From assembly GCF_004765785.1 (NCBI RefSeq), contig NZ_SBIT01000007.1:124001-188000 (forward strand): a DNA stretch of 64,000 nt, in the 5' to 3' direction. Position numbers and translations under genes: made by a program. The notes beneath the pieces are model-generated. The model ran no database searches. It was not told the origin of the DNA and worked only from the letters and a program-made list of their open reading frames with translations. This DNA comes from Halorussus ruber (GTDB taxonomy: Archaea; Halobacteriota; Halobacteria; Halobacteriales; Haladaptataceae). Below, one piece after another: positions 1-64,000 of this stretch; position 1 is the first letter of the stretch, and each line of letters starts with the position of its first letter.

Positions 1-1857
1 GACATCTCGGTGTCGGACGTGAAGTACGAAGGCCCGGAACTGGTCGTGTACACCCGCGACCCCAAGAAGTTCGCCCGGAACGGCGACCTGATTCGCCAGT
101 TGGCGAGCCAACTTCGCAAGCGCATCACGGTCCGGCCCGACCCCGACGTGCTGTCGCGCCCCGCCGACGCCCGCGAAGACATCATGGAGGTCATCCCGGA
201 AGAGGCGGGCGTGACCGACCTCGACTTCCACGCCGACACGGGCGAGGTCGTCATCGAGGCCGAGAAGCCGGGGATGGTCATCGGCAAGCACGGCTCGACC
301 CTGCGCGAGATTACCCAAGAGGTCGGCTGGACGCCCGAAGTCGTCCGGACGCCGCCCATCGAGTCCTCGACGGTCTCGAACGTCCGGAACTTCCTGAAAC
401 AGGAGCGCGACGAGCGCCGCGACATCTTAGAGAAGGTGGGTCGCCAGATTCACCGCGAGGAGATGTCCGACGACGAGTACGTCCGCGTCACGACCCTCGG
501 ATGCTGTCGTGAGGTCGGCCGCGCGAGCTTTATCCTCTCGACGCCCGAGACGCGCATCCTCATCGACTGCGGCGACAAGCCCGGTGCCGAGGACGAAGTG
601 CCCTACCTCCAAGTCGAGGAGGCCCTCGGCGCGGGAGCCAACACCATCGACGCGGTGGTGCTGACCCACGCTCACCTCGACCACTCGGCGCTCATCCCGC
701 TGCTGTTCAAGTACGGCTACGACGGCCCGATTTACACGACCGAGCCGACCCGCGACCTGATGGGTCTGCTCCAACTCGACTACCTCGACGTGGCCGCCAA
801 GGAGGGCCGCGCGCCGCCCTACGAGTCCGAGATGGTCCGCGAGGCCATCAAGCACACCATCCCGCTGGAGTACGGCGACGTGACCGACATCGCGCCCGAC
901 GTGAAACTCACCCTCCACAACGCGGGTCACATCCTCGGGAGCGCGGTCTGTCACTTCCACATCGGCGACGGTCTCTACAACGTCGCGTTCTCCGGCGACA
1001 TCCACTACGACGACACCCGCCTGTTCAACGGCGCGGTCAACGACTTCCCGCGGGTCGAGACCCTCATCCTCGAATCGACCTACGGCGGTCGCAACGACTA
1101 CCAGACCGACCAAGAGGACTCCGAGCGCCGACTCAAGGAGGTCATCAACGAGGCCTACGACCGCGGCGGGAAGGTCGTCATCCCCGCCTTCGCGGTGGGC
1201 CGGTCCCAAGAGATGATGCTCGTCCTTGAGGAGGCGATGCGCAACGGCGATATCCCCGAGATGCCGGTCCACCTCGACGGCATGATTTGGGAGGCGACCG
1301 CCATCCACACGACGTATCCCGAGTACCTGCGCGACGACCTCCGGGACCGCATCTTCCACGAGGACGAGAACCCCTTCCTCGCCGACCAGTTCAACCACAT
1401 CGACGGCGGCGAGGAGGAACGCCAAGACGTCGCCGACGGCGACCAGTGCATCGTCCTCTCGACGTCCGGTATGGTCACGGGCGGCCCCATCATGTCGTGG
1501 CTCGAACACCTCGGCGGCGACCCCGACAACCGGATGGTCTTCGTCGGCTATCAGGCGCAGGGGACGCTCGGCCGACGCATCCAGAACGGCTGGGACGAGA
1601 TTCCGATGAACCGCGGCGGCGGCCGCAACGGCACGCTCAAACTCGAACTCGACGTCGAGACCGTGGACGGCTTCTCCGGCCACGCCGACCGGCAGGGCCT
1701 GATGAACTTCGTGAAGACGATGAACCCCCGGCCCGAGAAGATTCTCTGCGTCCACGGCGACGAGTCCTCGACGCAGGACCTCTCGTCGTCGCTCTACCAC
1801 GAGTTCAACATGCGAACGTTCGCGCCCAAGAATCTGGAGACCTTCAGGTTCAAATAG
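1..1857 (+). CDS. Archaeal CPSF ribonuclease aCPSF1/FttA (5'-truncated by window)
   Basis: Beta-CASP metallo-beta-lactamase endo/exoribonuclease that acts in 3'-end formation and transcription termination in archaea. The reading frame is open to base 1, so the N terminus (probably about 20 residues) lies outside the window; a GTG at 10 is in frame but internal. In visible numbering, KH-type RNA-binding sequence with a GKHG turn occupies about the first 140 residues. The MBL motif THAHLDH gives zinc ligands H223, H225, D227 and H228, followed by GHILGS (H310) and SGDIHYDD. Beta-CASP motifs continue to SGHAD and a C-terminal CVHGD. No catalytic residue appears missing. Family assignment is firm. 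Confidence 0.95.
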   Translation, partial: DISVSDVKYEGPELVVYTRDPKKFARNGDLIRQLASQLRKRITVRPDPDVLSRPADAREDIMEVIPEEAGVTDLDFHADTGEVVIEAEKPGMVIGKHGSTLREITQEVGWTPEVVRTPPIESSTVSNVRNFLKQERDERRDILEKVGRQIHREEMSDDEYVRVTTLGCCREVGRASFILSTPETRILIDCGDKPGAEDEVPYLQVEEALGAGANTIDAVVLTHAHLDHSALIPLLFKYGYDGPIYTTEPTRDLMGLLQLDYLDVAAKEGRAPPYESEMVREAIKHTIPLEYGDVTDIAPDVKLTLHNAGHILGSAVCHFHIGDGLYNVAFSGDIHYDDTRLFNGAVNDFPRVETLILESTYGGRNDYQTDQEDSERRLKEVINEAYDRGGKVVIPAFAVGRSQEMMLVLEEAMRNGDIPEMPVHLDGMIWEATAIHTTYPEYLRDDLRDRIFHEDENPFLADQFNHIDGGEEERQDVADGDQCIVLSTSGMVTGGPIMSWLEHLGGDPDNRMVFVGYQAQGTLGRRIQNGWDEIPMNRGGGRNGTLKLELDVETVDGFSGHADRQGLMNFVKTMNPRPEKILCVHGDESSTQDLSSSLYHEFNMRTFAPKNLETFRFK

Positions 1858-1865
1858 GCAACACT

Positions 1866-1972
1866 CGCGCTCGTAGGCCCCTCGAAGGCCTTCGCAGGCC
1901 TTTCGTAGGCACCTTCGCAGACTCAGCCCGTCGAAGGCCTCTCGCAGGCCCCTCGTAAGCCTCTCGTTCTCC
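1866..1972. repeat. Degenerate short tandem repeat, CCTCGNAGGC units
   Basis: Directly after the aCPSF1 stop, units such as CTCGTAGGCCCC, CTCGAAGGCC, TTCGCAGGCC and CTCGCAGGCCCC recur with small changes for about 100 bp. There is no coding frame I trust. It could be slippage-derived spacer or part of the 3' UTR. Confidence 0.5.
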
Positions 1973-2088
1973 GCGTTTCGGCACGGGTAGCCGTGGGTGG
2001 GGCCGTCACGCGAAAGAAATAGAGAGGTTGGTTTAGAAAATAAATACCTGTTCTAAAGAAAGAAGAAATTGGCTAATGCCCTGTGCAT

Positions 2089-2115
2089 GACCGCCGACCG
2101 CTCCGGTCGGCGGTC
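2089..2115. other. Perfect 12-bp hairpin with CTC loop
   Basis: GACCGCCGACCG and its exact reverse complement flank a 3-nt loop. The hairpin lies about 40 bp beyond the stop of the minus-strand MGMT-like gene and 230 bp beyond the aCPSF1 stop, with an AT-rich stretch (2025-2070) on its left. On the minus strand this order, hairpin then A/T-rich tract, would suit a transcript end, but haloarchaeal termination does not need hairpins, so the role is open. Confidence 0.45.
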
Positions 2116-2153
2116 ACGCGCTCGCTGGTGGAACTGCCGCCTGCTCGCCGGTC

Positions 2154-2636
2154 TCAGAGCCCTTCCAGCGACCGCAACTTCTGCTCGACGACGGCCGGGG
2201 CGGCGCTCGGGCCGTCCCGAACCCGGTGGTCCGGAATCAGCAACGGCGCGGGGTTCTGGTCGAGCGCGGTCCGGACCGTGTTCAAATCCGCCTCCTCGGT
2301 GTGGTCGATGCCGCTGGTCATCCGGGCCAGCGTCTCGACGTTGATCTGGTCGCCGTAGGGAATCTCGCGGACCCGCTCCAGCACTTTGCGCTGGTCGGTC
2401 GGAATCGTGAGCGCAACCCCCACGTCCGAGAAGTCGTCCTCCTCGACGCCGTCGAGGTAGTCGAAGATGCGGTCGAGCAGGTCGTGGTCCTCGGCGGCCT
2501 CCTCGTCGGCCGTGTCGGGGAAGGAGACGCTGAGGACTCGCCCGCTGGCGACGCCCAGTTGGACGTACCGCTCTAGGTACGACGACTCGCGCGCGAAGAT
2601 ACCAGCAACGCCGTTCGCGTCGCTACTCTCGTCCAT
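2154..2636 (-). CDS. MGMT/alkyltransferase-like protein without the active cysteine
   Basis: 160 residues when started at the ATG giving MDESSD; a longer frame exists but its extra N terminus is arginine-rich and unconvincing. The C-terminal half matches the DNA-binding domain of O6-alkylguanine-DNA alkyltransferases: VREIPYGDQ at about 89-97, then NPAPLLIPDHR ending at 138. In true alkyltransferases the last motif is PCHR; here the cysteine is Asp136, and the whole protein has no cysteine. The usual arginine of RxNP is also replaced (DQNP). By analogy with ATL proteins (PWHR) it may bind alkylated bases without repairing them; that is inference. It is divergent from trpC. Confidence 0.85.
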   Translation of the reverse strand: MDESSDANGVAGIFARESSYLERYVQLGVASGRVLSVSFPDTADEEAAEDHDLLDRIFDYLDGVEEDDFSDVGVALTIPTDQRKVLERVREIPYGDQINVETLARMTSGIDHTEEADLNTVRTALDQNPAPLLIPDHRVRDGPSAAPAVVEQKLRSLEGL

Positions 2637-2699
2637 GCCCCTCGGTTCGGGCGGTCCGGACTTGAAGATTCCGCGGGCGGACCGACCCCTCAACGCAAG

Positions 2700-2708
2700 C
2701 CTTATGTA
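2700..2708 (+). promoter_or_regulatory. Possible TATA element of trpC
   Basis: CCTTATGTA is centred about 29 bp upstream of the trpC ATG at 2734, the expected position for a leaderless or very short-leader haloarchaeal transcript. Position and AT content are the only support. Confidence 0.35.
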
Positions 2709-2733
2709 CAATTCCGTCCGTTAATGCACAACG

Positions 2734-3509
2734 ATGAACGAAAGCGAGGAGCTCGCGCCTGCGGTCGCCTCCATTCTCCGGTCTGCGGAGGCTCGGGGGA
2801 GTCCCGACGGCGGTCCGCTGTCGGTCGATTCCCGGTCGCTTCCCGACGCGCTCGCGGACGCCGAGGCCGACGGGCGCGTCCCAGTCGTCGCCGAAGTCAA
2901 ACCGACGAGTCCGACGACGGAGGGGACCCGCGAGGCCGACCCCGTGGAACTGGCAGAGCGGATGATTGAAGGCGGCGCGGCCGCCCTCTCGGTCCTCACC
3001 GAACCCGACCACTTCGAGGGGTCGCCCGAGAACCTCCGGCGGGTCCGCGAGGCGGTGGACGTGCCGGTCCTCCGGAAGGATTTTATCCTGCGCGAGGCCC
3101 AACTCGATACCGTCGAGGCCGACGCGGTTCTGCTCATCGCCCGGTTCGTCGGCGACGACCTCGAAGGCCTGATCTCGGCCGCGAGAGACCGCGGCTTCCA
3201 GCCCCTCGTGGAGGTCCACGACCGCGAGGAGTTAGCCCGGGCGGTCCGGGCCGGGGCCGAAATTATCGGGGTGAACAACCGGGACTTGGCCGAACTCGAA
3301 GTGGACCTCGAAACCTTCGAGAGCGTCGCGCCCTTCGCTCCGGACGAGGCGACGCTCGTCGCGGAGAGCGGAATCGCCACCCCTGACGACGCCCACCGAA
3401 TGGTCGAGGCCGGAGCGGACGGCCTGCTGGTCGGGAGCGCGATTATGGACGGAAACGTAGCCGAGAACACCCAGAAGTTGACCGGGGCGACCCCAGAGGA
3501 GACCCAGAC

Positions 3510-3513
<4 letters not shown>
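2734..3513 (+). CDS. trpC: Indole-3-glycerol-phosphate synthase
   Basis: 259 residues, close to the family length. It converts carboxyphenylaminodeoxyribulose phosphate to indole-3-glycerol phosphate in tryptophan synthesis. The TIM-barrel motifs are in order: [50 protein letters not shown] and LVAESGI, with the phosphate-binding [12 protein letters not shown] near the C terminus. The stop overlaps the trpB start (ATGA at 3510-3513), so trpC, trpB and trpA form a tightly coupled trpCBA operon, as in other haloarchaea where trpDFEG lies elsewhere. Confidence 0.96.
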
Positions 3514-4746
<1,233 letters not shown>

Positions 4747-4757
<11 letters not shown>

Positions 4758-5601
4758 TACCCCGGCGACCGAGAGCGACATCACGGCGGCCTTCGCCGAC
4801 GAACCCGCGCTGGTCGCCTACGTCGCGGCGGGCGACCCGGACGCCGAGGCGACCAAGGAGTACGTCCGGGCGCTGGTCCGCGGCGGGGCCGACGTGGTGG
4901 AACTCGGCCTGCCCTTCTCGGAACCCGTCGCGGAGGGGCCGACCATCCAGCAGGCAATCCGACGGGCGTTAGACGCCGGGATGACCCCCGACCGGTACTT
5001 CGACCTCGTGGCGGACCTGCGCGAGGACGAGGAGGTAGACGTACCGCTGGTCTGCATGACGTACTACAACCTGATTTATCAGTACGGCCCTGACGACGTA
5101 GCGGGACCGGAACCCTTCGTGGCGGCCGCCGCGGAAGCCGGAATCTCGGGCCTCATCGTCCCCGACCTGCCGGTGGACGAGAGCGACCCGCTGAAGGCCG
5201 CCTGTGACGCCCACGGCCTCGACCTCGTGTTCATCGTCGCGCCGACCACGACCGACGAGCGCCTCGGTCGGATGTTAGACCGCGCGACCGGGTTCGTCTA
5301 CGTGCAGGGCCGGTTAGGCACGACCGGGGCGCGCTCGGACGTGAGCGACGAGACCCACGTCAGCCTCGGCCGACTGGACGAGACTGACCTGCCGAAGGCG
5401 GTCGGGTTCGGCATCAGCGAGCGCGACCACGCCAGAGAGATCGTCTCCGGCGGCGCAGACGGCGTGGTCGTCGGGAGCGCGTTCGTAGACATTGTTTCGG
5501 AACAGGAGGACACCGCGGCCCGCCTCGAAGCGAAAGCCCGCGAACTCAAGGCGGGGGCGCTCGACGGCGCGGAAGAAATGGCGCAACCGGAAGGCAAATA
5601 A
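4747..5601 (+). CDS. trpA: Tryptophan synthase alpha chain
   Basis: 284 residues from a GTG start at 4747, inside the end of trpB; no later start gives a full barrel. It cleaves indole-3-glycerol phosphate to indole and glyceraldehyde 3-phosphate. Visible motifs are [21 protein letters not shown] (the catalytic Glu is in VELGLPFS), [19 protein letters not shown] (catalytic Asp) and [10 protein letters not shown] with the phosphate-binding [12 protein letters not shown]. It is the last gene of trpCBA, with ADH synthase 27 bp downstream. Confidence 0.96.
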
Positions 5602-5628
5602 CCACACCTTGCCACACATTCACACAAT

Positions 5629-6423
5629 ATGGACGTAGGAACTGCGGCACGACTCGACCGAATCGGCACAGACGGAAAGTACGTAATCGTCCCGATGGAC
5701 CACGGCATCACGCTCGGCGCGGTGAAAGGTCTCGCGGACATCGAATCGACAATCGACGCGGTGACGCGCGGCGGCGCGGACTCGGTGCTGACCCAGAAGG
5801 GCATCGCGCCCCGCGTTCACCCGAACAAGAACGGCGCGGGCTACATCGTCCACCTCAACGCCTCTACTTCTATCGGTCCCGACAACAACGACAAGCGCAT
5901 GACCGGCACCGTCAAGGAGGCGGTCCGGGCGGGCGCGGACGCCGTCTCGCTCCACATCAACGTCGGGAGCGACTACGAGCGCGAGCAGATGGAGGACCTC
6001 GCTCGCGTCACCGACACGGCCGACGAGTACGGCGTCCCGGTACTGGCGATGGCCTACGCCCGCGGCCCCGGCGTGGACGAACACGACGCCGAGAATCTGG
6101 GCCACGCGGTCCGCCTCGCCGAGGAGATGGGCAGCGACGTGGTCAAGACCGCCTACAGCGGCGACGCCGAGAGCTTCGAGCGCGTGGTGGAATCGACCGC
6201 CCTCCCGGTGGTCATCGCCGGGGGCGCTCCCGAGGGCGACCGCGCCACCCTCGAAGCGGTCCGCGGCGCGATGGACGCTGGCGCGGCGGGGGTCTCGATG
6301 GGCCGGTCTATCTTCCAGCACGACGACCCCGAAGCCATCACGCGAGCGGTCTCGGCGGTGGTCCACGACGGCGCGAGCGCGGAGGACGCGCTCCGGGAAG
6401 CGGGTCTGGCAGTCGAAGTCTAA
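5629..6423 (+). CDS. 2-amino-3,7-dideoxy-D-threo-hept-6-ulosonate synthase
   Basis: 264 residues of the archaeal class I aldolase (DhnA-like) family. In haloarchaea this enzyme starts the alternative shikimate route by condensing 6-deoxy-5-ketofructose phosphate with aspartate semialdehyde. Motifs: VPMDHGITLGAVKG near residue 20, the QKGIAP turn, VSLHINVGSDYE, the Schiff-base lysine in VVKTAYSGD, and IAGGAPEGD before GVSMGRSIFQHDDP. Position right after trpCBA supports the aromatic role, and aroE is in the same window. A generic fructose-bisphosphate aldolase is the alternative, judged less likely from context. Confidence 0.9.
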   Translation: MDVGTAARLDRIGTDGKYVIVPMDHGITLGAVKGLADIESTIDAVTRGGADSVLTQKGIAPRVHPNKNGAGYIVHLNASTSIGPDNNDKRMTGTVKEAVRAGADAVSLHINVGSDYEREQMEDLARVTDTADEYGVPVLAMAYARGPGVDEHDAENLGHAVRLAEEMGSDVVKTAYSGDAESFERVVESTALPVVIAGGAPEGDRATLEAVRGAMDAGAAGVSMGRSIFQHDDPEAITRAVSAVVHDGASAEDALREAGLAVEV

Positions 6424-6510
6424 TTTCGTAGCGGGTTCGTAGCAAGCAATTGTATTGTGGTCTTGGAATAAAGAACTATTTCTTAGAGCATTGTTTCTAA
6501 TTCTCTAGTC

Positions 6511-6673
6511 GGTGCTGTGGCGCGTGCTGGCGCGGCGTCTCGTCGCCGCGCCGAACCGCGCGAGGGATGACTGAACGACCGAACGAAGTGAGGGAGCGAA
6601 AGAAGAGGCTGGGGAGGTGTGAGGCCCGCGGGTGCGGTTGCGGTGACTCCTCGGCTTCGGCAATAGCTAGCTT
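6511..6673 (+). repeat. Intergenic repeat family B, copy 1
   Basis: Runs from GGCGCGTGCTGGCGCGGCG to CGGCTTCGGCAATAGCTAGC. Shared blocks with the other copies: the GCTGGCG end, CCGCGCGAGGGATGA, GGGGAGG, GCGGTG-rich centre and GGCTTCGGCAATAGCTAGCTT. The left part folds as a GC hairpin (GCGCGGCG / CGCCGCGC). It lies between ADH synthase and the mfnA-type gene and runs straight into a 22-bp tandem array. Confidence 0.7.
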
Positions 6674-6781
6674 CCTGCCGCCATCAACTCTCTTTCCTGC
6701 CGCTGTCAACTCTCTTTCCTGCCGCTGTCAACTCTCTTTCCTGCCGCTGTCAATTCTCTTTCCTGCCGCTATCAACTCCTG
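6672..6781 (+). repeat. 22-bp tandem repeat, five copies
   Basis: Units of TTCCTGCCGCTGTCAACTCT plus CT start at 6672, 6694, 6716, 6738 and 6760, with single-base changes in the first, fourth and fifth copies. The array begins in the last bases of the family B element. It has no credible coding role. The pyrimidine bias (almost no G outside the GCCG core) is notable. Confidence 0.85.
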
Positions 6782-6934
6782 TCCCAGAAGGTTCCAATCA
6801 GCGAACCGAATCCGAAGCCGATTCTCACCTGCCGACGACGCTGACCGTCACACGCGATTCCCAATCGTGTCACCGACGAAACGCCCGAAACCGATAACAG
6901 AACCACTAAACGGTCCCCGGCAATTTTTTCGCGC

Positions 6935-7984
6935 ATGCAGAGAGAGCCGCAGGACTTCGGGCGGGTCCTCTCCTCTATGTGTACCCGACCGCACCCCGAC
7001 GCCCGCGAGGCCGCCCGGCGGTTCCTCGCCGACAACCCCGGCGACCCCACGACCTACCCCGCCGTCGCCGAGTTGGAGCGCGAGGCGGTCTCGCTCCTCG
7101 GCGAGATGACCGGCCTCGACGACCCGCAGGGCTACGTCGCCAGCGGCGGGACCGAGGCGAACTTGCAGGCGGTCCGCGCGGCCCGGAACCTCGCCGACGC
7201 CTCGGCACCCAACGTCGTCGCGCCCGAGAGCGCCCACTTCAGCTTCCAGAAGGCCGCCGACGTGCTGGACGTGAAGTTGCGCCTCGCGCCAGTGGACGAC
7301 GACCGGCGGGCCGACCTCGCCGAGGTCCGACGCCTCGCCGACGAGGAGACCGCGCTCGTGGTCGGTGTCGCCGGAACCACCGAGTACGGGAGGGTAGACC
7401 CGATTCCGGACCTCGCCGACGTGGCCGCCGATGTGAACGCGCTCCTCCACGTCGATGCGGCGTGGGGCGGGTTCGTCCTGCCGTTCACCGACTGGGAGTG
7501 GCACTTCGACCACGCGCCGGTGGACACGATGGCTATCGACCCGCACAAGATGGGCCAAGCGCCGGTCCCCGCGGGCGGGTTCCTGACCCGCGACGAGGCC
7601 GTCCTCGACGCGCTGGCGGTCGATACCCCCTACCTCGAATCGACCTCGCAGGCGACGCTGACCGGCACCCGGAGCGGTGCTGGCGTGGCCGGTGCCCACG
7701 CCGCGATGGACGCGCTGTGGTCCGAGGGCTACCGCGAGAACTACGAGTGCGGACAGAAAAACGCCGAGTGGATAGCCGACGCGCTCGAATCCCGGGGCTA
7801 CGACGTCGTCGAACCGATTCTGCCGCTGGTGGCCGCCGACATCCCGCGCGAAGAAATCGAGGCGTTGCAGGACGAGGGCTGGCGCGTCTCGCCCACCGCG
7901 ACCGGCGAACTCCGGGTGGTCTGCATGCCCCACGTCACCCGCGAGATGCTGGAGGAGTTCGTCGCGGACCTCGACGCGCTGTAG
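6935..7984 (+). CDS. mfnA: MfnA-type PLP amino-acid decarboxylase (aspartate/tyrosine)
   Basis: 349 residues, fold-type I group II decarboxylase. The substrate of archaeal MfnA proteins is tyrosine (methanofuran) or aspartate (beta-alanine for CoA); haloarchaea lack methanofuran, so aspartate is the better guess, by inference. Motifs: [13 protein letters not shown] (PLP phosphate contact), [22 protein letters not shown] (the Asp that contacts the pyridine nitrogen) and DPHKMGQAP with the Schiff-base Lys205. The ATG at 6935 fits family length. It is convergent with the next gene, with the two stop codons directly abutting. Confidence 0.88.
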
Positions 7985-8665
7985 TCAGCGACAGTTCGAG
8001 TCGTCGCCCGCCTTCGAGCAGGCGTCCTCCTGAGCCGCGATTTGGACCTGCGTCACCGACGCCGACTGAGACTGGCTGATTGCGCCGCCAGCGCCCTCCT
8101 GTGCCGCGGTCTGAACCTGCGCGACCGACGCCTCCTGTGATTGCATCAGCGCCCCCTGCGAAGCGCCCTGCGCCGCCGCCTGAACCTGCCGCACCGTCGC
8201 CGACTGCGACTGGCTCAGCGCGCCGTAGGCCGCGCCCTGCGAGGCGGCCTGAATCTGTCGCACCGACGCCGACTGGGACTGCTCCAGCGCACCGCCGGTC
8301 GCCCCCTGCACTGCGACTTGAACCTGCGTGATGGTGACGGTCTGGACCTGCACGAGCGCGCCGAACGCCGCGCCCTGCGAGGCCACCTGCACTTGCTGGG
8401 CCGTCACGTTCTGGGCCTGCACCGCGGCCGCGACCGCGCCGTCGATGGCGGCCTGTCGCTGGGCTTGGGTCACCTCGACGCCCTGAAACTGCGCCTGCAT
8501 GCTCCCCCGAATCGCGCCGCTCATCGCCGCGCCGCGGTGGCGCTGACCTGCCGACGCCGCCCCCGAGGCGACGCCGAGTCCGGCCACCGCGGCCGCCGCG
8601 CTCCGCAGTACCCTCCGCCGCGAAACTGTTCCGGTCTGTTCGTCTTCTCCCGTATCAGGTGTCAT
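7985..8665 (-). CDS. Tat-exported Gln/Ala-rich protein with seven 23-residue repeats
   Basis: 226 residues. The N terminus has a twin-arginine signal (SRRRVLRSAAAAVAGLG, then an alanine-rich cleavage region near residue 40). The rest is almost entirely a repeat of about 23 residues with the pattern A-L-x-Q-S-Q-S-A-S-V-x-Q-V-Q-x-A-A-Q-G-A-x-x-G; six copies are clear and a seventh is degenerate near the start. Alternating Q/V/S residues suggest stacked beta strands, as in curli or beta-solenoids. The end (DACSKAGDDSNCR) has the only two cysteines. No named family is recognised; a structural or adhesive surface role is inference. Confidence 0.8.
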   Translation of the reverse strand: MTPDTGEDEQTGTVSRRRVLRSAAAAVAGLGVASGAASAGQRHRGAAMSGAIRGSMQAQFQGVEVTQAQRQAAIDGAVAAAVQAQNVTAQQVQVASQGAAFGALVQVQTVTITQVQVAVQGATGGALEQSQSASVRQIQAASQGAAYGALSQSQSATVRQVQAAAQGASQGALMQSQEASVAQVQTAAQEGAGGAISQSQSASVTQVQIAAQEDACSKAGDDSNCR

Positions 8666-8884
8666 CTGTTAGCACCCAACGTTGTCCATGGCTGCGAGCG
8701 ATTTGAACCCCCACAGCCCTCAACCCAGATTGCGACCGGTTTAGTGACTTTGCGACCGAATCAACGCCGATTCAGACGTGCAAGACTTGCTTTCAGCGTC
8801 GTAATACCCGATGGAGAAGCTACAACTGTCAGTGGGCTGGAAGCCGAGGAGAACGCGGGAAAGCGAAATCGACCGACGAACGAG

Positions 8885-9580
8885 TTACGACTCGGCGGGT
8901 TCCGTGCCCGAACTCTCGTTCTCGGCGTCGGAACTCGCTCGCACGTCGCGCTCGGTCTCGCCGCCGACGCGCTCGACTGGTGCCCCCAGCGCGTTGCGCT
9001 TGACGCTCCGGAGGCCCTTCTCGGCGGCCTGCCGCGACGAGTAGCCCTGCCCGGAGTCGGCGACGACGTTGCCGTTGTCGTGGACGAGTCGCCAGCGCCA
9101 CTTCTCGTCTCTGCCCTCGTAGACCTCGAAGGTGGCCTGCGCTGGCGGGCGCAGCGCCTCGACGGTCGAACCGTCGAGTTGGCGCATCTGGACTCGACCG
9201 CCGGGGCGCTTGCTGGCGACGCGCTTGGCGGCGCGCTTGCCCCGACGGACGACAGACGGGGCGATTGTCTCGACGGCGTCCACCGCGTCGATGGCGTCCG
9301 AGAGGAGCGAGTCCGAGGAGTACTCCCTCGACAGCACGCGCTCGCCGTCCCGGTAGAGCGAAATCGAGAGGTCCTGCCACTCGATGTCGGCTTTCTCGGG
9401 GCGTTCGGCGGAATCGGCTCGGGTCGGAACTTCGACTGCGGTTCCCTCCTCGGTCCAACGCTCGTCGCGCCGGTAGTCGAACTCGACGCTCGCGGCCGCG
9501 AGGTCGCCGTCGTCGCTCCGGTAGGAGAGTCGCGCTCGGAGTCGCGGATGGGCGACGAGGGTGTACTCGTGGTCGAACAT
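8885..9580 (-). CDS. DUF1508 (HVO_2922-like) domain protein
   Basis: 231 residues from the ATG at 9580 (MFDHEYTLV); an ATG at 9622 in the same frame is also possible. The C-terminal 50 residues, FEVYEGRDEKWRWRL to YSSRQAAEKG, match the YegP/HVO_2922-type DUF1508 fold, which forms small symmetrical dimers of unknown function. The N-terminal 120 residues are acidic and not recognised. A basic stretch (VRRGKRAAKRVASKR) separates the two parts. It is divergent from the VTT membrane protein gene. Confidence 0.75.
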   Translation of the reverse strand: MFDHEYTLVAHPRLRARLSYRSDDGDLAAASVEFDYRRDERWTEEGTAVEVPTRADSAERPEKADIEWQDLSISLYRDGERVLSREYSSDSLLSDAIDAVDAVETIAPSVVRRGKRAAKRVASKRPGGRVQMRQLDGSTVEALRPPAQATFEVYEGRDEKWRWRLVHDNGNVVADSGQGYSSRQAAEKGLRSVKRNALGAPVERVGGETERDVRASSDAENESSGTEPAES

Positions 9581-9709
9581 GCAACCGAGTAGCGGGCGGA
9601 CGGGCATGAGTCTGTTCGCCATCGGCGTCGGTATCAGGACATCCTTTCGCGGGAAATCTCGCACGACCAAGACATAAAACTGATAATCGTGGTACTACCT
9701 TCTCCGAGC

Positions 9710-10270
9710 GTGTACTCCGTCGTCGCCCCTGCGCTCCTCGAAGGTCTCGGTCTCGGGTCTTTCGAGTGGATGGAACACCTCGTGGCAACAGCGACCGGTT
9801 GGGTCGGACTCGGCATCATCTTCGTCTACTCCTTCCTCATCGCGTTCGCGCTTCCCGGCGTGAGCGAGGTGGTGCTGGTCGCGCCGCTGGACCTCGGACT
9901 CACGCAGGTCGAGCGTCTGGGCATCATCATCCTCGTCAGTGCGGTCGGCAAAGCCGCCGGGAGCATCCTCGCCTTCCACATCGGTCAGGAGGCCAAGGAA
10001 TCCGGGCCAATCATCAGCTTTCTCCGGCGCTCGCGCTTCGACGTCATCGAGTGGTCCGAGAACAAGACGGTCGAACTCGCCAAGAAGTGGGGCTATCTCG
10101 GGATGGCGCTGGCCCTGTCGGTGCCCTTCTTCCCCGACACGGTCTCGATTTACGCCTTCGCGGTCCTCGAAGAGGACTACGCCAAGTTCGCGCTGGCGAC
10201 GTTCGCGGGAAGCGTCGGGCGACTCCTCGTGACCATCTTCCTCGTCGGCTCGACGGTCGTGGCGTTCTGA
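9710..10270 (+). CDS. VTT/YqaA-like (DedA superfamily) membrane protein
   Basis: 186 residues from the GTG at 9710; a GTG at 9689 and an ATG at 9770 are alternatives in the same frame. Three to four hydrophobic segments are visible: GLGIIFVYSFLIAFALPG, IIILVSAVGKAAGSILAF, LGMALALSVPFFPDTVSIYAF and the C-terminal FAGSVGRLLVTIFLVGS. The GKxxG segment and the WGYLGMALALSVPFFPD re-entrant-like motif are typical of the VTT family, some members of which are lipid scramblases or transporters. The substrate is unknown. Confidence 0.8.
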   Translation: MYSVVAPALLEGLGLGSFEWMEHLVATATGWVGLGIIFVYSFLIAFALPGVSEVVLVAPLDLGLTQVERLGIIILVSAVGKAAGSILAFHIGQEAKESGPIISFLRRSRFDVIEWSENKTVELAKKWGYLGMALALSVPFFPDTVSIYAFAVLEEDYAKFALATFAGSVGRLLVTIFLVGSTVVAF

Positions 10271-10344
10271 AATGCGGATTTTCCCTTCTGTTGGTTCTCG
10301 AGCTGGTTTCACCCGCCAGCGAACGCTCGGCGAATCAACCGTCG

Positions 10345-10531
10345 GGGTGGGATGAAGGGGCCGCCCGGTCGCGGGTCGAAGACCCGTGGTCGTCTCTGTG
10401 AGCCACTATTTCCGCGCGAGCTGTGCGGAGAGCGCGGAAATATCTCACAGAGTGACCGCGACCGGGCGGGGGCTTCAAGAAGACCTCACCACTGTAGCCC
10501 TGCTGTTTACGGCCACAATCACGTCATCATC
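10345..10531 (+). repeat. Structured intergenic repeat family A, copy 1
   Basis: Begins GGGGTGGGATGAAGGGGCCG and ends in CTTCAAGAAGACCTCACC plus a CTGCTGTTTACGGCCACAAT tail. The basal stem CCGCCCGGTCGC pairs perfectly (12 bp) with GCGACCGGGCGG. Inside, CTCTGTGAG pairs with CTCACAGAG and ATTTCCGCGC with GCGCGGAAAT. It lies between two plus-strand genes and points toward sppA; the CTTCAAGAAG motif ends 155 bp before the sppA start. It could be a leader RNA, a mobile hairpin element or a processing site. Confidence 0.75.
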
Positions 10532-10636
10532 AACGACAACGACCACTCGACCGAACACCCCATTCTCACGTAGGCGAAGGCTTAACGGCGCGCCGGTCCT
10601 CAATCGGTGGTATGCGATTCATCGAGGTGAGCGGTC

Positions 10637-11665
10637 GTGGCCGGTAGCTCGCGGGCCGCGCAGGTCGCACAGTTCTTTCTCGTGTTGGTCGGCGTCGCGG
10701 TGGCGGTCGCGCTCGGGTGGATGCTGTTCGTGGTCGTCCCCGAGGGCAACCTCGCGCGACTCCTCGGGGTCGTGCTGGCGGTCCTCGCGGGCGTCGTCGG
10801 GGCGCGAGCGGCCGGAGCCATCGCCTCCTCGCGGTTCGCTGGCTACGACGTGGCCGAGGTCGCCGTCGAGGGGCCGATTACCCGCGACGGCGGCGGAAGC
10901 ACCTTCCCGCCGCGGCCCGGCGGGGCCTCGGCAGACGACGTGGTGGAACAAATCGAGCGCGCCGACGAGGACGCCAACGCTCAGGCGCTCCTGCTGAAGC
11001 TCAACACGCCCGGCGGGCAGGTCGTGCCCAGCGACGACATCCGGGTCGCGGCAGAGCGCTTCGACGGCCCGACGGTCGCCTACGCTACCGACACCTGCGC
11101 CAGCGGGGGCTACTGGATAGCCAGCGGCTGTGACGCCATCTACGCCCGCGACGGGAGCATCGTCGGCTCCATCGGCGTCATCGGCTCGCGGGTCAACGCC
11201 GCGGAGGCCGCCGACAAACTCGGCTTGGAGTACGAGCGCCTCGCGGCGGGCAAGTACAAGGACGCGGGCAACTCGCTCAAGGAGATGACCGAGGACGAGC
11301 GCGCGTACCTCCAGAACCTCATCGACGGCTACTACGACGAGTTCGTCGAGCGCGTGACCGACGGCCGCGAACTCAGCGACGAGCAGGTCCGGGACACCGA
11401 GGCGAAGGTGTATCTCGGCGAGGAGGCCGAGTCCATCGGCCTCGTGGACGAACTCGGCACCAAGCGCGCGGTGAAAGACCGCCTCGCCGCGGACCTCGGC
11501 GTCGAGGAGGTCACGGTCGAGGAGTTCGCACCCGAGCGCAACCTGATGGAGCGCGTCCGCGGCGGGTCCCAATCGGTCGCCTACGCCCTCGGTGCTGGCG
11601 TCGCCAGCGCGTTCACGGGTGAGGACGGTCAGGGCGTGGAGGGCGTCGAGTTCGAACTTCGGTAA
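10637..11665 (+). CDS. sppA: Signal peptide peptidase SppA (S49 serine protease)
   Basis: 342 residues from a GTG at 10637. It degrades residual signal peptides in the membrane. Two hydrophobic helices sit at the N terminus (AQFFLVLVGVAVAVALGWMLF and LLGVVLAVLAGVVGA). The S49 core starts at about residue 75: LLLKLNTPGGQV, then TCASGGYWIAS with catalytic Ser156, GSIGVIGS, and KYKDAG with Lys208. The Ser-Lys spacing of 52 equals that of Bacillus SppA, which supports the dyad. Family A repeat copy 1 lies immediately upstream. Confidence 0.93.
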   Translation: MAGSSRAAQVAQFFLVLVGVAVAVALGWMLFVVVPEGNLARLLGVVLAVLAGVVGARAAGAIASSRFAGYDVAEVAVEGPITRDGGGSTFPPRPGGASADDVVEQIERADEDANAQALLLKLNTPGGQVVPSDDIRVAAERFDGPTVAYATDTCASGGYWIASGCDAIYARDGSIVGSIGVIGSRVNAAEAADKLGLEYERLAAGKYKDAGNSLKEMTEDERAYLQNLIDGYYDEFVERVTDGRELSDEQVRDTEAKVYLGEEAESIGLVDELGTKRAVKDRLAADLGVEEVTVEEFAPERNLMERVRGGSQSVAYALGAGVASAFTGEDGQGVEGVEFELR

Positions 11666-11740
11666 TATAATTCGTTTCTTTAGAAATTATATTATTTTCT
11701 GAGAGTGGTTCTATAATTGTTTAGCACATCTTTACAACAG

Positions 11741-11970
11741 CGGTTCGGCGCGCGCTGGCGCGGCGCTCTTGTGCGCCGCGCCGAACCGCGCGAGGGATGA
11801 GTAGCGCAAGGAGGAGCGACCGGAGGGAGCGACGACTGAGGCTTGCGAGACGCTCCGCGTCTCGCTGATCTGCGAACGTGATTCGCAGACAACGCAATCG
11901 GTTGGGGAGGGTGTGGCCCGCGGCCGCGGTGCGGGGCGGTGACCCCTAGGCTTCGGCAATAGCTAGCTTC
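11741..11970 (+). repeat. Intergenic repeat family B, copy 2
   Basis: Starts CGGTTCGGCGCGCGCTGGCG and ends GGCTTCGGCAATAGCTAGCTTC. The left arm is a long hairpin: CGGTTCGGCGCG pairs with CGCGCCGAACCG around an internal GCGCGGCGC / GCGCCGCGC helix. The GGTTGGGGAGGGTGTGGCCC block and the GCGGTG centre match copies 3 and 4. It lies between the convergent sppA and spt5 genes. Confidence 0.75.
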
Positions 11971-11975
11971 GTCTC

Positions 11976-12123
11976 GATAACCGTCTCGTCACTCACCTCA
12001 CCCTTCTTGATAACCGTCTCGTCACTCACCTCACCCTTCTTGATAACCGTCTCGTCACTCACCTCACTCTTCTCGATAACCGTCTCGTCACTCACCTCAC
12101 CCTTCTCGATAACCGTCTCGCCT
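11976..12123. repeat. 33-bp tandem repeat, about 4.5 copies
   Basis: Units beginning GATAACCGTCTCGTCACTCA start at 11976, 12009, 12042, 12075 and 12108 (the last is partial). The array starts 6 bp after the end of family B copy 2. The minus strand reads as an 11-residue repeat (GEVSDETVIEK), but that frame has no other support and probably reflects a period divisible by three. The array forms the 3' flank of spt5. Confidence 0.85.
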
Positions 12124-12187
12124 CCGAAGAAAACCGACACTACAACTCCCTAGCTACGAGAAAAACCACAAAAACCGCGCTACCCAG

Positions 12188-12625
12188 TTACCGCTCTTCC
12201 GAATCGAGAACCCGAATCTGGTCGCCGCGAACCGTAACCGGAATCGGGACGGTCGCCTCGTACAGTTCGACCGTCACTTGGTCTTTGCCCTCGTCGATGC
12301 GCTGGACCTGCGCCTTCTCGCCCTTGAACGGCCCGGCGATGAGTTCCACGATGTCCCCCTCGGCGATGCCCTCCACGTCGGGCGTCGGCGACAGGAAGTG
12401 TTCCACCTCGGAGATGTCGCTCTTGCCCGGCACCATGCTCCGAGCGTGGGGAATCTCCTCCAGAACGCGGGTGATGACCGCGTCGTTGTCGGCCTCGACC
12501 ATCACGTAGCTCGTCAGCGAGTCGGGCGCGAGGACGGCGTGAATCTCCGGCTCCTCGCGGTTGATGATCATGTCCGCGACGGTGCGCTCCTGACTTGCGG
12601 TCGTCTTGACTGCGTACATTCCCAT
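12188..12625 (-). CDS. spt5: Transcription elongation factor Spt5 (NusG)
   Basis: 145 residues. It forms the Spt4/5 clamp on RNA polymerase. The N-terminal NGN domain runs from MYAVKTTASQE to about residue 85 and includes the HAVLAPDSLTSYVMVEA segment; the C-terminal KOW domain holds EGDIVELIAGPFKGEKAQV. The length is standard for archaea. The start codon lies 10 bp after the secE stop on the same strand, giving the conserved secE-spt5 unit. Confidence 0.96.
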   Translation of the reverse strand: MGMYAVKTTASQERTVADMIINREEPEIHAVLAPDSLTSYVMVEADNDAVITRVLEEIPHARSMVPGKSDISEVEHFLSPTPDVEGIAEGDIVELIAGPFKGEKAQVQRIDEGKDQVTVELYEATVPIPVTVRGDQIRVLDSEER

Positions 12626-12635
12626 TTTGCGTCAC

Positions 12636-12803
12636 CTACGTTGGGATGAAACTCATGATGGCGAAGATGATAAAGCCGAGCAGGCCGACGAGGATGATTC
12701 CCGCACCCGCGATCTTCGAAATCTTCGAGAACTCCTCCCAAGAGGGCGTGCTGGCGAGCTTCAGCACTCGGATGTACGACGAGAGGTCTAACTTGACGTC
12801 CAT
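12636..12803 (-). CDS. secE: Preprotein translocase subunit SecE
   Basis: 55 residues (MDVKLDLSSYIRVLKLASTP at the start). It is the small essential subunit of the SecYE(beta) channel. An amphipathic cytosolic helix (RVLKLASTPSWEEFSKISKI) carries the PS-W-EEF motif that packs on SecY, followed by one membrane helix (AGIILVGLLGFIIFAIMSFI) ending in PT. The next gene is spt5, 10 bp away. In most haloarchaea ftsZ1 directly precedes secE; here 574 bp containing a family A repeat separate them. Confidence 0.94.
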   Translation of the reverse strand: MDVKLDLSSYIRVLKLASTPSWEEFSKISKIAGAGIILVGLLGFIIFAIMSFIPT

Positions 12804-12904
12804 GTTATCGGGGCTTAGAGAGCGTCCTTTCTATATCTATTGCTATCGACGCGGTAGTTGGGGTGTGTGACGGGGTGGCTTTTGGTCTTCTTTTTCGAGT
12901 TCGT

Positions 12905-13164
12905 CTCGATGTGGTTGTGGCCGCGAACACCAGAACTGCCGTGGTGATGTCCTCTTGAAGTCCCCGCCCGGTCGCTTCGTCTTGACGTGATTGTGACCGC
13001 AAACAGCAGAACTGCCGTGGTGATGTCTTCTTGAAGCCCCCGCCCGGCGGCGGTGGCCGGGCCGACATATCTGCGGCTCTCAGCAACGCCCGCCGCAGAT
13101 AGGGGTCGGCCAGACGACCACGGGGCCTGACGGCCCGCGACCGGGCGGCCCCTTCATCCCACCC
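12905..13164 (-). repeat. Structured intergenic repeat family A, copy 2 (with partial second tail)
   Basis: On the minus strand it reads GGGTGGGATGAAGGGGCCGCC, then a variable arm (CCTATCTGCGGC pairing with GCCGCAGATATG), then GGGCGGGGGCTTCAAGAAGA. The tail CATCACCACGGCAGTTCTGC plus TGTTTGCGGTCACAATCACG is followed by a second partial unit (ACCGGGCGGGGACTTCAAGA) with the same tail, so part of the element is duplicated. It lies between ftsZ1 and secE, oriented with them; the nearer CTTCAAGA motif is 148 bp from the secE start. Confidence 0.75.
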
Positions 13165-13377
13165 GTGATGATTGATTCGCCGAGCGTTCGCTGGTGGTTG
13201 TTCCGCCGAGCGTTCGCTGGTGGTTGTTCTGCCGAGCGCAACCCGTCGGTTGGTCGGTCGTCACGACACAGCGCCGAAATCGGCTCTCGAATAAAAATCG
13301 CTACAGCTATCGCTCCCGAACCAGCGAACGAGGAGGGAGGCGGGGCAGGGCGGGCCGAGGAGGCCGAGCGGACTGGA

Positions 13378-14523
13378 CTACTCCACGTAGTCGATATCTT
13401 GCAGTCGCTTGTTGGCCTTGGCCTGCTGGGCCTCGTTGCGGCCGTAAATCTGGGGCGACTCGACGCCGGTCACGACGATCATCGTGCGCATCTCGCCGTC
13501 GAGTTCCTCGTCGATGGAGGTCCCCCAGATGATGCGGGCGTCGGGGTCGATGCGGTCGTAGATTTCTTCGACTACGCCTTCGGCCTCCTCGATGGACATG
13601 TCGTTGCCGCCGGTGACGTTGACCAGCGCGGAGTTCGCGCCGGAGATGTCCACGTCCAGCAGGGGCGACCGGAGCGCGGACTTGACCGAGTCCTGGGCCT
13701 TGGCGTCGGAATCGCTCTCGCCGAGGCCGATCATCGCCACGCCGCCTTTCTCCATGACGGTGCGAACGTCGGCGAAGTCCAGATTCACGAGGCCGGGCTT
13801 GGTGATGAGTTCCGTGATTCCCTTGACCGAGCGCATCAGGACCTCGTCGGCCACCTTGAACGCCTGTCGGACCGGAAGCTTGCCCACCGAGTCGAGCAGG
13901 CGGTCGTTGGGCACGACGATGACCGTGTCGGAAACGTCGCGCAGGCGCTCCAGACCGGCCTCGGCGTTGGTCCGGCGGACCTCGCCCTCCGCGGTAAAGG
14001 GCGTCGTGACGATGGAGATAGTCAGCGCGCCGGACTCGCGGGCGGCCTTGGCGACCACCGGGGCCGAACCGGTGCCCGTCCCACCGCCGAGTCCGGCGGT
14101 GACGAACACCATGTCCGAGCCTTGGATGGCGTCGTAAATTTCTTCCTGACTTTCGAGGGCGGCCTCCTCGCCGACCTGCGGGAGCGAGCCAGCGCCCCGG
14201 CCTTGGGTCTTCTGCTCGCCCATCAGAATCTTGGTGTCGGCCTCGATTTCCACGAGGTGCTGTACGTCGGTGTTCGCCGCCACGAGCTTCGCGCCGTGGA
14301 TGCCCTCCTCGGCCATGCGGTTGACGGTGTTACCGCCAGCACCGCCACAGCCGACGACCGTGATGTCGGTCTGGAGGTCTTGGAGTACGTCTTTGAGTTC
14401 CTCGTCGGTCATCGTCCCCGAGGCGTTCGCGGCCTGCGACTTCGCCCCGGCCCCCGAACTGGCCTGTCGGGAGTCCTGTCCCCCCTCGGCTTCCTCGATG
14501 GCGTCTTCGACTAGCGAGTCCAT
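13378..14523 (-). CDS. ftsZ1: Cell division GTPase FtsZ1
   Basis: 381 residues. A tubulin-family GTPase; in haloarchaea FtsZ1 and FtsZ2 act together in ring assembly and constriction. An acidic N-terminal tail of about 50 residues precedes [15 protein letters not shown]. The tubulin signature [14 protein letters not shown] and the T7-loop region [12 protein letters not shown] are intact. The FtsZ1 assignment rests on synteny with secE-spt5 and the ending [13 protein letters not shown]; FtsZ2 has a different tail. The upstream neighbour on the same strand is dtdA. Confidence 0.94.
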
Positions 14524-14621
14524 GCTGAAGTTGCCTTGAGAACGGAGCTTAATTATCTTTCCCCTCTATGTCGGACGAATGTCTGACATTCGGTGACATT
14601 TAGCGCGTCAGACGGCCGAAA

Positions 14622-15998
14622 TTAGATCTCGAACCGGCGAACTCGCTCCGACTGAACCGTCTCCGGGTCGATTTCTTTGCCATCGACCGTGACGGATTGG
14701 CCCGCCGAGAGCTTGCCGAAGGCCGGTCCCTCCTCGACTCCCAAAGTACGCGCTTTCTCGGGGTCGAACGTCACTTCGCGGGCCACGACTGCGCCCTCCT
14801 CGCGCGCCACGGAGTCGTACTTCTCGCCCAGCAAGTCCGCCAAATCAGCGACCAGCGCCTCGCGGTCGTCCGGCCCGCGGACCGCGGCCCGACCCGCGGC
14901 CCGGGTCCCGCTCTGCTCGGTCTCGAACGCGACGGTGTGGGACGCGACCGCCTCGCGGGTCTCCTCGGCGTCGATGCCCTGGACCTCCACGAGGAGGTCG
15001 TCGGGAAGCGAGACGATTTCGTACTCGCCCGAATCGGCTTCGTACTCGCCCGAATCGCCCTCGGACCCTGCGGCGTGGTCGCCGAAGCGCAGGCCCGACG
15101 AAATCGGAGCGAGGTCAGATTCGAGGTTCTCCACGAGGTCGAGGGCGACGCCGGTCGTCTCGCGGACCCACGTCTCGCCCACCACGTCGTAGCCCAGTTC
15201 ACGAATCACCGATTTCAGTTCCGGATACTCGCCCTCCACGACCGCGCGCTCGGCTCGACTCTCCTCGAAGGCCCGGCGAATCACCTCCCGATTCTGCTCG
15301 GGTGACCCCATCGCGTCCAGTACCCAGTCGGCCGCGATGTGGCCGACCGCCCAGTCGGTCTCGCGCTCGATGCGAGTGAACCGCGGGACGTAGTGGCCCC
15401 CGCCGAAGCCGACGATTTGGCGCTCGCGGTGCGCTTGCACTCCCTCCAAGTCGAGGATACCTCGGGCGACTGCTCGCGCTCCCTCGGGGTCCTCCCACTC
15501 GGACTCGGCGCTCCCCAACTCGGCGAACAGCGAGGGGACGCCGACTTCCGAGGGGCCGTGGTGGGTACACTCCATCCCGACCTCGTAGGACTCGGGGGCG
15601 TACTCCTCGAAGGCTTCGAGGAGCCGAGCGTGAGCGTTGGGGCAGGTCTCGGCGAGGCCGCCCTCGGTGCCGCCGTACTCGGCGGGACCGAAGTTGCCCG
15701 TGAAGTGGGCCGTCAGCAGGGGGCCGGTGTCTCCGGAGTGCCGCGAGGCGAACACGAGCAGGTCGGGGTCCTCGGAGTGGCCGGTCGAATCGCGGAACGG
15801 TTCGGCCGCGTCCTCGATTTCGAGGTGGAGTGCGTCGAACTCCCGCAACTCGAATCCCTCTCGAACGTAGACCGTGCCGCCGCCCTCGGCGTCGGGTCGG
15901 GAGTCGTCCTCGCGGGTCTCCCAGTCGGCGAGGTCCAACAGGTGGTCGCCGATGTGAACCGAGGCCGAGTCGGCGCTGCTGACGACGATGGCAATCAC
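14622..15998 (-). CDS. dtdA: D-aminoacyl-tRNA deacylase (archaeal DTD2/GEK type)
   Basis: 458 residues. It hydrolyses D-aminoacyl-tRNA and so protects translation. Typical motifs: LLVFASRHSGDTGPLLTAHFTG, GMECTHHGPSEVGVPS and IVGFGGGHYVPRFT, the last two being metal-binding. The catalytic core of about 280 residues is followed by a C-terminal extension of about 180 residues seen in haloarchaeal members. A 7-residue tandem duplication (YEADSGE YEIVS) lies at about residues 325-340. It precedes ftsZ1 by 98 bp on the same strand. Confidence 0.92.
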   Translation of the reverse strand: MIAIVVSSADSASVHIGDHLLDLADWETREDDSRPDAEGGGTVYVREGFELREFDALHLEIEDAAEPFRDSTGHSEDPDLLVFASRHSGDTGPLLTAHFTGNFGPAEYGGTEGGLAETCPNAHARLLEAFEEYAPESYEVGMECTHHGPSEVGVPSLFAELGSAESEWEDPEGARAVARGILDLEGVQAHRERQIVGFGGGHYVPRFTRIERETDWAVGHIAADWVLDAMGSPEQNREVIRRAFEESRAERAVVEGEYPELKSVIRELGYDVVGETWVRETTGVALDLVENLESDLAPISSGLRFGDHAAGSEGDSGEYEADSGEYEIVSLPDDLLVEVQGIDAEETREAVASHTVAFETEQSGTRAAGRAAVRGPDDREALVADLADLLGEKYDSVAREEGAVVAREVTFDPEKARTLGVEEGPAFGKLSAGQSVTVDGKEIDPETVQSERVRRFEI

Positions 15999-16060
15999 GC
16001 TCGAACCTACGGCACGACCGGAAGAAAAGCGCGTCGAAGAAGGGGTCGTCGGAATCGGTC

Positions 16061-16108
16061 GGCGGTCGGCAGTCGGCGGTTGGCAGTCGGCGGTCGGCGG
16101 TCAGTCGG
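16061..16108. repeat. GTCGGCGGTC-type simple repeat
   Basis: Between the dtdA start and the exchanger stop, GTCGGCGG/GTCGGCAG/TTGGCAG units repeat for about 48 bp and run slightly into the end of the exchanger gene. Replication slippage is the likely origin. Confidence 0.5.
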
Positions 16109-17444
16109 CGTGTTCCGCGTGGCTCGACTGGCCGCCCATGGCTTCGCGGGCGGTCGAAATCGTCCGACCGAACAGCGCGCGGACCTCCCTGCGGCGCTGG
16201 AAGAACAGCACCGCGCCGAGGACGAGGTAGACGACCGTGTAGGCGTAGAGGATGAGGAGACTCAGCTCGTGGGCCTGCGCGTCGGCCATCGTCTGGATGA
16301 CGTAGAACTCCGCGATAATCTGGGTGGCGAACAGCACCAGCAGGGCGATTGCCTCGCGGACGCTAATCTCGAAGTTAGACAGGATGGCGATGGCGAAGAA
16401 GCTCTGTGCCGCGGTAATCCAGATTTCGGCCTGCTGCTTCTCGTCGAAGGGGAGCGCGCCGATTTGGCCCGAGGCGATGGAGTAGACGACCGCGAGCGTC
16501 CCGATGAGCAGGGTCCACTGGTTGAGCTTCGAGGAGATGAGCGCGTTGAACCCGGCAGTCGAGCGCGCCTTGTTGACCAGATAGGCGACGACGATGAGTT
16601 CCGGCGACTCGGAGGCCAGCGGTGCGATCCACTGAATCATGAAGAACGCCGGGACGCCGATGGCCTTCCCGAGCGATTCGAGTCCGTGGGCGAAGGGGTG
16701 GACCGCAGTGTAAATCATGAAGCCCGAGTAGCCGAACAGAAAGAGGACCGAGGCGATTCGCGGTCCCTTCGAGTACGACTGGAAGTAGGCGGGGACCCCG
16801 ACCTGTTCGTCGGTCTCATCGACTTCGCCCCGGATGATGATGGCGATGTAGGTCACGTAGAGGCCGACGAGGACGACGGTGTCGAGCATGCCGATACCGC
16901 CGCCGAGCGGGACGAAGAACGCGAACGCGGTCGCCGCCAGCAGGAAGGCGATTTCGGTGGCGATGTCGTGGTCGAGTTCGACGTTGCTGGTGAGGAACCC
17001 GGACTCTTTGCTCACGGCAGTATCAGACGAGCTCCCCGCGCGATAGACCGTGAACAGCGCAATCGCGGACCAGCCCAGACCGATGAGGATGCGGTTCGCG
17101 CCGGTCATGTTGGCGACTGCGAGGTTCGCGGCTTCGGCACCGCGTGCTGTGCCAGCGTTCGCGCCTGCTGTCCACGCATAGAGCGCGTCGACGGCGTACT
17201 CCGGTGCCACCGCGAGGACCGCGAGAACGGCCAGCGCGAAGGCGCGAGGCACATCCTCCTCGGCGGTCTCGGCACCCCACGCGAGCATGAAGGAGGCACC
17301 GAGGACGGCCACGCCGGTGATTGCGACCGTCTGGAGGTGGCTCAGACCGGGCGTGCCGCCCGTCGCCCAGACGAACAGCCACGGGAGCGTGAGCGCCGTC
17401 GTCGCGCCGACTGCGGCAAGAGGATGACGTAAACGACCCAACAT
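16101..17444 (-). CDS. Sodium/calcium exchanger-family membrane protein
   Basis: 447 residues with about 11 hydrophobic segments. The two inverted alpha-repeats of the CaCA superfamily are recognisable as LAVAPEYAVDALYAW in the first half and QWIAPLASESPELIVVAYL in the second, each with an acidic residue in a conserved position. The divergence from YrbG suggests a haloarchaeal subgroup, so the ion is uncertain (Ca2+ or Na+ most likely). The next gene upstream on the same strand is a second exchanger, so the pair may be co-transcribed. Confidence 0.85.
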   Translation of the reverse strand: MLGRLRHPLAAVGATTALTLPWLFVWATGGTPGLSHLQTVAITGVAVLGASFMLAWGAETAEEDVPRAFALAVLAVLAVAPEYAVDALYAWTAGANAGTARGAEAANLAVANMTGANRILIGLGWSAIALFTVYRAGSSSDTAVSKESGFLTSNVELDHDIATEIAFLLAATAFAFFVPLGGGIGMLDTVVLVGLYVTYIAIIIRGEVDETDEQVGVPAYFQSYSKGPRIASVLFLFGYSGFMIYTAVHPFAHGLESLGKAIGVPAFFMIQWIAPLASESPELIVVAYLVNKARSTAGFNALISSKLNQWTLLIGTLAVVYSIASGQIGALPFDEKQQAEIWITAAQSFFAIAILSNFEISVREAIALLVLFATQIIAEFYVIQTMADAQAHELSLLILYAYTVVYLVLGAVLFFQRRREVRALFGRTISTAREAMGGQSSHAEHAD

Positions 17445-17491
17445 TCTGCCAGAGGATAGCTCACCCCAGCAAGTAGGTCTTGCGTTATGCC

Positions 17492-18469
17492 TCAGGGTAG
17501 CAGGAAGTAGACGAACCCGCCGTAGGCCGCGACGAGCGCGACGCCGCTCGGACGCGAGATGTCGCGGCCGAGGGCCATCAGCGCAATCGCACCGACGGTG
17601 AACGCTATCATCACCGGGAAGTGGAAGGTCTGGACGCTCGTGTTCACCGAGAGGGGATTGACCACCGCGAGGAGTCCGATGACCGCGAGGACGTTGTAGA
17701 TGTTCGACCCGACGACGTTGCCGATGCTGAACTCGGCCTCGTCGCGGAGCGAACTCACCAGCGAAGTCGCCAGTTCCGGGAGCGACGTGCCGAACGCGAT
17801 GATGGTGATACCGATGAAGAGGTCACCGAAGCCGAACGACCGCAGGAGGCCCGTCCCGCCCTGCACGAGGCCGACCGACCCGCCCAGAAGGCAGAGTCCC
17901 GCGCCAGCCAGCACGGCGAGCTGTCGGGCGCTCACCGACCCCTCGTCCGACTCGACCTGCATCTCGTCGGGGAGGACCTCCTCGTCCGCCGACCAGGAGT
18001 TGTAGATCATGTACCCGGTGAAGACGGCCAACAGCGCGAGGAGTCCGACGCCGTCGAACTGCCCGAGTCGCCCGTCGCTCCCGAGGACGATGAGCAGGAC
18101 TGCGGCCGCGAGCATGAACGGGCCGTGTCGCCAGAGAATCTTCGAATCGACCGAGAGCGGGCTGACCATCGCCGACGCGCCGAGGACCAACCCGATGTTG
18201 GCGATGTTCGACCCGATGATGTTGCCCAGTCCGATGTCCCCCGAGATGCCGATGCCGCCGACCATACTGACGAACAGTTCGGGCGCAGTCGTCGAGAACG
18301 CGACGATGGTGACGCCGACCGTCGCGGGGTTGATGCCGTAGCCGACGGCCAGCGACGACGCGCTGTCTACCAGCAACTCCGCGCCGAGATACAGGAGGAG
18401 AATTCCTCCGACGAGATATATCGTATCAACCGAAACCAATGAACTAGCTAACGCTTGAAGCGGTATCAT
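17492..18469 (-). CDS. Calcium/sodium antiporter (YrbG-like CaCA family)
   Basis: 325 residues from the ATG giving [10 protein letters not shown]; the longer frame adds a hydrophilic N terminus that would be odd before the first helix. Ten membrane helices with the two CaCA alpha-repeats: [18 protein letters not shown] with [14 protein letters not shown], and [17 protein letters not shown] with [11 protein letters not shown]. Both catalytic glutamates (in APEL and LPEL) are present. An acidic cytosolic loop ([17 protein letters not shown]) separates the halves. It is divergent from aroE. Confidence 0.92.
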
Positions 18470-18593
18470 CTGTCCTATACTGCCGACCGAATCGGAGGAC
18501 CATGATAAGTATTTGGATAATTCCAGATTTCGAGAACCGGTCACCCGGTCCCGAAACCAACCAGTTAACCCGAGGGCGGACCATCAATCGGGC

Positions 18594-19403
18594 ATGGACG
18601 TGTTCGGACTCCTCGGAAATCCGGTCGGTCACTCGCTGTCGCCGCCGATGCACGAGGCGGCCTACGACGAACTCGGGATGGACGCTCGGTACGTCACCTT
18701 CGAACCGGACCCCGACGACCTCGGCCGAGCAATCGAGGGCGCGGCCGCACTCGGAATCTCGGGCCTGAACGTCACGATTCCGTTCAAAGAGGACGCCCTC
18801 GACCACGTCGACCCCGACGACCTCGCGGCCCGAATCGGCGCGGTCAACACCATCGACTTCTCCGGCGACGAGGAGAAGCCCCCCACCGGCCACAATACCG
18901 ACGCGGCGGGTGTCCGCCGGTCGTTCGCCCACCACGACGTGACCCTCGCGGGGAAGGACGCGGTCGTCGTCGGCGCTGGCGGGGCGGCCCGGGCGGCGGC
19001 GTTCGCGCTCGCCGACGCCGGGGCGGCGGTCCACATCGCCAACCGGACGGTCGAGCGCGCCGAGCGACTCGCGGACGACCTGAAAGGTTCGACCGCGGGC
19101 GGCCTCGCCTCGCTGGAGTCGCACGTCTCCGACGCCGAGGTGCTGGTCAACGCCACGAGCGTCGGCATGGAGGAGGACGTGTCGCCGGTCCCGGCCGAGG
19201 CGCTCCACGCCGACCTCGCGGTGCTGGACGCGGTCTACCGCCCGCTCGACACGCGACTCCTCCGCGAGGCCCGCGAGCGAGGCGCGACCACCATCGACGG
19301 CGCGTGGATGCTTTTGTATCAGGGAGTGGAAGCTTTCGAGCGCTGGACTGGTCGAGACGCCCCCGTGAGCGCGATGAACGAGGCGCTTCGGGCACGGCTT
19401 TAA
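18594..19403 (+). CDS. aroE: Shikimate 5-dehydrogenase
   Basis: 269 residues from the ATG giving [10 protein letters not shown]; the in-frame upstream extension is not conserved in character. It reduces 3-dehydroshikimate with [15 protein letters not shown] binds shikimate, [11 protein letters not shown] carries the catalytic lysine, GAVNTI follows, [13 protein letters not shown] is the dinucleotide loop and IANRT the NADP phosphate site. DAVYRPLDT and [12 protein letters not shown] close the fold. It completes the aromatic set with ADH synthase and trpCBA. Confidence 0.96.
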
Positions 19404-19430
19404 GTGGCGCGGCCGTCTACTGTCGCGCAA

Positions 19431-20273
19431 ATGGGACTGCTCACTAAGCTGAAGTCGTTGCTTGGTTTCGAGGACGACCGCTCGCAGGTGCGACGGAGCG
19501 AGTCCGGCGTGACCATCGAGCGAGAACCCGACGAGTCGGCCCAACCGGACGCAGAGAGCGAGAGCGCCGTCAAAGGCGTCGATACCGGTACGGAGGAGTC
19601 CTTCGACACCGAAGCGACCCGAACCGACGAGCGGGCGGAAACCGAGGAACCGACCGAGTCCGAGACTGCGGAACCGGAACGAACCGAAGCGGCCGAGGAA
19701 CCCGAAACGGAACCGTCGGCCGAAACAGCGGAATCGACTGAAACCGGGGAACCGGCCGAAACTGAAGAACCGACCGAAGCGGAGGAACCGGAAGCAATCG
19801 AAGGCATCGAGGAGGCCGAAGAGTCGGACACCGAGGAGGCGGACGAAACCGAGGCCGACGAGCGAGCGGAGTCGGCCGAGACGGGCGTCACCACCGAGGA
19901 CGTGACCACCGCACCCGAGGCCGAGAGCGGCGAGGAGCAACTCGACGAGGCGGCCGAACCCGCCGAGGCCGCCGGTCCCTCGATGGACGTCGCCGAACCC
20001 TCCCAGTCCGCGGGCGACGAACCCGAGCCGACGCCCGAAGAGACCGAGGGCGAGACGCCCGAACCCGACGAAGCCGCCGAGGAATCGGTCGGCTCGGGCG
20101 AACCCCTCGAAGACGTGAAGGGCATCGGCCCGGCCTACGCCGAGCGACTGCGCGACGCTGGCGTCGCCGACATCGGCGAACTGGCCCGCGCCGACGCCGA
20201 CCAACTCGCCGACGAGACCGGCCTCTCCGCCAAGCGCATCTCGACGTGGATAGAGCGGGCCGACGCGCGGTAG
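19431..20273 (+). CDS. Helix-hairpin-helix protein with long acidic linker
   Basis: 280 residues from the ATG giving MGLLTKLKSLLGFEDD. The N-terminal 15 residues form a basic/hydrophobic amphipathic helix. Residues about 30-215 are low complexity, made of Glu, Thr, Ala and Pro (ETEEPTEAEEPEA pattern). The last 60 residues hold a helix-hairpin-helix: LEDVKGIGPAYAERLRDAGV and then AKRISTWIERADA, as in Rad51/topoisomerase-type HhH2 domains. DNA or protein binding is likely for the HhH; the overall role is unknown. It starts 27 bp after aroE and may be co-transcribed. Confidence 0.8.
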   Translation: MGLLTKLKSLLGFEDDRSQVRRSESGVTIEREPDESAQPDAESESAVKGVDTGTEESFDTEATRTDERAETEEPTESETAEPERTEAAEEPETEPSAETAESTETGEPAETEEPTEAEEPEAIEGIEEAEESDTEEADETEADERAESAETGVTTEDVTTAPEAESGEEQLDEAAEPAEAAGPSMDVAEPSQSAGDEPEPTPEETEGETPEPDEAAEESVGSGEPLEDVKGIGPAYAERLRDAGVADIGELARADADQLADETGLSAKRISTWIERADAR

Positions 20274-20278
20274 ACTCC

Positions 20279-20359
20279 TCGGGGTCGGTTTCTACCTGCC
20301 GCGAGTCGGGGTCGGTTTCTACCTGCCGCGAGTCGGGGTCGGTTTCTACCTGCCGCGAG
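20279..20359. repeat. 27-bp tandem repeat, three perfect copies
   Basis: TCGGGGTCGGTTTCTACCTG plus CCGCGAG is repeated three times without change, starting 6 bp after the HhH gene stop. Perfect identity suggests recent expansion. Confidence 0.9.
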
Positions 20360-20425
20360 TCGGAGCGGTCGGCTACGCACCACCAGCCACGCGCTTCGTT
20401 CGGTGGAACAAACAAGTCCTGGTGG

Positions 20426-20527
20426 GACGTTGCTGTCTCGTCTGCTTCTGCGATTCTGAGCGCGAGGGCTTTCGAGGACGTTGCTGTCCTGTCTGTTTCT
20501 GCGACTCTGAGCCTAAGCGCGATGAGA
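20426..20527. repeat. 51-bp imperfect direct repeat, two copies
   Basis: GACGTTGCTGTCTCGTCTGC (20426) and GACGTTGCTGTCCTGTCTGT (20477) start two adjacent units that also share TTCTGCGAYTCTGAGC. They lie between the 27-bp array and the Rieske gene. No function is apparent. Confidence 0.7.
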
Positions 20528-20562
20528 AGGCTGAAAAGCCCGGACTCGCTACCGATGGATAG

Positions 20563-20976
20563 ATGGACGAGGACAGCCGCATCGCCGACGTCTCGGAGGT
20601 CCCCGACGACTCGACGCTCCTGTTCACGGTTCGAGACGGCTTCGACGACCGCGAGGCCATCCTGACCAAGACCGACGAAGGCGAGGTCACTGCCTTCGAG
20701 AATTACTGCCAGCACTGGACCGACGTGAGACTCGACAGGGGGAGCGGCGCGACCAAGCGCGACGGCGAACTGGTCTGTGGCAAGCACGGCGCGCTCTTCG
20801 AGGAGGATTCGGGCTGTTGCACCTACGGCCCCTGCGAGGGCGCGGTCCTCCAGCACGTCGAGGTCACCGTCGAGGAGGGCGGCGTCTACCTCACCGACGA
20901 CGACTACGAATTTGTCGAGGTCGGCTCCTCGAAGGAGTACGACCTCTCTTCGAACCGGTCGCTCGGGTTTGATTGA
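20563..20976 (+). CDS. Rieske [2Fe-2S] protein, soluble ferredoxin-like
   Basis: 137 residues. The cluster ligands are C49-x-H51 and C72-x2-H75 (NYCQHWTD and VCGKHGALF). The loop after the second motif contains CCTYGPCEGA, giving extra cysteines where many Rieske proteins have GxxxxxPA. There is no membrane helix or signal peptide, so it is cytosolic and probably serves as an electron carrier to an unidentified partner. The acidic surface is typical of halophiles. Confidence 0.9.
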   Translation: MDEDSRIADVSEVPDDSTLLFTVRDGFDDREAILTKTDEGEVTAFENYCQHWTDVRLDRGSGATKRDGELVCGKHGALFEEDSGCCTYGPCEGAVLQHVEVTVEEGGVYLTDDDYEFVEVGSSKEYDLSSNRSLGFD

Positions 20977-20997
20977 CGTTCGACGCGCCCATCGCCG

Positions 20998-21828
20998 CTA
21001 GAGACTCCGGGTGACGTTCTCCTTCGATGTCGAACGGGATTCGGTGTTTCGGGCACGTGCCGTATCCACCCAGTCCGGTTCAGCAACAGTGGTCGAATTG
21101 AGATCCGTTACCACGAACTGTTCCGAGTACGTGACGGTTTCGCCCCCTTCAACCAATGTAGTAGTAACCGACATCAACCGGACGATACCGTGTCGGTCCA
21201 CGATAACAGTCGCATTGAAGGATGTGACGTTCTTTCCGTCCCGTTCGTTTACGTCGGCGAGTGAGGCACTAAGCACGACGGCCGGAACTCCACTCCGGTT
21301 CACCACCCGCTTAGGAGTGAACTCTGCCGATCTGAGATGCGTCCGAACGAACCACGTTGCGGCGTACGATTCGGGGAATACACTAATTGGACTGTCCGAA
21401 CGTTCGTACATGGAGTACGCGGCCTCTTGACCAGTTCCGGTTCGCACATACACCGTTTCCTCCGTCGCGTATGTGTTCGTCGTCTTGTTTTCGTGCTTGA
21501 CGGTGTGTTTGAGGTGGACTGGTGCTAATCCAGTATCAGCCGTTAAAACCAGCCGACCTGCTCGCTGACCGTTTGACGTGTTGGCTTCGGTTGACGAGCG
21601 AAGTGTGAAATTGGTCCTCGAAAGCGCCTCCTCATGATTTTTTGCGACGAGACTTGCGTTCACCCCGGACTCATTGATACCACGGGGATAGTTGAAGCCG
21701 TCGGTCACATCGGTCGTGGTCCTGGTTACTGTCGGTGAGCTGGTATCGTTGACCGGCACACCACTACTGCACCCCGAGAGCAGGAGTAGAAGCGCCACAG
21801 CCAACGAGATGTGACTGGTTCGAGACAC
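20998..21828 (-). CDS. Lipoprotein, haloarchaeal DUF7537 type
   Basis: 276 residues from a GTG at 21828 (a TTG at 21834 is also possible). The signal peptide SLAVALLLLLSGC ends in a lipobox; Cys would be lipidated and the protein held on the outer face of the membrane. The mature part is Thr/Ser-rich and has several N-x-S/T sequons. Pattern elements such as VYVRTGTGQEAAYSMYERS and FNATVIVDRHGIVRLMSV fit a family of haloarchaeal lipoproteins of unknown function. GC is visibly lower than in the neighbours, which suggests a later arrival. Confidence 0.75.
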   Translation of the reverse strand: MSRTSHISLAVALLLLLSGCSSGVPVNDTSSPTVTRTTTDVTDGFNYPRGINESGVNASLVAKNHEEALSRTNFTLRSSTEANTSNGQRAGRLVLTADTGLAPVHLKHTVKHENKTTNTYATEETVYVRTGTGQEAAYSMYERSDSPISVFPESYAATWFVRTHLRSAEFTPKRVVNRSGVPAVVLSASLADVNERDGKNVTSFNATVIVDRHGIVRLMSVTTTLVEGGETVTYSEQFVVTDLNSTTVAEPDWVDTARARNTESRSTSKENVTRSL

Positions 21829-21942
21829 TACCAAGAAGGTCTTCCCCCGTTGTAAAAAGTCCTATACATTCGCGCTTCAGTCCGGACCCTACCGAGGACT
21901 GGGTTCGTAGGTCTCGACGCTGAAAGCGTCACGCTCGACTGA

Positions 21943-22236
21943 TTAGCCGATTCTGAACTCAGGCTCCTCGACTGCTTCGCTCTTGCACTCGGGGCACCGC
22001 GACGGGCGATTCGCCGGGTCGTCGAAGTCGTCGAACCCGCAGTCGCTACACTCCGGCGGCGCGACCAGCAGTTGCTCGTCGTCGCCAGCGGAAATCGACT
22101 GGGCGACGTGGCGGACGTGGTCGATGGCGGCGCTCGCGGTCACGTCGAACTCCGTCGCCAGCGCGCTCGGCGAGGCGGTCGTCTCGCGGAGGTGGTCGGC
22201 GATGCGCTCGCGGGTGGTCTCGTCGGCCTCGCGCAT
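21943..22236 (-). CDS. Predicted HTH regulator with C-terminal zinc ribbon (COG3357-like)
   Basis: 97 residues from the ATG giving MREADETTR; an ATG nine codons upstream is possible. A winged-helix segment (RERIADHLRETTASPSALATEF to AIDHVRHVAQS) is followed by a zinc ribbon with C-x2-C pairs ECSDCGF and RCPECKS. This small fusion recurs in archaea as a predicted transcription regulator. It stands alone, divergent from the PAS/HTH-10 gene. Confidence 0.85.
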   Translation of the reverse strand: MREADETTRERIADHLRETTASPSALATEFDVTASAAIDHVRHVAQSISAGDDEQLLVAPPECSDCGFDDFDDPANRPSRCPECKSEAVEEPEFRIG

Positions 22237-22469
22237 ACCGTCTCGTCGCAACTGAGGCGACATAACCCTTTCCCGCGAGTGGGAGCGATAGAGACTCCTA
22301 TACCAGTCTTTAAAGGAACAAAATATTGCTTTTAGACAATAGAATATATGTCTCGCTCGGAACGAACCTCGAAGCGTCTCCCGAAGCGCCCCCGAAATAC
22401 CTGCGAAGCACCTCTGAAGCGCCTGTCGTTTTCGAGCGGACGTGCGGTTGGAACGACCGAAACCACCCC

Positions 22470-22480
22470 CGATATTTATG
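22470..22480 (+). promoter_or_regulatory. Possible TATA element of the PAS-HTH gene
   Basis: CGATATTTATG is centred about 39 bp before the ATG at 22514, which would put the transcript start roughly 12-14 nt upstream of the start codon. Support is position only. Confidence 0.3.
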
Positions 22481-22513
22481 TGTATTGCGTGACTCTTTTA
22501 CAGAGAACTTCCG

Positions 22514-24142
22514 ATGGACGACCTCGATTCGACCCACCGCGACGGCGAGTACACGCGGCGCTTAGAGGCGGCCGTCGAGACCACCACCGACGCCATCTTC
22601 ATCAAGGACACCGACGGTCGCTACCTGTTCGCCAACGGGGCGGCCGGGTCGGTCCTCGGCGTCGAAGCCGACGACGCCGTGGGCCAGACCGACGAGGAGG
22701 TGTTCGGCGAGGACGCGGCCGCGGAACTCTGCGAACGCGAGCGCGAGGTCCTCGACACCGAGACCGAGCGGACGTTCGAGGTCGTCCTCCCGGTCGGCGA
22801 CGACGAGCGGGTGTTCGAGGCCACCTGCTCGCCGTACTACGACGCCGAGGGCGACCTCGCGGGGACGGTCTGCATCTATCGGGACGTGACCGACCAGCGA
22901 GTCCGCGAGCGCCGACTGGAGGACCAGCGCGACGAGTTGGAGACCTTCGACCGCATCAACGAAGTCGCCCAAGAGGTCGTCCAAATCCTCATCGGCGAAC
23001 CCACCCGCGACGAAATCACGCGAGCGGTCTGCGACCACCTCGTGGAGACCGAACTGTATCAGGTCGCGTGGGTCGGCGAACCCAGTCCCAACGGCTCGCG
23101 GATGACGAACGTCGTCGGCGCGGGACTGGACGACCAGACCCGCGACCTCATCGAGAGCATCGACGCCAGCGAGGACAGCGAGGAGCCGGTGCCCCGCGCG
23201 TACTACGACGGCGAGACCCACGTCGTCCAGAGCGTCTCCGACGACGAGTCGCTGCCCGAACAGCGCCGCGAGGACATCCTCGAACGCGGCGACCGGTCGG
23301 GCATCGCGGTCCCCATCCGCTACGGCGACACGACCTACGGCGTCCTCTCGGTCGGGTCCGACCGCCTCTCGGCGTTCAGCGAGCGCGAGGCCGCCGCCTT
23401 CGACGTCCTCGGTGAGGTCATCGGCTTCGCCATCGGCGCGGTCAAACACCGCCGACTCGCGCTCTCGGACACCGTAGTCGAACTGGAGTTCCGGTTGACC
23501 GACGCCGACTCGTTCTACGTCGCGGTCTCCGACGCGCTCGACTGTCGCCTCTCGCTGGAAGGCATGGCGGCCGGACCCGAGGGGACGCTGTTGTTCTACG
23601 ATACGCTGACCGGGGCCGACCCCGAGGAACTCCTCGAACGGACCGACGAGTGGGACGCCGTCGAGGACGCCCGCCTCGTCAGCGACGGCGACGACGAGTC
23701 GCTCATCGAGTTCACGGTCTCGGGGTCGTCGCTCGCGCTGACCCTCTCGGAGTACGGCGCGAACACCAAGACGGCGGTCAGCGAGAACGGCGAGGCCACC
23801 GTCGTCGCCGAACTCCCCGCCGACGCGGACGTTCGGAGCGTGGTCGAGCGCGTCCGGACCAAGTTCCCCGACGTGGAACTCGTCGCCAAGCGCGAGACCG
23901 AGCGCGAACTCCGGACGCCGCGGGACTTCCGGCAGGACTTCGACGAGCGACTCACCGACGCCCAGCGGACCGCGCTCCGGGCCGCGTACTTCGCTGGCTA
24001 CTACGAGTGGCCCCGCGACAGTACCGCCGAGGAGGTGGCCGACGCGCTCGGCGTCTCGTCGCCGACCTTCCACCAGCACATCCGGAAGGCACAGCGAGAA
24101 CTCCTCGGGACGTTCTTCGATTCCGAGGGCGACCGACCCTAG
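22514..24142 (+). CDS. PAS-GAF bacterio-opsin-activator-like HTH-10 regulator
   Basis: 542 residues. The N-terminal PAS domain (about 15-130) includes DAIFIKDTDGRYLFANGAA. A GAF domain follows (about 155-320, containing SGIAVPIRYGDTTYGVLSVGS). The Bat-type middle region precedes the C-terminal HTH-10 domain, LTDAQRTALRAAYFAGYYEWPR with VADALGVSSPTFHQHIRKAQ. Such proteins sense light, oxygen or redox and control transcription; the ligand is unknown here. There is no kinase domain and no adjacent opsin gene. Confidence 0.9.
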   Translation: MDDLDSTHRDGEYTRRLEAAVETTTDAIFIKDTDGRYLFANGAAGSVLGVEADDAVGQTDEEVFGEDAAAELCEREREVLDTETERTFEVVLPVGDDERVFEATCSPYYDAEGDLAGTVCIYRDVTDQRVRERRLEDQRDELETFDRINEVAQEVVQILIGEPTRDEITRAVCDHLVETELYQVAWVGEPSPNGSRMTNVVGAGLDDQTRDLIESIDASEDSEEPVPRAYYDGETHVVQSVSDDESLPEQRREDILERGDRSGIAVPIRYGDTTYGVLSVGSDRLSAFSEREAAAFDVLGEVIGFAIGAVKHRRLALSDTVVELEFRLTDADSFYVAVSDALDCRLSLEGMAAGPEGTLLFYDTLTGADPEELLERTDEWDAVEDARLVSDGDDESLIEFTVSGSSLALTLSEYGANTKTAVSENGEATVVAELPADADVRSVVERVRTKFPDVELVAKRETERELRTPRDFRQDFDERLTDAQRTALRAAYFAGYYEWPRDSTAEEVADALGVSSPTFHQHIRKAQRELLGTFFDSEGDRP

Positions 24143-24201
24143 CTGTTTAGGTCCACCGTTCTTTATGATTCGGTGGTAACTATTCGTCGGCGCGCCGCAA
24201 C

Positions 24202-24597
24202 ATGAGTAAGGAATATACACCGACGGGAGAAGAGGGGGCAACCACGGACGGTGGGCCGTCCGTGTCCGACGAGCAGGTGGCGACGGGGACCGAACTCGAC
24301 GACCTTTTCGAGGTCCTCGCCGACAGCCACCGGCGTCGTGTCCTCGCGTACCTCGCCGACACAGATGACGACGTTGCGGCGTTTTCGGAGCTTATCGAAC
24401 ACGTCGCAGACGACTCGGCCGGGGAATCGACTGACAACGAACGACTCGCCGTGAGCTTACACCACACCCATCTGCCGAAACTCGCGGACGCTGGCGTCGT
24501 GGAGTACGACCCCCGAAGCGAAGTCGTTCGCTATCGAGGCGGGGACGTCGTCACCGACTGGGTGGAACTCGCTCGGTCCTACGAAACCAGCGAGTAA
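24202..24597 (+). CDS. DUF7344-type winged-helix regulator
   Basis: 131 residues. After a flexible N terminus, LDDLFEVLADSHRRRVLAYL opens a winged-helix domain that ends LHHTHLPKLADAGVVEYDPR, the pattern shared with the two membrane-linked regulators near 49.3 kb and 52.2 kb. This one has no transmembrane segment. It lies 59 bp after the HTH-10 gene on the same strand, perhaps in one operon. Confidence 0.82.
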   Translation: MSKEYTPTGEEGATTDGGPSVSDEQVATGTELDDLFEVLADSHRRRVLAYLADTDDDVAAFSELIEHVADDSAGESTDNERLAVSLHHTHLPKLADAGVVEYDPRSEVVRYRGGDVVTDWVELARSYETSE

Positions 24598-24688
24598 ACC
24601 GACTCCGATTCTGGCGCTGATTGCCCCGCGATTTCGTCCGACCTCGGAAATGAAAAAGGACTTACCGCGGCGCGTCGAGTCTCATCTT

Positions 24689-25657
24689 ATGAAGGCAGTC
24701 GTTCTCGCGGGAGGCTATGCGACGCGACTCTGGCCGATTACGAAGCACCGACCGAAGATGTTCCTACCGGTCGGCGACTCGACCGTCATCGACCAGATTT
24801 TCGCCGAACTGGAGGCCGACGACCGAATCGAGGAGGTGTACGTCTCGACCAACGAGCGATTCGCCGAGGACTTCCGGACCCACTTGGACGAGAGCGAGTT
24901 CGACAAGCCGAAACTCACCGTCGAGGACACCACCGAGGAGGACGAGAAGTTCGGCGTCGTCGGGGCGCTCGCCCAACTGTTCGACCGCGAGGACATCGCC
25001 GAGGACACCCTCGTCATCGCGGGCGACAACCTCATCAGCTTCGGCATCAGCGACTTCATCGACTTCTTCCAAGCCAAGGACTCGCCGACGCTGGCCGCCT
25101 ACGACGTGGGAAGCCGCGAGCGAGCCAAATCCTACGGGCTGGTCGAACTCGACGGCGACGAGGTCGTGGACTTCCAAGAGAAGCCCGACGACCCCAAGAG
25201 CACGCTGGTCTCCATCGCGTGCTACGCCTTTACCGCCGAGAACATCCCGCTGTTCGAGGAGTACCTCGAAAACGGCAACAACCCAGACGAACCCGGCTGG
25301 TTCGTCCAGTGGCTCCAACAGCGCGACTCGGTGTACAGCTACACCTTCGACGAGGCGTGGTTCGACATCGGCACCCCCGAGAGCTATCTGGAGGCGGTCG
25401 GCTGGAAACTCGACGGCGAGAACCAGATTGCCGATTCCGCCAGCGTCGAGAACACCACGGTCGGCGAGAACGTCCACGTCATGCCGGGCGCCGAAGTCGT
25501 CAACTCCAGCGTCAACAACTCCATCGTCTTCCCGAACGCGACCATCGTGGACTGCGACATCCGCGACTCCATCATCGACGAGAAGACCCACGTCGAGAAC
25601 ATGGACTTGGCTGGCGCGCTCATCGGGGCGCACACCCAGATTCTGAACGGCGAATAG
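24689..25657 (+). CDS. Sugar-phosphate nucleotidyltransferase
   Basis: 322 residues from the ATG giving MKAVVLAGGYATRLWP; an ATG 13 codons upstream adds an unlikely extension. The N-terminal Rossmann-like domain has LAGGYATRLWPITKHRPKMFLPVG and VIAGDNLI, as in glucose-1-phosphate thymidylyltransferases; FQEKP marks the sugar site and FDIGTPESYLEA closes the domain. The last 75 residues are hexapeptide-like (ENTTVGENVHVMPGAEVVNSS), predicting a left-handed beta-helix. The exact NTP and sugar are not decided. Confidence 0.9.
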   Translation: MKAVVLAGGYATRLWPITKHRPKMFLPVGDSTVIDQIFAELEADDRIEEVYVSTNERFAEDFRTHLDESEFDKPKLTVEDTTEEDEKFGVVGALAQLFDREDIAEDTLVIAGDNLISFGISDFIDFFQAKDSPTLAAYDVGSRERAKSYGLVELDGDEVVDFQEKPDDPKSTLVSIACYAFTAENIPLFEEYLENGNNPDEPGWFVQWLQQRDSVYSYTFDEAWFDIGTPESYLEAVGWKLDGENQIADSASVENTTVGENVHVMPGAEVVNSSVNNSIVFPNATIVDCDIRDSIIDEKTHVENMDLAGALIGAHTQILNGE

Positions 25658-25679
25658 CGCAGCTCCCTATTTCTGCGGA

Positions 25680-26099
25680 TTATTCTCTGACGCCCAGATA
25701 CACTTCTTGGCCCTCGAACTCGCCGCCGCGCAAAAGATAGAGGACGTAGGCCGTCGCGCGGTGGTTGCCGTCGGCGACGTAGGCCGGGTCCGCGCCCTCT
25801 CGAAGCACGACCAGTTTGCCCTCGGGACCGGACTCCTCGATTTCGTCGGCGAAGTCGACGATTTCTCGGATGTCCTCGGAGGACTCGGCCTCCAGTTTCT
25901 CCACGTCGTCGGTCTCGCGGACTCGCTCGGCGATGGGGATGCGCTCGAGGAGTTCCTGCCGAAGCGCGGGTTCGGTGGCGAGTCGGTCGGGGTTCGGAGG
26001 GTTCTCCTCGTCCCCGACCTCTTGGCGGAGCCAGTAGCGGAGGACCTCCTCGGGAGAGACCGGTTCGGGGTCGCCGCGGAGGCGGTCTTCGATTGCCAT
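25680..26099 (-). CDS. ParB/sulfiredoxin-like domain protein
   Basis: 139 residues. The motif PAYVADGNHRATAYVLYLL resembles the DGxHR box of ParB N-terminal/Srx-like domains, which in related proteins binds CTP or ATP. The N terminus (SPEEVLRYWLRQEVGDE) and acidic centre are not recognised. There is no HTH, so it is not a chromosome-partition ParB. Stop is 22 bp from the nucleotidyltransferase stop, convergent. Function unknown. Confidence 0.75.
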   Translation of the reverse strand: MAIEDRLRGDPEPVSPEEVLRYWLRQEVGDEENPPNPDRLATEPALRQELLERIPIAERVRETDDVEKLEAESSEDIREIVDFADEIEESGPEGKLVVLREGADPAYVADGNHRATAYVLYLLRGGEFEGQEVYLGVRE

Positions 26100-26158
26100 C
26101 GGGCCAGTACGAAGGACGCCCGCGGGGAGAAGAGTTACGGCAACCTTGCGGAGTTTCC

Positions 26159-27184
26159 TTAAATCGCGCCGTCACCCCACGAGCGGTAGAACTTGTAGTA
26201 GGCCTGTCGGGCGTCGACGACGTAGGACCGGCACATCGTCTCGGACCAGCTCGGGCAGTAGTTGCGCTCGTCGAGGCCGGGCGTCCACTCCAGCCCGCCG
26301 CCGCAGGCGCAGCCGGTGGTGTCGTCGCCTTCCTTGGGCATGCTCCGGGGCGAGTAGAAGTGGGTCGCGCCGCAGGAGGGGTCGGGTTCCGAGCAAGTCA
26401 AAATGGCTCCCGCGAGGTCGTAGATTTCGTCGGTCGGGTCCTGATTGTGGGCGTAGGCGTCCCACTCGTCGGAGACCTCGGTGGTGCCGTTTCGCTCCAT
26501 CCGGTTGAGGACCGTGTAGCCCACGGCCCGTCGCTCGGTGGTGTTGCCGACCGAGGCCTCGGACATGACGACCTTGGCGAGTTCCCACTGGTTCGAGTCG
26601 GTGTCCCACGCCGAGTTACAGCCGTAGAGCATCCCCTCCTCGAGCCAGTTCTGGGCGACCCAGCCGTTCTCGTCGTCGTAGAACTCGACTTTCCACCACG
26701 TGTAGCCGTCGTTCTGCTCCGGCCCGGCGAGGACCGTGCCCCAGTCGCCGGGTTCGGTGGTTCCGATGTCGGTCCCGCTGGTCGAGGGGCTGTCGCGGAT
26801 GTTCACGTAGTCGGTGGCGTGGACCGCGTCGTAGCGGCAGAACTTGCTGGTCCACTCCTTGCCCGAGGAGAGCCAGCCGTCGCCCTTGGCGCACCACCCG
26901 GTCGCGGTGCCGTCGTAGCGGTCGTCGTCGAACTCGACGTACCACCACTCGTAGCCGTCGGCGTAGGCCGGGCCGTCTTTGACCGTCCCGCGCATCGCGG
27001 CGGGTACGGTGTCGATGACGGTGTAGTCGGTGCCCGCGCCGTCGCGGACGTTCAAGTCGGTCGTGGTGTGGACGACCTCGCCGAGTTGGAAAGTCGCCGC
27101 GCTCGCGGTACTCGCGCCGAGAACGGTCGCTCCGCCCGCGGCGACGCCTGCTTTCTTCAGGAAATCGCGTCGTGAATCGTGCAT
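26159..27184 (-). CDS. Tat-exported SH3-like and SleB-like hydrolase-fold protein
   Basis: 341 residues. Tat signal RRDFLKKAGVAAGGATVLG, cleavage near TASA. Two SH3b-like repeats follow (TTDLNVRDGAGTDYTVID and ATDYVNIRDSPSTSGTDIG). The C-terminal 140 residues resemble cell-wall hydrolase SleB: KVVMSEASVGNTTERRAVGY with the putative catalytic Glu, TVLNRM, and GATHFYSP. About eight cysteines in the C-terminal part suggest disulfides. SleB acts on peptidoglycan, which haloarchaea lack; the target may be surface glycan or foreign cell walls, by inference. Confidence 0.8.
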   Translation of the reverse strand: MHDSRRDFLKKAGVAAGGATVLGASTASAATFQLGEVVHTTTDLNVRDGAGTDYTVIDTVPAAMRGTVKDGPAYADGYEWWYVEFDDDRYDGTATGWCAKGDGWLSSGKEWTSKFCRYDAVHATDYVNIRDSPSTSGTDIGTTEPGDWGTVLAGPEQNDGYTWWKVEFYDDENGWVAQNWLEEGMLYGCNSAWDTDSNQWELAKVVMSEASVGNTTERRAVGYTVLNRMERNGTTEVSDEWDAYAHNQDPTDEIYDLAGAILTCSEPDPSCGATHFYSPRSMPKEGDDTTGCACGGGLEWTPGLDERNYCPSWSETMCRSYVVDARQAYYKFYRSWGDGAI

Positions 27185-27270
27185 CGTCAGTTTCGACCAC
27201 GAACGCCCCGCAAATAAATTCCATGACAGAATGTAGGAAATAATACTCCGCGAGAATCTCAGAAAACCTC

Positions 27271-27480
27271 CCGGCGCGTGCTGGCGTCTGCGCGAGCGAA
27301 GCGAGCGCAGGCTCGACAGACGCGAGTTGTCTGTCGGCGCGCGCGGTTCTGCGCGCGACGTTCCGCGCGAGGGACGAATATCGCAGGCCCGTGGCCGAGA
27401 AGCACAGTCGGTTGGGGAGGGCGTGGCCTGCGTGCGGGGCGGTGCGGAGGACTCCGATGTTCAAGCCTGAAGCTAGCTTC
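27271..27480 (+). repeat. Intergenic repeat family B, copy 3
   Basis: Starts CCGGCGCGTGCTGGCG and ends CAAGCCTGAAGCTAGCTTC. It keeps CGCGCGAGGGACGA and CAGTCGGTTGGGGAGGGCGT. Variable hairpins such as GCGAGCGAAGCGAGCGC fill the centre. The right end has CTGAAGCTAGCTT where copies 1, 2 and 4 have CGGCAATAGCTAGC. It lies between two minus-strand genes, the SleB-like gene and dph6. Confidence 0.7.
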
Positions 27481-27548
27481 CGTGACCATCCACTAACTGC
27501 CGACGAACTATCAGAATTTACCCCCGGCGAACCGCGAGACCACCGAAA

Positions 27549-28295
27549 TCACTCCGCCAGCCACGCATCTTCTATTTGCAGCGTCCCGCGGGTCCCGTCC
27601 CACTCCGTCTCGTACTCCAGTTCGATGGCACGGTCCATGTGCGGGGCGTCCGTCACCAGCGTCTCGAACTCGCCGCCCTCGCCCAGAATATGCACACCGT
27701 GGCTCTCGTTGAGGTCCTCCAGTTCGGCGATGGCCTCCTCGTCCAAGGTCCGGCCGAGCCACGACTCGTCCAGTCCGTAGGCCGCGACTCTGATGATGGT
27801 AATCTCGAAGCCCGCGTCGAGCATCGCGTCGGCGAGGTCTCGGGGGTTCTCCTGCCAGAGGGGTGCGAAGACCTCGGCGTCGAGGCGGTCGGCCATCGCC
27901 TCGATGCGGGAGGTCTGGTACTCGCTCTCGACCGCGCCAGCGGTCACGCCCTCGACGCCGCCGAGGAGTTCGGCGTCGAGTTCTCGGACCGCGGCTTCCA
28001 GCGGCCGGAGTTCCTCGTCGCCCTGCGCGCCCGATTCGTCGGCCTCCTCGGCCTCGAAGTCGTCGGGTTCGACCTCCACGAGGGGGATGCCGATGCTCTC
28101 GGCGGCGAGCGAGGCCAGTCGCGTCGCCGGGACGTGGTACATGTAGGAGTCGCCCTCCGGGTGAACCGTGACGAGGCGGGACACGTCGAGTCCCGATTCG
28201 AGGGCCTGATACAGCGCCCACGACGAGTCCTTGCCGCCTGAGAAGAGGCTGACCCACTGCCCTTCCCGCGCTGCCGACGATGGCTGTTCGGTCAT
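27549..28295 (-). CDS. dph6: Diphthine-ammonia ligase
   Basis: 248 residues. It performs the last, ATP-dependent amidation step that turns diphthine into diphthamide on elongation factor 2. The PP-loop SLFSGGKDSSWALYQAL is at the N terminus; GVEGVTAGAVESEYQTSRIE and HGVHILGEGGEFETLVTDAP are diagnostic of the family. Length is standard. A longer alternate frame overlapping it is a shadow. Confidence 0.92.
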   Translation of the reverse strand: MTEQPSSAAREGQWVSLFSGGKDSSWALYQALESGLDVSRLVTVHPEGDSYMYHVPATRLASLAAESIGIPLVEVEPDDFEAEEADESGAQGDEELRPLEAAVRELDAELLGGVEGVTAGAVESEYQTSRIEAMADRLDAEVFAPLWQENPRDLADAMLDAGFEITIIRVAAYGLDESWLGRTLDEEAIAELEDLNESHGVHILGEGGEFETLVTDAPHMDRAIELEYETEWDGTRGTLQIEDAWLAE

Positions 28296-28370
28296 GGCTG
28301 TACCTCTGAAGCAGACAAATAAAGGTGGCGCGAAGTCGGCCTACTCGGAATCGCTTCCAGATACGCTCAC

Positions 28371-28745
28371 TTACGCGACCGTGGCATTAGGCTTTCGAGG
28401 AGTGTCGGGAGAGAGTATCTGTGCGATTTCCTCCGCAATATCCTTCAGAGTGGCCATCGAGGGTGCCGGCGGGCTCAATCCAAAGAAGGAGAGTACGCTC
28501 ATCCCGGTTCTCACTACGCGAACGTACTTCCAGACTCTTTTCAAGGATATTCGGCTGGTAACTGCCCCTTCTGCCTTTTCCAAGGTCCTCACGGCCTTTA
28601 ATAACGCTTTCTGCCACCTCCCGTTCACGTATCGGTTGTTTTTAATTAGCTGTTTAGCCCAGTCGTACTTTGAGCGGGAACCTGTCGAAGTCACGATGTA
28701 ATGTTTAAGAATGGTAAGTGTAAATATTCGTATCTGATACAGCAC
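28371..28745 (-). CDS. Hypothetical protein in lower-GC segment
   Basis: Up to 124 residues; the start is uncertain because the first candidate is a GTG. The protein is basic (KKYDW, RWQKALLKAVRTLEKAEGA, RVWKYVRVVRTG), unlike the acidic proteome, and ends SPDTPRKPNATVA. GC is markedly lower than in dph6 and DUF373 on either side. No family is recognised. A plus-strand frame (28231-28701) covers the same bases but overlaps dph6, so this minus-strand frame is preferred. Confidence 0.4.
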   Translation of the reverse strand: MLYQIRIFTLTILKHYIVTSTGSRSKYDWAKQLIKNNRYVNGRWQKALLKAVRTLEKAEGAVTSRISLKRVWKYVRVVRTGMSVLSFFGLSPPAPSMATLKDIAEEIAQILSPDTPRKPNATVA

Positions 28746-28820
28746 AATTACCTTAATAATTAAACTAGATTGCGGTTCGCCGTCCGGGACTTCTTCGGCT
28801 GGCTGTTCACTCGCGGGGAG

Positions 28821-29978
28821 CTAGTCCACCAACTCTTCGTCCTCGAACTCCTCGCCGAACGAGGAGCCAGTGACGTACGACGAGATACGAACTCCGAGTA
28901 GGCTCACCACGACGCCCGCGACGACGAACAGAGCCATTCGCGTGCCCGGCATGAGTTCGATGCGCTCGACGGCGAGGCTCCCGAACTCGGACTGGGGAAT
29001 CACGACCGGTTCGACGAAGCCCTCGCGCTGGAGGAAGTACGCCGAGAAGCCCCGGACGACGAGGCCGACCGCCAGCACGCCGAACGGGAGGTTCAGGTAG
29101 GAGTTGCGCACTCGGTCGTTGCGGATGACCTCGTCCAGCAGGCGACCGGTCGAGGCCGCGAGCGCCGCCGCCGCGAGCCACGGGACGCTGGCGAACGCGA
29201 ACGCCATCGCGGGCATCAGGACGCCTTGGGTCGGGGCGGCGGGGTCCGAGATGCGGAGCGCCCCGGCGAAGAGACCGATGAGCGAGAGGCCCGCCGCGAC
29301 GACGTAGGTGACGATGGAGACCCGACCGGAGTAGAGCGCGTCGCGGACCTCGCCGGGCAGGTCCGAGACGTACTCGTCCACGCCCAGTCCCTTGTAGAGG
29401 ACGAACAGGCCGATGACCGCCGTAATCGAGGCGACCGCCATCGCGGGGCCGAACGCCATCAGGAGGATGGGGAAGGCGAGCATGGCGACCCCGACCGGGA
29501 CGAGGACGGTCTGGCGGAGTTCCTCGTCGGCGAGGAACTGCTTGAGGAGGTAGTAGGTCGATTCGATGTCGCGGGCCTGTCGGACGACGACTCTGTCGAC
29601 CGCATCGACTCGCACTCGGCTCTCGATGATTGGAACCAGTCGCTCGTCCTGCGCGCTGTCGATGACGACCACGGCCGAGTCCGGGTCGTGGTCGGCGATG
29701 AGGTCGTCCATCTGGGCGGCGACCGCGCGGTCCCGGCCCACCATCGACTCGGCCGCGCCGGAGATGACCGCCACCGTGGTCTCCTCGTCGTCGTCCCGCA
29801 GGTCGCGGGCCACGCGCAGGGATTCGAGCAGACAGTTGACGCTGGCGTCTTCTGGGTCCGCGAGCCCGACTTCGGTGACGAGCGACCGGACCGCCTCCCA
29901 CCCCGAAACGGGGGTCTGGAGACCGGTCTTGGTCCCGATGTCGTCGTCGCGGTCGACGCACACTACCAGCGTACTCAT
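28821..29978 (-). CDS. DUF373 family membrane protein
   Basis: 385 residues. The N-terminal cytosolic part (LVVCVDRDDDIGTKTG to about residue 145) is the DUF373 signature domain, with SGAAESMVGRDRAVAAQMDDL. Seven or so membrane helices follow, starting VLVPVGVAMLAFPILLMAF. It is conserved across archaea with unknown function. The C terminus is acidic (FGEEFEDEELVD). Confidence 0.88.
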   Translation of the reverse strand: MSTLVVCVDRDDDIGTKTGLQTPVSGWEAVRSLVTEVGLADPEDASVNCLLESLRVARDLRDDDEETTVAVISGAAESMVGRDRAVAAQMDDLIADHDPDSAVVVIDSAQDERLVPIIESRVRVDAVDRVVVRQARDIESTYYLLKQFLADEELRQTVLVPVGVAMLAFPILLMAFGPAMAVASITAVIGLFVLYKGLGVDEYVSDLPGEVRDALYSGRVSIVTYVVAAGLSLIGLFAGALRISDPAAPTQGVLMPAMAFAFASVPWLAAAALAASTGRLLDEVIRNDRVRNSYLNLPFGVLAVGLVVRGFSAYFLQREGFVEPVVIPQSEFGSLAVERIELMPGTRMALFVVAGVVVSLLGVRISSYVTGSSFGEEFEDEELVD

Positions 29979-30052
29979 GTCGCGTATCTGAATCCAGACG
30001 GCGGGGCGTTAAAAACCCTCGTGCTTTGGGCGATACTACCGGTATCGAGGAC

Positions 30053-30775
30053 TCAGAACCACGCGAAGCTGGGCACGCTCGCGGCGACGCCGTGGCCGAC
30101 TTTCCGGCCAGCACCGAGCGCGTAGTGGCGGACGCTCCGGGGGAGCGGCTGGCGTCGGCCGTGGACCTCGGCGTCGCCGTTGCCAATCGCCTCCGCGATG
30201 CGCTCGCTGTCGAGGTCGGCCTTCGACCCGACGCCCTCGATGGTGAGTTCGGTGTAGGCCCGACCGAGGTACTTCGCGGAGTGGGCGTCGCTCGCGGCGA
30301 CGCCGGGGTAGTCGCACCGGTCGGCGAACTTCCGGGCGCGCCGGTTGCGGTAGCCCGTGAAAATCCAAGCGTTGTACACCTCGATGGCGTCGCAGTCGGT
30401 GATGCGGCCCCTCCGAATCCCGTGGCGCGTCCGCTGGAAGGGGTGGGGAACGACCGCGGTCCCGCCCGCGTCCCGAATCCACTCGACCGTCTCGTCGAGA
30501 GGCCGGTGGGGTTCGGGACGCTCCTCGACGCCGATGGCGAGCAGGTGGCCCGCGGCGGTCGAGACCTCGACGCCGGGAATCCCGACCAGTCCGTACTGGG
30601 GCGCGAGTTCGGCCGCCCGGAGCGACTCGGCGATGGTGTCGTGGTCGGTCACGACGATGCCGTCGAGACCGATGTCGCTGGCCTGCTCCAGCAGTAGCTC
30701 GACCGGCTCGTGACCGTCGTAGGACCCCTCAGAGTGGACGTGGGGGTCGATGGTCACCGTGACCTTCGAGGTCAT
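30053..30775 (-). CDS. PHP-domain metal-dependent phosphoesterase
   Basis: 240 residues from the ATG giving MTSKVTVTIDPHVHSEGSYD; the longer frame is a read-through of non-conserved sequence. PHP motif I is DPHVHSEGSYDG, motif II is VVTDHDTI, and further ligands lie in GIPGVEVSTA, VVPHPFQ and AASDAHSAKYLG. The enzyme probably hydrolyses a phosphoester; substrates of stand-alone PHP proteins vary (histidinol phosphate, 3',5'-nucleotides). It is divergent from the next gene with 61 bp between the starts. Confidence 0.9.
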   Translation of the reverse strand: MTSKVTVTIDPHVHSEGSYDGHEPVELLLEQASDIGLDGIVVTDHDTIAESLRAAELAPQYGLVGIPGVEVSTAAGHLLAIGVEERPEPHRPLDETVEWIRDAGGTAVVPHPFQRTRHGIRRGRITDCDAIEVYNAWIFTGYRNRRARKFADRCDYPGVAASDAHSAKYLGRAYTELTIEGVGSKADLDSERIAEAIGNGDAEVHGRRQPLPRSVRHYALGAGRKVGHGVAASVPSFAWF

Positions 30776-30836
30776 TCTCTCTCTCGATAAGGCCCGAAAC
30801 GCCAAAAGTCCGGCTCTCGAAAATCCGAGGAGTCGA

Positions 30837-31172
30837 ATGGCGGAGTTGACCCTCGAATCCGAGGAGTGGTACGTCCTCACGAACTGGCTCCGCGAGCGCG
30901 AGAACCGCCTCCAGTACGCGCTCTGGGACAAATCCGCCGAGTGGGAGTTCGTCCGCGACCTCCGGCAGGACATCGAGCGCCAGCGAGGCGAGCAGTCCGA
31001 AGTCGCGGGCGTCACCGAGACCGTCACCCTCTCGAACCGGCAGGTCAGGTACCTCTCGTCGCTCCTCCGAAAACGCGACCGAAAGCTCCTCTTTCTGCCC
31101 TGGCGCGACCGGGAGCGACGGGACGTGCGCCACCTGCGGGACCACTTGCTGGCGGAAGCCGAGCGAGGCTAG
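30837..31172 (+). CDS. Conserved-type hypothetical protein, Arg/Trp-rich
   Basis: 111 residues from the ATG giving MAELTLESEEWYVLTNWL. The composition is unusual, with many arginines and glutamates (LRERENRLQYALWDKSAEW, LLRKRDRKLLFLPWRDRERR). Two similar halves may exist: a WLRERENRLQ-like helix and an LLRKRDRKLL-like helix, each after LTLESEEWYVL / VTLSNRQVRYL. This looks like an internal duplication. Function unknown; no signal peptide or membrane helix. Confidence 0.65.
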   Translation: MAELTLESEEWYVLTNWLRERENRLQYALWDKSAEWEFVRDLRQDIERQRGEQSEVAGVTETVTLSNRQVRYLSSLLRKRDRKLLFLPWRDRERRDVRHLRDHLLAEAERG

Positions 31173-31212
31173 CGAGCGAGACGAACCGAGCAAGTCGAGC
31201 AGGGTAAGTAGG

Positions 31213-32085
31213 TCAGTCCGCGTCGGAGGCGGCATCCGCGGGGTCCACGACCGCGCCGGTCTCGATATCGACGCCCACTCTGTCGCAGATGTCCGACATC
31301 GGACACTCGTCCAGTCCGTTCAGACACGCCGGTTTGCGCGCCGAGCAGTACTCTCGCCCGAACTGGATGCTCGCGGTGTGGCCGAACCCGCACTTCTCGG
31401 CGGGGACCTCGCGCTCCAGCACCGCCCGAACCGCCTCGTGGTCGGCGTCCGGGGGCGCGACGCCGAGTCTGCGGTAGATTCGATGGACGTGCGTGTCCAC
31501 GGGGAAGACGCCCGCCTGCCCGCCGGAGAACAGCAGGACGCAGTCGGCGGTCTTGGGACCCACGCCGCCGAAGTCGAGGAGGACGGGTCGGACCTCCTCG
31601 GGGTCAGCCTCGCGGACGAAGGCGTCGAACTCGGCGGCACTCCCGTACTCGGCCAGCACGCGGTCGGCGACCGAAATCAGCACGTCGGCCTTCTGGTTGT
31701 AGAGGCCCGCGGGCCGAATCGTGTCGGCGAGTTCGTCGTGGACGGCGTCGGCGAGCGCGACCGCTAAGTCCCGGTCCTCGCCGTCCGAGGAGCCGTACCG
31801 CTCCATCAGCGCGTCGTGGGCCGGTTGGCTCGCCTTGTCGCTGGTGTTCTGGCTCAGAATCGTCCGGACCAGACACTCGAAGGCGTCCTGCCCGCCGTAG
31901 GTCTTCTGCCAGTAGCGTTCTCCGAGCCGGTTCACGACCTCCTCGGCGCGGGTTTTGGCCTCGCCAGCCTCGAACTCCGCGACGGAACTGGCGGCCGGGT
32001 CGCCGCCGCTGATGTTCTCGACGGGTTCGGGGTCTCCTCCGTCGAGTTCGAGGTCGGCCTCGGCAGGTTCGGCGTCTTCGCTCAT
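31213..32085 (-). CDS. nth: Endonuclease III-like DNA glycosylase
   Basis: 290 residues from the ATG giving MSEDAEPAEAD; the first 40 are an acidic tail. The HhH-GPD core has LVRTILSQNTSDKAS, the hairpin DFGGVGPKTADCVLLF with the catalytic lysine, and VDTHVHRIYRRLG with the catalytic aspartate. The iron-sulfur loop is C-x6-C-x6-C-x5-C (CSARKPAC, then ECPMSDIC), while E. coli Nth has C-x6-C-x2-C-x5-C. It removes oxidised pyrimidines and cuts AP sites. The assignment is firm; the cluster spacing is the oddity. Confidence 0.92.
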   Translation of the reverse strand: MSEDAEPAEADLELDGGDPEPVENISGGDPAASSVAEFEAGEAKTRAEEVVNRLGERYWQKTYGGQDAFECLVRTILSQNTSDKASQPAHDALMERYGSSDGEDRDLAVALADAVHDELADTIRPAGLYNQKADVLISVADRVLAEYGSAAEFDAFVREADPEEVRPVLLDFGGVGPKTADCVLLFSGGQAGVFPVDTHVHRIYRRLGVAPPDADHEAVRAVLEREVPAEKCGFGHTASIQFGREYCSARKPACLNGLDECPMSDICDRVGVDIETGAVVDPADAASDAD

Positions 32086-32211
32086 GACCGAGGCTGAGGA
32101 CCGAATCCGATTAAAACGCTCGGCTGTGCGGTCGCCACGGGTGGCTAGCAATCAGGCGGAGAAATTCAGAGAATTGCTAAAGAAATAATTCTAATCCCAA
32201 AGCAAACAATA

Positions 32212-32655
32212 TCACGTCTCGCCACCGATGGCGTAGATGCGGAGCGCCCCGCCAACCGAGAGGTGGACGGCTCCGAGAGTGGTCAGGTAGAACCCCGAGG
32301 AGGGGACGAACGCGCCGAGGAAGCCGGTCGAGACGAGGGAGTAGACTGCGAGCACCACGATGACCCCGCCCGCGATGGCGGTCATCGCGGCGGCCCGCAC
32401 CCCGCCGAGGAGGGGCACCGAGGCGGGCATCAGTTCGACCGGGAGGACGCCGAGGAGCGCCACGGCGGCCACGGCGAGCGCGAGCCAGTCGAGACCGGCG
32501 ATGCCCGTCTCCATCGCCGCGAGGTGAATCGCCGGCACCGGCCCCTGATGCCCCGGTCGGACCATCAGCCACGGGAGCCACGCGCCGACCGCGACCGCCG
32601 CGGCCCCCGCGAACGCGACCAGTCGGGCCACGACGCCCCACGTCTGGCGGTTCAT
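32212..32655 (-). CDS. Small four-helix membrane protein
   Basis: 147 residues with about four hydrophobic stretches: LVAFAGAAAVAVGAWLPWL, LDWLALAVAAVALLGVLPV, RAAAMTAIAGGVIVVLAVYS and YLTTLGAVHLSVGGALRI. No family is recognised. The start overlaps the end of the DUF371 gene by 4 bp (ATGA type), so the two are co-transcribed. Confidence 0.72.
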   Translation of the reverse strand: MNRQTWGVVARLVAFAGAAAVAVGAWLPWLMVRPGHQGPVPAIHLAAMETGIAGLDWLALAVAAVALLGVLPVELMPASVPLLGGVRAAAMTAIAGGVIVVLAVYSLVSTGFLGAFVPSSGFYLTTLGAVHLSVGGALRIYAIGGET

Positions 32656-33074
32656 TCGTCGCGCTCGACGGTCAGCGTCACGGTCAACTCCGCTCCCTCG
32701 GCGAGCGCGGAGACCAGTTCGCGGTCGAAGCCCTCGGCGGCGAACTCCGCGCCGACCAGAATCGTACGGTCGTCCACGTAGTCGCTGGTCCGGCCCACCG
32801 CGCTCCGGTCGCTCTCGAAAGTCAGGTCCGGGTCTCCTCGGCCCGTGACGGTCTCGCTGTAATTTTCGGTCTCGAAGGTCGCCGTGATGGTGGCCTCCTC
32901 GTGCTGGCAGGCCGCGACGAACTCGGGGTCGAAGTCCGCCGGGGCGCGGTCGGCCTCGATACCTAAGATACAGTCGCCCGCGGGCGTGAGGAAGTCGTCG
33001 GTCGTAACCTCGAACGTGCTGACGTGTTCCGCCGAGACGTTCTCGTGACCCTCCGCGTGAATGACCTCTTGCAT
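32652..33074 (-). CDS. DUF371 family protein
   Basis: 140 residues. HAEGHENVSAEHVSTFEVTT and FLTPAGDCILGIEADRAP are the conserved start of this archaeal family. A later SDYVDDRTILVGAEFAAEG segment closes the domain. It is cytosolic, of unknown biochemical role. It overlaps the membrane protein downstream. Family A repeat copy 3 lies 117 bp upstream of its start, in the same orientation. Confidence 0.85.
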   Translation of the reverse strand: MQEVIHAEGHENVSAEHVSTFEVTTDDFLTPAGDCILGIEADRAPADFDPEFVAACQHEEATITATFETENYSETVTGRGDPDLTFESDRSAVGRTSDYVDDRTILVGAEFAAEGFDRELVSALAEGAELTVTLTVERDE

Positions 33075-33190
33075 CGTTTCTGGCGGGGTTTGGGGGGGTG
33101 GTTACTTGAGAGTCTTCTTTCGAGATGGCTCGTTTTTCGGTATCGCTGGATGGTGTTTTGAAGCGTCCTCAGCAGTCGTAGCAGAGAAGG

Positions 33191-33325
33191 TTTAGAAAGC
33201 CCCCGCACCCTCGCGGTCGCTCAGCGGGATATTTCGCCCGCGCAGAACTGCGCGGGCGAAATAGTGGCCCGTCTGAGACGACCACGGCCGTCGGCCGCGA
33301 GGGTGCGGCCCCTTTCAGTCCACCC
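33191..33325 (-). repeat. Structured intergenic repeat family A, copy 3 (compensated stem)
   Basis: On the minus strand it reads GGGTGGACTGAAAGGGGCCG, stem CCGCACCCTCGCGG, then an arm (CCACTATTTCGCCCGCGC with GCGCGGGCGAAATATC) and the closing CCGCGAGGGTGCGG, and ends GGGGGCTTTCTAAA. The 14-bp basal stem is perfect although its middle (ACCCTC/GAGGGT) differs from the CCGGTC/GACCGG of other copies, so both strands changed together. It lies between two minus-strand genes and points toward the DUF371 gene. Confidence 0.7.
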
Positions 33326-33480
33326 AGACCGGTGGATGCGACACGAAGCGTCTGCTGTGCTGGAGGTGTCACCGAGCGTCTGCTCTGGTAGCTGTTCCAC
33401 CGGGCGCATCCTCGTGGTCTGTTCCCCCGACCGCCCGACTACGCCGACCAGCGCAGTCGGGCGGTCGAGAGCGACGGCGG

Positions 33481-33542
33481 TCAGAGCGCCGGAGCATCGG
33501 AGCATCAGAGCGCCGGAGCATCGGAGCATCAGAGCGCCGGAC
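33481..33542. repeat. 24-bp tandem repeat, about 2.5 copies
   Basis: TCAGAGCGCCGGAGCATCGG plus AGCA starts at 33481 and 33505, with a partial third copy at 33529. GGAGCATC is itself repeated inside the unit. Noncoding spacer. Confidence 0.8.
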
Positions 33543-33617
33543 CGTCGGCTACCAGGCGCTCGGAGCGGGAGGGCGGAAGGTGAGCGCGGAGTTCTCGACA
33601 GGGCGGGGCGCGCGGTG

Positions 33618-33770
33618 CTACCGGACGACGGTCACCGTGACCGCGCCGCAGGCGCACTCGTAGGCCCGGCGCTCGCCCGCCTCCGTCGTCATCCGGAGCA
33701 TCAACTCGTTCTCGCCGAGCGTGCGCTCGCACTTCGCGCCGTCGCAGGCACACCGCAGGTCTTCGAGCAT
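33618..33770 (-). CDS. Small CxC zinc-finger-like protein
   Basis: 50 residues if started at MLEDLRCACD; an ATG seven codons upstream (33791) is an alternative. Cysteines come as RCACDGAKC and YECACGAV, spaced like a zinc ribbon with C-x-C pairs, and the middle is LGENELMLRMTTEAGERRA. Small proteins of this kind are common in haloarchaea, with unknown roles. The reading frame keeps strong third-position GC, which supports coding. Confidence 0.65.
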   Translation of the reverse strand: MLEDLRCACDGAKCERTLGENELMLRMTTEAGERRAYECACGAVTVTVVR

Positions 33771-33882
33771 GGCAGGAGGTCGTCCCGCCATCCTACTTAA
33801 ATTGTGCCAAGGGCGCGGTGAAAGTGAAAGTGGTCGGCCACGGGACGTAAAACCTATCTGGTATGGGTTTAGTTGCCCCAGT

Positions 33883-35781
33883 ATGTCTCTCACCGACTGG
33901 ACGGGCGCGGCCCTCGACTCGCCCGCCGGGGACGAACCTCCCGCCCCCGACGAGTGGCACCCTGTCGAGGTGCCGGGCCGCCCCGAGCGGTTCGCCGACG
34001 CCGAGGTCGTGGCCTACCGGACCGAGTTCGGCGACCCCCGTGACGACGACGAACGCGCGACGCTCGAACTCCGGGGCCTGTTCGCCCACGCCCGAATCTG
34101 GCTCAACGGCGACCTGCTGGGCGAACACGACGCCTACTTCGTCCCCGCGCGATACGAACTGGACCTCGACGCCGACAACGAGTTGGTCGTTGAGTGCCGC
34201 GCCCCCGAGGAGTTCGGCGGCATCTACACGACCGACCGAGTGCCCGACTCCCGCGCCGTCCCCGGAATCTGGTGGGGCGCGGACCTCGACACCCACCCCG
34301 AGACGTTCATCGACGACCTCTCGCTGACCCCGCGCCGGACCGACGAGGGCGCGGTCATCGACGCCGAGTTGGCGGTCGAGGCGGGCGAGTCGCTCGCCGA
34401 GCGCATCTCGATGTCGGTGCGCCCGCAGGGGTTCCGCGGCGGCGGCGTGATGGAGCGCGCCAAAATCGAAGCCGAGGCCGGAGAGCGCGCGACGATTTCG
34501 AAGACCCTCGAACTGCGCGACCCGGCCTACTGGTGGCCCGCCGGGCACGGTCCCCAGCACCGGTACGCGGTCCGGGCGAAACTCGGCGACTCCGAGCGCG
34601 TCGTCCAGACCGGCCTCTGCGAAATCGAGGAGGCCGGAGACGGAGCAGGTGACGGCCTGCTGGTCAACGGCCAGCAGGTCCGAGCGCGCGGGTTCTCGCT
34701 CCTCCCGACCGGCGACCCGACGTGGGACGTCGAGCGCGCGGCCAACGCCAACGCCAACCTCGTCCGCGCTCGGGGTCACGTCCCGCCCGCCGAGTTCTAC
34801 GAGGCCGCTGCCGAGGCGGGCCTGCTGGTCTGGCAGGACCTCCCCATCGCGGGACCCGACGACTACGACGCCGAGCGCGCGACTGACCTCGTCGGGACGC
34901 TGACCTCCTCGGTCGAGCGCCATCCCTGCGTGGCCGCGTTCGGCGTCCGGTCCGACCCCACCGACCACCTCGCAGGCGTGGGACCGTCCCGACTCGCGCG
35001 CTACAAAGTTCGCTGGCGAGCGTGGCGTGCGGGCTACGACGACGCCGCGGACCGCGACGTCGCCGAGGCCTTCCCCGAGGACGCAGTCGTCTTCCCGGTC
35101 TCGGGTGCGCCGGGCATCGGCCCCGACGCCGCGCACGTCTATCCCGGATGGGAGTTCGGCGGTGCGGACGATACGGAGTGGATTTTGGACAAGTACGACT
35201 GCGACGGCGCGGTCGGCGCGTTCGGCGCGGGGTCGCTCGCCGCCGAGGAGGGCCACGACGCCGCCGGATTCGACGCCGACGCTCACGACGCTTACGTCTC
35301 GCGGAACGGTGGCAAACCGGGGGCCGACGAAGCCGGGGCGGTCGAGGCCTCGCAGGCCTACCAGACGCGCGTCCTCAAGCAGGTGACCGAGACGCTCCGC
35401 AGGCGGGGGACCGGATTGCTGGCCGCCGACGCGCTCCGGGACACCGACGCCGGAGCGGGCATGGGTGTGCTGTCCGCCGACGGGAGCCAGAAGGCCGGTT
35501 ACGAGGCGATGGCGGCCTCGCTCGAACCGGTGCAGGTACTGCTGGACGCTTACCCGACCGGCGGCGACACCCGCGAGTTGACCGTGGTCAACGACACGCC
35601 CGAGGCGGTCTCGGGCACCGTCTCGTGGACCGCGGGCGACCGGACCGGCGGCTCGGACGTGGAAGTCGCTGCCTACGGTCGGGAAGCGGCCGGGACGTTG
35701 CAGGTCCCCGACGACGCCGAGGCGGTCGAACTCTCGTTCGGGCGGGCCGACAGCGCGGTGCAGAACGTGTATCCTTTATAA
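33883..35781 (+). CDS. Glycoside hydrolase family 2-like protein with degenerate active site
   Basis: 632 residues from the ATG giving MSLTDWTGAAL. It has the GH2 order: jelly-roll sugar-binding domain (GLFAHARIWLNGDLLGEHDA, about 60-150), an Ig-like domain (about 150-245), then a barrel-like region from LLVNGQQVRARGFSLLP. The acid/base Glu of the N-E motif is replaced (FGVRSDPTDH, D358), and the SEFG nucleophile position reads GAFG (A446). Hydrolysis by the GH2 mechanism is therefore doubtful. No signal peptide is seen. The role is unknown; carbohydrate binding is one option. Confidence 0.78.
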   Translation: MSLTDWTGAALDSPAGDEPPAPDEWHPVEVPGRPERFADAEVVAYRTEFGDPRDDDERATLELRGLFAHARIWLNGDLLGEHDAYFVPARYELDLDADNELVVECRAPEEFGGIYTTDRVPDSRAVPGIWWGADLDTHPETFIDDLSLTPRRTDEGAVIDAELAVEAGESLAERISMSVRPQGFRGGGVMERAKIEAEAGERATISKTLELRDPAYWWPAGHGPQHRYAVRAKLGDSERVVQTGLCEIEEAGDGAGDGLLVNGQQVRARGFSLLPTGDPTWDVERAANANANLVRARGHVPPAEFYEAAAEAGLLVWQDLPIAGPDDYDAERATDLVGTLTSSVERHPCVAAFGVRSDPTDHLAGVGPSRLARYKVRWRAWRAGYDDAADRDVAEAFPEDAVVFPVSGAPGIGPDAAHVYPGWEFGGADDTEWILDKYDCDGAVGAFGAGSLAAEEGHDAAGFDADAHDAYVSRNGGKPGADEAGAVEASQAYQTRVLKQVTETLRRRGTGLLAADALRDTDAGAGMGVLSADGSQKAGYEAMAASLEPVQVLLDAYPTGGDTRELTVVNDTPEAVSGTVSWTAGDRTGGSDVEVAAYGREAAGTLQVPDDAEAVELSFGRADSAVQNVYPL

Positions 35782-35866
35782 CCCCCTGAGATGTGTGGGA
35801 GGGCCTTACACGGGCGTTAGCGGGCGTGTGAACGGTTTCCACGCCCTCTCTGAGCGGAACATTTAT

Positions 35867-35877
35867 ATATCCACGGC
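35867..35877 (+). promoter_or_regulatory. Probable TATA box upstream of leader ORF and coiled-coil gene
   Basis: CATTTATATATC is the clearest haloarchaeal TATA box in this part of the window. Transcription would start near 35898, giving a leader that contains the 35-codon ORF and then the coiled-coil gene at 36041. Confidence 0.55.
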
Positions 35878-35931
35878 GAATATTTGCAGATACCAGAACG
35901 CCACGAGCGTTCGGCCAGCATCGTGCGACAA

Positions 35932-36039
35932 ATGACATGGGACTATTGTCAACGGTCGATTGCCAGTCACAGACAGCAGTTGCTGTCGGTCGCTGGACTG
36001 CCGGACGCCACGGCGGGCATGGAATCGAGGTTTAATTAG
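35932..36039 (+). CDS. Possible 35-residue leader ORF upstream of coiled-coil gene
   Basis: ATG at 35932 opens a frame (MTWDYCQRSI at the start, MESRFN at the end) whose TAG stop is 1 nt before the ATG of the next gene. A strong TATA box sits about 60 bp upstream of its start. Stop-start spacing of this kind allows translational coupling. The peptide has no known motif, and coding bias cannot be judged at this length; the frame may be fortuitous. Confidence 0.35.
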   Translation: MTWDYCQRSIASHRQQLLSVAGLPDATAGMESRFN

Positions 36040-36040
36040 C

Positions 36041-36904
36041 ATGGTAAGTGTAACAGAAGAGGAACTTCAGAACAAGTCGAAAGGCGAACTAATCAAACTT
36101 GCAGGGCAGCTCCGAGACCGACGAAACGAGCTGAACCAGAAGGCGTCCAAGCGCGCCTCCAAGCGCGACGACCTGAACGCCAAGACCCGCGAGAAGGTCG
36201 ACGAGGCTCAGGAACACCGCGAGAAGCGCGACGAGCTCAACGAGCAGGTTCAGGAGCACAAAGAACAGCGCAACGAGCTCAACGCGAAGGCCAACGAGCT
36301 GTTCGACGAGGTCGAGCAGAAGAAGTCCGACCTCGAACTCGACGAGGGTAAGGACATCGAGGAGCTGGAATCTGAAATCGAGGACCTCGAGTTCAAGCAG
36401 CAGACCGAAGTTCTCTCGACCGAGGACGAGCGCGAACTCATCGAGAAGATCGAGGAGAAGCGCGAGAAGCTTCAGGCCCGCAAGGAGAAGCTCGAGGAGA
36501 GCGAGGACCTCGAAGGACTCGTCGAGGAGGCCGAGGAAGTTCGCGCCGAAGCGAGCCGCCACCACGAGAAGGTGACGGAACTCGCGGACAAGGCCCAAGA
36601 GCATCACAACCAGATGATCGAGGCCTACCGCGAAGCCGACGAAATCCGCGACGAGGCCGACGAGATGCACGAGAAGTTCGTGGAGGCCCAGGAGTCGGCC
36701 GACCAGCACCACGAGGACTTCGTCCGCGTCCAGAAGCGCCTGCGCGAACTCGACAAGCAGGAAGAGGAAGAGCGCAAGTCCGAGAAGGAGAAGGAGCGCG
36801 AAGAGGCCAAGGAAGAGGCCGAGGAGATCTACCAGCAGTTCAAGGAAGGCGAGACCCTCGACACCGAGGACCTCATGAAGCTCCAGAAGACGGGCCTGCT
36901 CTAA
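36041..36904 (+). CDS. Long coiled-coil protein (COG1340-like)
   Basis: 287 residues, start ATG giving MVSVTEEELQNKSKG. Almost the whole protein is predicted coiled coil: heptads rich in Glu, Lys, Arg and Gln (EHREKRDELNEQVQEHKEQR, LIEKIEEKREKLQARKEKLE). The C terminus EIYQQFKEGETLDTEDLMKL and TGLL are typical of archaeal COG1340 proteins, which are widespread and uncharacterised. There is no membrane helix. Codon use differs from neighbours only by more GAG/AAG. Confidence 0.85.
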   Translation: MVSVTEEELQNKSKGELIKLAGQLRDRRNELNQKASKRASKRDDLNAKTREKVDEAQEHREKRDELNEQVQEHKEQRNELNAKANELFDEVEQKKSDLELDEGKDIEELESEIEDLEFKQQTEVLSTEDERELIEKIEEKREKLQARKEKLEESEDLEGLVEEAEEVRAEASRHHEKVTELADKAQEHHNQMIEAYREADEIRDEADEMHEKFVEAQESADQHHEDFVRVQKRLRELDKQEEEERKSEKEKEREEAKEEAEEIYQQFKEGETLDTEDLMKLQKTGLL

Positions 36905-37086
36905 TTCCGACGTAGTTCTGCGGACATTTCATTCTCAGTTTTCTGTTTTGCGTAGCGACGGGTGTCTGCTTGTGGTAGGGGTGGTTTCTTGTTGCTTAGA
37001 TGCATCTATAGACATGTTATATAATTCAAAATGTGTTCTAAAAGTAGGTAGACATTGGTGGTGTGTTCCCGGAGGAAACGCCGAGA

Positions 37087-37288
37087 GAGCTAGCTATTGC
37101 CGAAGCCGAGGCATCACCGCACCGCAACCGTGGGCCACACCCTCCCCAACCGATTGCGCTTCTCGGCCTTCGGCCTGCGATGCTCATCCACCGGCAGCCA
37201 AACCGCGTCTGCCGAGCCTGCGCGAGCGAAGCGAGCGCAGACCTCGCACGCCGATGACGGACCACGAGGGTCCGCCAGCGCGCGCCGG
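37087..37288 (-). repeat. Intergenic repeat family B, copy 4 (inverted)
   Basis: On the minus strand it runs from CCGGCGCGCGCTGGCG to CGGCTTCGGCAATAGCTAGC. It keeps AATCGGTTGGGGAGGGTGTG, GGCCC and TTGCGGTGCGGTGAT. The centre has the hairpin GCGCTCGCTTCGCTCGCGC. This is the only family B copy on the minus strand. No tandem array follows it. Confidence 0.75.
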
Positions 37289-37421
37289 AAAGACGAGAAT
37301 TCACTTGCTGAAATGGTGCTACAACCACCACCGTATGTTTGGCTATTACCCAAACATTCATATCCTCGGCATCTGTATTCGAACGTGTCGCACGTCGAAC
37401 GAGATGAGTCGATGAGAAGGC

Positions 37422-37700
37422 GTGAACTTAGAAAACAATCCACGCTTCGAGTTTCGTGACGGTAGCTTCGTCGAAGTCAGCGTAACTCGCGTTCCGGAAA
37501 GCCAAATCCATGACCTCGGAATCAAGTACTCGTTTCAGTTCGTCAACCCGGACGGGACACCCGTCCTGCGGTACGACAACGCTCACGGCGTCCACGAGCG
37601 CCACGAGGGCGACGGCGATGGCGCACCAATCGAGTACGAAGGCAACGTGGAGGCGCATCTGGAGCGCTTCTTCGATGAAGTTGAGGAGTTACGCAGATAG
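37422..37700 (+). CDS. tumE: TumE-family toxin (DUF6516-like)
   Basis: 92 residues from a GTG. The layout matches TumE toxins: a beta-strand opening (RFEFRDGSFVEVSVTRVP), then GIKYSFQFVNPDGTPVLRYDN, a HGVHERHEGD histidine cluster and YEGNVEAHLERFFDEVEELR at the end. The following gene fits the TumA antitoxin, so toxin precedes antitoxin as usual for this pair. The target of the toxin is not settled. The gap to the antitoxin gene is 93 bp. GTG is the only in-frame start before the motifs. Confidence 0.75.
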   Translation: MNLENNPRFEFRDGSFVEVSVTRVPESQIHDLGIKYSFQFVNPDGTPVLRYDNAHGVHERHEGDGDGAPIEYEGNVEAHLERFFDEVEELRR

Positions 37701-37793
37701 ACGCTACCGTCGAGTGTCGAATCGGAGGAGCGGACCGCGCTCCTTGCGCAGTAATCGGTAATCGAACTGAAAGCCGGGACCCTAAGCCAGCAA

Positions 37794-38225
37794 ATGTCCG
37801 ACGACGGAACCACCGAACAAAACCAGAAGCTCCGAATCGAATCGGCTCCGTGGGAGTCGTTCAAGGAGCGCGCACTCGAATCCGCTCGGGAGTTCGACCG
37901 CGAGGAGGAGAACGGCCCTCGCGTGCTGAGCTTCGAAGACCCAGAGCAGATTCAGCGACTCCTGACCCCACGGCGACTCGAACTACTCCGGTCGGTGATG
38001 GAGGACCCGCCCGAGAGCATCCGACAGTTGGCCGACCGCCTCGACCGAAACGTCAGCGACGTTCACGACGACGTAACCCTGTTCGACGAGTACGGAATCG
38101 TCGAACTCGAACAGAACGGTCGGGCCAAGCGACCGGTCGTGCCCTACGACGAAATCGAAATCGCGGTCACGCTGTCGTTGCCGAACAAGGGCGACTCGAA
38201 CGAGCGAAGTCCCGCCGCACCGTGA
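37794..38225 (+). CDS. tumA: TumA-type HTH antitoxin (HVO_A0114-family DNA-binding protein)
   Basis: 143 residues. A winged helix (RRLELLRSVMEDPPESIRQLADRL plus DVHDDVTLFDEYGIVELEQNGR) matches the COG4190 family of predicted regulators, which pair with TumE. The N-terminal SAPWESFKERALESAREFDR region probably binds the toxin. It likely neutralises TumE and represses the operon. The pair adjoins a family B repeat, and purB lies convergent downstream. Confidence 0.8.
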   Translation: MSDDGTTEQNQKLRIESAPWESFKERALESAREFDREEENGPRVLSFEDPEQIQRLLTPRRLELLRSVMEDPPESIRQLADRLDRNVSDVHDDVTLFDEYGIVELEQNGRAKRPVVPYDEIEIAVTLSLPNKGDSNERSPAAP

Positions 38226-38256
38226 GGGTCGGCCGTCCGTGCGGTAATTTTCGATT

Positions 38257-39645
38257 TTACTCCGCGTCGTCTAGCGAGTCCACCATCTCACTCGCAACGC
38301 CGGTGTACCCCGCGGGCGTCAGGTCGAGCAGTTCCTCGCGGGTCTCCTCGTCAACGTCGAGGTCCGCGAACAGGTCCCGAAAGTCCTCCAGCGTCACGCG
38401 CTGGCCGCGGGTCAGGTCCTTGACGCGCTCGTAGGCGTCGTCGTGGCCCTCGCGCCGGAGGATGGTCTGGACCGCCTCGCCGATGATTTCGGGCGTCGAT
38501 TCGAGGTCCTCGCGCATGACCTGCTCGTTCGGGACGACCTTGCCGAGTCCGGCCTGCAACTTGACGTAGCCCAGCAGGCAGTAGGCGAACGCCGCGCCGA
38601 TGTTGCGCTTGACCGTCGAGTCCGAGAGGTCCCGCTGAAGCCGCGAGGAGGTCACGTAGTCGCCGAGGAAGACCAAATCCGAGTTGGCCTTCGAGAGGTT
38701 ACCCTCGCTGTTCTCGAAGTCGATGGGGTTGACCTTGTGGGGCATGGTCGAGGAGCCGGTTTCGCCCTCCGCGGCCTCTTGGCCCAGATACCGGTCGCTG
38801 ACGTAGCGCCACGCGTCGCGGTCCAAATCGAGCAGGACGTTGTTCGCGCCCCGGAGCGCGTCGAACAGCTCCGCGAGGTCGTCGCAGGGGTTGACCTGCG
38901 TGGTCAGGGGCGCTTGCTCCAGTCCCAAATCCTCCACGAACTCCTGCGAGAAGGCTCGCCAGTCAACGTCAGGGTACGCAGCGACGTGGGCCGCGTAGGT
39001 GCCCGAGGCACCCGCCAGCTTACCCTGAAGCCCGTCGCGGGCCGACTTCACGCGACCGATGGCTCGACCGAGCCGCGAGGCGAAGACGGCCATCTCCTTG
39101 CCGAAGGTGGTCGGGGTCGCTGGCTGGCCGTGGGTTCGGGCCAGCATCGGCACGTCCCGGTACTCCCGAGCGAGGTCCGAGAGGCCCGCCCGGATTTCCT
39201 GAAGCTCGGGCAGTAGCACTTCCTCGACCGCCTCGTTCACCAGCAGGCGGTAGGCGAGGTTGTTCACGTCCTCGCTGGTCAGCGCGAAGTGAATCCACGA
39301 CGAGGCTCCCTCCAAGCCCTCGGGCAGGCCCTCGCGGACGAAGTACTCGACCGCCTTCACGTCGTGGTTGGTCGCCGAGTAGTCCCGGTAGCCCTCGGTC
39401 TCGATTCGCTTGACGACGTCGGCGTCCTCCTCGTCGAAGTTCTGATAGAGAGACCGAAGCTCCTCGCGGTCCTCCTCGGCCAGTTCGAGCGGCGTCGCGT
39501 CGAGGTCCGCCAGCGCGACGAGATACTCGACTTCGACCTCCACGCGAGCCCGAATCAGCGCGGCCTCGCTGGCGTACTCCCGCAGGGGTTCGGTCCGTCC
39601 GGCGTACCGGCCGTCGAGCGGCGACACGGCGTAGAGCGGATTCAT
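38257..39645 (-). CDS. purB: Adenylosuccinate lyase
   Basis: 462 residues from the ATG giving MNPLYAVSPLDGRYAG. It acts twice in purine synthesis: SAICAR to AICAR, and adenylosuccinate to AMP. Active-site segments are SATNHDVKAVEYFV, HFALTSEDVNN, ARTHGQPATPTTFGKEMA and the flexible signature loop GSSTMPHKVNPIDFENSEGN. Length and order are standard. It is divergent from purNH, so a 167-bp shared promoter region serves both purine genes. Confidence 0.96.
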   Translation of the reverse strand: MNPLYAVSPLDGRYAGRTEPLREYASEAALIRARVEVEVEYLVALADLDATPLELAEEDREELRSLYQNFDEEDADVVKRIETEGYRDYSATNHDVKAVEYFVREGLPEGLEGASSWIHFALTSEDVNNLAYRLLVNEAVEEVLLPELQEIRAGLSDLAREYRDVPMLARTHGQPATPTTFGKEMAVFASRLGRAIGRVKSARDGLQGKLAGASGTYAAHVAAYPDVDWRAFSQEFVEDLGLEQAPLTTQVNPCDDLAELFDALRGANNVLLDLDRDAWRYVSDRYLGQEAAEGETGSSTMPHKVNPIDFENSEGNLSKANSDLVFLGDYVTSSRLQRDLSDSTVKRNIGAAFAYCLLGYVKLQAGLGKVVPNEQVMREDLESTPEIIGEAVQTILRREGHDDAYERVKDLTRGQRVTLEDFRDLFADLDVDEETREELLDLTPAGYTGVASEMVDSLDDAE

Positions 39646-39741
39646 GTCCGAATCTGCCGGGGCGCGCGGCAAAAGCGTGTCGGTCCGTGTCGTCACGGTC
39701 GTGCATACTGTGGTGGCTGTGGCGACGAGAGAGCACCAAAA

Positions 39742-39760
39742 TATACGTATTCGTGTATAC
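39742..39760. promoter_or_regulatory. AT-rich inverted repeat between purB and purNH
   Basis: TATACGTATTCGTGTATAC contains TATAC and GTATA arms around GTATTCGT, set between the divergent purB and purNH starts. It may be a TATA element or an operator for joint purine control. Support is its symmetry and position only. Confidence 0.35.
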
Positions 39761-39812
39761 TTACTCGAACGCAACCGCAATACCTTTCCGCGGAGACGGC
39801 GCGGGTTCGAAC

Positions 39813-41438
<1,626 letters not shown>

Positions 41439-41505
41439 CGAACCAGCCGTAGATTCCGCTCCGCCGACCACTCCACCGGTTCCACTTCGTCGAACAGCCA
41501 CCACA

Positions 41506-41745
41506 GGTGGGATGAAGGGGCCGCCCGGTCGCAGTCACGTGAGCGAAGCGGACGTGACCTTGGGAGACGCAGTTTGTCTCCCAGCGCCCGAAGGGCTTGG
41601 TCGCTTGCTCGGCCACTATCTGCGCCGGGCGGTGTCTCACCGAACGAAGTGAGGTGATGGCTCGGAAGTCGCAGTCCGCGCAGGCCGAAGGCCGAGCAAC
41701 GACCGCGACCGGGTGGGGCTTCAAGAAGCGTTCACGGTCGCGTTT
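41506..41745 (+). repeat. Structured intergenic repeat family A, copy 4
   Basis: Starts GGTGGGATGAAGGGGCCGCC and closes with GCGACCGGGTGGGGCTTCAA. The basal stem CCGCCCGGTCGC pairs with GCGACCGGGTGG with a G-U pair. The arm is the longest of the five and holds secondary hairpins (GGGAGACGCAGTTTGTCTCCC, TCACCGAACGAAGTGAGGTGA). It lies between purNH and the SHOCT gene, both plus strand, with the CTTCAAGAAG end 123 bp before the SHOCT start. Confidence 0.72.
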
Positions 41746-41850
41746 TTCTCGAACTCGCGTTTTCTATCGCATCGTTCCCAATCGTCTCGCCAACTCCCGA
41801 CCTCCCGTAGAGGACGAGATTCAAGTGCGGTCGTCGCCAACGACCACGTG

Positions 41851-42381
41851 ATGGGACTCGCAGACGACCCGAAAGTCAAACTCCTCGGCGGCGGCTTCGC
41901 GCTCTCGCTGTTCGCGCTCGTCGGCCTCGTCGGGTTCGGACTCGTCGCCGCGCTCTCGACGCTCGCCGCGCCGCCCGCGGCAGGCTCGCTCGTCTTCGCC
42001 GTCCTGAGCGCCGTCGCGCCGTATCTCGTGGCGTCGGCGCTGGTCGGGACGCTCTCGTTTTTCCTGCTGGTCGGGCTTACGATTACGGCGGTCCGGAGCG
42101 CCTCCATCCCCCGCAACGAGCGCCTCGCGCGCTTCGCAAGACTGCTCGAACGCTACTCCTCGGAGGCCCGAGAACTCAGACTGTCCGAGCGCCTCGAACC
42201 CACGACCGAGGACCGCATCGACCAGTTGAAACAGGAGTACGTCGAGGGCGAACTCACCGAACTGGAGTACGAGCGCCGCCTACAGGACCTGATGGCCGAC
42301 GACAGCGTGAGCGACGAGCGCGTCCGGCGCGAGTACGAGCGGACCGACCGGACGGGGCGAGAACGCGAGTACGAGTGGTGA
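41851..42381 (+). CDS. Two-helix membrane protein with SHOCT domain
   Basis: 176 residues from the ATG giving MGLADDPKVKLLGG. Two or three hydrophobic segments (FALSLFALVGLVGFGLVAAL; AVLSAVAPYLVASALVGTLS with FFLLVGLTITAV) precede a charged tail. The tail contains RIDQLKQEYVEGELTELEYE and RRLQDLM, the SHOCT short C-terminal motif. Such proteins are common in haloarchaea with unknown roles; SHOCT is thought to mediate oligomerisation. Confidence 0.82.
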   Translation: MGLADDPKVKLLGGGFALSLFALVGLVGFGLVAALSTLAAPPAAGSLVFAVLSAVAPYLVASALVGTLSFFLLVGLTITAVRSASIPRNERLARFARLLERYSSEARELRLSERLEPTTEDRIDQLKQEYVEGELTELEYERRLQDLMADDSVSDERVRREYERTDRTGREREYEW

Positions 42382-42614
42382 CGGACGACTGGTCCGCCTG
42401 CGAGAAGACAACTATTTGTTTGCTAGAGAAACCTAATTAGTTCCTAGAAAACAATTTTGATGGTGTTGTCTCGTCTCCCCACTCGGACGACCGCGACCGT
42501 CCGCTCGATCGATTCGACGCCCCAGTTCAGTTGACCCGGTCGATAATACTCTCGATTCGGTCGCGTAGGTCGGACTCCGATACTCTAAAGCGCGCCGCGT
42601 TTCTTCACGCAGAC

Positions 42615-45080
42615 ATGGACTACCACGAGGCGGCGAACTTCCTGTTCGACTTGCGGCGGTTCCGCCCTAAGCCCGGGACGGAGTCGACCGCGGAGTTGCT
42701 CGCCCACCTCGGAAATCCCCACGACGGGGTCGATTTCGTGCAGGTGGCGGGGTCGAACGGGAAGGGTTCGACGGCCCGGATGGCCGAGCGCGCCCTGCGA
42801 GAGGCGGGCCTCGACGTCGGACTCTACACCTCCCCGCACTTCGACGACGTGCGAGAGCGGGTGCAGGTCAACGGCCGCAAGATTCCGAAAGCCGCGCTCT
42901 CGGAGTACGTCGAGTCGGTCCGAGAGTACGTCAACGACCGCGCCGCGGACGGCGAGTCGCCGACCTTCTTCGAGGTCATGACCGGACTCGCGCTCTGGCA
43001 CTTCGGCCGCGAGGAGGTGGACGTCGCGGTCCTCGAAGTCGGCATCGGCGGCAAGTACGACGCCACGAGCGTCGTGGACCCGGTCGCCAGCGCGGTCACC
43101 AGCGTCACGCTCGAACACACCGGCATCATCGGCGAGACTATCGCGGAAATCGCCCACGACAAGGCTCACGTCGCGCCCGACGAGGCACCGCTCGTGACCG
43201 CGACGACCGGCGAGGCCTTCGACAACGTTCGGGCCCACGCCGGGGACGTGATTCGCGTGGGTGCGGAGGACGACGCGGACACCGAAGGCGAAATAGACGT
43301 ACAGGTCGAGTACGGCGGCCGGACCAACCACACCGAGGCCGCCATCTCGATTTCCGGCCCCGACTGGGAAGTCGAGACTGCGACTCCCCTCCTCGGCGAG
43401 TATCAGGCCCGGAACGCTGGCGTGGCGGCCGTGCTGGCCCGGCAGGTCGGCGACGTGACCGAGGAGCAACTGGCCCGCGGCCTCCGGAAGGCCGACTGGC
43501 CCGGCCGGTTCGAGGTCATGGGCCGGGACCCCGTCGTCGTCCTCGACGGGGCGCACAACCCCGGCGCGTGCGAAGCCCTCGCCGACACCCTCGGAGAGTT
43601 CGAGGACGAAATCGACGACCTCCTCCTCGTCTTCGGCGCGATGCACGACAAGGACCTGCGGGGCATGGCCGAGGCCCTGCCGACCCCTGACCGAGTCGTC
43701 GCCTGCCAGCCGAATCTCGACCGCGCCGAGGACGAGGCGGTCGTCGCCCGCGCCTTCGAGGAGGCCGGTGCAGGCGAGGTCTTAACTCGGAACGCGGTCG
43801 AGGGCGCGCTGGAGAACGCCTTGGACGCCGCCGACGAGGACGACCTCGTGGTGGTCACGGGGTCGCTCTACGCCGTCGCCGAGGCCCGGACCCGGTGGAC
43901 TCGCGCCGAGATTCCCAAGCGCATCCGGAATCTGGACGACGCCCGCGAGGCCTTGGAGGGCGCTGACGTGACCAGTCCGGGCGTCTGGCGGATGCGCGGC
44001 AAGTCGGTCCATCGCGTCCTCAAGACTCGCGTGCAGGTCCGACAGGCCCGTTACCTCAAAGAGGAGATGCTGAGCCTCGGCGGGGAGTGCGCCCTCTCGG
44101 GCATCAACGAGCAGGACGACGAGAACGTCGACGTGGTGCTGATGGGCACGCTGGCCCAGTTCAAGCGCCTCGCCGGGAAACTCGACGGCCAGCCCTACGG
44201 CCTGTCGGTGTTCGCCGACGACGTGCGCGAGGCGCTGGGAATCCAGACCGCACCCGACCGCCGGGGCTACCCGTGGGAGGACGGCACCGCGGTCATGGGC
44301 ATCCTGAACGTCACGCCCGACTCCTTCCACGACGGCGGCCGGTACGAGGCCGTCGAGGACGCAATCTCGCGCGCCGAGGAGATGGCCGAGGCGGGCGCGG
44401 ACATCATCGACGTGGGCGGCGAGTCCACCCGACCCGGCGCGGACGAGATTTCGGTCGAGGACGAAATCGACCGCGTGGTCCCGGTCATCGAGCAAATCGC
44501 GGATTTGGACCCGCTGGTCTCCATCGACACCCGGAAGGCCCCAGTCGCCGAAGCCGCCCTCGAAGCAGGCGCGGACATCCTCAACGACGTGTCGGGCCTC
44601 GAAGACCCCGAGATGCGCTTCGTCGCCGCCGAGTACGACGTGCCCATCGTGGTGATGCACAGCATCGACGCCCCTGTGGTTCCGGACCGGGACGTCTACT
44701 ACGACGACGTGGTCGAGGACGTAATCGACGAGTTGGAGGAGCGCGTCCTGCTGGCCGAGAAGGCCGGACTCGACCGCGAGCAGGTCATCGTGGACCCCGG
44801 CCTCGGCTTCGGCAAGCAGAGCGCCGAGAGCTTCGAGCTACTGGGCCGGACCGACGAGTTCCACGCGCTGGAGTGCCCGGTTCTCGTCGGTCACTCCCAC
44901 AAGTCGATGTTCGGCCTCATCGGCGAGGAGGAAGGCGAGCGCGGTCCGGCGACGGTGGCCGGGACCGCGATTGCGGCGGAGCGCGGGGCCGACATCGTCC
45001 GCGTCCACGACGTGGCGGAGAACGTCGCGGCGGTGAACGCGGTCGAAGCCGCGGACAATCCGGAGCGATTCGGGGAGTAG
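42615..45080 (+). CDS. folCP: Fused folylpolyglutamate synthase/dihydropteroate synthase
   Basis: 821 residues from the ATG giving MDYHEAANFLFDLRRF. The first about 420 residues are Mur-ligase-like FolC: VAGSNGKGSTARMAE (P-loop), EVGIGGKYDATSVV, LEHTGIIG and LDGAHNPGACEAL. A linker of about 120 residues (RMRGKSVHRVLKTRVQVRQA...) follows. The C-terminal 270 residues are FolP: MGILNVTPDSFHDGGRY, DVGGESTRPGA, NDVSGLEDP and GHSHKSMFG. It makes dihydropteroate and adds glutamates to folate. The fusion is haloarchaeal and complete here. Confidence 0.95.
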   Translation: MDYHEAANFLFDLRRFRPKPGTESTAELLAHLGNPHDGVDFVQVAGSNGKGSTARMAERALREAGLDVGLYTSPHFDDVRERVQVNGRKIPKAALSEYVESVREYVNDRAADGESPTFFEVMTGLALWHFGREEVDVAVLEVGIGGKYDATSVVDPVASAVTSVTLEHTGIIGETIAEIAHDKAHVAPDEAPLVTATTGEAFDNVRAHAGDVIRVGAEDDADTEGEIDVQVEYGGRTNHTEAAISISGPDWEVETATPLLGEYQARNAGVAAVLARQVGDVTEEQLARGLRKADWPGRFEVMGRDPVVVLDGAHNPGACEALADTLGEFEDEIDDLLLVFGAMHDKDLRGMAEALPTPDRVVACQPNLDRAEDEAVVARAFEEAGAGEVLTRNAVEGALENALDAADEDDLVVVTGSLYAVAEARTRWTRAEIPKRIRNLDDAREALEGADVTSPGVWRMRGKSVHRVLKTRVQVRQARYLKEEMLSLGGECALSGINEQDDENVDVVLMGTLAQFKRLAGKLDGQPYGLSVFADDVREALGIQTAPDRRGYPWEDGTAVMGILNVTPDSFHDGGRYEAVEDAISRAEEMAEAGADIIDVGGESTRPGADEISVEDEIDRVVPVIEQIADLDPLVSIDTRKAPVAEAALEAGADILNDVSGLEDPEMRFVAAEYDVPIVVMHSIDAPVVPDRDVYYDDVVEDVIDELEERVLLAEKAGLDREQVIVDPGLGFGKQSAESFELLGRTDEFHALECPVLVGHSHKSMFGLIGEEEGERGPATVAGTAIAAERGADIVRVHDVAENVAAVNAVEAADNPERFGE

Positions 45081-45130
45081 GCGGCTCCATTCCGTTTTAG
45101 ATATTTCTTTACAAACTTATTGCAAAAAGC

Positions 45131-45140
45131 GTATATATTT
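45131..45140 (+). promoter_or_regulatory. TATA box of the HELNH metalloprotease gene
   Basis: GTATATATTT is centred 25 bp upstream of the ATG at 45161, the spacing expected for a leaderless haloarchaeal transcript. It marks the left promoter of the low-GC island. Confidence 0.6.
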
Positions 45141-45160
45141 CTCCAATTTAAATTAGAATA

Positions 45161-46318
45161 ATGAATAGTAAGGTGCGCGTGCTGGCCGTGGTCGCGGTAC
45201 TAGCTCTCGCGGTACTCGCTGGATTCTACGCTACTGAAAGCCAGAATACGGGAAAAAACGAACGGAACGTCGTGATAGAAGCGTGCGATTCGTTGCCGGA
45301 TTACGACTACGAGCGAATGGTCGAGCGTGTCGAGGATATAAAAGGTGAGCAACTGAAGCGGAATCTGTCGATTTGCGTCGAGCAGGAGGAGAATGGCATT
45401 GACACGACCACGAATCAGCGACAGTTTGCCCGTATCGAGGAGCCCGGTCTCTCGTTCTTCGGCCTCAACTCGACGACAAACTCGCAGCAACGGTCGTCAC
45501 TCGGTCACACGGAGTTTTCACCGAGCGGCGGACCAATCGAGATTTTTCTGGCGAACGAAACCGTCGTCGAGAACGTCTCGTGGATTTCCTACGAAGGTCT
45601 CGTCGTTCACGAACTGAATCATGCAATCGAAATTGCTGAGCAAACTTCCCGTAATGCGACTTCGACCGAGCGTGTGGCTCCTCCCCAGACGACCGATGAA
45701 ATACTTGTACGACAAGCCCTCGGAAATGGAGTCTCTATGTACGTTGCGGACCTATACGTTCAAAAGTATGGCGGTTATCTAAACGTCTCTGTACTTAGCG
45801 CCGACGCCCAGAACTGGAAGCGCCGAGTCATTCAATCGGTTTACTCTGCAGGATATCGGTATAGCAAGCAGACAGACCAGCGAACCGAGCCAACGACGGA
45901 CTGGCCGAATTCGACGGCGCAAATTCTTCATCCGAACGAGACTCAGAGCGTAACAGGATTGCCATCACGTCCGGACCTGCCAATAGGGTCATTGGAACAC
46001 GTCCGAACTGACCGAATCGGTGAACTGTTCCTTCGAGAGACGCTCGTCAGTAAGGGCATAAGTTTCGAGCGTGCAAGTACTGCGGCCGATGGTTGGACGA
46101 ACGACCGGATGGATTACTTTCGGACGGACGGTTCTGCTGTCGTCACTTGGCGCGTCACGTGGCAGAATTCGAGTGAGAAGGACGAGTTCGTCGAGGTGTA
46201 CAACGAAGTTTACGACTACGAGACAAGAGGCTCCTTTCAGTCTGTTAGTTGCCGAGAATCGGGGAGATATCTTGTTACGTCCAAAAAATCAGTGACTTTC
46301 TTGTTTTGCGATAGTTAA
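45161..46318 (+). CDS. Secreted or membrane-anchored HELNH metalloprotease-like protein
   Basis: 385 residues. An N-terminal hydrophobic segment (VLAVVAVLALAVLAGFYA) exports or anchors the protein. GLVVHELNHAIEIAEQ supplies the zinc-binding HExxH box (H150-E151-x2-H154); a later VRQALGNGVSMYVADLYVQK has the position where gluzincins often have the third-ligand Glu, but no clear EG is seen there, so activity is plausible but unproven. Several N-x-S/T sequons suit a surface protein. GC is much lower than in folCP. Its stop overlaps the stop of the Cys-rich gene on the other strand (TTAA, 46315-46318). Confidence 0.7.
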   Translation: MNSKVRVLAVVAVLALAVLAGFYATESQNTGKNERNVVIEACDSLPDYDYERMVERVEDIKGEQLKRNLSICVEQEENGIDTTTNQRQFARIEEPGLSFFGLNSTTNSQQRSSLGHTEFSPSGGPIEIFLANETVVENVSWISYEGLVVHELNHAIEIAEQTSRNATSTERVAPPQTTDEILVRQALGNGVSMYVADLYVQKYGGYLNVSVLSADAQNWKRRVIQSVYSAGYRYSKQTDQRTEPTTDWPNSTAQILHPNETQSVTGLPSRPDLPIGSLEHVRTDRIGELFLRETLVSKGISFERASTAADGWTNDRMDYFRTDGSAVVTWRVTWQNSSEKDEFVEVYNEVYDYETRGSFQSVSCRESGRYLVTSKKSVTFLFCDS

Positions 46319-47109
46319 CAGCAAAACATCGGGTCACAACACTTGTCCATTGGTTCCTCGTAACAACTGGTAGACCCGTCAGAGTAAACACAACAAATTC
46401 GTTCGTGTTTCGTTTGCATTGCGCCACAGTTGTAACAACAGGAACTCGGCGGACACGTGTATCCGTCAGTCCCACAAGACTTCTGGATTGAGACGTCGTC
46501 GTCGCTACTCTCTACGGTTTGAGTCGAGAGATCATCTTCGGCCGCGGGATCAAGAACAGTAATCAAATTGCCACTTCGGTTCTTCACAGTAGCGAAACTC
46601 CGACCGAGCTGGGGTTGCACGTTGATTCGGACAATTCGTGTCGGTGTTTTTCGCACGATAGAAATGTGAGCCGTAAACTCGCCCTTTTGCTCCGATGCAG
46701 TCACGTACGTCCCCTCTACGGGGTCATTCTCAGCAGGAGCGGTCATGATTTTGACACCGGCAGATCGAACATCTGCGATATTTGCTGATGTTAGAAAACC
46801 GTTATCAGTAAGCTCAGTAAGTAATTCAGAACCGTGCTTTGTTACCACTTTATTGATGCTAGCTGGCTCCTTGTAAGATTCTATCGCTCTTTCGGCTTTC
46901 TGGCGCATTTCGGAGCCTTTTCCTTTGGAACTTGCACTAGCTGTGCTACTCAGGCCAAGAATAGAGGCGAAAGAGGTGGCCAATCCTTTGAGAAGGGGTC
47001 TTCGTTCTGCAGAAGTGTCGTTGTCGCCGTCAAAGACGTTGTGTCCGTCACTAACGCTGTTTAACATCGAACGCCGATTTGTCTCGGGATTGCTATCCTC
47101 AGACATCAT
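46315..47109 (-). CDS. Tat-type precursor with 12-cysteine C-terminal peptide (halocin-like)
   Basis: 264 residues. Residues about 36-60 are a twin-arginine signal (ERRPLLKGLATSFASILGLS, then STASA). The centre (about 65-205) has no cysteine and is mixed alpha/beta (THISIV-like strands, VKIMTAPAENDPVEGTYVTA). All 12 cysteines lie in the last 54 residues (CGTDGYTCPPSSCCYNCGAM up to CCDPMFCC). This order, Tat signal, long pro-region, compact Cys-rich end, matches the halocin C8 precursor, whose pro-region gives immunity. Peptide antibiotic function is inference; a Cys-rich metal-binding protein is the alternative. Confidence 0.75.
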   Translation of the reverse strand: MMSEDSNPETNRRSMLNSVSDGHNVFDGDNDTSAERRPLLKGLATSFASILGLSSTASASSKGKGSEMRQKAERAIESYKEPASINKVVTKHGSELLTELTDNGFLTSANIADVRSAGVKIMTAPAENDPVEGTYVTASEQKGEFTAHISIVRKTPTRIVRINVQPQLGRSFATVKNRSGNLITVLDPAAEDDLSTQTVESSDDDVSIQKSCGTDGYTCPPSSCCYNCGAMQTKHERICCVYSDGSTSCYEEPMDKCCDPMFCC

Positions 47110-47130
47110 ACTATATTATAAATACTATAG

Positions 47131-47141
47131 TTAAATAAATT
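47131..47141 (-). promoter_or_regulatory. TATA box of the Cys-rich precursor gene
   Basis: On the minus strand ATTTATTTAA is centred about 26 bp upstream of the first ATG (47109), again consistent with a leaderless transcript. The surrounding 47110-47165 is extremely AT-rich. Confidence 0.5.
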
Positions 47142-47283
47142 ACTATATTATTAGGATAGGATTTAGACTGATAGTAGTATTCAGGTATGGTCGGATAACG
47201 TCATACCTGTGCTAAATTTGGATTCATTGAGGGTGGAACTGCAGGAAACTGCATTTCCAGTAGGCAAAAAGGCAGTCAGTCGC

Positions 47284-47427
47284 TCAGTTCGGAATATCCA
47301 TCAGCGCCTGCCACGTGTCGTGGCTGACCACACTGTCAACCGTGATTCCGGCGTTTGTCTGGAAGTCCTCGATGGTGCTCTCGGTCTCCGGACCGTAGTA
47401 GCCGAGGAAGTATCCTTCGACGTACTT
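47284..47427 (-). pseudogene. Peptidoglycan-binding-domain remnant
   Basis: Minus-strand codons from 47427 read GYFLGYYGPETESTIEDFQT, then NAGITVDSVVSHDTWQALM and a stop at 47284. This is the second half of a PG_binding_1 domain. No start or upstream half is present: the 5' side runs into the end of the glycosyltransferase gene in another frame. It looks like the 3' leftover of a secreted protein gene, perhaps lost when the adjacent low-GC island arrived. Confidence 0.6.
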
Positions 47428-48562
47428 ACAGCAAGACGACCAACAGCGCCACGACCGCCACGACCAGCACGACGCCGCCAGCGACCGCGGCGGGTTCGAG
47501 CCAACTCATTCGCTCGTTTGCCTCGTCGTACGCGGTCAGGTAGGTGTCGAGGACGGCCTCCTCGTCGTACTCCGAGAAGTTGTCGTTGAAGTCCAGCCGC
47601 TCCATCTCGCTGGCCGCGACGAGGGCGTCGGTGAGTTCCTGCTCGCTGGTGGTTCTGAACGCGCGCTCCTCCTGTTCGACCAGTTCGTGGGCGCTCGACT
47701 CGACGTGGTACTCGACGACGCCAGCGCAGCCGCAGGTCAGCGCCCGGAGCATGTCGGTCGGGAAGGCCTCCCGGCGGGCGGTCTGAGCGTAGACGTGGGC
47801 ACCCTTGAACGCCGCGAGGCGGTTTTCGAGCGGTTGGTCGCCCGCGAACGAGACGCGGTCCTCGATTCGCAGGTCCCGGACCTGTCGCTCGTAGACGTCG
47901 CGTTCGGGGCCGTCGCCGATGACGACCGCAGACCAGTCGCGGTCGCGGAGTTCGGCGAGCGCCAGCAGCAGGCTTTCGAGGTTGGCGTCGGCGTCGAGTC
48001 GCCGCGAGTAGACGATGTCGGCGACCTCTCGGGGCTGAATCTCGCGGATGGCGTCCACGTCGATGGCGTTGGGCACGACCCAGACCGCCTCGCCCTCTGC
48101 GCCGAGTTCTCGGACGCGGGTCTTGACGGTCTCGGAGGGCGCCAGCACGAGGTCCGGCGTCGTCGCGGCGAGTCGCCAGATGGGGTCGTCGGCGTCGCCC
48201 GCGTCGGGCGAGGAGTACCAGTCCACCACGAGGGGCGCGCGGAGGACGAGACTGGCGAGTTTCGCGGCGAGGAGGTGTACCGGGTCGGCGACGGTGGCCT
48301 GAATCACGTCCGGGTCGATTGCCCGGAGTTCGGCGAGGAGCGCGACGGCGAATCGGCCCTCACCGGGCGGTTCGCTGGTGACTGCCCGGTAGGTCACGCC
48401 GTCCTGTTCGAACGTCTCGTGGTCGCCGTCCCACCACTGCGCGCAACAGACGACCACGTCGTGGCCCCGGCCAGCGAGCGCCTCGGCGGTGCGCCGAATT
48501 CGCCGCGTTGCCCCCGTCTCGCGGTGCTGGGCCACCGTCTCGGAGACGAACGCGACGCGCAT
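47426..48562 (-). CDS. GT4-type glycosyltransferase with C-terminal membrane anchor
   Basis: 378 residues from the ATG giving MRVAFVSETVAQHRETG. GT-B fold: N-terminal Rossmann domain (AEALAGRGHDVVVCCA, IDPDVIQATVADPVHLLAA) and C-terminal nucleotide-sugar domain (VIGDGPERDVYERQVRDL, VYAQTARREAFPTDMLRALT). The E of the usual EGFG pair lies in RREAFPTDM. A single C-terminal helix (AAVAGGVVLVVAVVALLVVLL) anchors it to the membrane. It may build glycolipid or the N-glycan of surface proteins. Family A copy 5 lies upstream. Confidence 0.88.
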   Translation of the reverse strand: MRVAFVSETVAQHRETGATRRIRRTAEALAGRGHDVVVCCAQWWDGDHETFEQDGVTYRAVTSEPPGEGRFAVALLAELRAIDPDVIQATVADPVHLLAAKLASLVLRAPLVVDWYSSPDAGDADDPIWRLAATTPDLVLAPSETVKTRVRELGAEGEAVWVVPNAIDVDAIREIQPREVADIVYSRRLDADANLESLLLALAELRDRDWSAVVIGDGPERDVYERQVRDLRIEDRVSFAGDQPLENRLAAFKGAHVYAQTARREAFPTDMLRALTCGCAGVVEYHVESSAHELVEQEERAFRTTSEQELTDALVAASEMERLDFNDNFSEYDEEAVLDTYLTAYDEANERMSWLEPAAVAGGVVLVVAVVALLVVLL

Positions 48563-48663
48563 ACGAACCGCCACGAAGCGGCCCACTAAAAACCCAACCC
48601 TTCTCCGTCGAGACGAAGAGCAGATTCAGAGACGACAGGTGGGACCGACAGCAGAAATGGAGT

Positions 48664-48880
48664 AGTGAACGCTTCTTGAAGCCCCGTCCGGACGCTCTGT
48701 CTTACGGAATTGCGAGCGCAAACAGCAGGAGTGAGGTGATGGTGTCTTTTTGAAGCCCCCGCCCGGTCGCGGTCGCTCTGCGGCATATCCGCGGCTCTCA
48801 ACACCGCCCGCCGCGGATAGGGGCCGCGGAGCGACCAAGCCCTTTGGACGCGACCGGGCGGCCCCTTCATCCCACCCGCG
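48664..48880 (-). repeat. Structured intergenic repeat family A, copy 5 (with partial second tail)
   Basis: On the minus strand it reads GGGTGGGATGAAGGGGCCGC, stem CCGCCCGGTCGC pairing with GCGACCGGGCGG, arm CCCCTATCCGCGGC with GCCGCGGATATG, then GGGGGCTTCAAAAAGACACC and the tail CTGCTGTTTGCGCTCGCAAT. A partial second unit (GACGGGGCTTCAAGAAGCGT) follows, 110 bp before the glycosyltransferase start. It has the same orientation as both flanking genes. Confidence 0.75.
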
Positions 48881-48947
48881 GTGGACTGGCCCATCAAGCG
48901 TTCGCTGGTGGACTGTTCCGCCGGTCGTCGCTCGGTGGATTTTCCGC

Positions 48948-49127
48948 CGTGGCGCGCGCTGGCGTCTTGCCGAGCAACGTCGTTCGAAAATCGAAGATTT
49001 TCGTGAGCACGCGAGAGCACAGCTCTCGCTGCCCTCGCGGGACGTTGTCCCGCTCAGTCACGAGAGCGTCGCTCTCGGACGACGAGGCAAGGCTCGGAAG
49101 ACGCCGTCTTCAAGGCTGAAGCTAGCC
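48948..49127 (+). repeat. Intergenic repeat family B, copy 5 (divergent)
   Basis: Starts CGTGGCGCGCGCTGGCG and ends CAAGGCTGAAGCTAGCC. The centre lacks the GGTTGGGGAGGG block of copies 2-4 and instead has nested hairpins (CGAAAATCGAAGATTTTCG; CGAGAGCACAGCTCTCG; GCGGGACGTTGTCCCGC). It ends like copy 3. It shares one 717-bp gene-free spacer with family A copy 5. Confidence 0.6.
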
Positions 49128-49279
49128 GCTCGCCGGTTCTCCCTCTCGACCGCTGGCTTCCGTCGAGTCCCACCGATTTTCGCCGTCCCGATATCGCTCG
49201 GTCCGCTACCGTCTCGACCAGAGAAAGACAACTAAAGATATATTTGAGAAATAGACAGAGTTCTCAAATAGGTACAAAG

Positions 49280-49843
49280 TTAGTCCTCTAATTGGAGAAT
49301 GAAGTCCGGCGCGGCGTTGTCGGCGCGCTGTCGCCACTGCCGGAGGTCGTAGGTGTGGGCCAGCGCAATCGTGCCGAAGGCGGCGATGACCAGCAGGGTG
49401 TACTGAACTCCAGAGACGAGCGTGAAGGGGTACAACCCCATCCAGACCGACGCCAGCGCGACGAGGCTGACCGCCGAGAGGACGAGGTACAGTCGGTGCC
49501 ACGGGAGCGAGGTCTGCGGGTCGCTCGCCAGTTGGAGGTCGAGGCGGGCCGCCCGCTCGGTCGCTCGCACCACGCCCTCGTCGGGGTCGTAGTGAAGCAC
49601 CCCCGCGGTCTCCAGTTTCGGGAGATGTGTCTGGTGGAGGGCGCTGTACACCGATTTGCGTTGGCTCGACGATACCTCCGATACTGTCGCGTCGTTCTCC
49701 CACGCGGCGACCTGTTTGGCGAGTTCACCGAGTTCGACCGGCCCGCCGTATCGTTGAAGGTAGTAGAGGACATAGCGTCGTCGGAGATTCTTCACGGCGT
49801 GGAAGACCTCCTCGCGGGACGGACGTGCTGTTTCGGAAGCCAT
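49280..49843 (-). CDS. DUF7344 winged-helix regulator with two membrane helices (first copy)
   Basis: 187 residues from the ATG giving MASETARPSREEVF. The cytosolic winged helix (FHAVKNLRRRYVLYYLQRYG, then ALHQTHLPKLETAGVLHYDP) is followed by two hydrophobic helices (LYLVLSAVSLVALASVWMGL and YTLLVIAAFGTIALAHTYDL). A DNA-binding domain tethered to the membrane suggests one-component sensing. A paralogue lies at 52.2 kb, on the other side of the S9 peptidase gene. Confidence 0.85.
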   Translation of the reverse strand: MASETARPSREEVFHAVKNLRRRYVLYYLQRYGGPVELGELAKQVAAWENDATVSEVSSSQRKSVYSALHQTHLPKLETAGVLHYDPDEGVVRATERAARLDLQLASDPQTSLPWHRLYLVLSAVSLVALASVWMGLYPFTLVSGVQYTLLVIAAFGTIALAHTYDLRQWRQRADNAAPDFILQLED

Positions 49844-50361
49844 TCGTATCGGCAATACAGAGTACGAAACGACGGATAAACCAGTTTGAACGTTTAGCGA
49901 ACCAACGGGATTGTTCAGCGATTCAACCGAAAGTTGCCAGAGAGACCGCCCGGGGAAACTCGCCGTTCTGGCGGCCGGTTTCGATTCGAATCCGGTGGCG
50001 GAACCGCTCCGTCGGCGTCCGCGGCCCCCGCGACCGAACTGACCGACCGAGGAGGACTGAATCGACTGCCTCCTCGCGGCGGTCGGCGGACACCGCTCGG
50101 GAACCCGGCGTTACGCGCCTTCCATTGGTGGTTTCAACCGAGACCGAGATATAGTCTCCGTGTAAACTCAGTCGAATCACCGGACGGCATCGGTTTATCG
50201 AGAGAGCGACCAGAGACGGACGGTCGCCCTCGGTGGGAGCCTCCTCGTTGTCGGCGGAGCCTCCTCGAACTCGGTGGGAGTCGCGGCGAGGGCGCGCCTT
50301 CGACCCGGTTGGAGGTTCCGGAGTCCAAAACGCTTTAGCTGTCGGCTTGCAAGCAAGCCCC
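49844..50361. other. 518-bp gene-free spacer between divergent regulator and peptidase genes
   Basis: I see no protein gene here; all frames have weak coding character. Near 50230-50290 GGGAGCCTCCTCG, GGCGGAGCCTCCTCG and GGTGGGAG form short direct repeats. Promoters for both divergent genes must lie here, but I cannot place them with confidence. An AAACG run and a TTTAGC at 50331-50338 lie about 26 bp upstream of the peptidase ATG. Confidence 0.4.
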
Positions 50362-52197
50362 ATGCCGGAATACGATTTCGAGCGGTATCTCAACGTGCGG
50401 AGCGCGAACACGCCGTCGTTCGGCCCCGACGGCGAGCGCCTGTCGTTTCTGATGGACACCACGGGCGTCCCGCAGGTGTGGCGACTCGACAGCCCCCAGA
50501 CGTGGCCCCAGCAACTCACGTTCGAGGAGGAACGGGTCTCGTTCGCCGACTGGTCGCCCGAGCGCGACGAACTCGTCTTCGGGATGGACCAGGGCGGCGA
50601 CGAACACACCCAGCTGTTCCGCCTCGACGGCGACGGCGAGACCATCACGCCCCTGACCGACCAACTCGACGCCATCCACAACTGGGGCGGGTGGAGCCAC
50701 GACGGCGAGCGCTTCGCGTTCACGGCCAACCGGCGCGACCAGTCGGTGTTCGACGTGTACGTCCAAGGCCGCGACGAGCGGGGCGACGACGCCGAACTCG
50801 TCTGCGAGGGCGACGGCTGGTTCATCGCAACCGGGTGGAGTCCCGACGACGAGCGCCTCGCGGTCACGGAGATGCACTCTAGCTTCGACTACGACGTCTA
50901 CGTCCTCGACGTCGAATCCGGCGACTTGAACCACCTGACGCCCCACGAGGGCGACGTTCGATTTCAGAACGTCAACTGGGGACCGGACGGCGAGGCCCTC
51001 TATCTCACCACTGACGACGGCGCGGACACGATGTACGCCGCGCGCCTCGACATCGAGACCGGCGAGATAGAGACCGTCGAGGAGGGCGGCGACTGGAACG
51101 TCGAGAGCCTGACCGTGGACGAGGACACCGGTCGGTTCGTCCTCGGTCGGAACGTGGACGGCTACACCGAACTCACGGTGGGCGAACTCACCGGCGAGAC
51201 CGAGTACGAGGAGTTCGCCGACCCCGACCTGCCAAAGAGCGCGATGGGCGGCGGGACGTTCGACGACGACGCCGAGCGATTCGCCGTCACCGTCACCGGT
51301 AGCACCGAGAACACCAACGTCTACGTCGTGGACGCCGAGACCGGCGAGTCGGAACGCTGGACCGACGCCGCGACCGCTGGCCTCCCGAAAGAGTCGTTCG
51401 TGGAACCGGAGCTAATCCGCTACGAGACGTTCGACGGTCGGGAGATTCCGGCCTTCTTCTCGGTGCCCCAGACCGACGACGGCTCGGGGACCGAAGACGA
51501 CGCGGCCGACGATGGCGGGATGCCCGTCATCGTGGACATCCACGGCGGTCCCGAGAGCCAGCGCCGCCCGACCTTCCACGCCGTCAAGCAGTACTTCCTC
51601 AACCGGGGCTACGCCTACTTCGAGCCGAACGTCCGCGGGTCGTCGGGCTACGGCAAGGCCTACACTCACCTCGACGACGTGGAGAAGCGGATGGACTCGG
51701 TGGCCGACATCGAGGCGGGCGTGAAGTGGCTCCGCGACCGCCCCGAAATCGACCCCGAGAGGGTCGTCGCCTTCGGCGGCTCGTACGGCGGATTCATGGT
51801 GCTGGCCAGCCTGACCGAGTACCCCGACCTCTGGGCGGCGGGCGTGGACGTGGTGGGCATCGCCAACTTCGTCACCTTCCTCGAAAATACGGGCGACTGG
51901 CGGCGCGAACACCGCGAGGCCGAGTACGGGTCGCTCGAAGACGACCGGGAGTTCCTCGAATCCATCAGTCCGACCAACAACATCGAGAACATCGAAGCGC
52001 CCCTGCTGGTCCTCCACGGCGCGAACGACCCCCGCGTCCCGGTCGGCGAGGCCGAGCAAATCGCCGAGACCGCGGCCGAACAGGGCGTCCCGGTCGAGAA
52101 ACTCATCTTCGAGGACGAGGGCCACGGCTTCACGAAGCTGGAAAACCGCATCGAGGCCTACACCAAGATGGCCGACTTCCTCGACGAACACGTCTGA
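50362..52197 (+). CDS. S9-family prolyl oligopeptidase-like serine peptidase
   Basis: 611 residues from the ATG giving MPEYDFERYLNVRSA. A beta-propeller of WD/TolB-like blades (FSPDG-type repeats such as GGWSHDGERFAFTA) spans about 1-350 and gates access. The C-terminal alpha/beta hydrolase has VDIHGGPESQ (oxyanion side), FGGSYGGFM with Ser474, GANDPRVP with Asp556 and DEGHGF with His588. No signal peptide, so it is cytosolic and trims oligopeptides. It is bracketed by two membrane-tethered DUF7344 regulators on the minus strand. Confidence 0.93.
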   Translation: MPEYDFERYLNVRSANTPSFGPDGERLSFLMDTTGVPQVWRLDSPQTWPQQLTFEEERVSFADWSPERDELVFGMDQGGDEHTQLFRLDGDGETITPLTDQLDAIHNWGGWSHDGERFAFTANRRDQSVFDVYVQGRDERGDDAELVCEGDGWFIATGWSPDDERLAVTEMHSSFDYDVYVLDVESGDLNHLTPHEGDVRFQNVNWGPDGEALYLTTDDGADTMYAARLDIETGEIETVEEGGDWNVESLTVDEDTGRFVLGRNVDGYTELTVGELTGETEYEEFADPDLPKSAMGGGTFDDDAERFAVTVTGSTENTNVYVVDAETGESERWTDAATAGLPKESFVEPELIRYETFDGREIPAFFSVPQTDDGSGTEDDAADDGGMPVIVDIHGGPESQRRPTFHAVKQYFLNRGYAYFEPNVRGSSGYGKAYTHLDDVEKRMDSVADIEAGVKWLRDRPEIDPERVVAFGGSYGGFMVLASLTEYPDLWAAGVDVVGIANFVTFLENTGDWRREHREAEYGSLEDDREFLESISPTNNIENIEAPLLVLHGANDPRVPVGEAEQIAETAAEQGVPVEKLIFEDEGHGFTKLENRIEAYTKMADFLDEHV

Positions 52198-52209
52198 GGG
52201 ACGCCCTCC

Positions 52210-52788
52210 TCAGACACTCGGCGGATGGTCGTCCGCGCCGAGTCGGGTTTTCCGGCCGTGATAGACGTGCGCCGCTCCCGAGAGCGTGAGCAGAACCGCC
52301 ATCGCTCCGGCGAGCGCGACGCCCGGAACCTCCTCGAAGGGCGAGACGCCGACGGCCGCCGCGAGCGCGACCGAGGAGAACAGAAGCCCAAGTAGCAGGT
52401 AGTACTGGCTCCAGGAAATCTCGCCGCCGGGGACGATTTCGAGATACACCTGCAAGTCGACCAGTCCATCTGTCGCCGCGACCGTACTCCGCGAGGAGTC
52501 GAACTCGACCAGTCCGGCGTCGTCCATCTTCGGCAGGTGGGCCTGCTGGAGCGCGTTGTACACTCGCTTGCGCTCGGTAGAAGTCACCTCCTCGGGTCGC
52601 TTGTCGTTCTCCCACGCCGCAACCGTCCGGGAGAGGTCGCGCAACTCGGCCTCGCCGTCGGCGTCCAGCAGGTAGTGGACGACGTATCGGCGACGGCGGT
52701 TGCTCAGCATCTCGAAGACGACCTCCTGGGTGAACTCCTCTGGCGAGTCGGGTGCGGTCTCGGGTCGTTCGAGCGTTCCGGTTGACAT
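52210..52788 (-). CDS. DUF7344 winged-helix regulator with two membrane helices (second copy)
   Basis: 192 residues. The winged helix (FEMLSNRRRRYVVHYLLDAD and VAAWENDKRPEEVTSTERKR, then ALQQAHLPKMDDAGLVEFD) and the two C-terminal helices (YYLLLGLLFSSVALAAAVGV and VALAGAMAVLLTLSGAAHVY) follow the same order as the copy at 49.3 kb. AAWEND and the S/T-S-x-x-R-K motif are identical in both, so they are paralogues. Its stop is 12 bp from the peptidase stop, convergent. Confidence 0.85.
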   Translation of the reverse strand: MSTGTLERPETAPDSPEEFTQEVVFEMLSNRRRRYVVHYLLDADGEAELRDLSRTVAAWENDKRPEEVTSTERKRVYNALQQAHLPKMDDAGLVEFDSSRSTVAATDGLVDLQVYLEIVPGGEISWSQYYLLLGLLFSSVALAAAVGVSPFEEVPGVALAGAMAVLLTLSGAAHVYHGRKTRLGADDHPPSV

Positions 52789-53133
52789 TTTCTCGGTAAG
52801 TTCTCCCTGTCGGTTCGGGACGGTCGGTCAACGACAGCTTATCCATAATTTTCAGCCACCATTTATCTTCCGACGAGTTACAGTTTCGCTGGCGCTGAAA
52901 CCATCTCTGTCGGAAAGGCGGCTTTCGTAATCAGGCTCCTAGGCCGCTCTCGGGTGCGGTTTTCCACCCTATAAGCACCCCTTAACGGACCTTCTGGGTC
53001 GGCATGTGCAACCTTCTCGGTTCGTATGGAGGACTTATCGGAGTGTATGGATAATGCGGGATAGGTCGTCGTAGTGAAACGAGTGCTCCCGGCCGACCGG
53101 GCCTCGGAGAGCACCCGAAAACACGACCTAACC
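52789..53133. other. 345-bp gene-free spacer between divergent genes
   Basis: No gene is apparent. It holds the divergent promoters for the second DUF7344 gene and the first Tat protein gene. AT-rich short tracts (TCCATAATTTTCAGCCACCA near 52842 and CCCTATAAGCACCCC near 52968) are candidates for TATA elements, but neither sits at the usual distance from a start. Confidence 0.35.
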
Positions 53134-54180
53134 ATGAAATCGAATCTGGAACTCGACCGGCGGAAGGTACTGAGCACAGTCGGCGGCCTCGCGCTCGCAG
53201 GAAGCGGTCTGGCGGCCTTCACGGGCGGTGCGGCGGCGAAAGTCAGCACGGAGTTCACCGCGAACAACGCGGGCACGGTCACTTCGCCCGACGGTAGCAT
53301 CCGGAAGGTGCTGGTGGACACGTCCGGCACCGTCTCGTGGAGCGGCTTCGACGCGACCGCGGAGACCGCCACGGTGACGCTCGAAGCCAAGGAGAAAGGC
53401 TCGCACCCCAACAACTACGCTCCGCTGACGAGCACGTCCCTCGCGGTCAACGGCCTCTCGGGCGAGCGGGACTTCCAACTCGATACGGTGGACCTCACCG
53501 AGCAGTTCGGCGACGACCACTTCGAGTCGGACACCGACGGCGAGAAGAAGACCACGGGCATCGACCTCCGGATTTCGGTGACGATTACGACCAACGGCGG
53601 GTCGCCCCACGACGCGAACGCGGCCGACACGATGTGGGTCGGCGCGGACAACGCCGCCTCCGACACCAACATCGACGGTGAGTCCGACGCGAGCGCGTCG
53701 AGTTACGACCAGAAGTTCTCCTCGCACGACGGAGAGAACGAACTCCTCATCACTCACGGCGACGAGACGTACACCTTCCATCTGGACGTGACGACGTGGA
53801 AGGACCCGAGCGCCTCCGGGTTCAACGACGACGCGGACAACTGGAACCTCGCTATCAACCTCAACGCGGCGGCCAGCGACAAGGCGAACTTCCAAGTCTC
53901 GCGCAAGCCCGACGGGTCGGTCGAAGTCACCCCCGCGGGTAGCTCCGGGTGGGGTTCGGGGAGCGCCCCGAGCAGTCTCGAAGCCAGCGCGACCGACGAC
54001 GGGACGCTCACCGTCTCGGTCGCGGCCAGCGAGTTCGGCGGCACCTACAGCGTGATGGGACAGGCGACCGCCGGGGGCGAGTACCCCGCGACTCGCGTCT
54101 CGAATACCGAGGGCAAGGGCTTCAACGGACCGGCGTTCGACGCGAGCGACAAGTACTACCTCACCGTGAACGCGCCGTAA
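53134..54180 (+). CDS. Tat-exported protein of unknown function (paralogue 1)
   Basis: 348 residues from the ATG giving MKSNLELDRRKVLS. Tat signal: DRRKVLSTVGGLALAGSGLA, cleavage near GGAAA. The mature protein is beta-rich and acidic (GTVSWSGFDATAETATVTLE, VDTSGTVSW, DVTTWKDPS). The first half is homologous to the next gene: both have GTVSWSG, then AE-x-A-x-V/L-x-L-x-AK, a GE-x-xF segment and an LR-x-x-V strand. Ig-like folding is a guess. No cysteine is present. Confidence 0.78.
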   Translation: MKSNLELDRRKVLSTVGGLALAGSGLAAFTGGAAAKVSTEFTANNAGTVTSPDGSIRKVLVDTSGTVSWSGFDATAETATVTLEAKEKGSHPNNYAPLTSTSLAVNGLSGERDFQLDTVDLTEQFGDDHFESDTDGEKKTTGIDLRISVTITTNGGSPHDANAADTMWVGADNAASDTNIDGESDASASSYDQKFSSHDGENELLITHGDETYTFHLDVTTWKDPSASGFNDDADNWNLAINLNAAASDKANFQVSRKPDGSVEVTPAGSSGWGSGSAPSSLEASATDDGTLTVSVAASEFGGTYSVMGQATAGGEYPATRVSNTEGKGFNGPAFDASDKYYLTVNAP

Positions 54181-54270
54181 GCGTCCCTCGCACCGACGGT
54201 AGTCAGTTTCGCTGTCATCCACCGACCCGCGCTGGCCTCGCGGGGGTTCGACTCCCCCGGCGGGTCCTCC

Positions 54271-55233
54271 ATGAACACCGACCGACGCCGATTTCTGGGC
54301 CTCCTCGCGGGCGTCGCGGCGGGCGGCGCTGGTGCCTCGGCGCTCGCCCGCACCGGCCGGGCCGACGCCGGAGCCACCTTCGCGGCGAGCGACGTGACCG
54401 TTCGGACTCACGACGGCGCGCTGGGCGCGCTGACGATTGCTCCCGCGGGGACCGTCTCGTGGTCGGGCCTCGAGGAGCCCGCCGAGAACGCGGCGCTGGT
54501 GCTGTACGCAAAACTCGACTCGGCGCTCCGGTACCGAGAACTCGACGGCCAGCGCCTCGACGCCGCCGGACTCCACGGCGAGACGGAATTTCGGTTCGAG
54601 ACGCGCGACCTCCTCGACGGACGGGGGTTCTCGCCCGCCGACTTCACGCCCGACGACGGCGAGCGCCGGACTCGGACCGTCCGACTCAGACTCGGCGTCA
54701 CGGTGTTCGGCGCAGACGAGACGGTCTTGACCTCCGGGTACGCCGACGCGACGTTCGACGTGACGGTCGAGAACCGCCCCGAGGAGACGGGGGCCGACGG
54801 CCGGGCCAACACCGGCGGCGAGGCCGAGAACGGCGGCGGGAGACCCACCGAAACCACCACCGAGACGACAACCACCACCGAGGAGACGGAAACCACCACC
54901 GAGGAGATGGAAACCACCACCGAGACCACGACTGCCGAAACGACCACCGCGACTGAAACCACCCCAGCCGAGACCACGACCACTACGACCGAAACCACCG
55001 CGACCACGTCCGAGACTACCACGACCGAAACCACCGCGACCACTACGACCGAGGCGACCACCGAGAGGGGCGACGGAGGAGACGACGGCGGGAAGGACGG
55101 GAGAAATAAAAACAGTGGGGGAGAAAAGGAAAATAGTAGTAAAGTAGATAGAAAATATAGTGAAGAAAATAAAAACAATGCCAGCGAGCGGAGCGACGCT
55201 GTCGCTTCGCTCGCGTCCGCTACCGGGGAGTGA
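54271..55233 (+). CDS. Tat-exported protein with Thr/Glu-rich stalk (paralogue 2)
   Basis: 320 residues. Tat signal DRRRFLGLLAGVAAGGAGAS. Residues 30-170 are the domain shared with the preceding gene (APAGTVSWSGLEEPAENAAL). From about 190 it becomes a TETTT-type low-complexity stalk, as in O-glycosylated surface proteins, then an Asn/Lys/Ser-rich end. The DNA of that end (55105-55190) is abruptly AT-rich (AAATAAAAACAGTGG, AAAATAGTAGTAAAGTAGAT), unlike anything nearby, before returning to GC-rich codons for the last 15 residues. Confidence 0.75.
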   Translation: MNTDRRRFLGLLAGVAAGGAGASALARTGRADAGATFAASDVTVRTHDGALGALTIAPAGTVSWSGLEEPAENAALVLYAKLDSALRYRELDGQRLDAAGLHGETEFRFETRDLLDGRGFSPADFTPDDGERRTRTVRLRLGVTVFGADETVLTSGYADATFDVTVENRPEETGADGRANTGGEAENGGGRPTETTTETTTTTEETETTTEEMETTTETTTAETTTATETTPAETTTTTTETTATTSETTTTETTATTTTEATTERGDGGDDGGKDGRNKNSGGEKENSSKVDRKYSEENKNNASERSDAVASLASATGE

Positions 55234-55242
55234 CCGACGTCG

Positions 55243-55773
55243 ATGGCTCGAAGGGCGTTCCTCTCGGCGGTGCTCACCAAGCGCGGCGTCATCCTCGCGC
55301 TCGTCGTCGGGGTCGCGCTCCTCGGGGCGGGATTCGGCTTCCTGCCGGCGCTCCTCGGCGGGTCGGACGACCCCGGAGGCCCGGCGGACGGGGCGACGCC
55401 GACCGCGTCGGCGTCGGGTGAGACCGCCGAAACCGCGAGCGAGGAGAGCGGAACCGGGACAGTTGCGGAGCGCGGCGAGACGCCAGCGTCAGTTGCCACC
55501 ACCGAGCGGTCGGACGGAACCGCGGGGTCCGACGGCGGGACGGCCGGGCGAACGCTGACGACGGACTCCGCGGGGACTGCCGACGGGACTGCCGAGGACG
55601 GGACTGAGGACGACGAACCCGACGACGAGACGGGCAACGGACCCGCCGAGGTAGGCGTCCGCGCCGAGAGCAACGCCTCGGCGTCGTCGCTGGCGGACTA
55701 CCCCAGCAGGAGTCGGAGGTTGAACGCGGTCGTGAACCCGCCGAACGCCGCGAGGACCGCGGGCGGCGCGTAG
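55243..55773 (+). CDS. Membrane-anchored low-complexity acidic protein
   Basis: 176 residues. One N-terminal helix (GVILALVVGVALLGAGFGFL) is followed by Thr/Glu/Gly/Asp-rich sequence with no fold (TASASGETAETASEESGTGT pattern). It starts 9 bp after the Tat-stalk gene, so the three secreted or anchored proteins may be one operon. Its last 75 bp overlap the convergent DUF5658 gene, so the true end, or the gene itself, is uncertain. Confidence 0.5.
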   Translation: MARRAFLSAVLTKRGVILALVVGVALLGAGFGFLPALLGGSDDPGGPADGATPTASASGETAETASEESGTGTVAERGETPASVATTERSDGTAGSDGGTAGRTLTTDSAGTADGTAEDGTEDDEPDDETGNGPAEVGVRAESNASASSLADYPSRSRRLNAVVNPPNAARTAGGA

Positions 55774-56057
55774 ACCACCACCGGGTCGTCGGTGTCGTCC
55801 ATCGCGTGGGCCTGCACCCCGACGCAGACGACGAACACGCCGATTTTCAGGCCGACGAGTCCGGCGAGGCCGAAGGTGTCCACGGCGGCCCGAACCAGCG
55901 CGTTGGCCTCGCCGACCGACGAATCGAACGACAGGAGCGTGATGGTGGTCACCACGTCGCCGACGCCGTAGGTCGCGGCGGCGACGATCCAGAGCCAGTA
56001 GAACCGGTCGGTCTGCCCCTCGAACGCGGTGCCGTCGAGCCGCTCCGAATCAGCCAT
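55698..56057 (-). CDS. DUF5658-like small membrane protein
   Basis: 119 residues from the ATG giving MADSERLDGTAFEG. Three hydrophobic helices: FYWLWIVAAATYGVGDVVTT, LAGLVGLKIGVFVVCVGVQA and VVYAPPAVLAAFGGFTTAFN. The WxxxxATYGxGDxxTT opening is typical of these haloarchaeal proteins. Function is unknown. It is divergent from the Nudix gene (105 bp between starts). Confidence 0.8.
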   Translation of the reverse strand: MADSERLDGTAFEGQTDRFYWLWIVAAATYGVGDVVTTITLLSFDSSVGEANALVRAAVDTFGLAGLVGLKIGVFVVCVGVQAHAMDDTDDPVVVYAPPAVLAAFGGFTTAFNLRLLLG

Positions 56058-56162
56058 TCGGTGACACGTACCGAGACCGACAGTAAATTCCTGTCGGTCG
56101 GGGACCTCCTCCCGAGAAGCGGAAGCAGAAGCGGTTTTTCTCCCCGGGTCGAATTCACGAGC

Positions 56163-56705
56163 GTGACAGTCACCGAGCGCTCGCGCCGCCGAGTAGAGGA
56201 CGCGCTCGACCGCCTCCGGGGAGCGTACGGTGACGAGGAAATCGACGTAGTCGAGAAGACGTGGCACCATCCGCCGGAGGCCTACGAAGGCGTCCGCCGA
56301 CGATTCGAGGCCGGAACCCTCGGCGGGGGCGGCGTCTGGACCACCGACGAGGAGGGCCGGGTACTGTTGGTCCGTCACGAGGGCGACACCGCGTGGAGCG
56401 ACCCCGGTGGCAAGCAGGAACCCGGCGAGAGTCTGGCGGCGGGTGCCCGGCGCGAGACCCGCGAGGAGACCGGCGTCGAGGTCGAACTCACGGGCGTCCG
56501 GCAGGTCCACCGCATCGAGATTCGAGACGAGAGCGGAGACGAGTTGCCGATTCATCGACTCATCGTCATCTTCGACGGCGAGCGCGTCTCGGGGGAGACA
56601 CGTCCTCGGGAGGGCGAAATCGCCGAGGTGCGGTGGTGGCGCGAGCGCCCCGACGACCTGCTGTACCCGGAACTGGCCGAGTTTCCGATTCCGGCGGAAG
56701 ACTGA
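56163..56705 (+). CDS. Nudix hydrolase
   Basis: 180 residues from a GTG giving MTVTERSRRRVED; no ATG is better placed. The Nudix box GKQEPGESLAAGARRETREE plus TGVE is complete, with all Glu ligands. It follows a helical N-terminal domain of about 60 residues. Substrate unknown (ADP-ribose, NADH or modified NTPs are typical). It is convergent with egsA. Confidence 0.9.
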   Translation: MTVTERSRRRVEDALDRLRGAYGDEEIDVVEKTWHHPPEAYEGVRRRFEAGTLGGGGVWTTDEEGRVLLVRHEGDTAWSDPGGKQEPGESLAAGARRETREETGVEVELTGVRQVHRIEIRDESGDELPIHRLIVIFDGERVSGETRPREGEIAEVRWWRERPDDLLYPELAEFPIPAED

Positions 56706-56718
56706 CGAAGCGCGTGTG

Positions 56719-57768
56719 TCAGATAACGCCCGTCGTGTCGGCCGCCTCGATGGCGGCGTCCTCGCTCATCCCGTTGCCCAGAATCGTGTAGCGGTCTCGA
56801 ATCTCGTGGGCCGCGGTCAGCGCGGCGACGACCGTCTCGGGGTCGATGCCCAACTCCTCGGCGGTGGTCGGCGCACCGATGGTTTCGAGCGCCCGTCGGA
56901 CGCCCTGCCAGTTGCCGCCGTGGAGGTACTCGGCGATGATGGTGCCGACCCCGACCTGATGGCCGTGGAGCGCGGCGTCGGGGACCATCCGGTCGAGTTG
57001 GTGGGAAAAGAGGTGTTCCGCGCCCGAGGCAGGCCGCGAGGAGTCCGCGATGGACATCGCCACGCCCGAGGAGACCAGCGCCTTGACGACCACCCACGAC
57101 GACTGCTCTAACCCCTGCTTGATGGAGTCGGCGTTGTCCACCAGCATCTCGGCGGTCATCTCGGCCAGCGCCGCCGAGTAGTGCGAATACTCGACGTTCT
57201 GGAGTCGGTTGGCCAGCCGCCAGTCCTTGACCGCGGTGTAGTTGCTGATGATGTCCGCACAGCCTGCGGTGGTGAGTCGCCACGGCGCGTCGGCCAGAAT
57301 CTCGGTGTCCGCGACGACCGCTAGCGGCGGCTCGGCGGCCACGCTGTGTCGAGTGTCGCCCTCGGGGACCGACCCGCGCCCCGAGACGATGCCGTCGTGG
57401 CTCGCCGCCGTGGGGACCGAGACGAACCCGGTTCCGAGGTCGTCGCTGGCCATCTTGGCGATGTCGATGGCTTTGCCGCCGCCGACGCCGACGAGGTAGC
57501 CAGCGTCCACGTCCTCGGCGACTTCGATGACGCGTTGGACCGACTCGAAACTCGCCTCCGAAATCTCGACGATTGCGGGGTCGTCGCCCGCCTCCTCGAA
57601 GTCCGCCGCGACGCGTTCGGCGGCGACCTCGCGGGGCGTGGGGCTGGTCACGACCAGCGGCCGCCCCTGCAGGTGGAGTTCCGAGACGGCCTCGACGGTG
57701 CGGTCGAGGACGCCGTGGCCGACTACCACGTTGCGTGGCAGACGAATCCACGTCGATTTGTCGAACAT
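56719..57768 (-). CDS. egsA: sn-glycerol-1-phosphate dehydrogenase
   Basis: 349 residues. It makes sn-glycerol-1-phosphate from dihydroxyacetone phosphate, setting the archaeal stereochemistry of membrane lipids. GVGGGKAIDIAKMA is the NAD(P) loop; VPTAASHDGIVSG, GCADIISNY, GAEHLFSHQLD and LHGHQVGVGTII supply the zinc ligands (Asp and two His). Full length. The presence of the gene is strong evidence for an archaeal host. Confidence 0.97.
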   Translation of the reverse strand: MFDKSTWIRLPRNVVVGHGVLDRTVEAVSELHLQGRPLVVTSPTPREVAAERVAADFEEAGDDPAIVEISEASFESVQRVIEVAEDVDAGYLVGVGGGKAIDIAKMASDDLGTGFVSVPTAASHDGIVSGRGSVPEGDTRHSVAAEPPLAVVADTEILADAPWRLTTAGCADIISNYTAVKDWRLANRLQNVEYSHYSAALAEMTAEMLVDNADSIKQGLEQSSWVVVKALVSSGVAMSIADSSRPASGAEHLFSHQLDRMVPDAALHGHQVGVGTIIAEYLHGGNWQGVRRALETIGAPTTAEELGIDPETVVAALTAAHEIRDRYTILGNGMSEDAAIEAADTTGVI

Positions 57769-57919
57769 ACCCGCTACTCTCTTGCGGGCGGGGAAAACAG
57801 TTTACCTCTCTGCCGGGGTGTGCGTGCCCTCGACAGGCGGTGGCAGGCTGGCGGTGGTGTCAGGCGATGATGGGCCGACAGGGCGAGCAGGCGGCGTCGA
57901 GAGAATGCTCCGGAGGGAA

Positions 57920-57933
57920 ACAAATATATTTGT
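57920..57933. promoter_or_regulatory. AT-rich perfect palindrome upstream of egsA
   Basis: ACAAATATATTTGT is a perfect 14-bp palindrome, and GGAAACAAATAT / ATATGTTTCC extends a looser symmetry to 57954. It lies 150 bp upstream of egsA and 50 bp after the stop of the upstream membrane protein. It may be an operator, a promoter or a transcript end. Confidence 0.4.
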
Positions 57934-57982
57934 TAGAGGCTCAAATATGTTTCCTGAGGACAACAGCACAATCGTCTGCGCC

Positions 57983-58654
57983 TTACTCTCGTAGCGTCCC
58001 GCGCGAGGAGCGCCACTCCGACTTCGCCGGGCACTGGTCCTTCCGGAGCGCGTGGCGGACCGCCAGCACGTGTCGGGCGAACGCCGCGACCGCCAGCAGG
58101 GCCGCGCCGACGACCGCGTTCTGCGAGAAGCCCGCAATCGGTCCCGCGACGAACCACTCGGGGAAGAACACCGCGCCGGAGACGACGAGGAACCACGCCG
58201 TCGCGCCCGCGGCCTGTAACACCGCGAGTCCGATAGTCGCGCGCTGGACCAGCGACGCGCGCAGAGTTCGACCGCGGACGACGTTGTCCGCCGCGGTGAG
58301 CCGCGGCACCAGCGCGACGGCGAGCGCGAGTCCGGCCCCGACGACCCCGAGGAGGCTGTCGGCGAACTGGACCGCTGCGAGCCAGCCGACCCACAGCAGG
58401 GTCTCGGCGAGCGCGAGTCCGGCGACCGCTTGGGCCGGAATCGGCCGACTCCATCCGTTGACCGTGACGTGCGACAGCAACGCCTCTACCAGCATCCCGG
58501 CTGAGAGGCCGACCACCCCGACCAGCGCCGTCGCGGAAACCGGCTCGGCGTCGCCCACCAGCCCGAGCCAGACCGACAGCGCCGTAACCTCGACGACCGT
58601 CAGGAGGACCACCCCGACTCCTCTGACGGTCGCCCGTATGGCCTCGCGTATCAT
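57983..58654 (-). CDS. Polytopic membrane protein of unknown function
   Basis: 223 residues from the ATG giving MIREAIRATVRGVG. About six hydrophobic helices (VVLLTVVEVTALSVWLGLVG, ATALVGVVGLSAGMLVEALL, AVAGLALAETLLWVGWLAAV, LLGVVGAGLALAVALVPRL and others). The C terminus is basic (ALRKDQCPAKSEWRSSRG). No family is recognised; it has no clear transporter motif. Confidence 0.75.
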   Translation of the reverse strand: MIREAIRATVRGVGVVLLTVVEVTALSVWLGLVGDAEPVSATALVGVVGLSAGMLVEALLSHVTVNGWSRPIPAQAVAGLALAETLLWVGWLAAVQFADSLLGVVGAGLALAVALVPRLTAADNVVRGRTLRASLVQRATIGLAVLQAAGATAWFLVVSGAVFFPEWFVAGPIAGFSQNAVVGAALLAVAAFARHVLAVRHALRKDQCPAKSEWRSSRGTLRE

Positions 58655-58922
58655 CGTCGGACCGGCGAGGACGGAGACGTTCGGCGGCGACGATACAGTA
58701 GCATAGTCCGACGAACGATTGCAGGGGTGTTTGTTATCAACCGCCTGAAAGCGGTAGCGCAGCCCTGCGAACGGTCTCAAACCCGGATTAACGCCCCGCT
58801 CGGCGGCTTCAGAAATCGAGAGTCGAGTATACGATTTCCACCCGACACGATTGTAGGGAGAGGACGGTCTGACGCTCGCCGGAGAGACAGTCTGACTCCC
58901 AGGAGAAACGGTCTGTCCCGAT

Positions 58923-59912
58923 TCAGAGCGTGTCCAGCACGCCCAGCACGCGCTCCTCGGCCTCGCGGCCGGGGTCGTACTCGCTCCCGTCGCGGTCGCT
59001 GTCGAGGGACTCCTCGACCGTCTTCTCCATCGCCTCGTCGAGCGGCGTCGAATCCCACCCGAGGGCGGCCAACTTGTTCGTGTCCAGCACGTGGGGGTAG
59101 TCTCGATAGAGGATGAAGTCCTCGAACGAGAGGTCCGCCGCGGCGAGTTCGCGCTCTCCGGCGTGGACGATGTCGATTTGGGTATCCAGCGCGTCCGCGA
59201 CGAGTTCCAGCATCTCGTCTATCGTCACGATGCGGCGGTCCCCGACGTTGTAGGACTCGCCGGGCGTGCCCTCCTCGGCGACGGTCCGGAGCGCACTCGC
59301 CACGTCCTCGACGTAGGCGCGGTGCCAGACGTTGTCGCCGTCGCCGGGCACGACCACGCGGTCGTAGTTGGCGACTCGGTGAATCCAGTAGTCCAGTCGC
59401 TCGGTGTAGTCGTGGGGGCCGTAGACGATGCAGGGCCGGACGCTGTAGGCGTTGACGCCCCGCTCTGCCGCGGCCCGAATCGCTCGGTCGCCCTCGGCTT
59501 TGCGGTTGCCGTAGGTCTCACCCGAGTCGTCGGTGGCCTGTTCCATCGTGCAGGGCCGGAGTTCGGTCTCGCCCTCGCGCTTGGGAATCTCCTCTCTGCC
59601 GTAGGCGTCGCCCGACGAGATGTAGACGTAGGCGTCCGCGTCGGAGAAAATCTCGGTCGCGGCCCGGACCTCGCGGGGTTTGTAGGCCACGCAGTCGAAG
59701 ACGGCGTCGGGTTCGACCTCGCGGCGGGCCTGTTCGAGCGCCGATTCGTTGGTCCGGTCGCCCTCGTGGTGAGAGACGCCCTCGGTGTCGGCGAAGGGGT
59801 TGTCGTGGTTCCCGCGGTTGAAGATGGTCACGTCGTAACCGTGGTCGAGCAACTCCGAGACGAGGTGGCGGCCGATGAATCGCGTGCCGCCGACGACGAG
59901 TGCGGTGTCCAT
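58923..59912 (-). CDS. NAD-dependent epimerase/dehydratase (extended SDR)
   Basis: 329 residues. MDTALVVGGTRFIGRHLVSE carries the GxxGxxG NAD loop (GTRFIG). YVYISSGDAYG holds the catalytic Ser, and ETYGNRKAEGD the Y-x3-K pair. The pattern VRPCIVYGPHDYTERLDYW fits nucleotide-sugar epimerases or plant-type CSP41-like SDRs. Substrate unknown; candidate for sugar metabolism in surface glycan synthesis. Confidence 0.9.
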   Translation of the reverse strand: MDTALVVGGTRFIGRHLVSELLDHGYDVTIFNRGNHDNPFADTEGVSHHEGDRTNESALEQARREVEPDAVFDCVAYKPREVRAATEIFSDADAYVYISSGDAYGREEIPKREGETELRPCTMEQATDDSGETYGNRKAEGDRAIRAAAERGVNAYSVRPCIVYGPHDYTERLDYWIHRVANYDRVVVPGDGDNVWHRAYVEDVASALRTVAEEGTPGESYNVGDRRIVTIDEMLELVADALDTQIDIVHAGERELAAADLSFEDFILYRDYPHVLDTNKLAALGWDSTPLDEAMEKTVEESLDSDRDGSEYDPGREAEERVLGVLDTL

Positions 59913-60117
59913 GCCCGGGCTTGGTCGCCCCGTTTGAAAGGCCTACTGGAGTCGGAAATCCGCCCGGACGACCGAATTTGACGAATCGACAGTTCTCTCT
60001 GAGAACCGAAACGATTGCTTCGGGCTCGCGGAAAAATCCACCGCATCGTCCTACTTTCGCCTGATTTGCGCGAATCGGGTACAACGTTTATCAATGAAAA
60101 CCACGAATAAGAGTAGC

Positions 60118-60882
60118 ATGGGACAGAGAGAGGCCGAGTCAGACGGAATCGAAATTCGGGAAGCCGAAACCGGTGACGTCGAGGGGATTCGAAACGTCGC
60201 GCTGGAGTCGCTCCGCGCGTCCTACGCCGACGTCCTCGACGAGGAGGTCATCGAAACGGCGGTCGAGAAGTGGTACGACGACGACGCGATGGACGCCGAA
60301 CTCGAAGAGGAGGGGATGCTCTACCTCGTCGCCGTCGCGGGCGACACCGTCGTGGGGTTCTCCCAGAGTCTGGTCCCCTCCGAGGACTCCACCGGGACCA
60401 TCCTCTGGTTGCACGTGGACCCCGACAACCGCGACCAGGGCGTCGGCTCGACCCTGCTGAAACACACCCAAGCCGTCCTCTCGGAGCGCGGCGTCGAACA
60501 CGTCGCCGCGGAGGTGCTGGCGGGCAACGAGAACGGGACTCAGTTCTACGAGGCGAACGGCTTCGAGCGGACCACCGAGCACGAGACCGAAATCGGCGAC
60601 GGGACCTACACGGAAGTCGTCTACGTCCAAGAGGGCAAGGAGAAGTTCGAGGCCCGCGAGTACGACGGCCAGACCCTCTACGTCAACTGGGTCGAGAGCG
60701 ACCGCGGGTCGAAAGCCCCGTTCTACGCGGCCTACAGCGACGAGGGCGGCGAGGACCTCTTCGGCTACTTCTGTTCGAACTGCGAGAGCTTCGACACCGC
60801 GATGGACTCGATGGAGCGACTGGAGTGCAATAACTGTGGGAATACGAAGAAGCCGGTTCGGTGGGACGCCTCGTATCTATAG
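60118..60882 (+). CDS. GNAT N-acetyltransferase fused to C-terminal zinc ribbon (DUF5816-like)
   Basis: 254 residues from the ATG giving MGQREAESDGIEIREAE. The GNAT domain (about 10-170) includes LHVDPDNRDQGVGSTLLKHT, the acetyl-CoA pyrophosphate loop, and FYEANGFERT. The C-terminal 85 residues have two C-x2-C pairs (FCSNCESF and ECNNCGN) that should bind zinc, matching a domain found alone in other haloarchaeal proteins. The acceptor is unknown. It is the last GC-rich gene before the low-GC pair. Confidence 0.88.
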   Translation: MGQREAESDGIEIREAETGDVEGIRNVALESLRASYADVLDEEVIETAVEKWYDDDAMDAELEEEGMLYLVAVAGDTVVGFSQSLVPSEDSTGTILWLHVDPDNRDQGVGSTLLKHTQAVLSERGVEHVAAEVLAGNENGTQFYEANGFERTTEHETEIGDGTYTEVVYVQEGKEKFEAREYDGQTLYVNWVESDRGSKAPFYAAYSDEGGEDLFGYFCSNCESFDTAMDSMERLECNNCGNTKKPVRWDASYL

Positions 60883-60899
60883 CCTGCTAACACCGACAC

Positions 60900-61991
60900 C
60901 TACTCTTCGAACTCAGAGAGTTCAGTCTGCTTTCCGATTTCGGATACAGCTTTTTGTTTGCAGTCTTCGCGTAACTCGTCTTTTAGACCTTTAATCCGCC
61001 ATTTCACCCATTTGTTTTCTAAAGCTTTTTCAAGGTCATCACGAGCAGTATAATTTGAGACAATTTTGTACTCAGCACGGTCATCCTCCCATTCAGACAA
61101 GAAGTTGATATTCTTACCACCTTCAATCAAATCATCAACGATTCTCTGAATACGGTCTTCCCGGTAATTTAATGTACTATTTGATACATATTCTGCGATA
61201 TCTTTACGGTCTACACATGGATACCGTTCTTCAACCCGACGTGCTTGAACAACGATCCGAAGTCTATCAACGATTGTAGAAGTGGGTAAGATATCTGCCT
61301 GACCGAAACTTGTCCTAATCCGGTCTAACTCGGAGTTGAGAGTTTGTACAGAATGGGTAAGTCTTCGATCAAGTTCTGCTAGCATTTTATCTGGTTGTTC
61401 GGATGAGAGATTATCGGGGAACGTCTTTGGTCTAGCTTGATTCACCCATAACGTATCAGAGTGAGGATCAATAACCCATGTGATGATATCTTCTCCCTCT
61501 GCGGCAATCTCTCTCGCAATTTTATCCCCGTGTTGGACATATGTCACCAATACGAATTCAAAATGGGTGATATCATCTCCAAGATACTCCTCTTCTAAAT
61601 ACTCTTTATGCTGATTGGCTTGTTCTTTTCGTTCAGATAGTTCATTTACCACCCTTGTTGCATTGCTCGGAATGGATGATTTAGCTTCGCCCAAGATAAC
61701 ATGGCCATCCATATCATAGAGAAGGAAGTCAACATTTTGAACTCCTAATTCCTCAAGTGGTTCGGCAGTAATGAATTTGTATCCTGCTGGGGCACCCTCA
61801 GCAAAGGGGAAGATCGCGTAGCTGATTAGTTTACGATGTTGACGTTGAGTGTCAATTTCTTTTCGTAGGTTTTCGCGCTTCGATTTCTCTGGAAACTCCC
61901 TGAGTTTCTGTTCAATACATTTTCCATATATACCTCGAAACTTAGTCTCATGACCCTCTGGCACCGATTCAGGAGGATCAATGTTAGTCAT
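60900..61991 (-). CDS. PD-(D/E)xK nuclease-like protein, second gene of low-GC pair
   Basis: 363 residues. NVDFLLYDMDGHVILGEAKS gives the restriction-nuclease signature: D88, then E102-x-K104 at the end of the next strand. A winged-helix-like part (RKDIAEYVSNSTLNYREDRI to about 320) lies in the C-terminal third. No trace of a methylase is nearby. Codon use is strongly AT-biased against the GC-rich flanks. The start lies 1 nt after the stop of the upstream gene, so both are read from one transcript. The likely role is DNA cleavage in defence; this is inference. Confidence 0.75.
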   Translation of the reverse strand: MTNIDPPESVPEGHETKFRGIYGKCIEQKLREFPEKSKRENLRKEIDTQRQHRKLISYAIFPFAEGAPAGYKFITAEPLEELGVQNVDFLLYDMDGHVILGEAKSSIPSNATRVVNELSERKEQANQHKEYLEEEYLGDDITHFEFVLVTYVQHGDKIAREIAAEGEDIITWVIDPHSDTLWVNQARPKTFPDNLSSEQPDKMLAELDRRLTHSVQTLNSELDRIRTSFGQADILPTSTIVDRLRIVVQARRVEERYPCVDRKDIAEYVSNSTLNYREDRIQRIVDDLIEGGKNINFLSEWEDDRAEYKIVSNYTARDDLEKALENKWVKWRIKGLKDELREDCKQKAVSEIGKQTELSEFEE

Positions 61992-61992
61992 A

Positions 61993-63090
61993 TTAAGAGG
62001 CAGACTGGGTTTCGTAGAGGTGCATCTTTGCCCCGCCGTCTAACAGCTGTATTATAGCTAAATAAAACTCTACGAGGGAGGGAAATGAACAATCTTGCTT
62101 TGGAACAATGCGCATTGAATCTTCGGTAGCACTTACGTTAAAAAGCGATCCTCTAGTCTCATCAGCTACCTGTGCAGAAAAATCAAGTGAACCCGCTTCT
62201 GCTGTGACATCCGAAAAGCTAAAATTCAGTTCATCGCTATTTCTAGTCCCTCGAAGAAAATTCTCGGCTTGCAACAGGGTAACCTCTTGATCGAAGACAA
62301 TTTCTCCCGAGCTAACTTCCGGTACTGTAATTTTCAAGTTTCCCGGCATCACCTCTTTTTTTTCGAATTTTATGCTTCTAGCAACATCTCGTAAGTTAAG
62401 GACGTTTTGAACAACTTCGCGCACTAGTTCAAATAGAATCTCAAAGCTTTCTTTATTTATCGTTAAGAGAGTAAACTTCCCAGAAGTATCAATTTTGATT
62501 TGAACATTTTCGTGTTCGTACTGAATTCGAGTTGGAACGACTCCATACTCATCCCGAAACTCATCTAATCGCTCTCTTCCGTCGATACCTCTATACTCAA
62601 TTTCACGGTCAACATCCGGACGAATTCTTGCATCTGCTAAGCTAGGAACTCGCTTAGATTTAAATTCTGATATACGCATGTCCTCATACCGAGAAAGAAC
62701 AATTTCATTCATTTGCTGAAAGTCTTCGGTCATAATTGGCATTGGGGAGAGATGCTCACTTCGTTCAAAAACAGGTTGAAGTGATTGTCTTATTGCTTCT
62801 TCAGTTTCGGCAGTAATGATCATTTGGAGATCTTGTTCGTACTCACCAACGTAGAATTCAGCTATCTGTTCCGCACCTTTTCGATTCACATATTCCCCCA
62901 CAAACTTTGTAACCTCTCCGAAATCCTCAACTTCATAATGCCCCTCTAGATATTCTTCCCATCCATCCTCAGAAAGATAGAAGAAGGATTTAATCTGATT
63001 ATAGTGATAGCCCTTTAGCACAGATTCAGATGACTCTATGATAACCCGGCAGAACTCACGTAGTGTATATTGGTCATCTGGAATGTGCAT
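61993..63090 (-). CDS. Uncharacterised partner protein, first gene of low-GC pair
   Basis: 365 residues. I recognise no domain. The N-terminal part is helical and aromatic (DDQYTLREFCRVIIESSESV, SFFYLSEDGWEEYLEGHYEV); residues 200-250 hold VQIKIDTSGKFTLLTINKES and a hydrophobic helix; the C-terminal part is beta-rich (LKITVPEVSSGEIVFDQEVT, LDFSAQVADETRGSLFNVSA). No signal peptide or membrane helix. It is likely the recognition or regulatory partner of the nuclease-like protein because the genes are 1 nt apart and share the same unusual base composition. Confidence 0.7.
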   Translation of the reverse strand: MHIPDDQYTLREFCRVIIESSESVLKGYHYNQIKSFFYLSEDGWEEYLEGHYEVEDFGEVTKFVGEYVNRKGAEQIAEFYVGEYEQDLQMIITAETEEAIRQSLQPVFERSEHLSPMPIMTEDFQQMNEIVLSRYEDMRISEFKSKRVPSLADARIRPDVDREIEYRGIDGRERLDEFRDEYGVVPTRIQYEHENVQIKIDTSGKFTLLTINKESFEILFELVREVVQNVLNLRDVARSIKFEKKEVMPGNLKITVPEVSSGEIVFDQEVTLLQAENFLRGTRNSDELNFSFSDVTAEAGSLDFSAQVADETRGSLFNVSATEDSMRIVPKQDCSFPSLVEFYLAIIQLLDGGAKMHLYETQSAS

Positions 63091-63106
63091 CGGGAACTGA
63101 AGTCTT

Positions 63107-63118
63107 CTCTTATCAAAT
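63107..63118 (-). promoter_or_regulatory. TATA-like element of the low-GC operon
   Basis: On the minus strand TTTGATAAGA is centred about 24-25 bp upstream of the ATG at 63090, consistent with leaderless transcription of the two-gene operon. Confidence 0.4.
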
Positions 63119-63219
63119 CATGACACGGAGGGGTACATATTAGTTGCCCATTCGGAGTGGAAGTGAAACTGAAGCGCTTCTGCTTAGACCTTCAACTATC
63201 GTGAGATAGAAAATAACCG

Positions 63220-64000
63220 CTAGTCCGCCCCGCTCTGCACCGCCCGCCCGCCTTCCTCACGGACCTGCGCCTGCGGCGGCAGCGAGTTCCGCACGTCCTC
63301 GCGGCCCTCCTCGGTCACGGCCCGAGCGTAGGCCTCGGGCATCACCTTCACGAACTGCGAGAGCGCGGCGTCCCAGTTGTCCAGCAGCTCCGCGGCGCGC
63401 TCGCTGTCGGTGTAGGCCGCGTGGTTCTCCACGAGGCGGCGGAGGACGCGCTCGTCGCGCTCCGAGAGGGAGCGTTCGAGGCCGACCATTCCCTCGTTGA
63501 GGCTGTCGGCGAAGTCGCCGCCGTCGTCCAGCACGTAGGCAATCCCGCCGGACATTCCCGCGGCGAAGTTCTTGCCCGTGTCGCCCAGCACCGCCACGAC
63601 GCCGCCGGTCATGTACTCGCAACCGTGGTCGCCGACGCCCTCCACGACGGCCTTCACGCCGGAGTTGCGGACCGCGAATCGCTCGCCAGCGACGCCGTTG
63701 ACGTAGACCTCGCCGCCGGTCGCGCCGTAGAGCGCGACGTTGCCCACGACGACGTTCTCGGTGGGGTCGTAGGCCGCCGAGTCGGGCGTCTCGACCGCGA
63801 TGCGGCCGCCCGAGAGGCCCTTGCCGAGGTAGTCGTTGGCCGCCCCTTCGAGGAGGAAGTCCACGCCCGACTGGAGGAAGGCACCGAAGCTCTGGCCCGC
63901 GGTCCCCCGGAACGAGACCGAGAGCGTCCCGTCGGGCAGGCCGCCCTCGCCGTGAATCTCCGAGATGCGCCCCGAGAGCATCGCGCCGACTGCGCGGTCC
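63220..64000 (-). CDS. gltB: Glutamate synthase large subunit, C-terminal part (truncated by window)
   Basis: The last 259 residues are visible; the frame is open to the window edge. The GXGXG-type beta-helix domain is clear: [71 protein letters not shown] and [17 protein letters not shown]. This domain ends the large subunit that makes glutamate from glutamine and 2-oxoglutarate. The tail ([19 protein letters not shown]) is typical. The catalytic amidotransferase and FMN domains lie outside. Confidence 0.93.

Follow-up and report, generated by a model that had tools for sequence, protein, structure and literature searches.

Two convergent genes of Halorussus ruber, one encoding a protein with a cysteine-rich end (P0001) and the other an exported protein with an HELNH motif (P0002), raise the question of whether a secreted peptide is encoded here next to the protease that matures it. 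The pair lies in a stretch of 64,000 nucleotides of contig NZ_SBIT01000007.1, called the window in what follows. According to the original prediction, it could be an undescribed microhalocin system in which P0002 would process a precursor built on the plan of halocin C8.

Layout of the locus

As indicated in Table 1, the two genes converge and their stop codons (TAA/TTA) overlap by 4 bp, as had been predicted. The GC content of the locus, ~0.49–0.53 (about 50%), was also found to be far below that of the flanking genes (0.66–0.71, about 68%). The locus had for this reason been called an island, a term that fits its composition and not its history. The pair is flanked by a folC/folP-type fusion gene on one side and a glycosyltransferase gene on the other, and this slot holds orthologues in five other Halorussus-group genomes, meaning that it is an old slot and not the product of a recent insertion. 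TATA-like strings are indeed present near −27; however, the upstream regions are so AT-rich (GC 0.17–0.21) that such a match is uninformative, and the leaderless TATA boxes of the prediction have partial support only. The reading frames of both genes are kept in other species, with pairwise dN/dS values of ~0.12–0.40 within Halorussus (dS being near saturation in many of these comparisons), which indicates that both are constrained genes. In the gap between the cysteine-rich gene and the glycosyltransferase gene, we also observed a 47-aa peptidoglycan-binding remnant (PF01471, 37.5 bits; positions 47284–47427, minus strand) without a full gene around it.

Table 1. Positions of the features discussed in the text (window coordinates, or locus coordinates where a locus is named)
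Feature	Position	Strand	Basis or remark
Cys-rich precursor gene P0001, 264 aa	46315..47109	-	ORF; Halorussus orthologues; family of 103 distinct tails
Tat signal region, residues 1-61, RRPLLKG at 36-42	46927..47109	-	RR invariant; weak TAT models
Cys-free pro-domain, residues 62-211, core HISIVRKT...PQLGRSFATV	46477..46926	-	Part common across the family
Disulfide-rich tail (predicted), residues 212-264, 12 Cys	46318..46476	-	Cys conservation and parity
Partner gene P0002, 385 aa, putative pseudo-gluzincin	45161..46318	+	ORF; Hvo_1808-family kinship; AlphaFold2 model
HELNH motif, residues 150-154	45608..45622	+	Intact only in the window and H. litoreus among orthologues
Asn189 in place of Glu as third zinc ligand	45725..45727	+	Asn in 5/5 full-length orthologues
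Convergent stop overlap, 4 bp	46315..46318	.	Same overlap at H. amylolyticus locus L063
Family of 283-292 aa proteins near precursors	L079:3558-4418, L200:3858-4748, L205:4128-4997, L208:4154-5032, L209:6009-6872, L211:5693-6544		

P0001 and its haloarchaeal relatives

The Tat signal, the cysteine-free pro-region and the 12 C-terminal cysteines ascribed to P0001 were all recovered, the only correction being that these cysteines, which include CC doublets, occupy the last 53 residues and not the last 54, the first of them being residue 212. The RRPLLKG motif is accompanied by a hydrophobic stretch, as in a Tat-type signal, and its RR is invariant among the 28 aligned members of the family, which the TAT models match weakly. 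Orthologues in two Halorussus species are 56% and 55% identical to P0001, and those of H. amylolyticus and H. aquaticus keep 12/12 tail cysteines. Among Halorussus orthologues the tail is better conserved than the pro-domain (68–74% compared with 47–52% identity), which marks the tail as the functional end of the protein. A structure model of P0001 built from three sequences had a pLDDT of 42 and was left unused.

A profile built on 28 relatives detected 81 loci, nearly all of them at E < about 1e-8, in 47 of the 391 sampled haloarchaeal genomes (about 12%), with several loci per genome in Halorussus, in some cases in tandem. The members have the Tat signal and the pro-domain core in common, and their tails have diverged beyond recognition. 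Two distant relatives are found on Halorussus plasmids; none was found in phage records. Pfam and NCBIfam gave no consistent family match except for Tat-signal models, PDB sequence searches returned nothing meaningful for this family or for that of the partner, and a text search of the open literature found no earlier description of haloarchaeal cysteine-rich Tat proteins, which does not prove that there is none. Judged by these comparisons, the proteins form a large, hitherto undescribed haloarchaeal family with ever-changing tails.

The H. ruber genome (G000) has four copies in total, P0001 included; the three others, L077 (C4:368031), L224 (C2:30242) and L225 (C3:198224–198793), have 6, 10 and 8 tail cysteines, respectively. 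At locus L205 (G161:C1:3409000–3421500), three precursors with differing tails (8, 10 and 14 cysteines) stand in a row, flanked by members of two unnamed families. The first is a family of membrane proteins with the motif YTG.NRC.PCTVVNT, found 75–264 nt from precursors (L074:6129–6899, L205:7680–8513, L218:4306–5211 and L219:6014–6826); the one member scanned had no Pfam or NCBIfam match. The second comprises the 283–292 aa proteins of Table 1, located 37–214 nt from precursors at six loci; the two members scanned had no Pfam match and only one NCBIfam match, which was below threshold. PQQ-propeller proteins also adjoin precursors (L076:5857–7965, L181:2902–4995 and L181:5856–7868), the one at L076 carrying in addition a protein-kinase-like domain.

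The number of cysteines per tail ranges from 4 to 22 and is even in 101 of the 103 distinct tails of the family. Random parity would give about half, and although kinship among the tails reduces their effective number, kinship is very unlikely to be the source of this excess. The parity thus points to tails that are very probably fully disulfide-bonded. An exported, metallothionein-like protein whose tail binds metal would also suit the very high cysteine density of some members; however, even parity is what disulfides lead one to expect and is no requirement of metal clusters, and the protein is exported into an oxidising space, so that we consider metal binding quite improbable.

We then compared P0001 with halocin C8 (ProC8/HalC8). 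Both are haloarchaeal and Tat-exported, with a cysteine-free pro-region and a cysteine-rich C-terminus of similar length, and to this extent the common plan that had been proposed stands; no homology was detected in pro-region or tail. TIGR04449, the C-terminal halocin C8 domain, gave no match to P0001 at E 10, whereas the positive controls L084 (halocin C8 itself), L082, L100 and L103 scored 34–58 bits. PF22862, the Halocin 8-like N-terminal domain, matched neither P0001 at E 10 nor any of the 28 relatives at E 0.01, the same controls scoring 164 bits (L084), 87 bits (L103) and only 21 bits (L082), with no match for L100. Profile-profile comparison gave probabilities of 1.6% for the pro-regions and 0.04% for the tails, and a relationship of P0001 to halocin C8 was rejected. 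The P0001 tail, with its 12 cysteines and CC doublets, is also hydrophilic (GRAVY −0.35), in contrast to HalC8 (+0.89) and halocin C8 tails as a whole (+0.3 to +1.15). A check of 25 loci with a halocin C8 domain gave no gluzincin-family gene within about 1–1.5 kb. Elsewhere in its genome H. ruber has a halocin C8-domain gene (L091, G000:C4:335915–336112; TIGR04449 32.6 bits, over the cut-off), whose domain sits inside an open frame of 681 codons.

The partner P0002, its zinc ligands and the pairing

P0002 starts with a hydrophobic anchor that has no lipobox (LAGF). From 18 sequences, AlphaFold2 gave a model with a pLDDT of 81 and a pTM of 0.79, whose residues 34–260 match gluzincin peptidases, the best rows being M1, M9 and M4 (VIA-align Z of at most 9.0, a moderate value, over 150 residues with an rmsd of 3.5); as modelled, P0002 has a gluzincin fold. 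It resembles the Hvo_1808 surface proteins (NF038145) by C-terminal profile homology (44 bits, the equivalog cut-off being 200), by a wider alignment, by its export and by its gluzincin-type core, and differs from them by the missing lipobox cysteine and Glu ligand and by four cysteines conserved within the window clade. On these alignments P0002 is related to the Hvo_1808 family but has diverged from it. Hvo_1808 itself is a cell-associated lipoprotein of unknown role, with LAGC reported as its lipobox (PMC2945643).

Is P0002 an active protease? The prediction was right that the neighbour of the precursor gene is exported and carries an HExxH motif. However, the second His of this motif is lost in three of the five full-length orthologues (HELSD, HELSD and HELSS), and the position of the third zinc ligand is occupied by Asn in all five. 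These two features set P0002 and its orthologues apart from the M1, M9 and M4 peptidases whose fold P0002 resembles; in the non-orthologous family members that we aligned, HExxH is followed downstream by a Glu within an EGxA-like motif. Despite this ligand loss the partner is under purifying selection (dN/dS 0.16–0.40). The Asn in 5/5 orthologues together with the loss of the second His in 3/5 suggests that P0002 is probably a dead protease, a pseudoprotease kept for binding, with some possibility of weak catalysis by the HELNH-bearing forms through an unusual third ligand.

Orthologues of P0002 occupy the same chromosomal slot in H. litoreus, H. halobius, H. amylolyticus and H. aquaticus. In the last two, an orthologue of the cysteine-rich gene adjoins that of P0002, and the partner has no HExxH while the precursor has all 12 cysteines. 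In the slots of H. litoreus and H. halobius, the partner is found alone, without a trace of the cysteine-rich gene, a persistence that may be likened to that of orphan immunity genes. In a further Halorussus species (G274), both genes of the pair have decayed together.

The partner without precursor in H. litoreus and H. halobius is also what one would expect if the two genes were accidental neighbours in a low-GC chromosomal slot. We looked for other loci pairing the two families. In the 47 genomes, which contain 81 precursor loci and 64 gluzincin loci, such adjacent homologues were indeed found: six pairs, five of them independent, compared with 0.13 expected by chance (Poisson P 2.5e-7). 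The pairing is not due to chance, and with independent pairs in several lineages and orientations an accidental neighbourhood is highly improbable, even if about 90% of the precursors have no adjacent gluzincin gene. In four genomes (G176, G124, G327 and G266) the partner lies on the same strand downstream of the precursor, within 229 nt or overlapping it; in G396 it is a frameshifted, divergent neighbour. HExxH and the Glu ligand are both intact in the partners of G176, G327, G266 and G396. In that of G124 the motif reads HELGG, again with its second His missing, and the protein is placed with the window clade with a support of 100/99, on a long branch that makes this placement less sure than the support suggests. 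Beyond the genus, no precursor matches P0001 better than the one adjoining this partner. By these sequence relationships, a haloarchaeal family other than that of H. ruber has the same type of pair as the window, with the two genes arranged in tandem rather than convergently and amid other neighbours.

The view that P0002, as an active zinc protease, frees a microhalocin from the precursor by cleavage thus has in its favour the HELNH of the window protein, a real association of the two families and the four paired partners that keep all their ligands. Against it stand the Asn in every full-length orthologue, the lack of HExxH in two of the three intact Halorussus pairs, with the precursor cysteines complete, and the incomplete motif of the G124 partner. 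We regard an active processing metalloprotease at this locus, as originally predicted, as unlikely.

A candidate secreted two-gene module

We propose, with a probability of roughly 0.45, that the locus is a secreted two-gene module composed of a bacteriocin-like, disulfide-rich peptide precursor and a surface partner, formerly a processing protease and here a pseudoprotease. P0001 would be a Tat-exported precursor whose 53-residue C-terminus, a small hydrophilic domain containing six disulfides, is carried on a conserved pro-domain. Proteolysis would probably free the tail, whose action would be extracellular and most likely that of a bacteriocin-like (halocin-type) peptide. P0002 would be a membrane-anchored extracytoplasmic protein with an Hvo_1808-like gluzincin as its ancestor. 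Where the two families are paired in other lineages, the gluzincin in most cases keeps its zinc ligands and probably cuts or trims the precursor; in the window lineage catalysis has very probably been lost, and the partner may have been kept for binding, most likely in an immunity or chaperone function towards the peptide. The Tat plan, the even cysteine numbers, the non-random pairing, the ligand loss and the purifying selection are results of computation, and the disulfide bonds, the cleavage and the antimicrobial and immunity roles are inferences.

Processing of the precursor in the window lineage would then be left to another protease, for example an S8 subtilase. With 15 matches to S8 peptidases in the H. 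ruber genome, and with HalH4 of Haloferax being matured by serine halolysins (PMC12893001), another processing enzyme is available. As far as descriptions can be compared, the HlyR4-HalH4/HapP antagonism of Haloferax mediterranei likewise involves a secreted precursor whose activation is attributed to extracellular proteolysis, but its protease is a serine halolysin and not a gluzincin relative (PMC12893001). As of 2026, no protease had yet been assigned to the maturation of halocin C8 (PMC12893001).

The hypervariability of the tails across the family and its often multicopy or tandem genes favour the proposed module. Points against it are that most precursors stand without a gluzincin neighbour, that the hydrophilic tails are unlike the membrane-active halocin C8, that a cysteine-rich tail would be equally in place in a secreted protein with another role, such as adhesion or signalling, and that the window P0002 itself retains HELNH. 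The cysteine-rich proteins could indeed be structural or serve in adhesion, kin recognition or signalling, the gluzincin relative being a surface-protein partner, with no antagonism involved. The hydrophilic tails, the putative nature of the antimicrobial role of family members and the cell-associated Hvo_1808, with its unknown role, are all compatible with this; in contrast, the extreme diversification of the tails, the tandem copies and the ABC neighbours, some of them similar to DrrA or to lantibiotic-protection proteins, better suit a competition peptide, and we find a non-antagonistic role rather unlikely.

As to these neighbours, DrrA-type ABC ATPases are encoded less than 1 kb from seven precursor loci in several genera (L178, L192, L195, L196, L227, L249 and L250), the one at L195 scoring 161 bits against the lantibiotic-protection ABC subfamily, under its cut-off. 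At L219 an ABC-2 permease gene follows a more distant precursor. Since such ABC genes are common, these neighbours are suggestive only.

A wider form of the proposed module, which we hold with considerable doubt, is that haloarchaea possess a large and hypervariable arsenal of disulfide-rich peptides on a common Tat pro-domain, and that in one lineage the maturation protease has turned into a dead immunity protein, kept even without the peptide gene. The halocins of known sequence are few, and this family offers a pool of candidate antimicrobial peptides of archaea that can be searched, with the recurrent gluzincin partner as a concrete candidate for their processing or for immunity to them.
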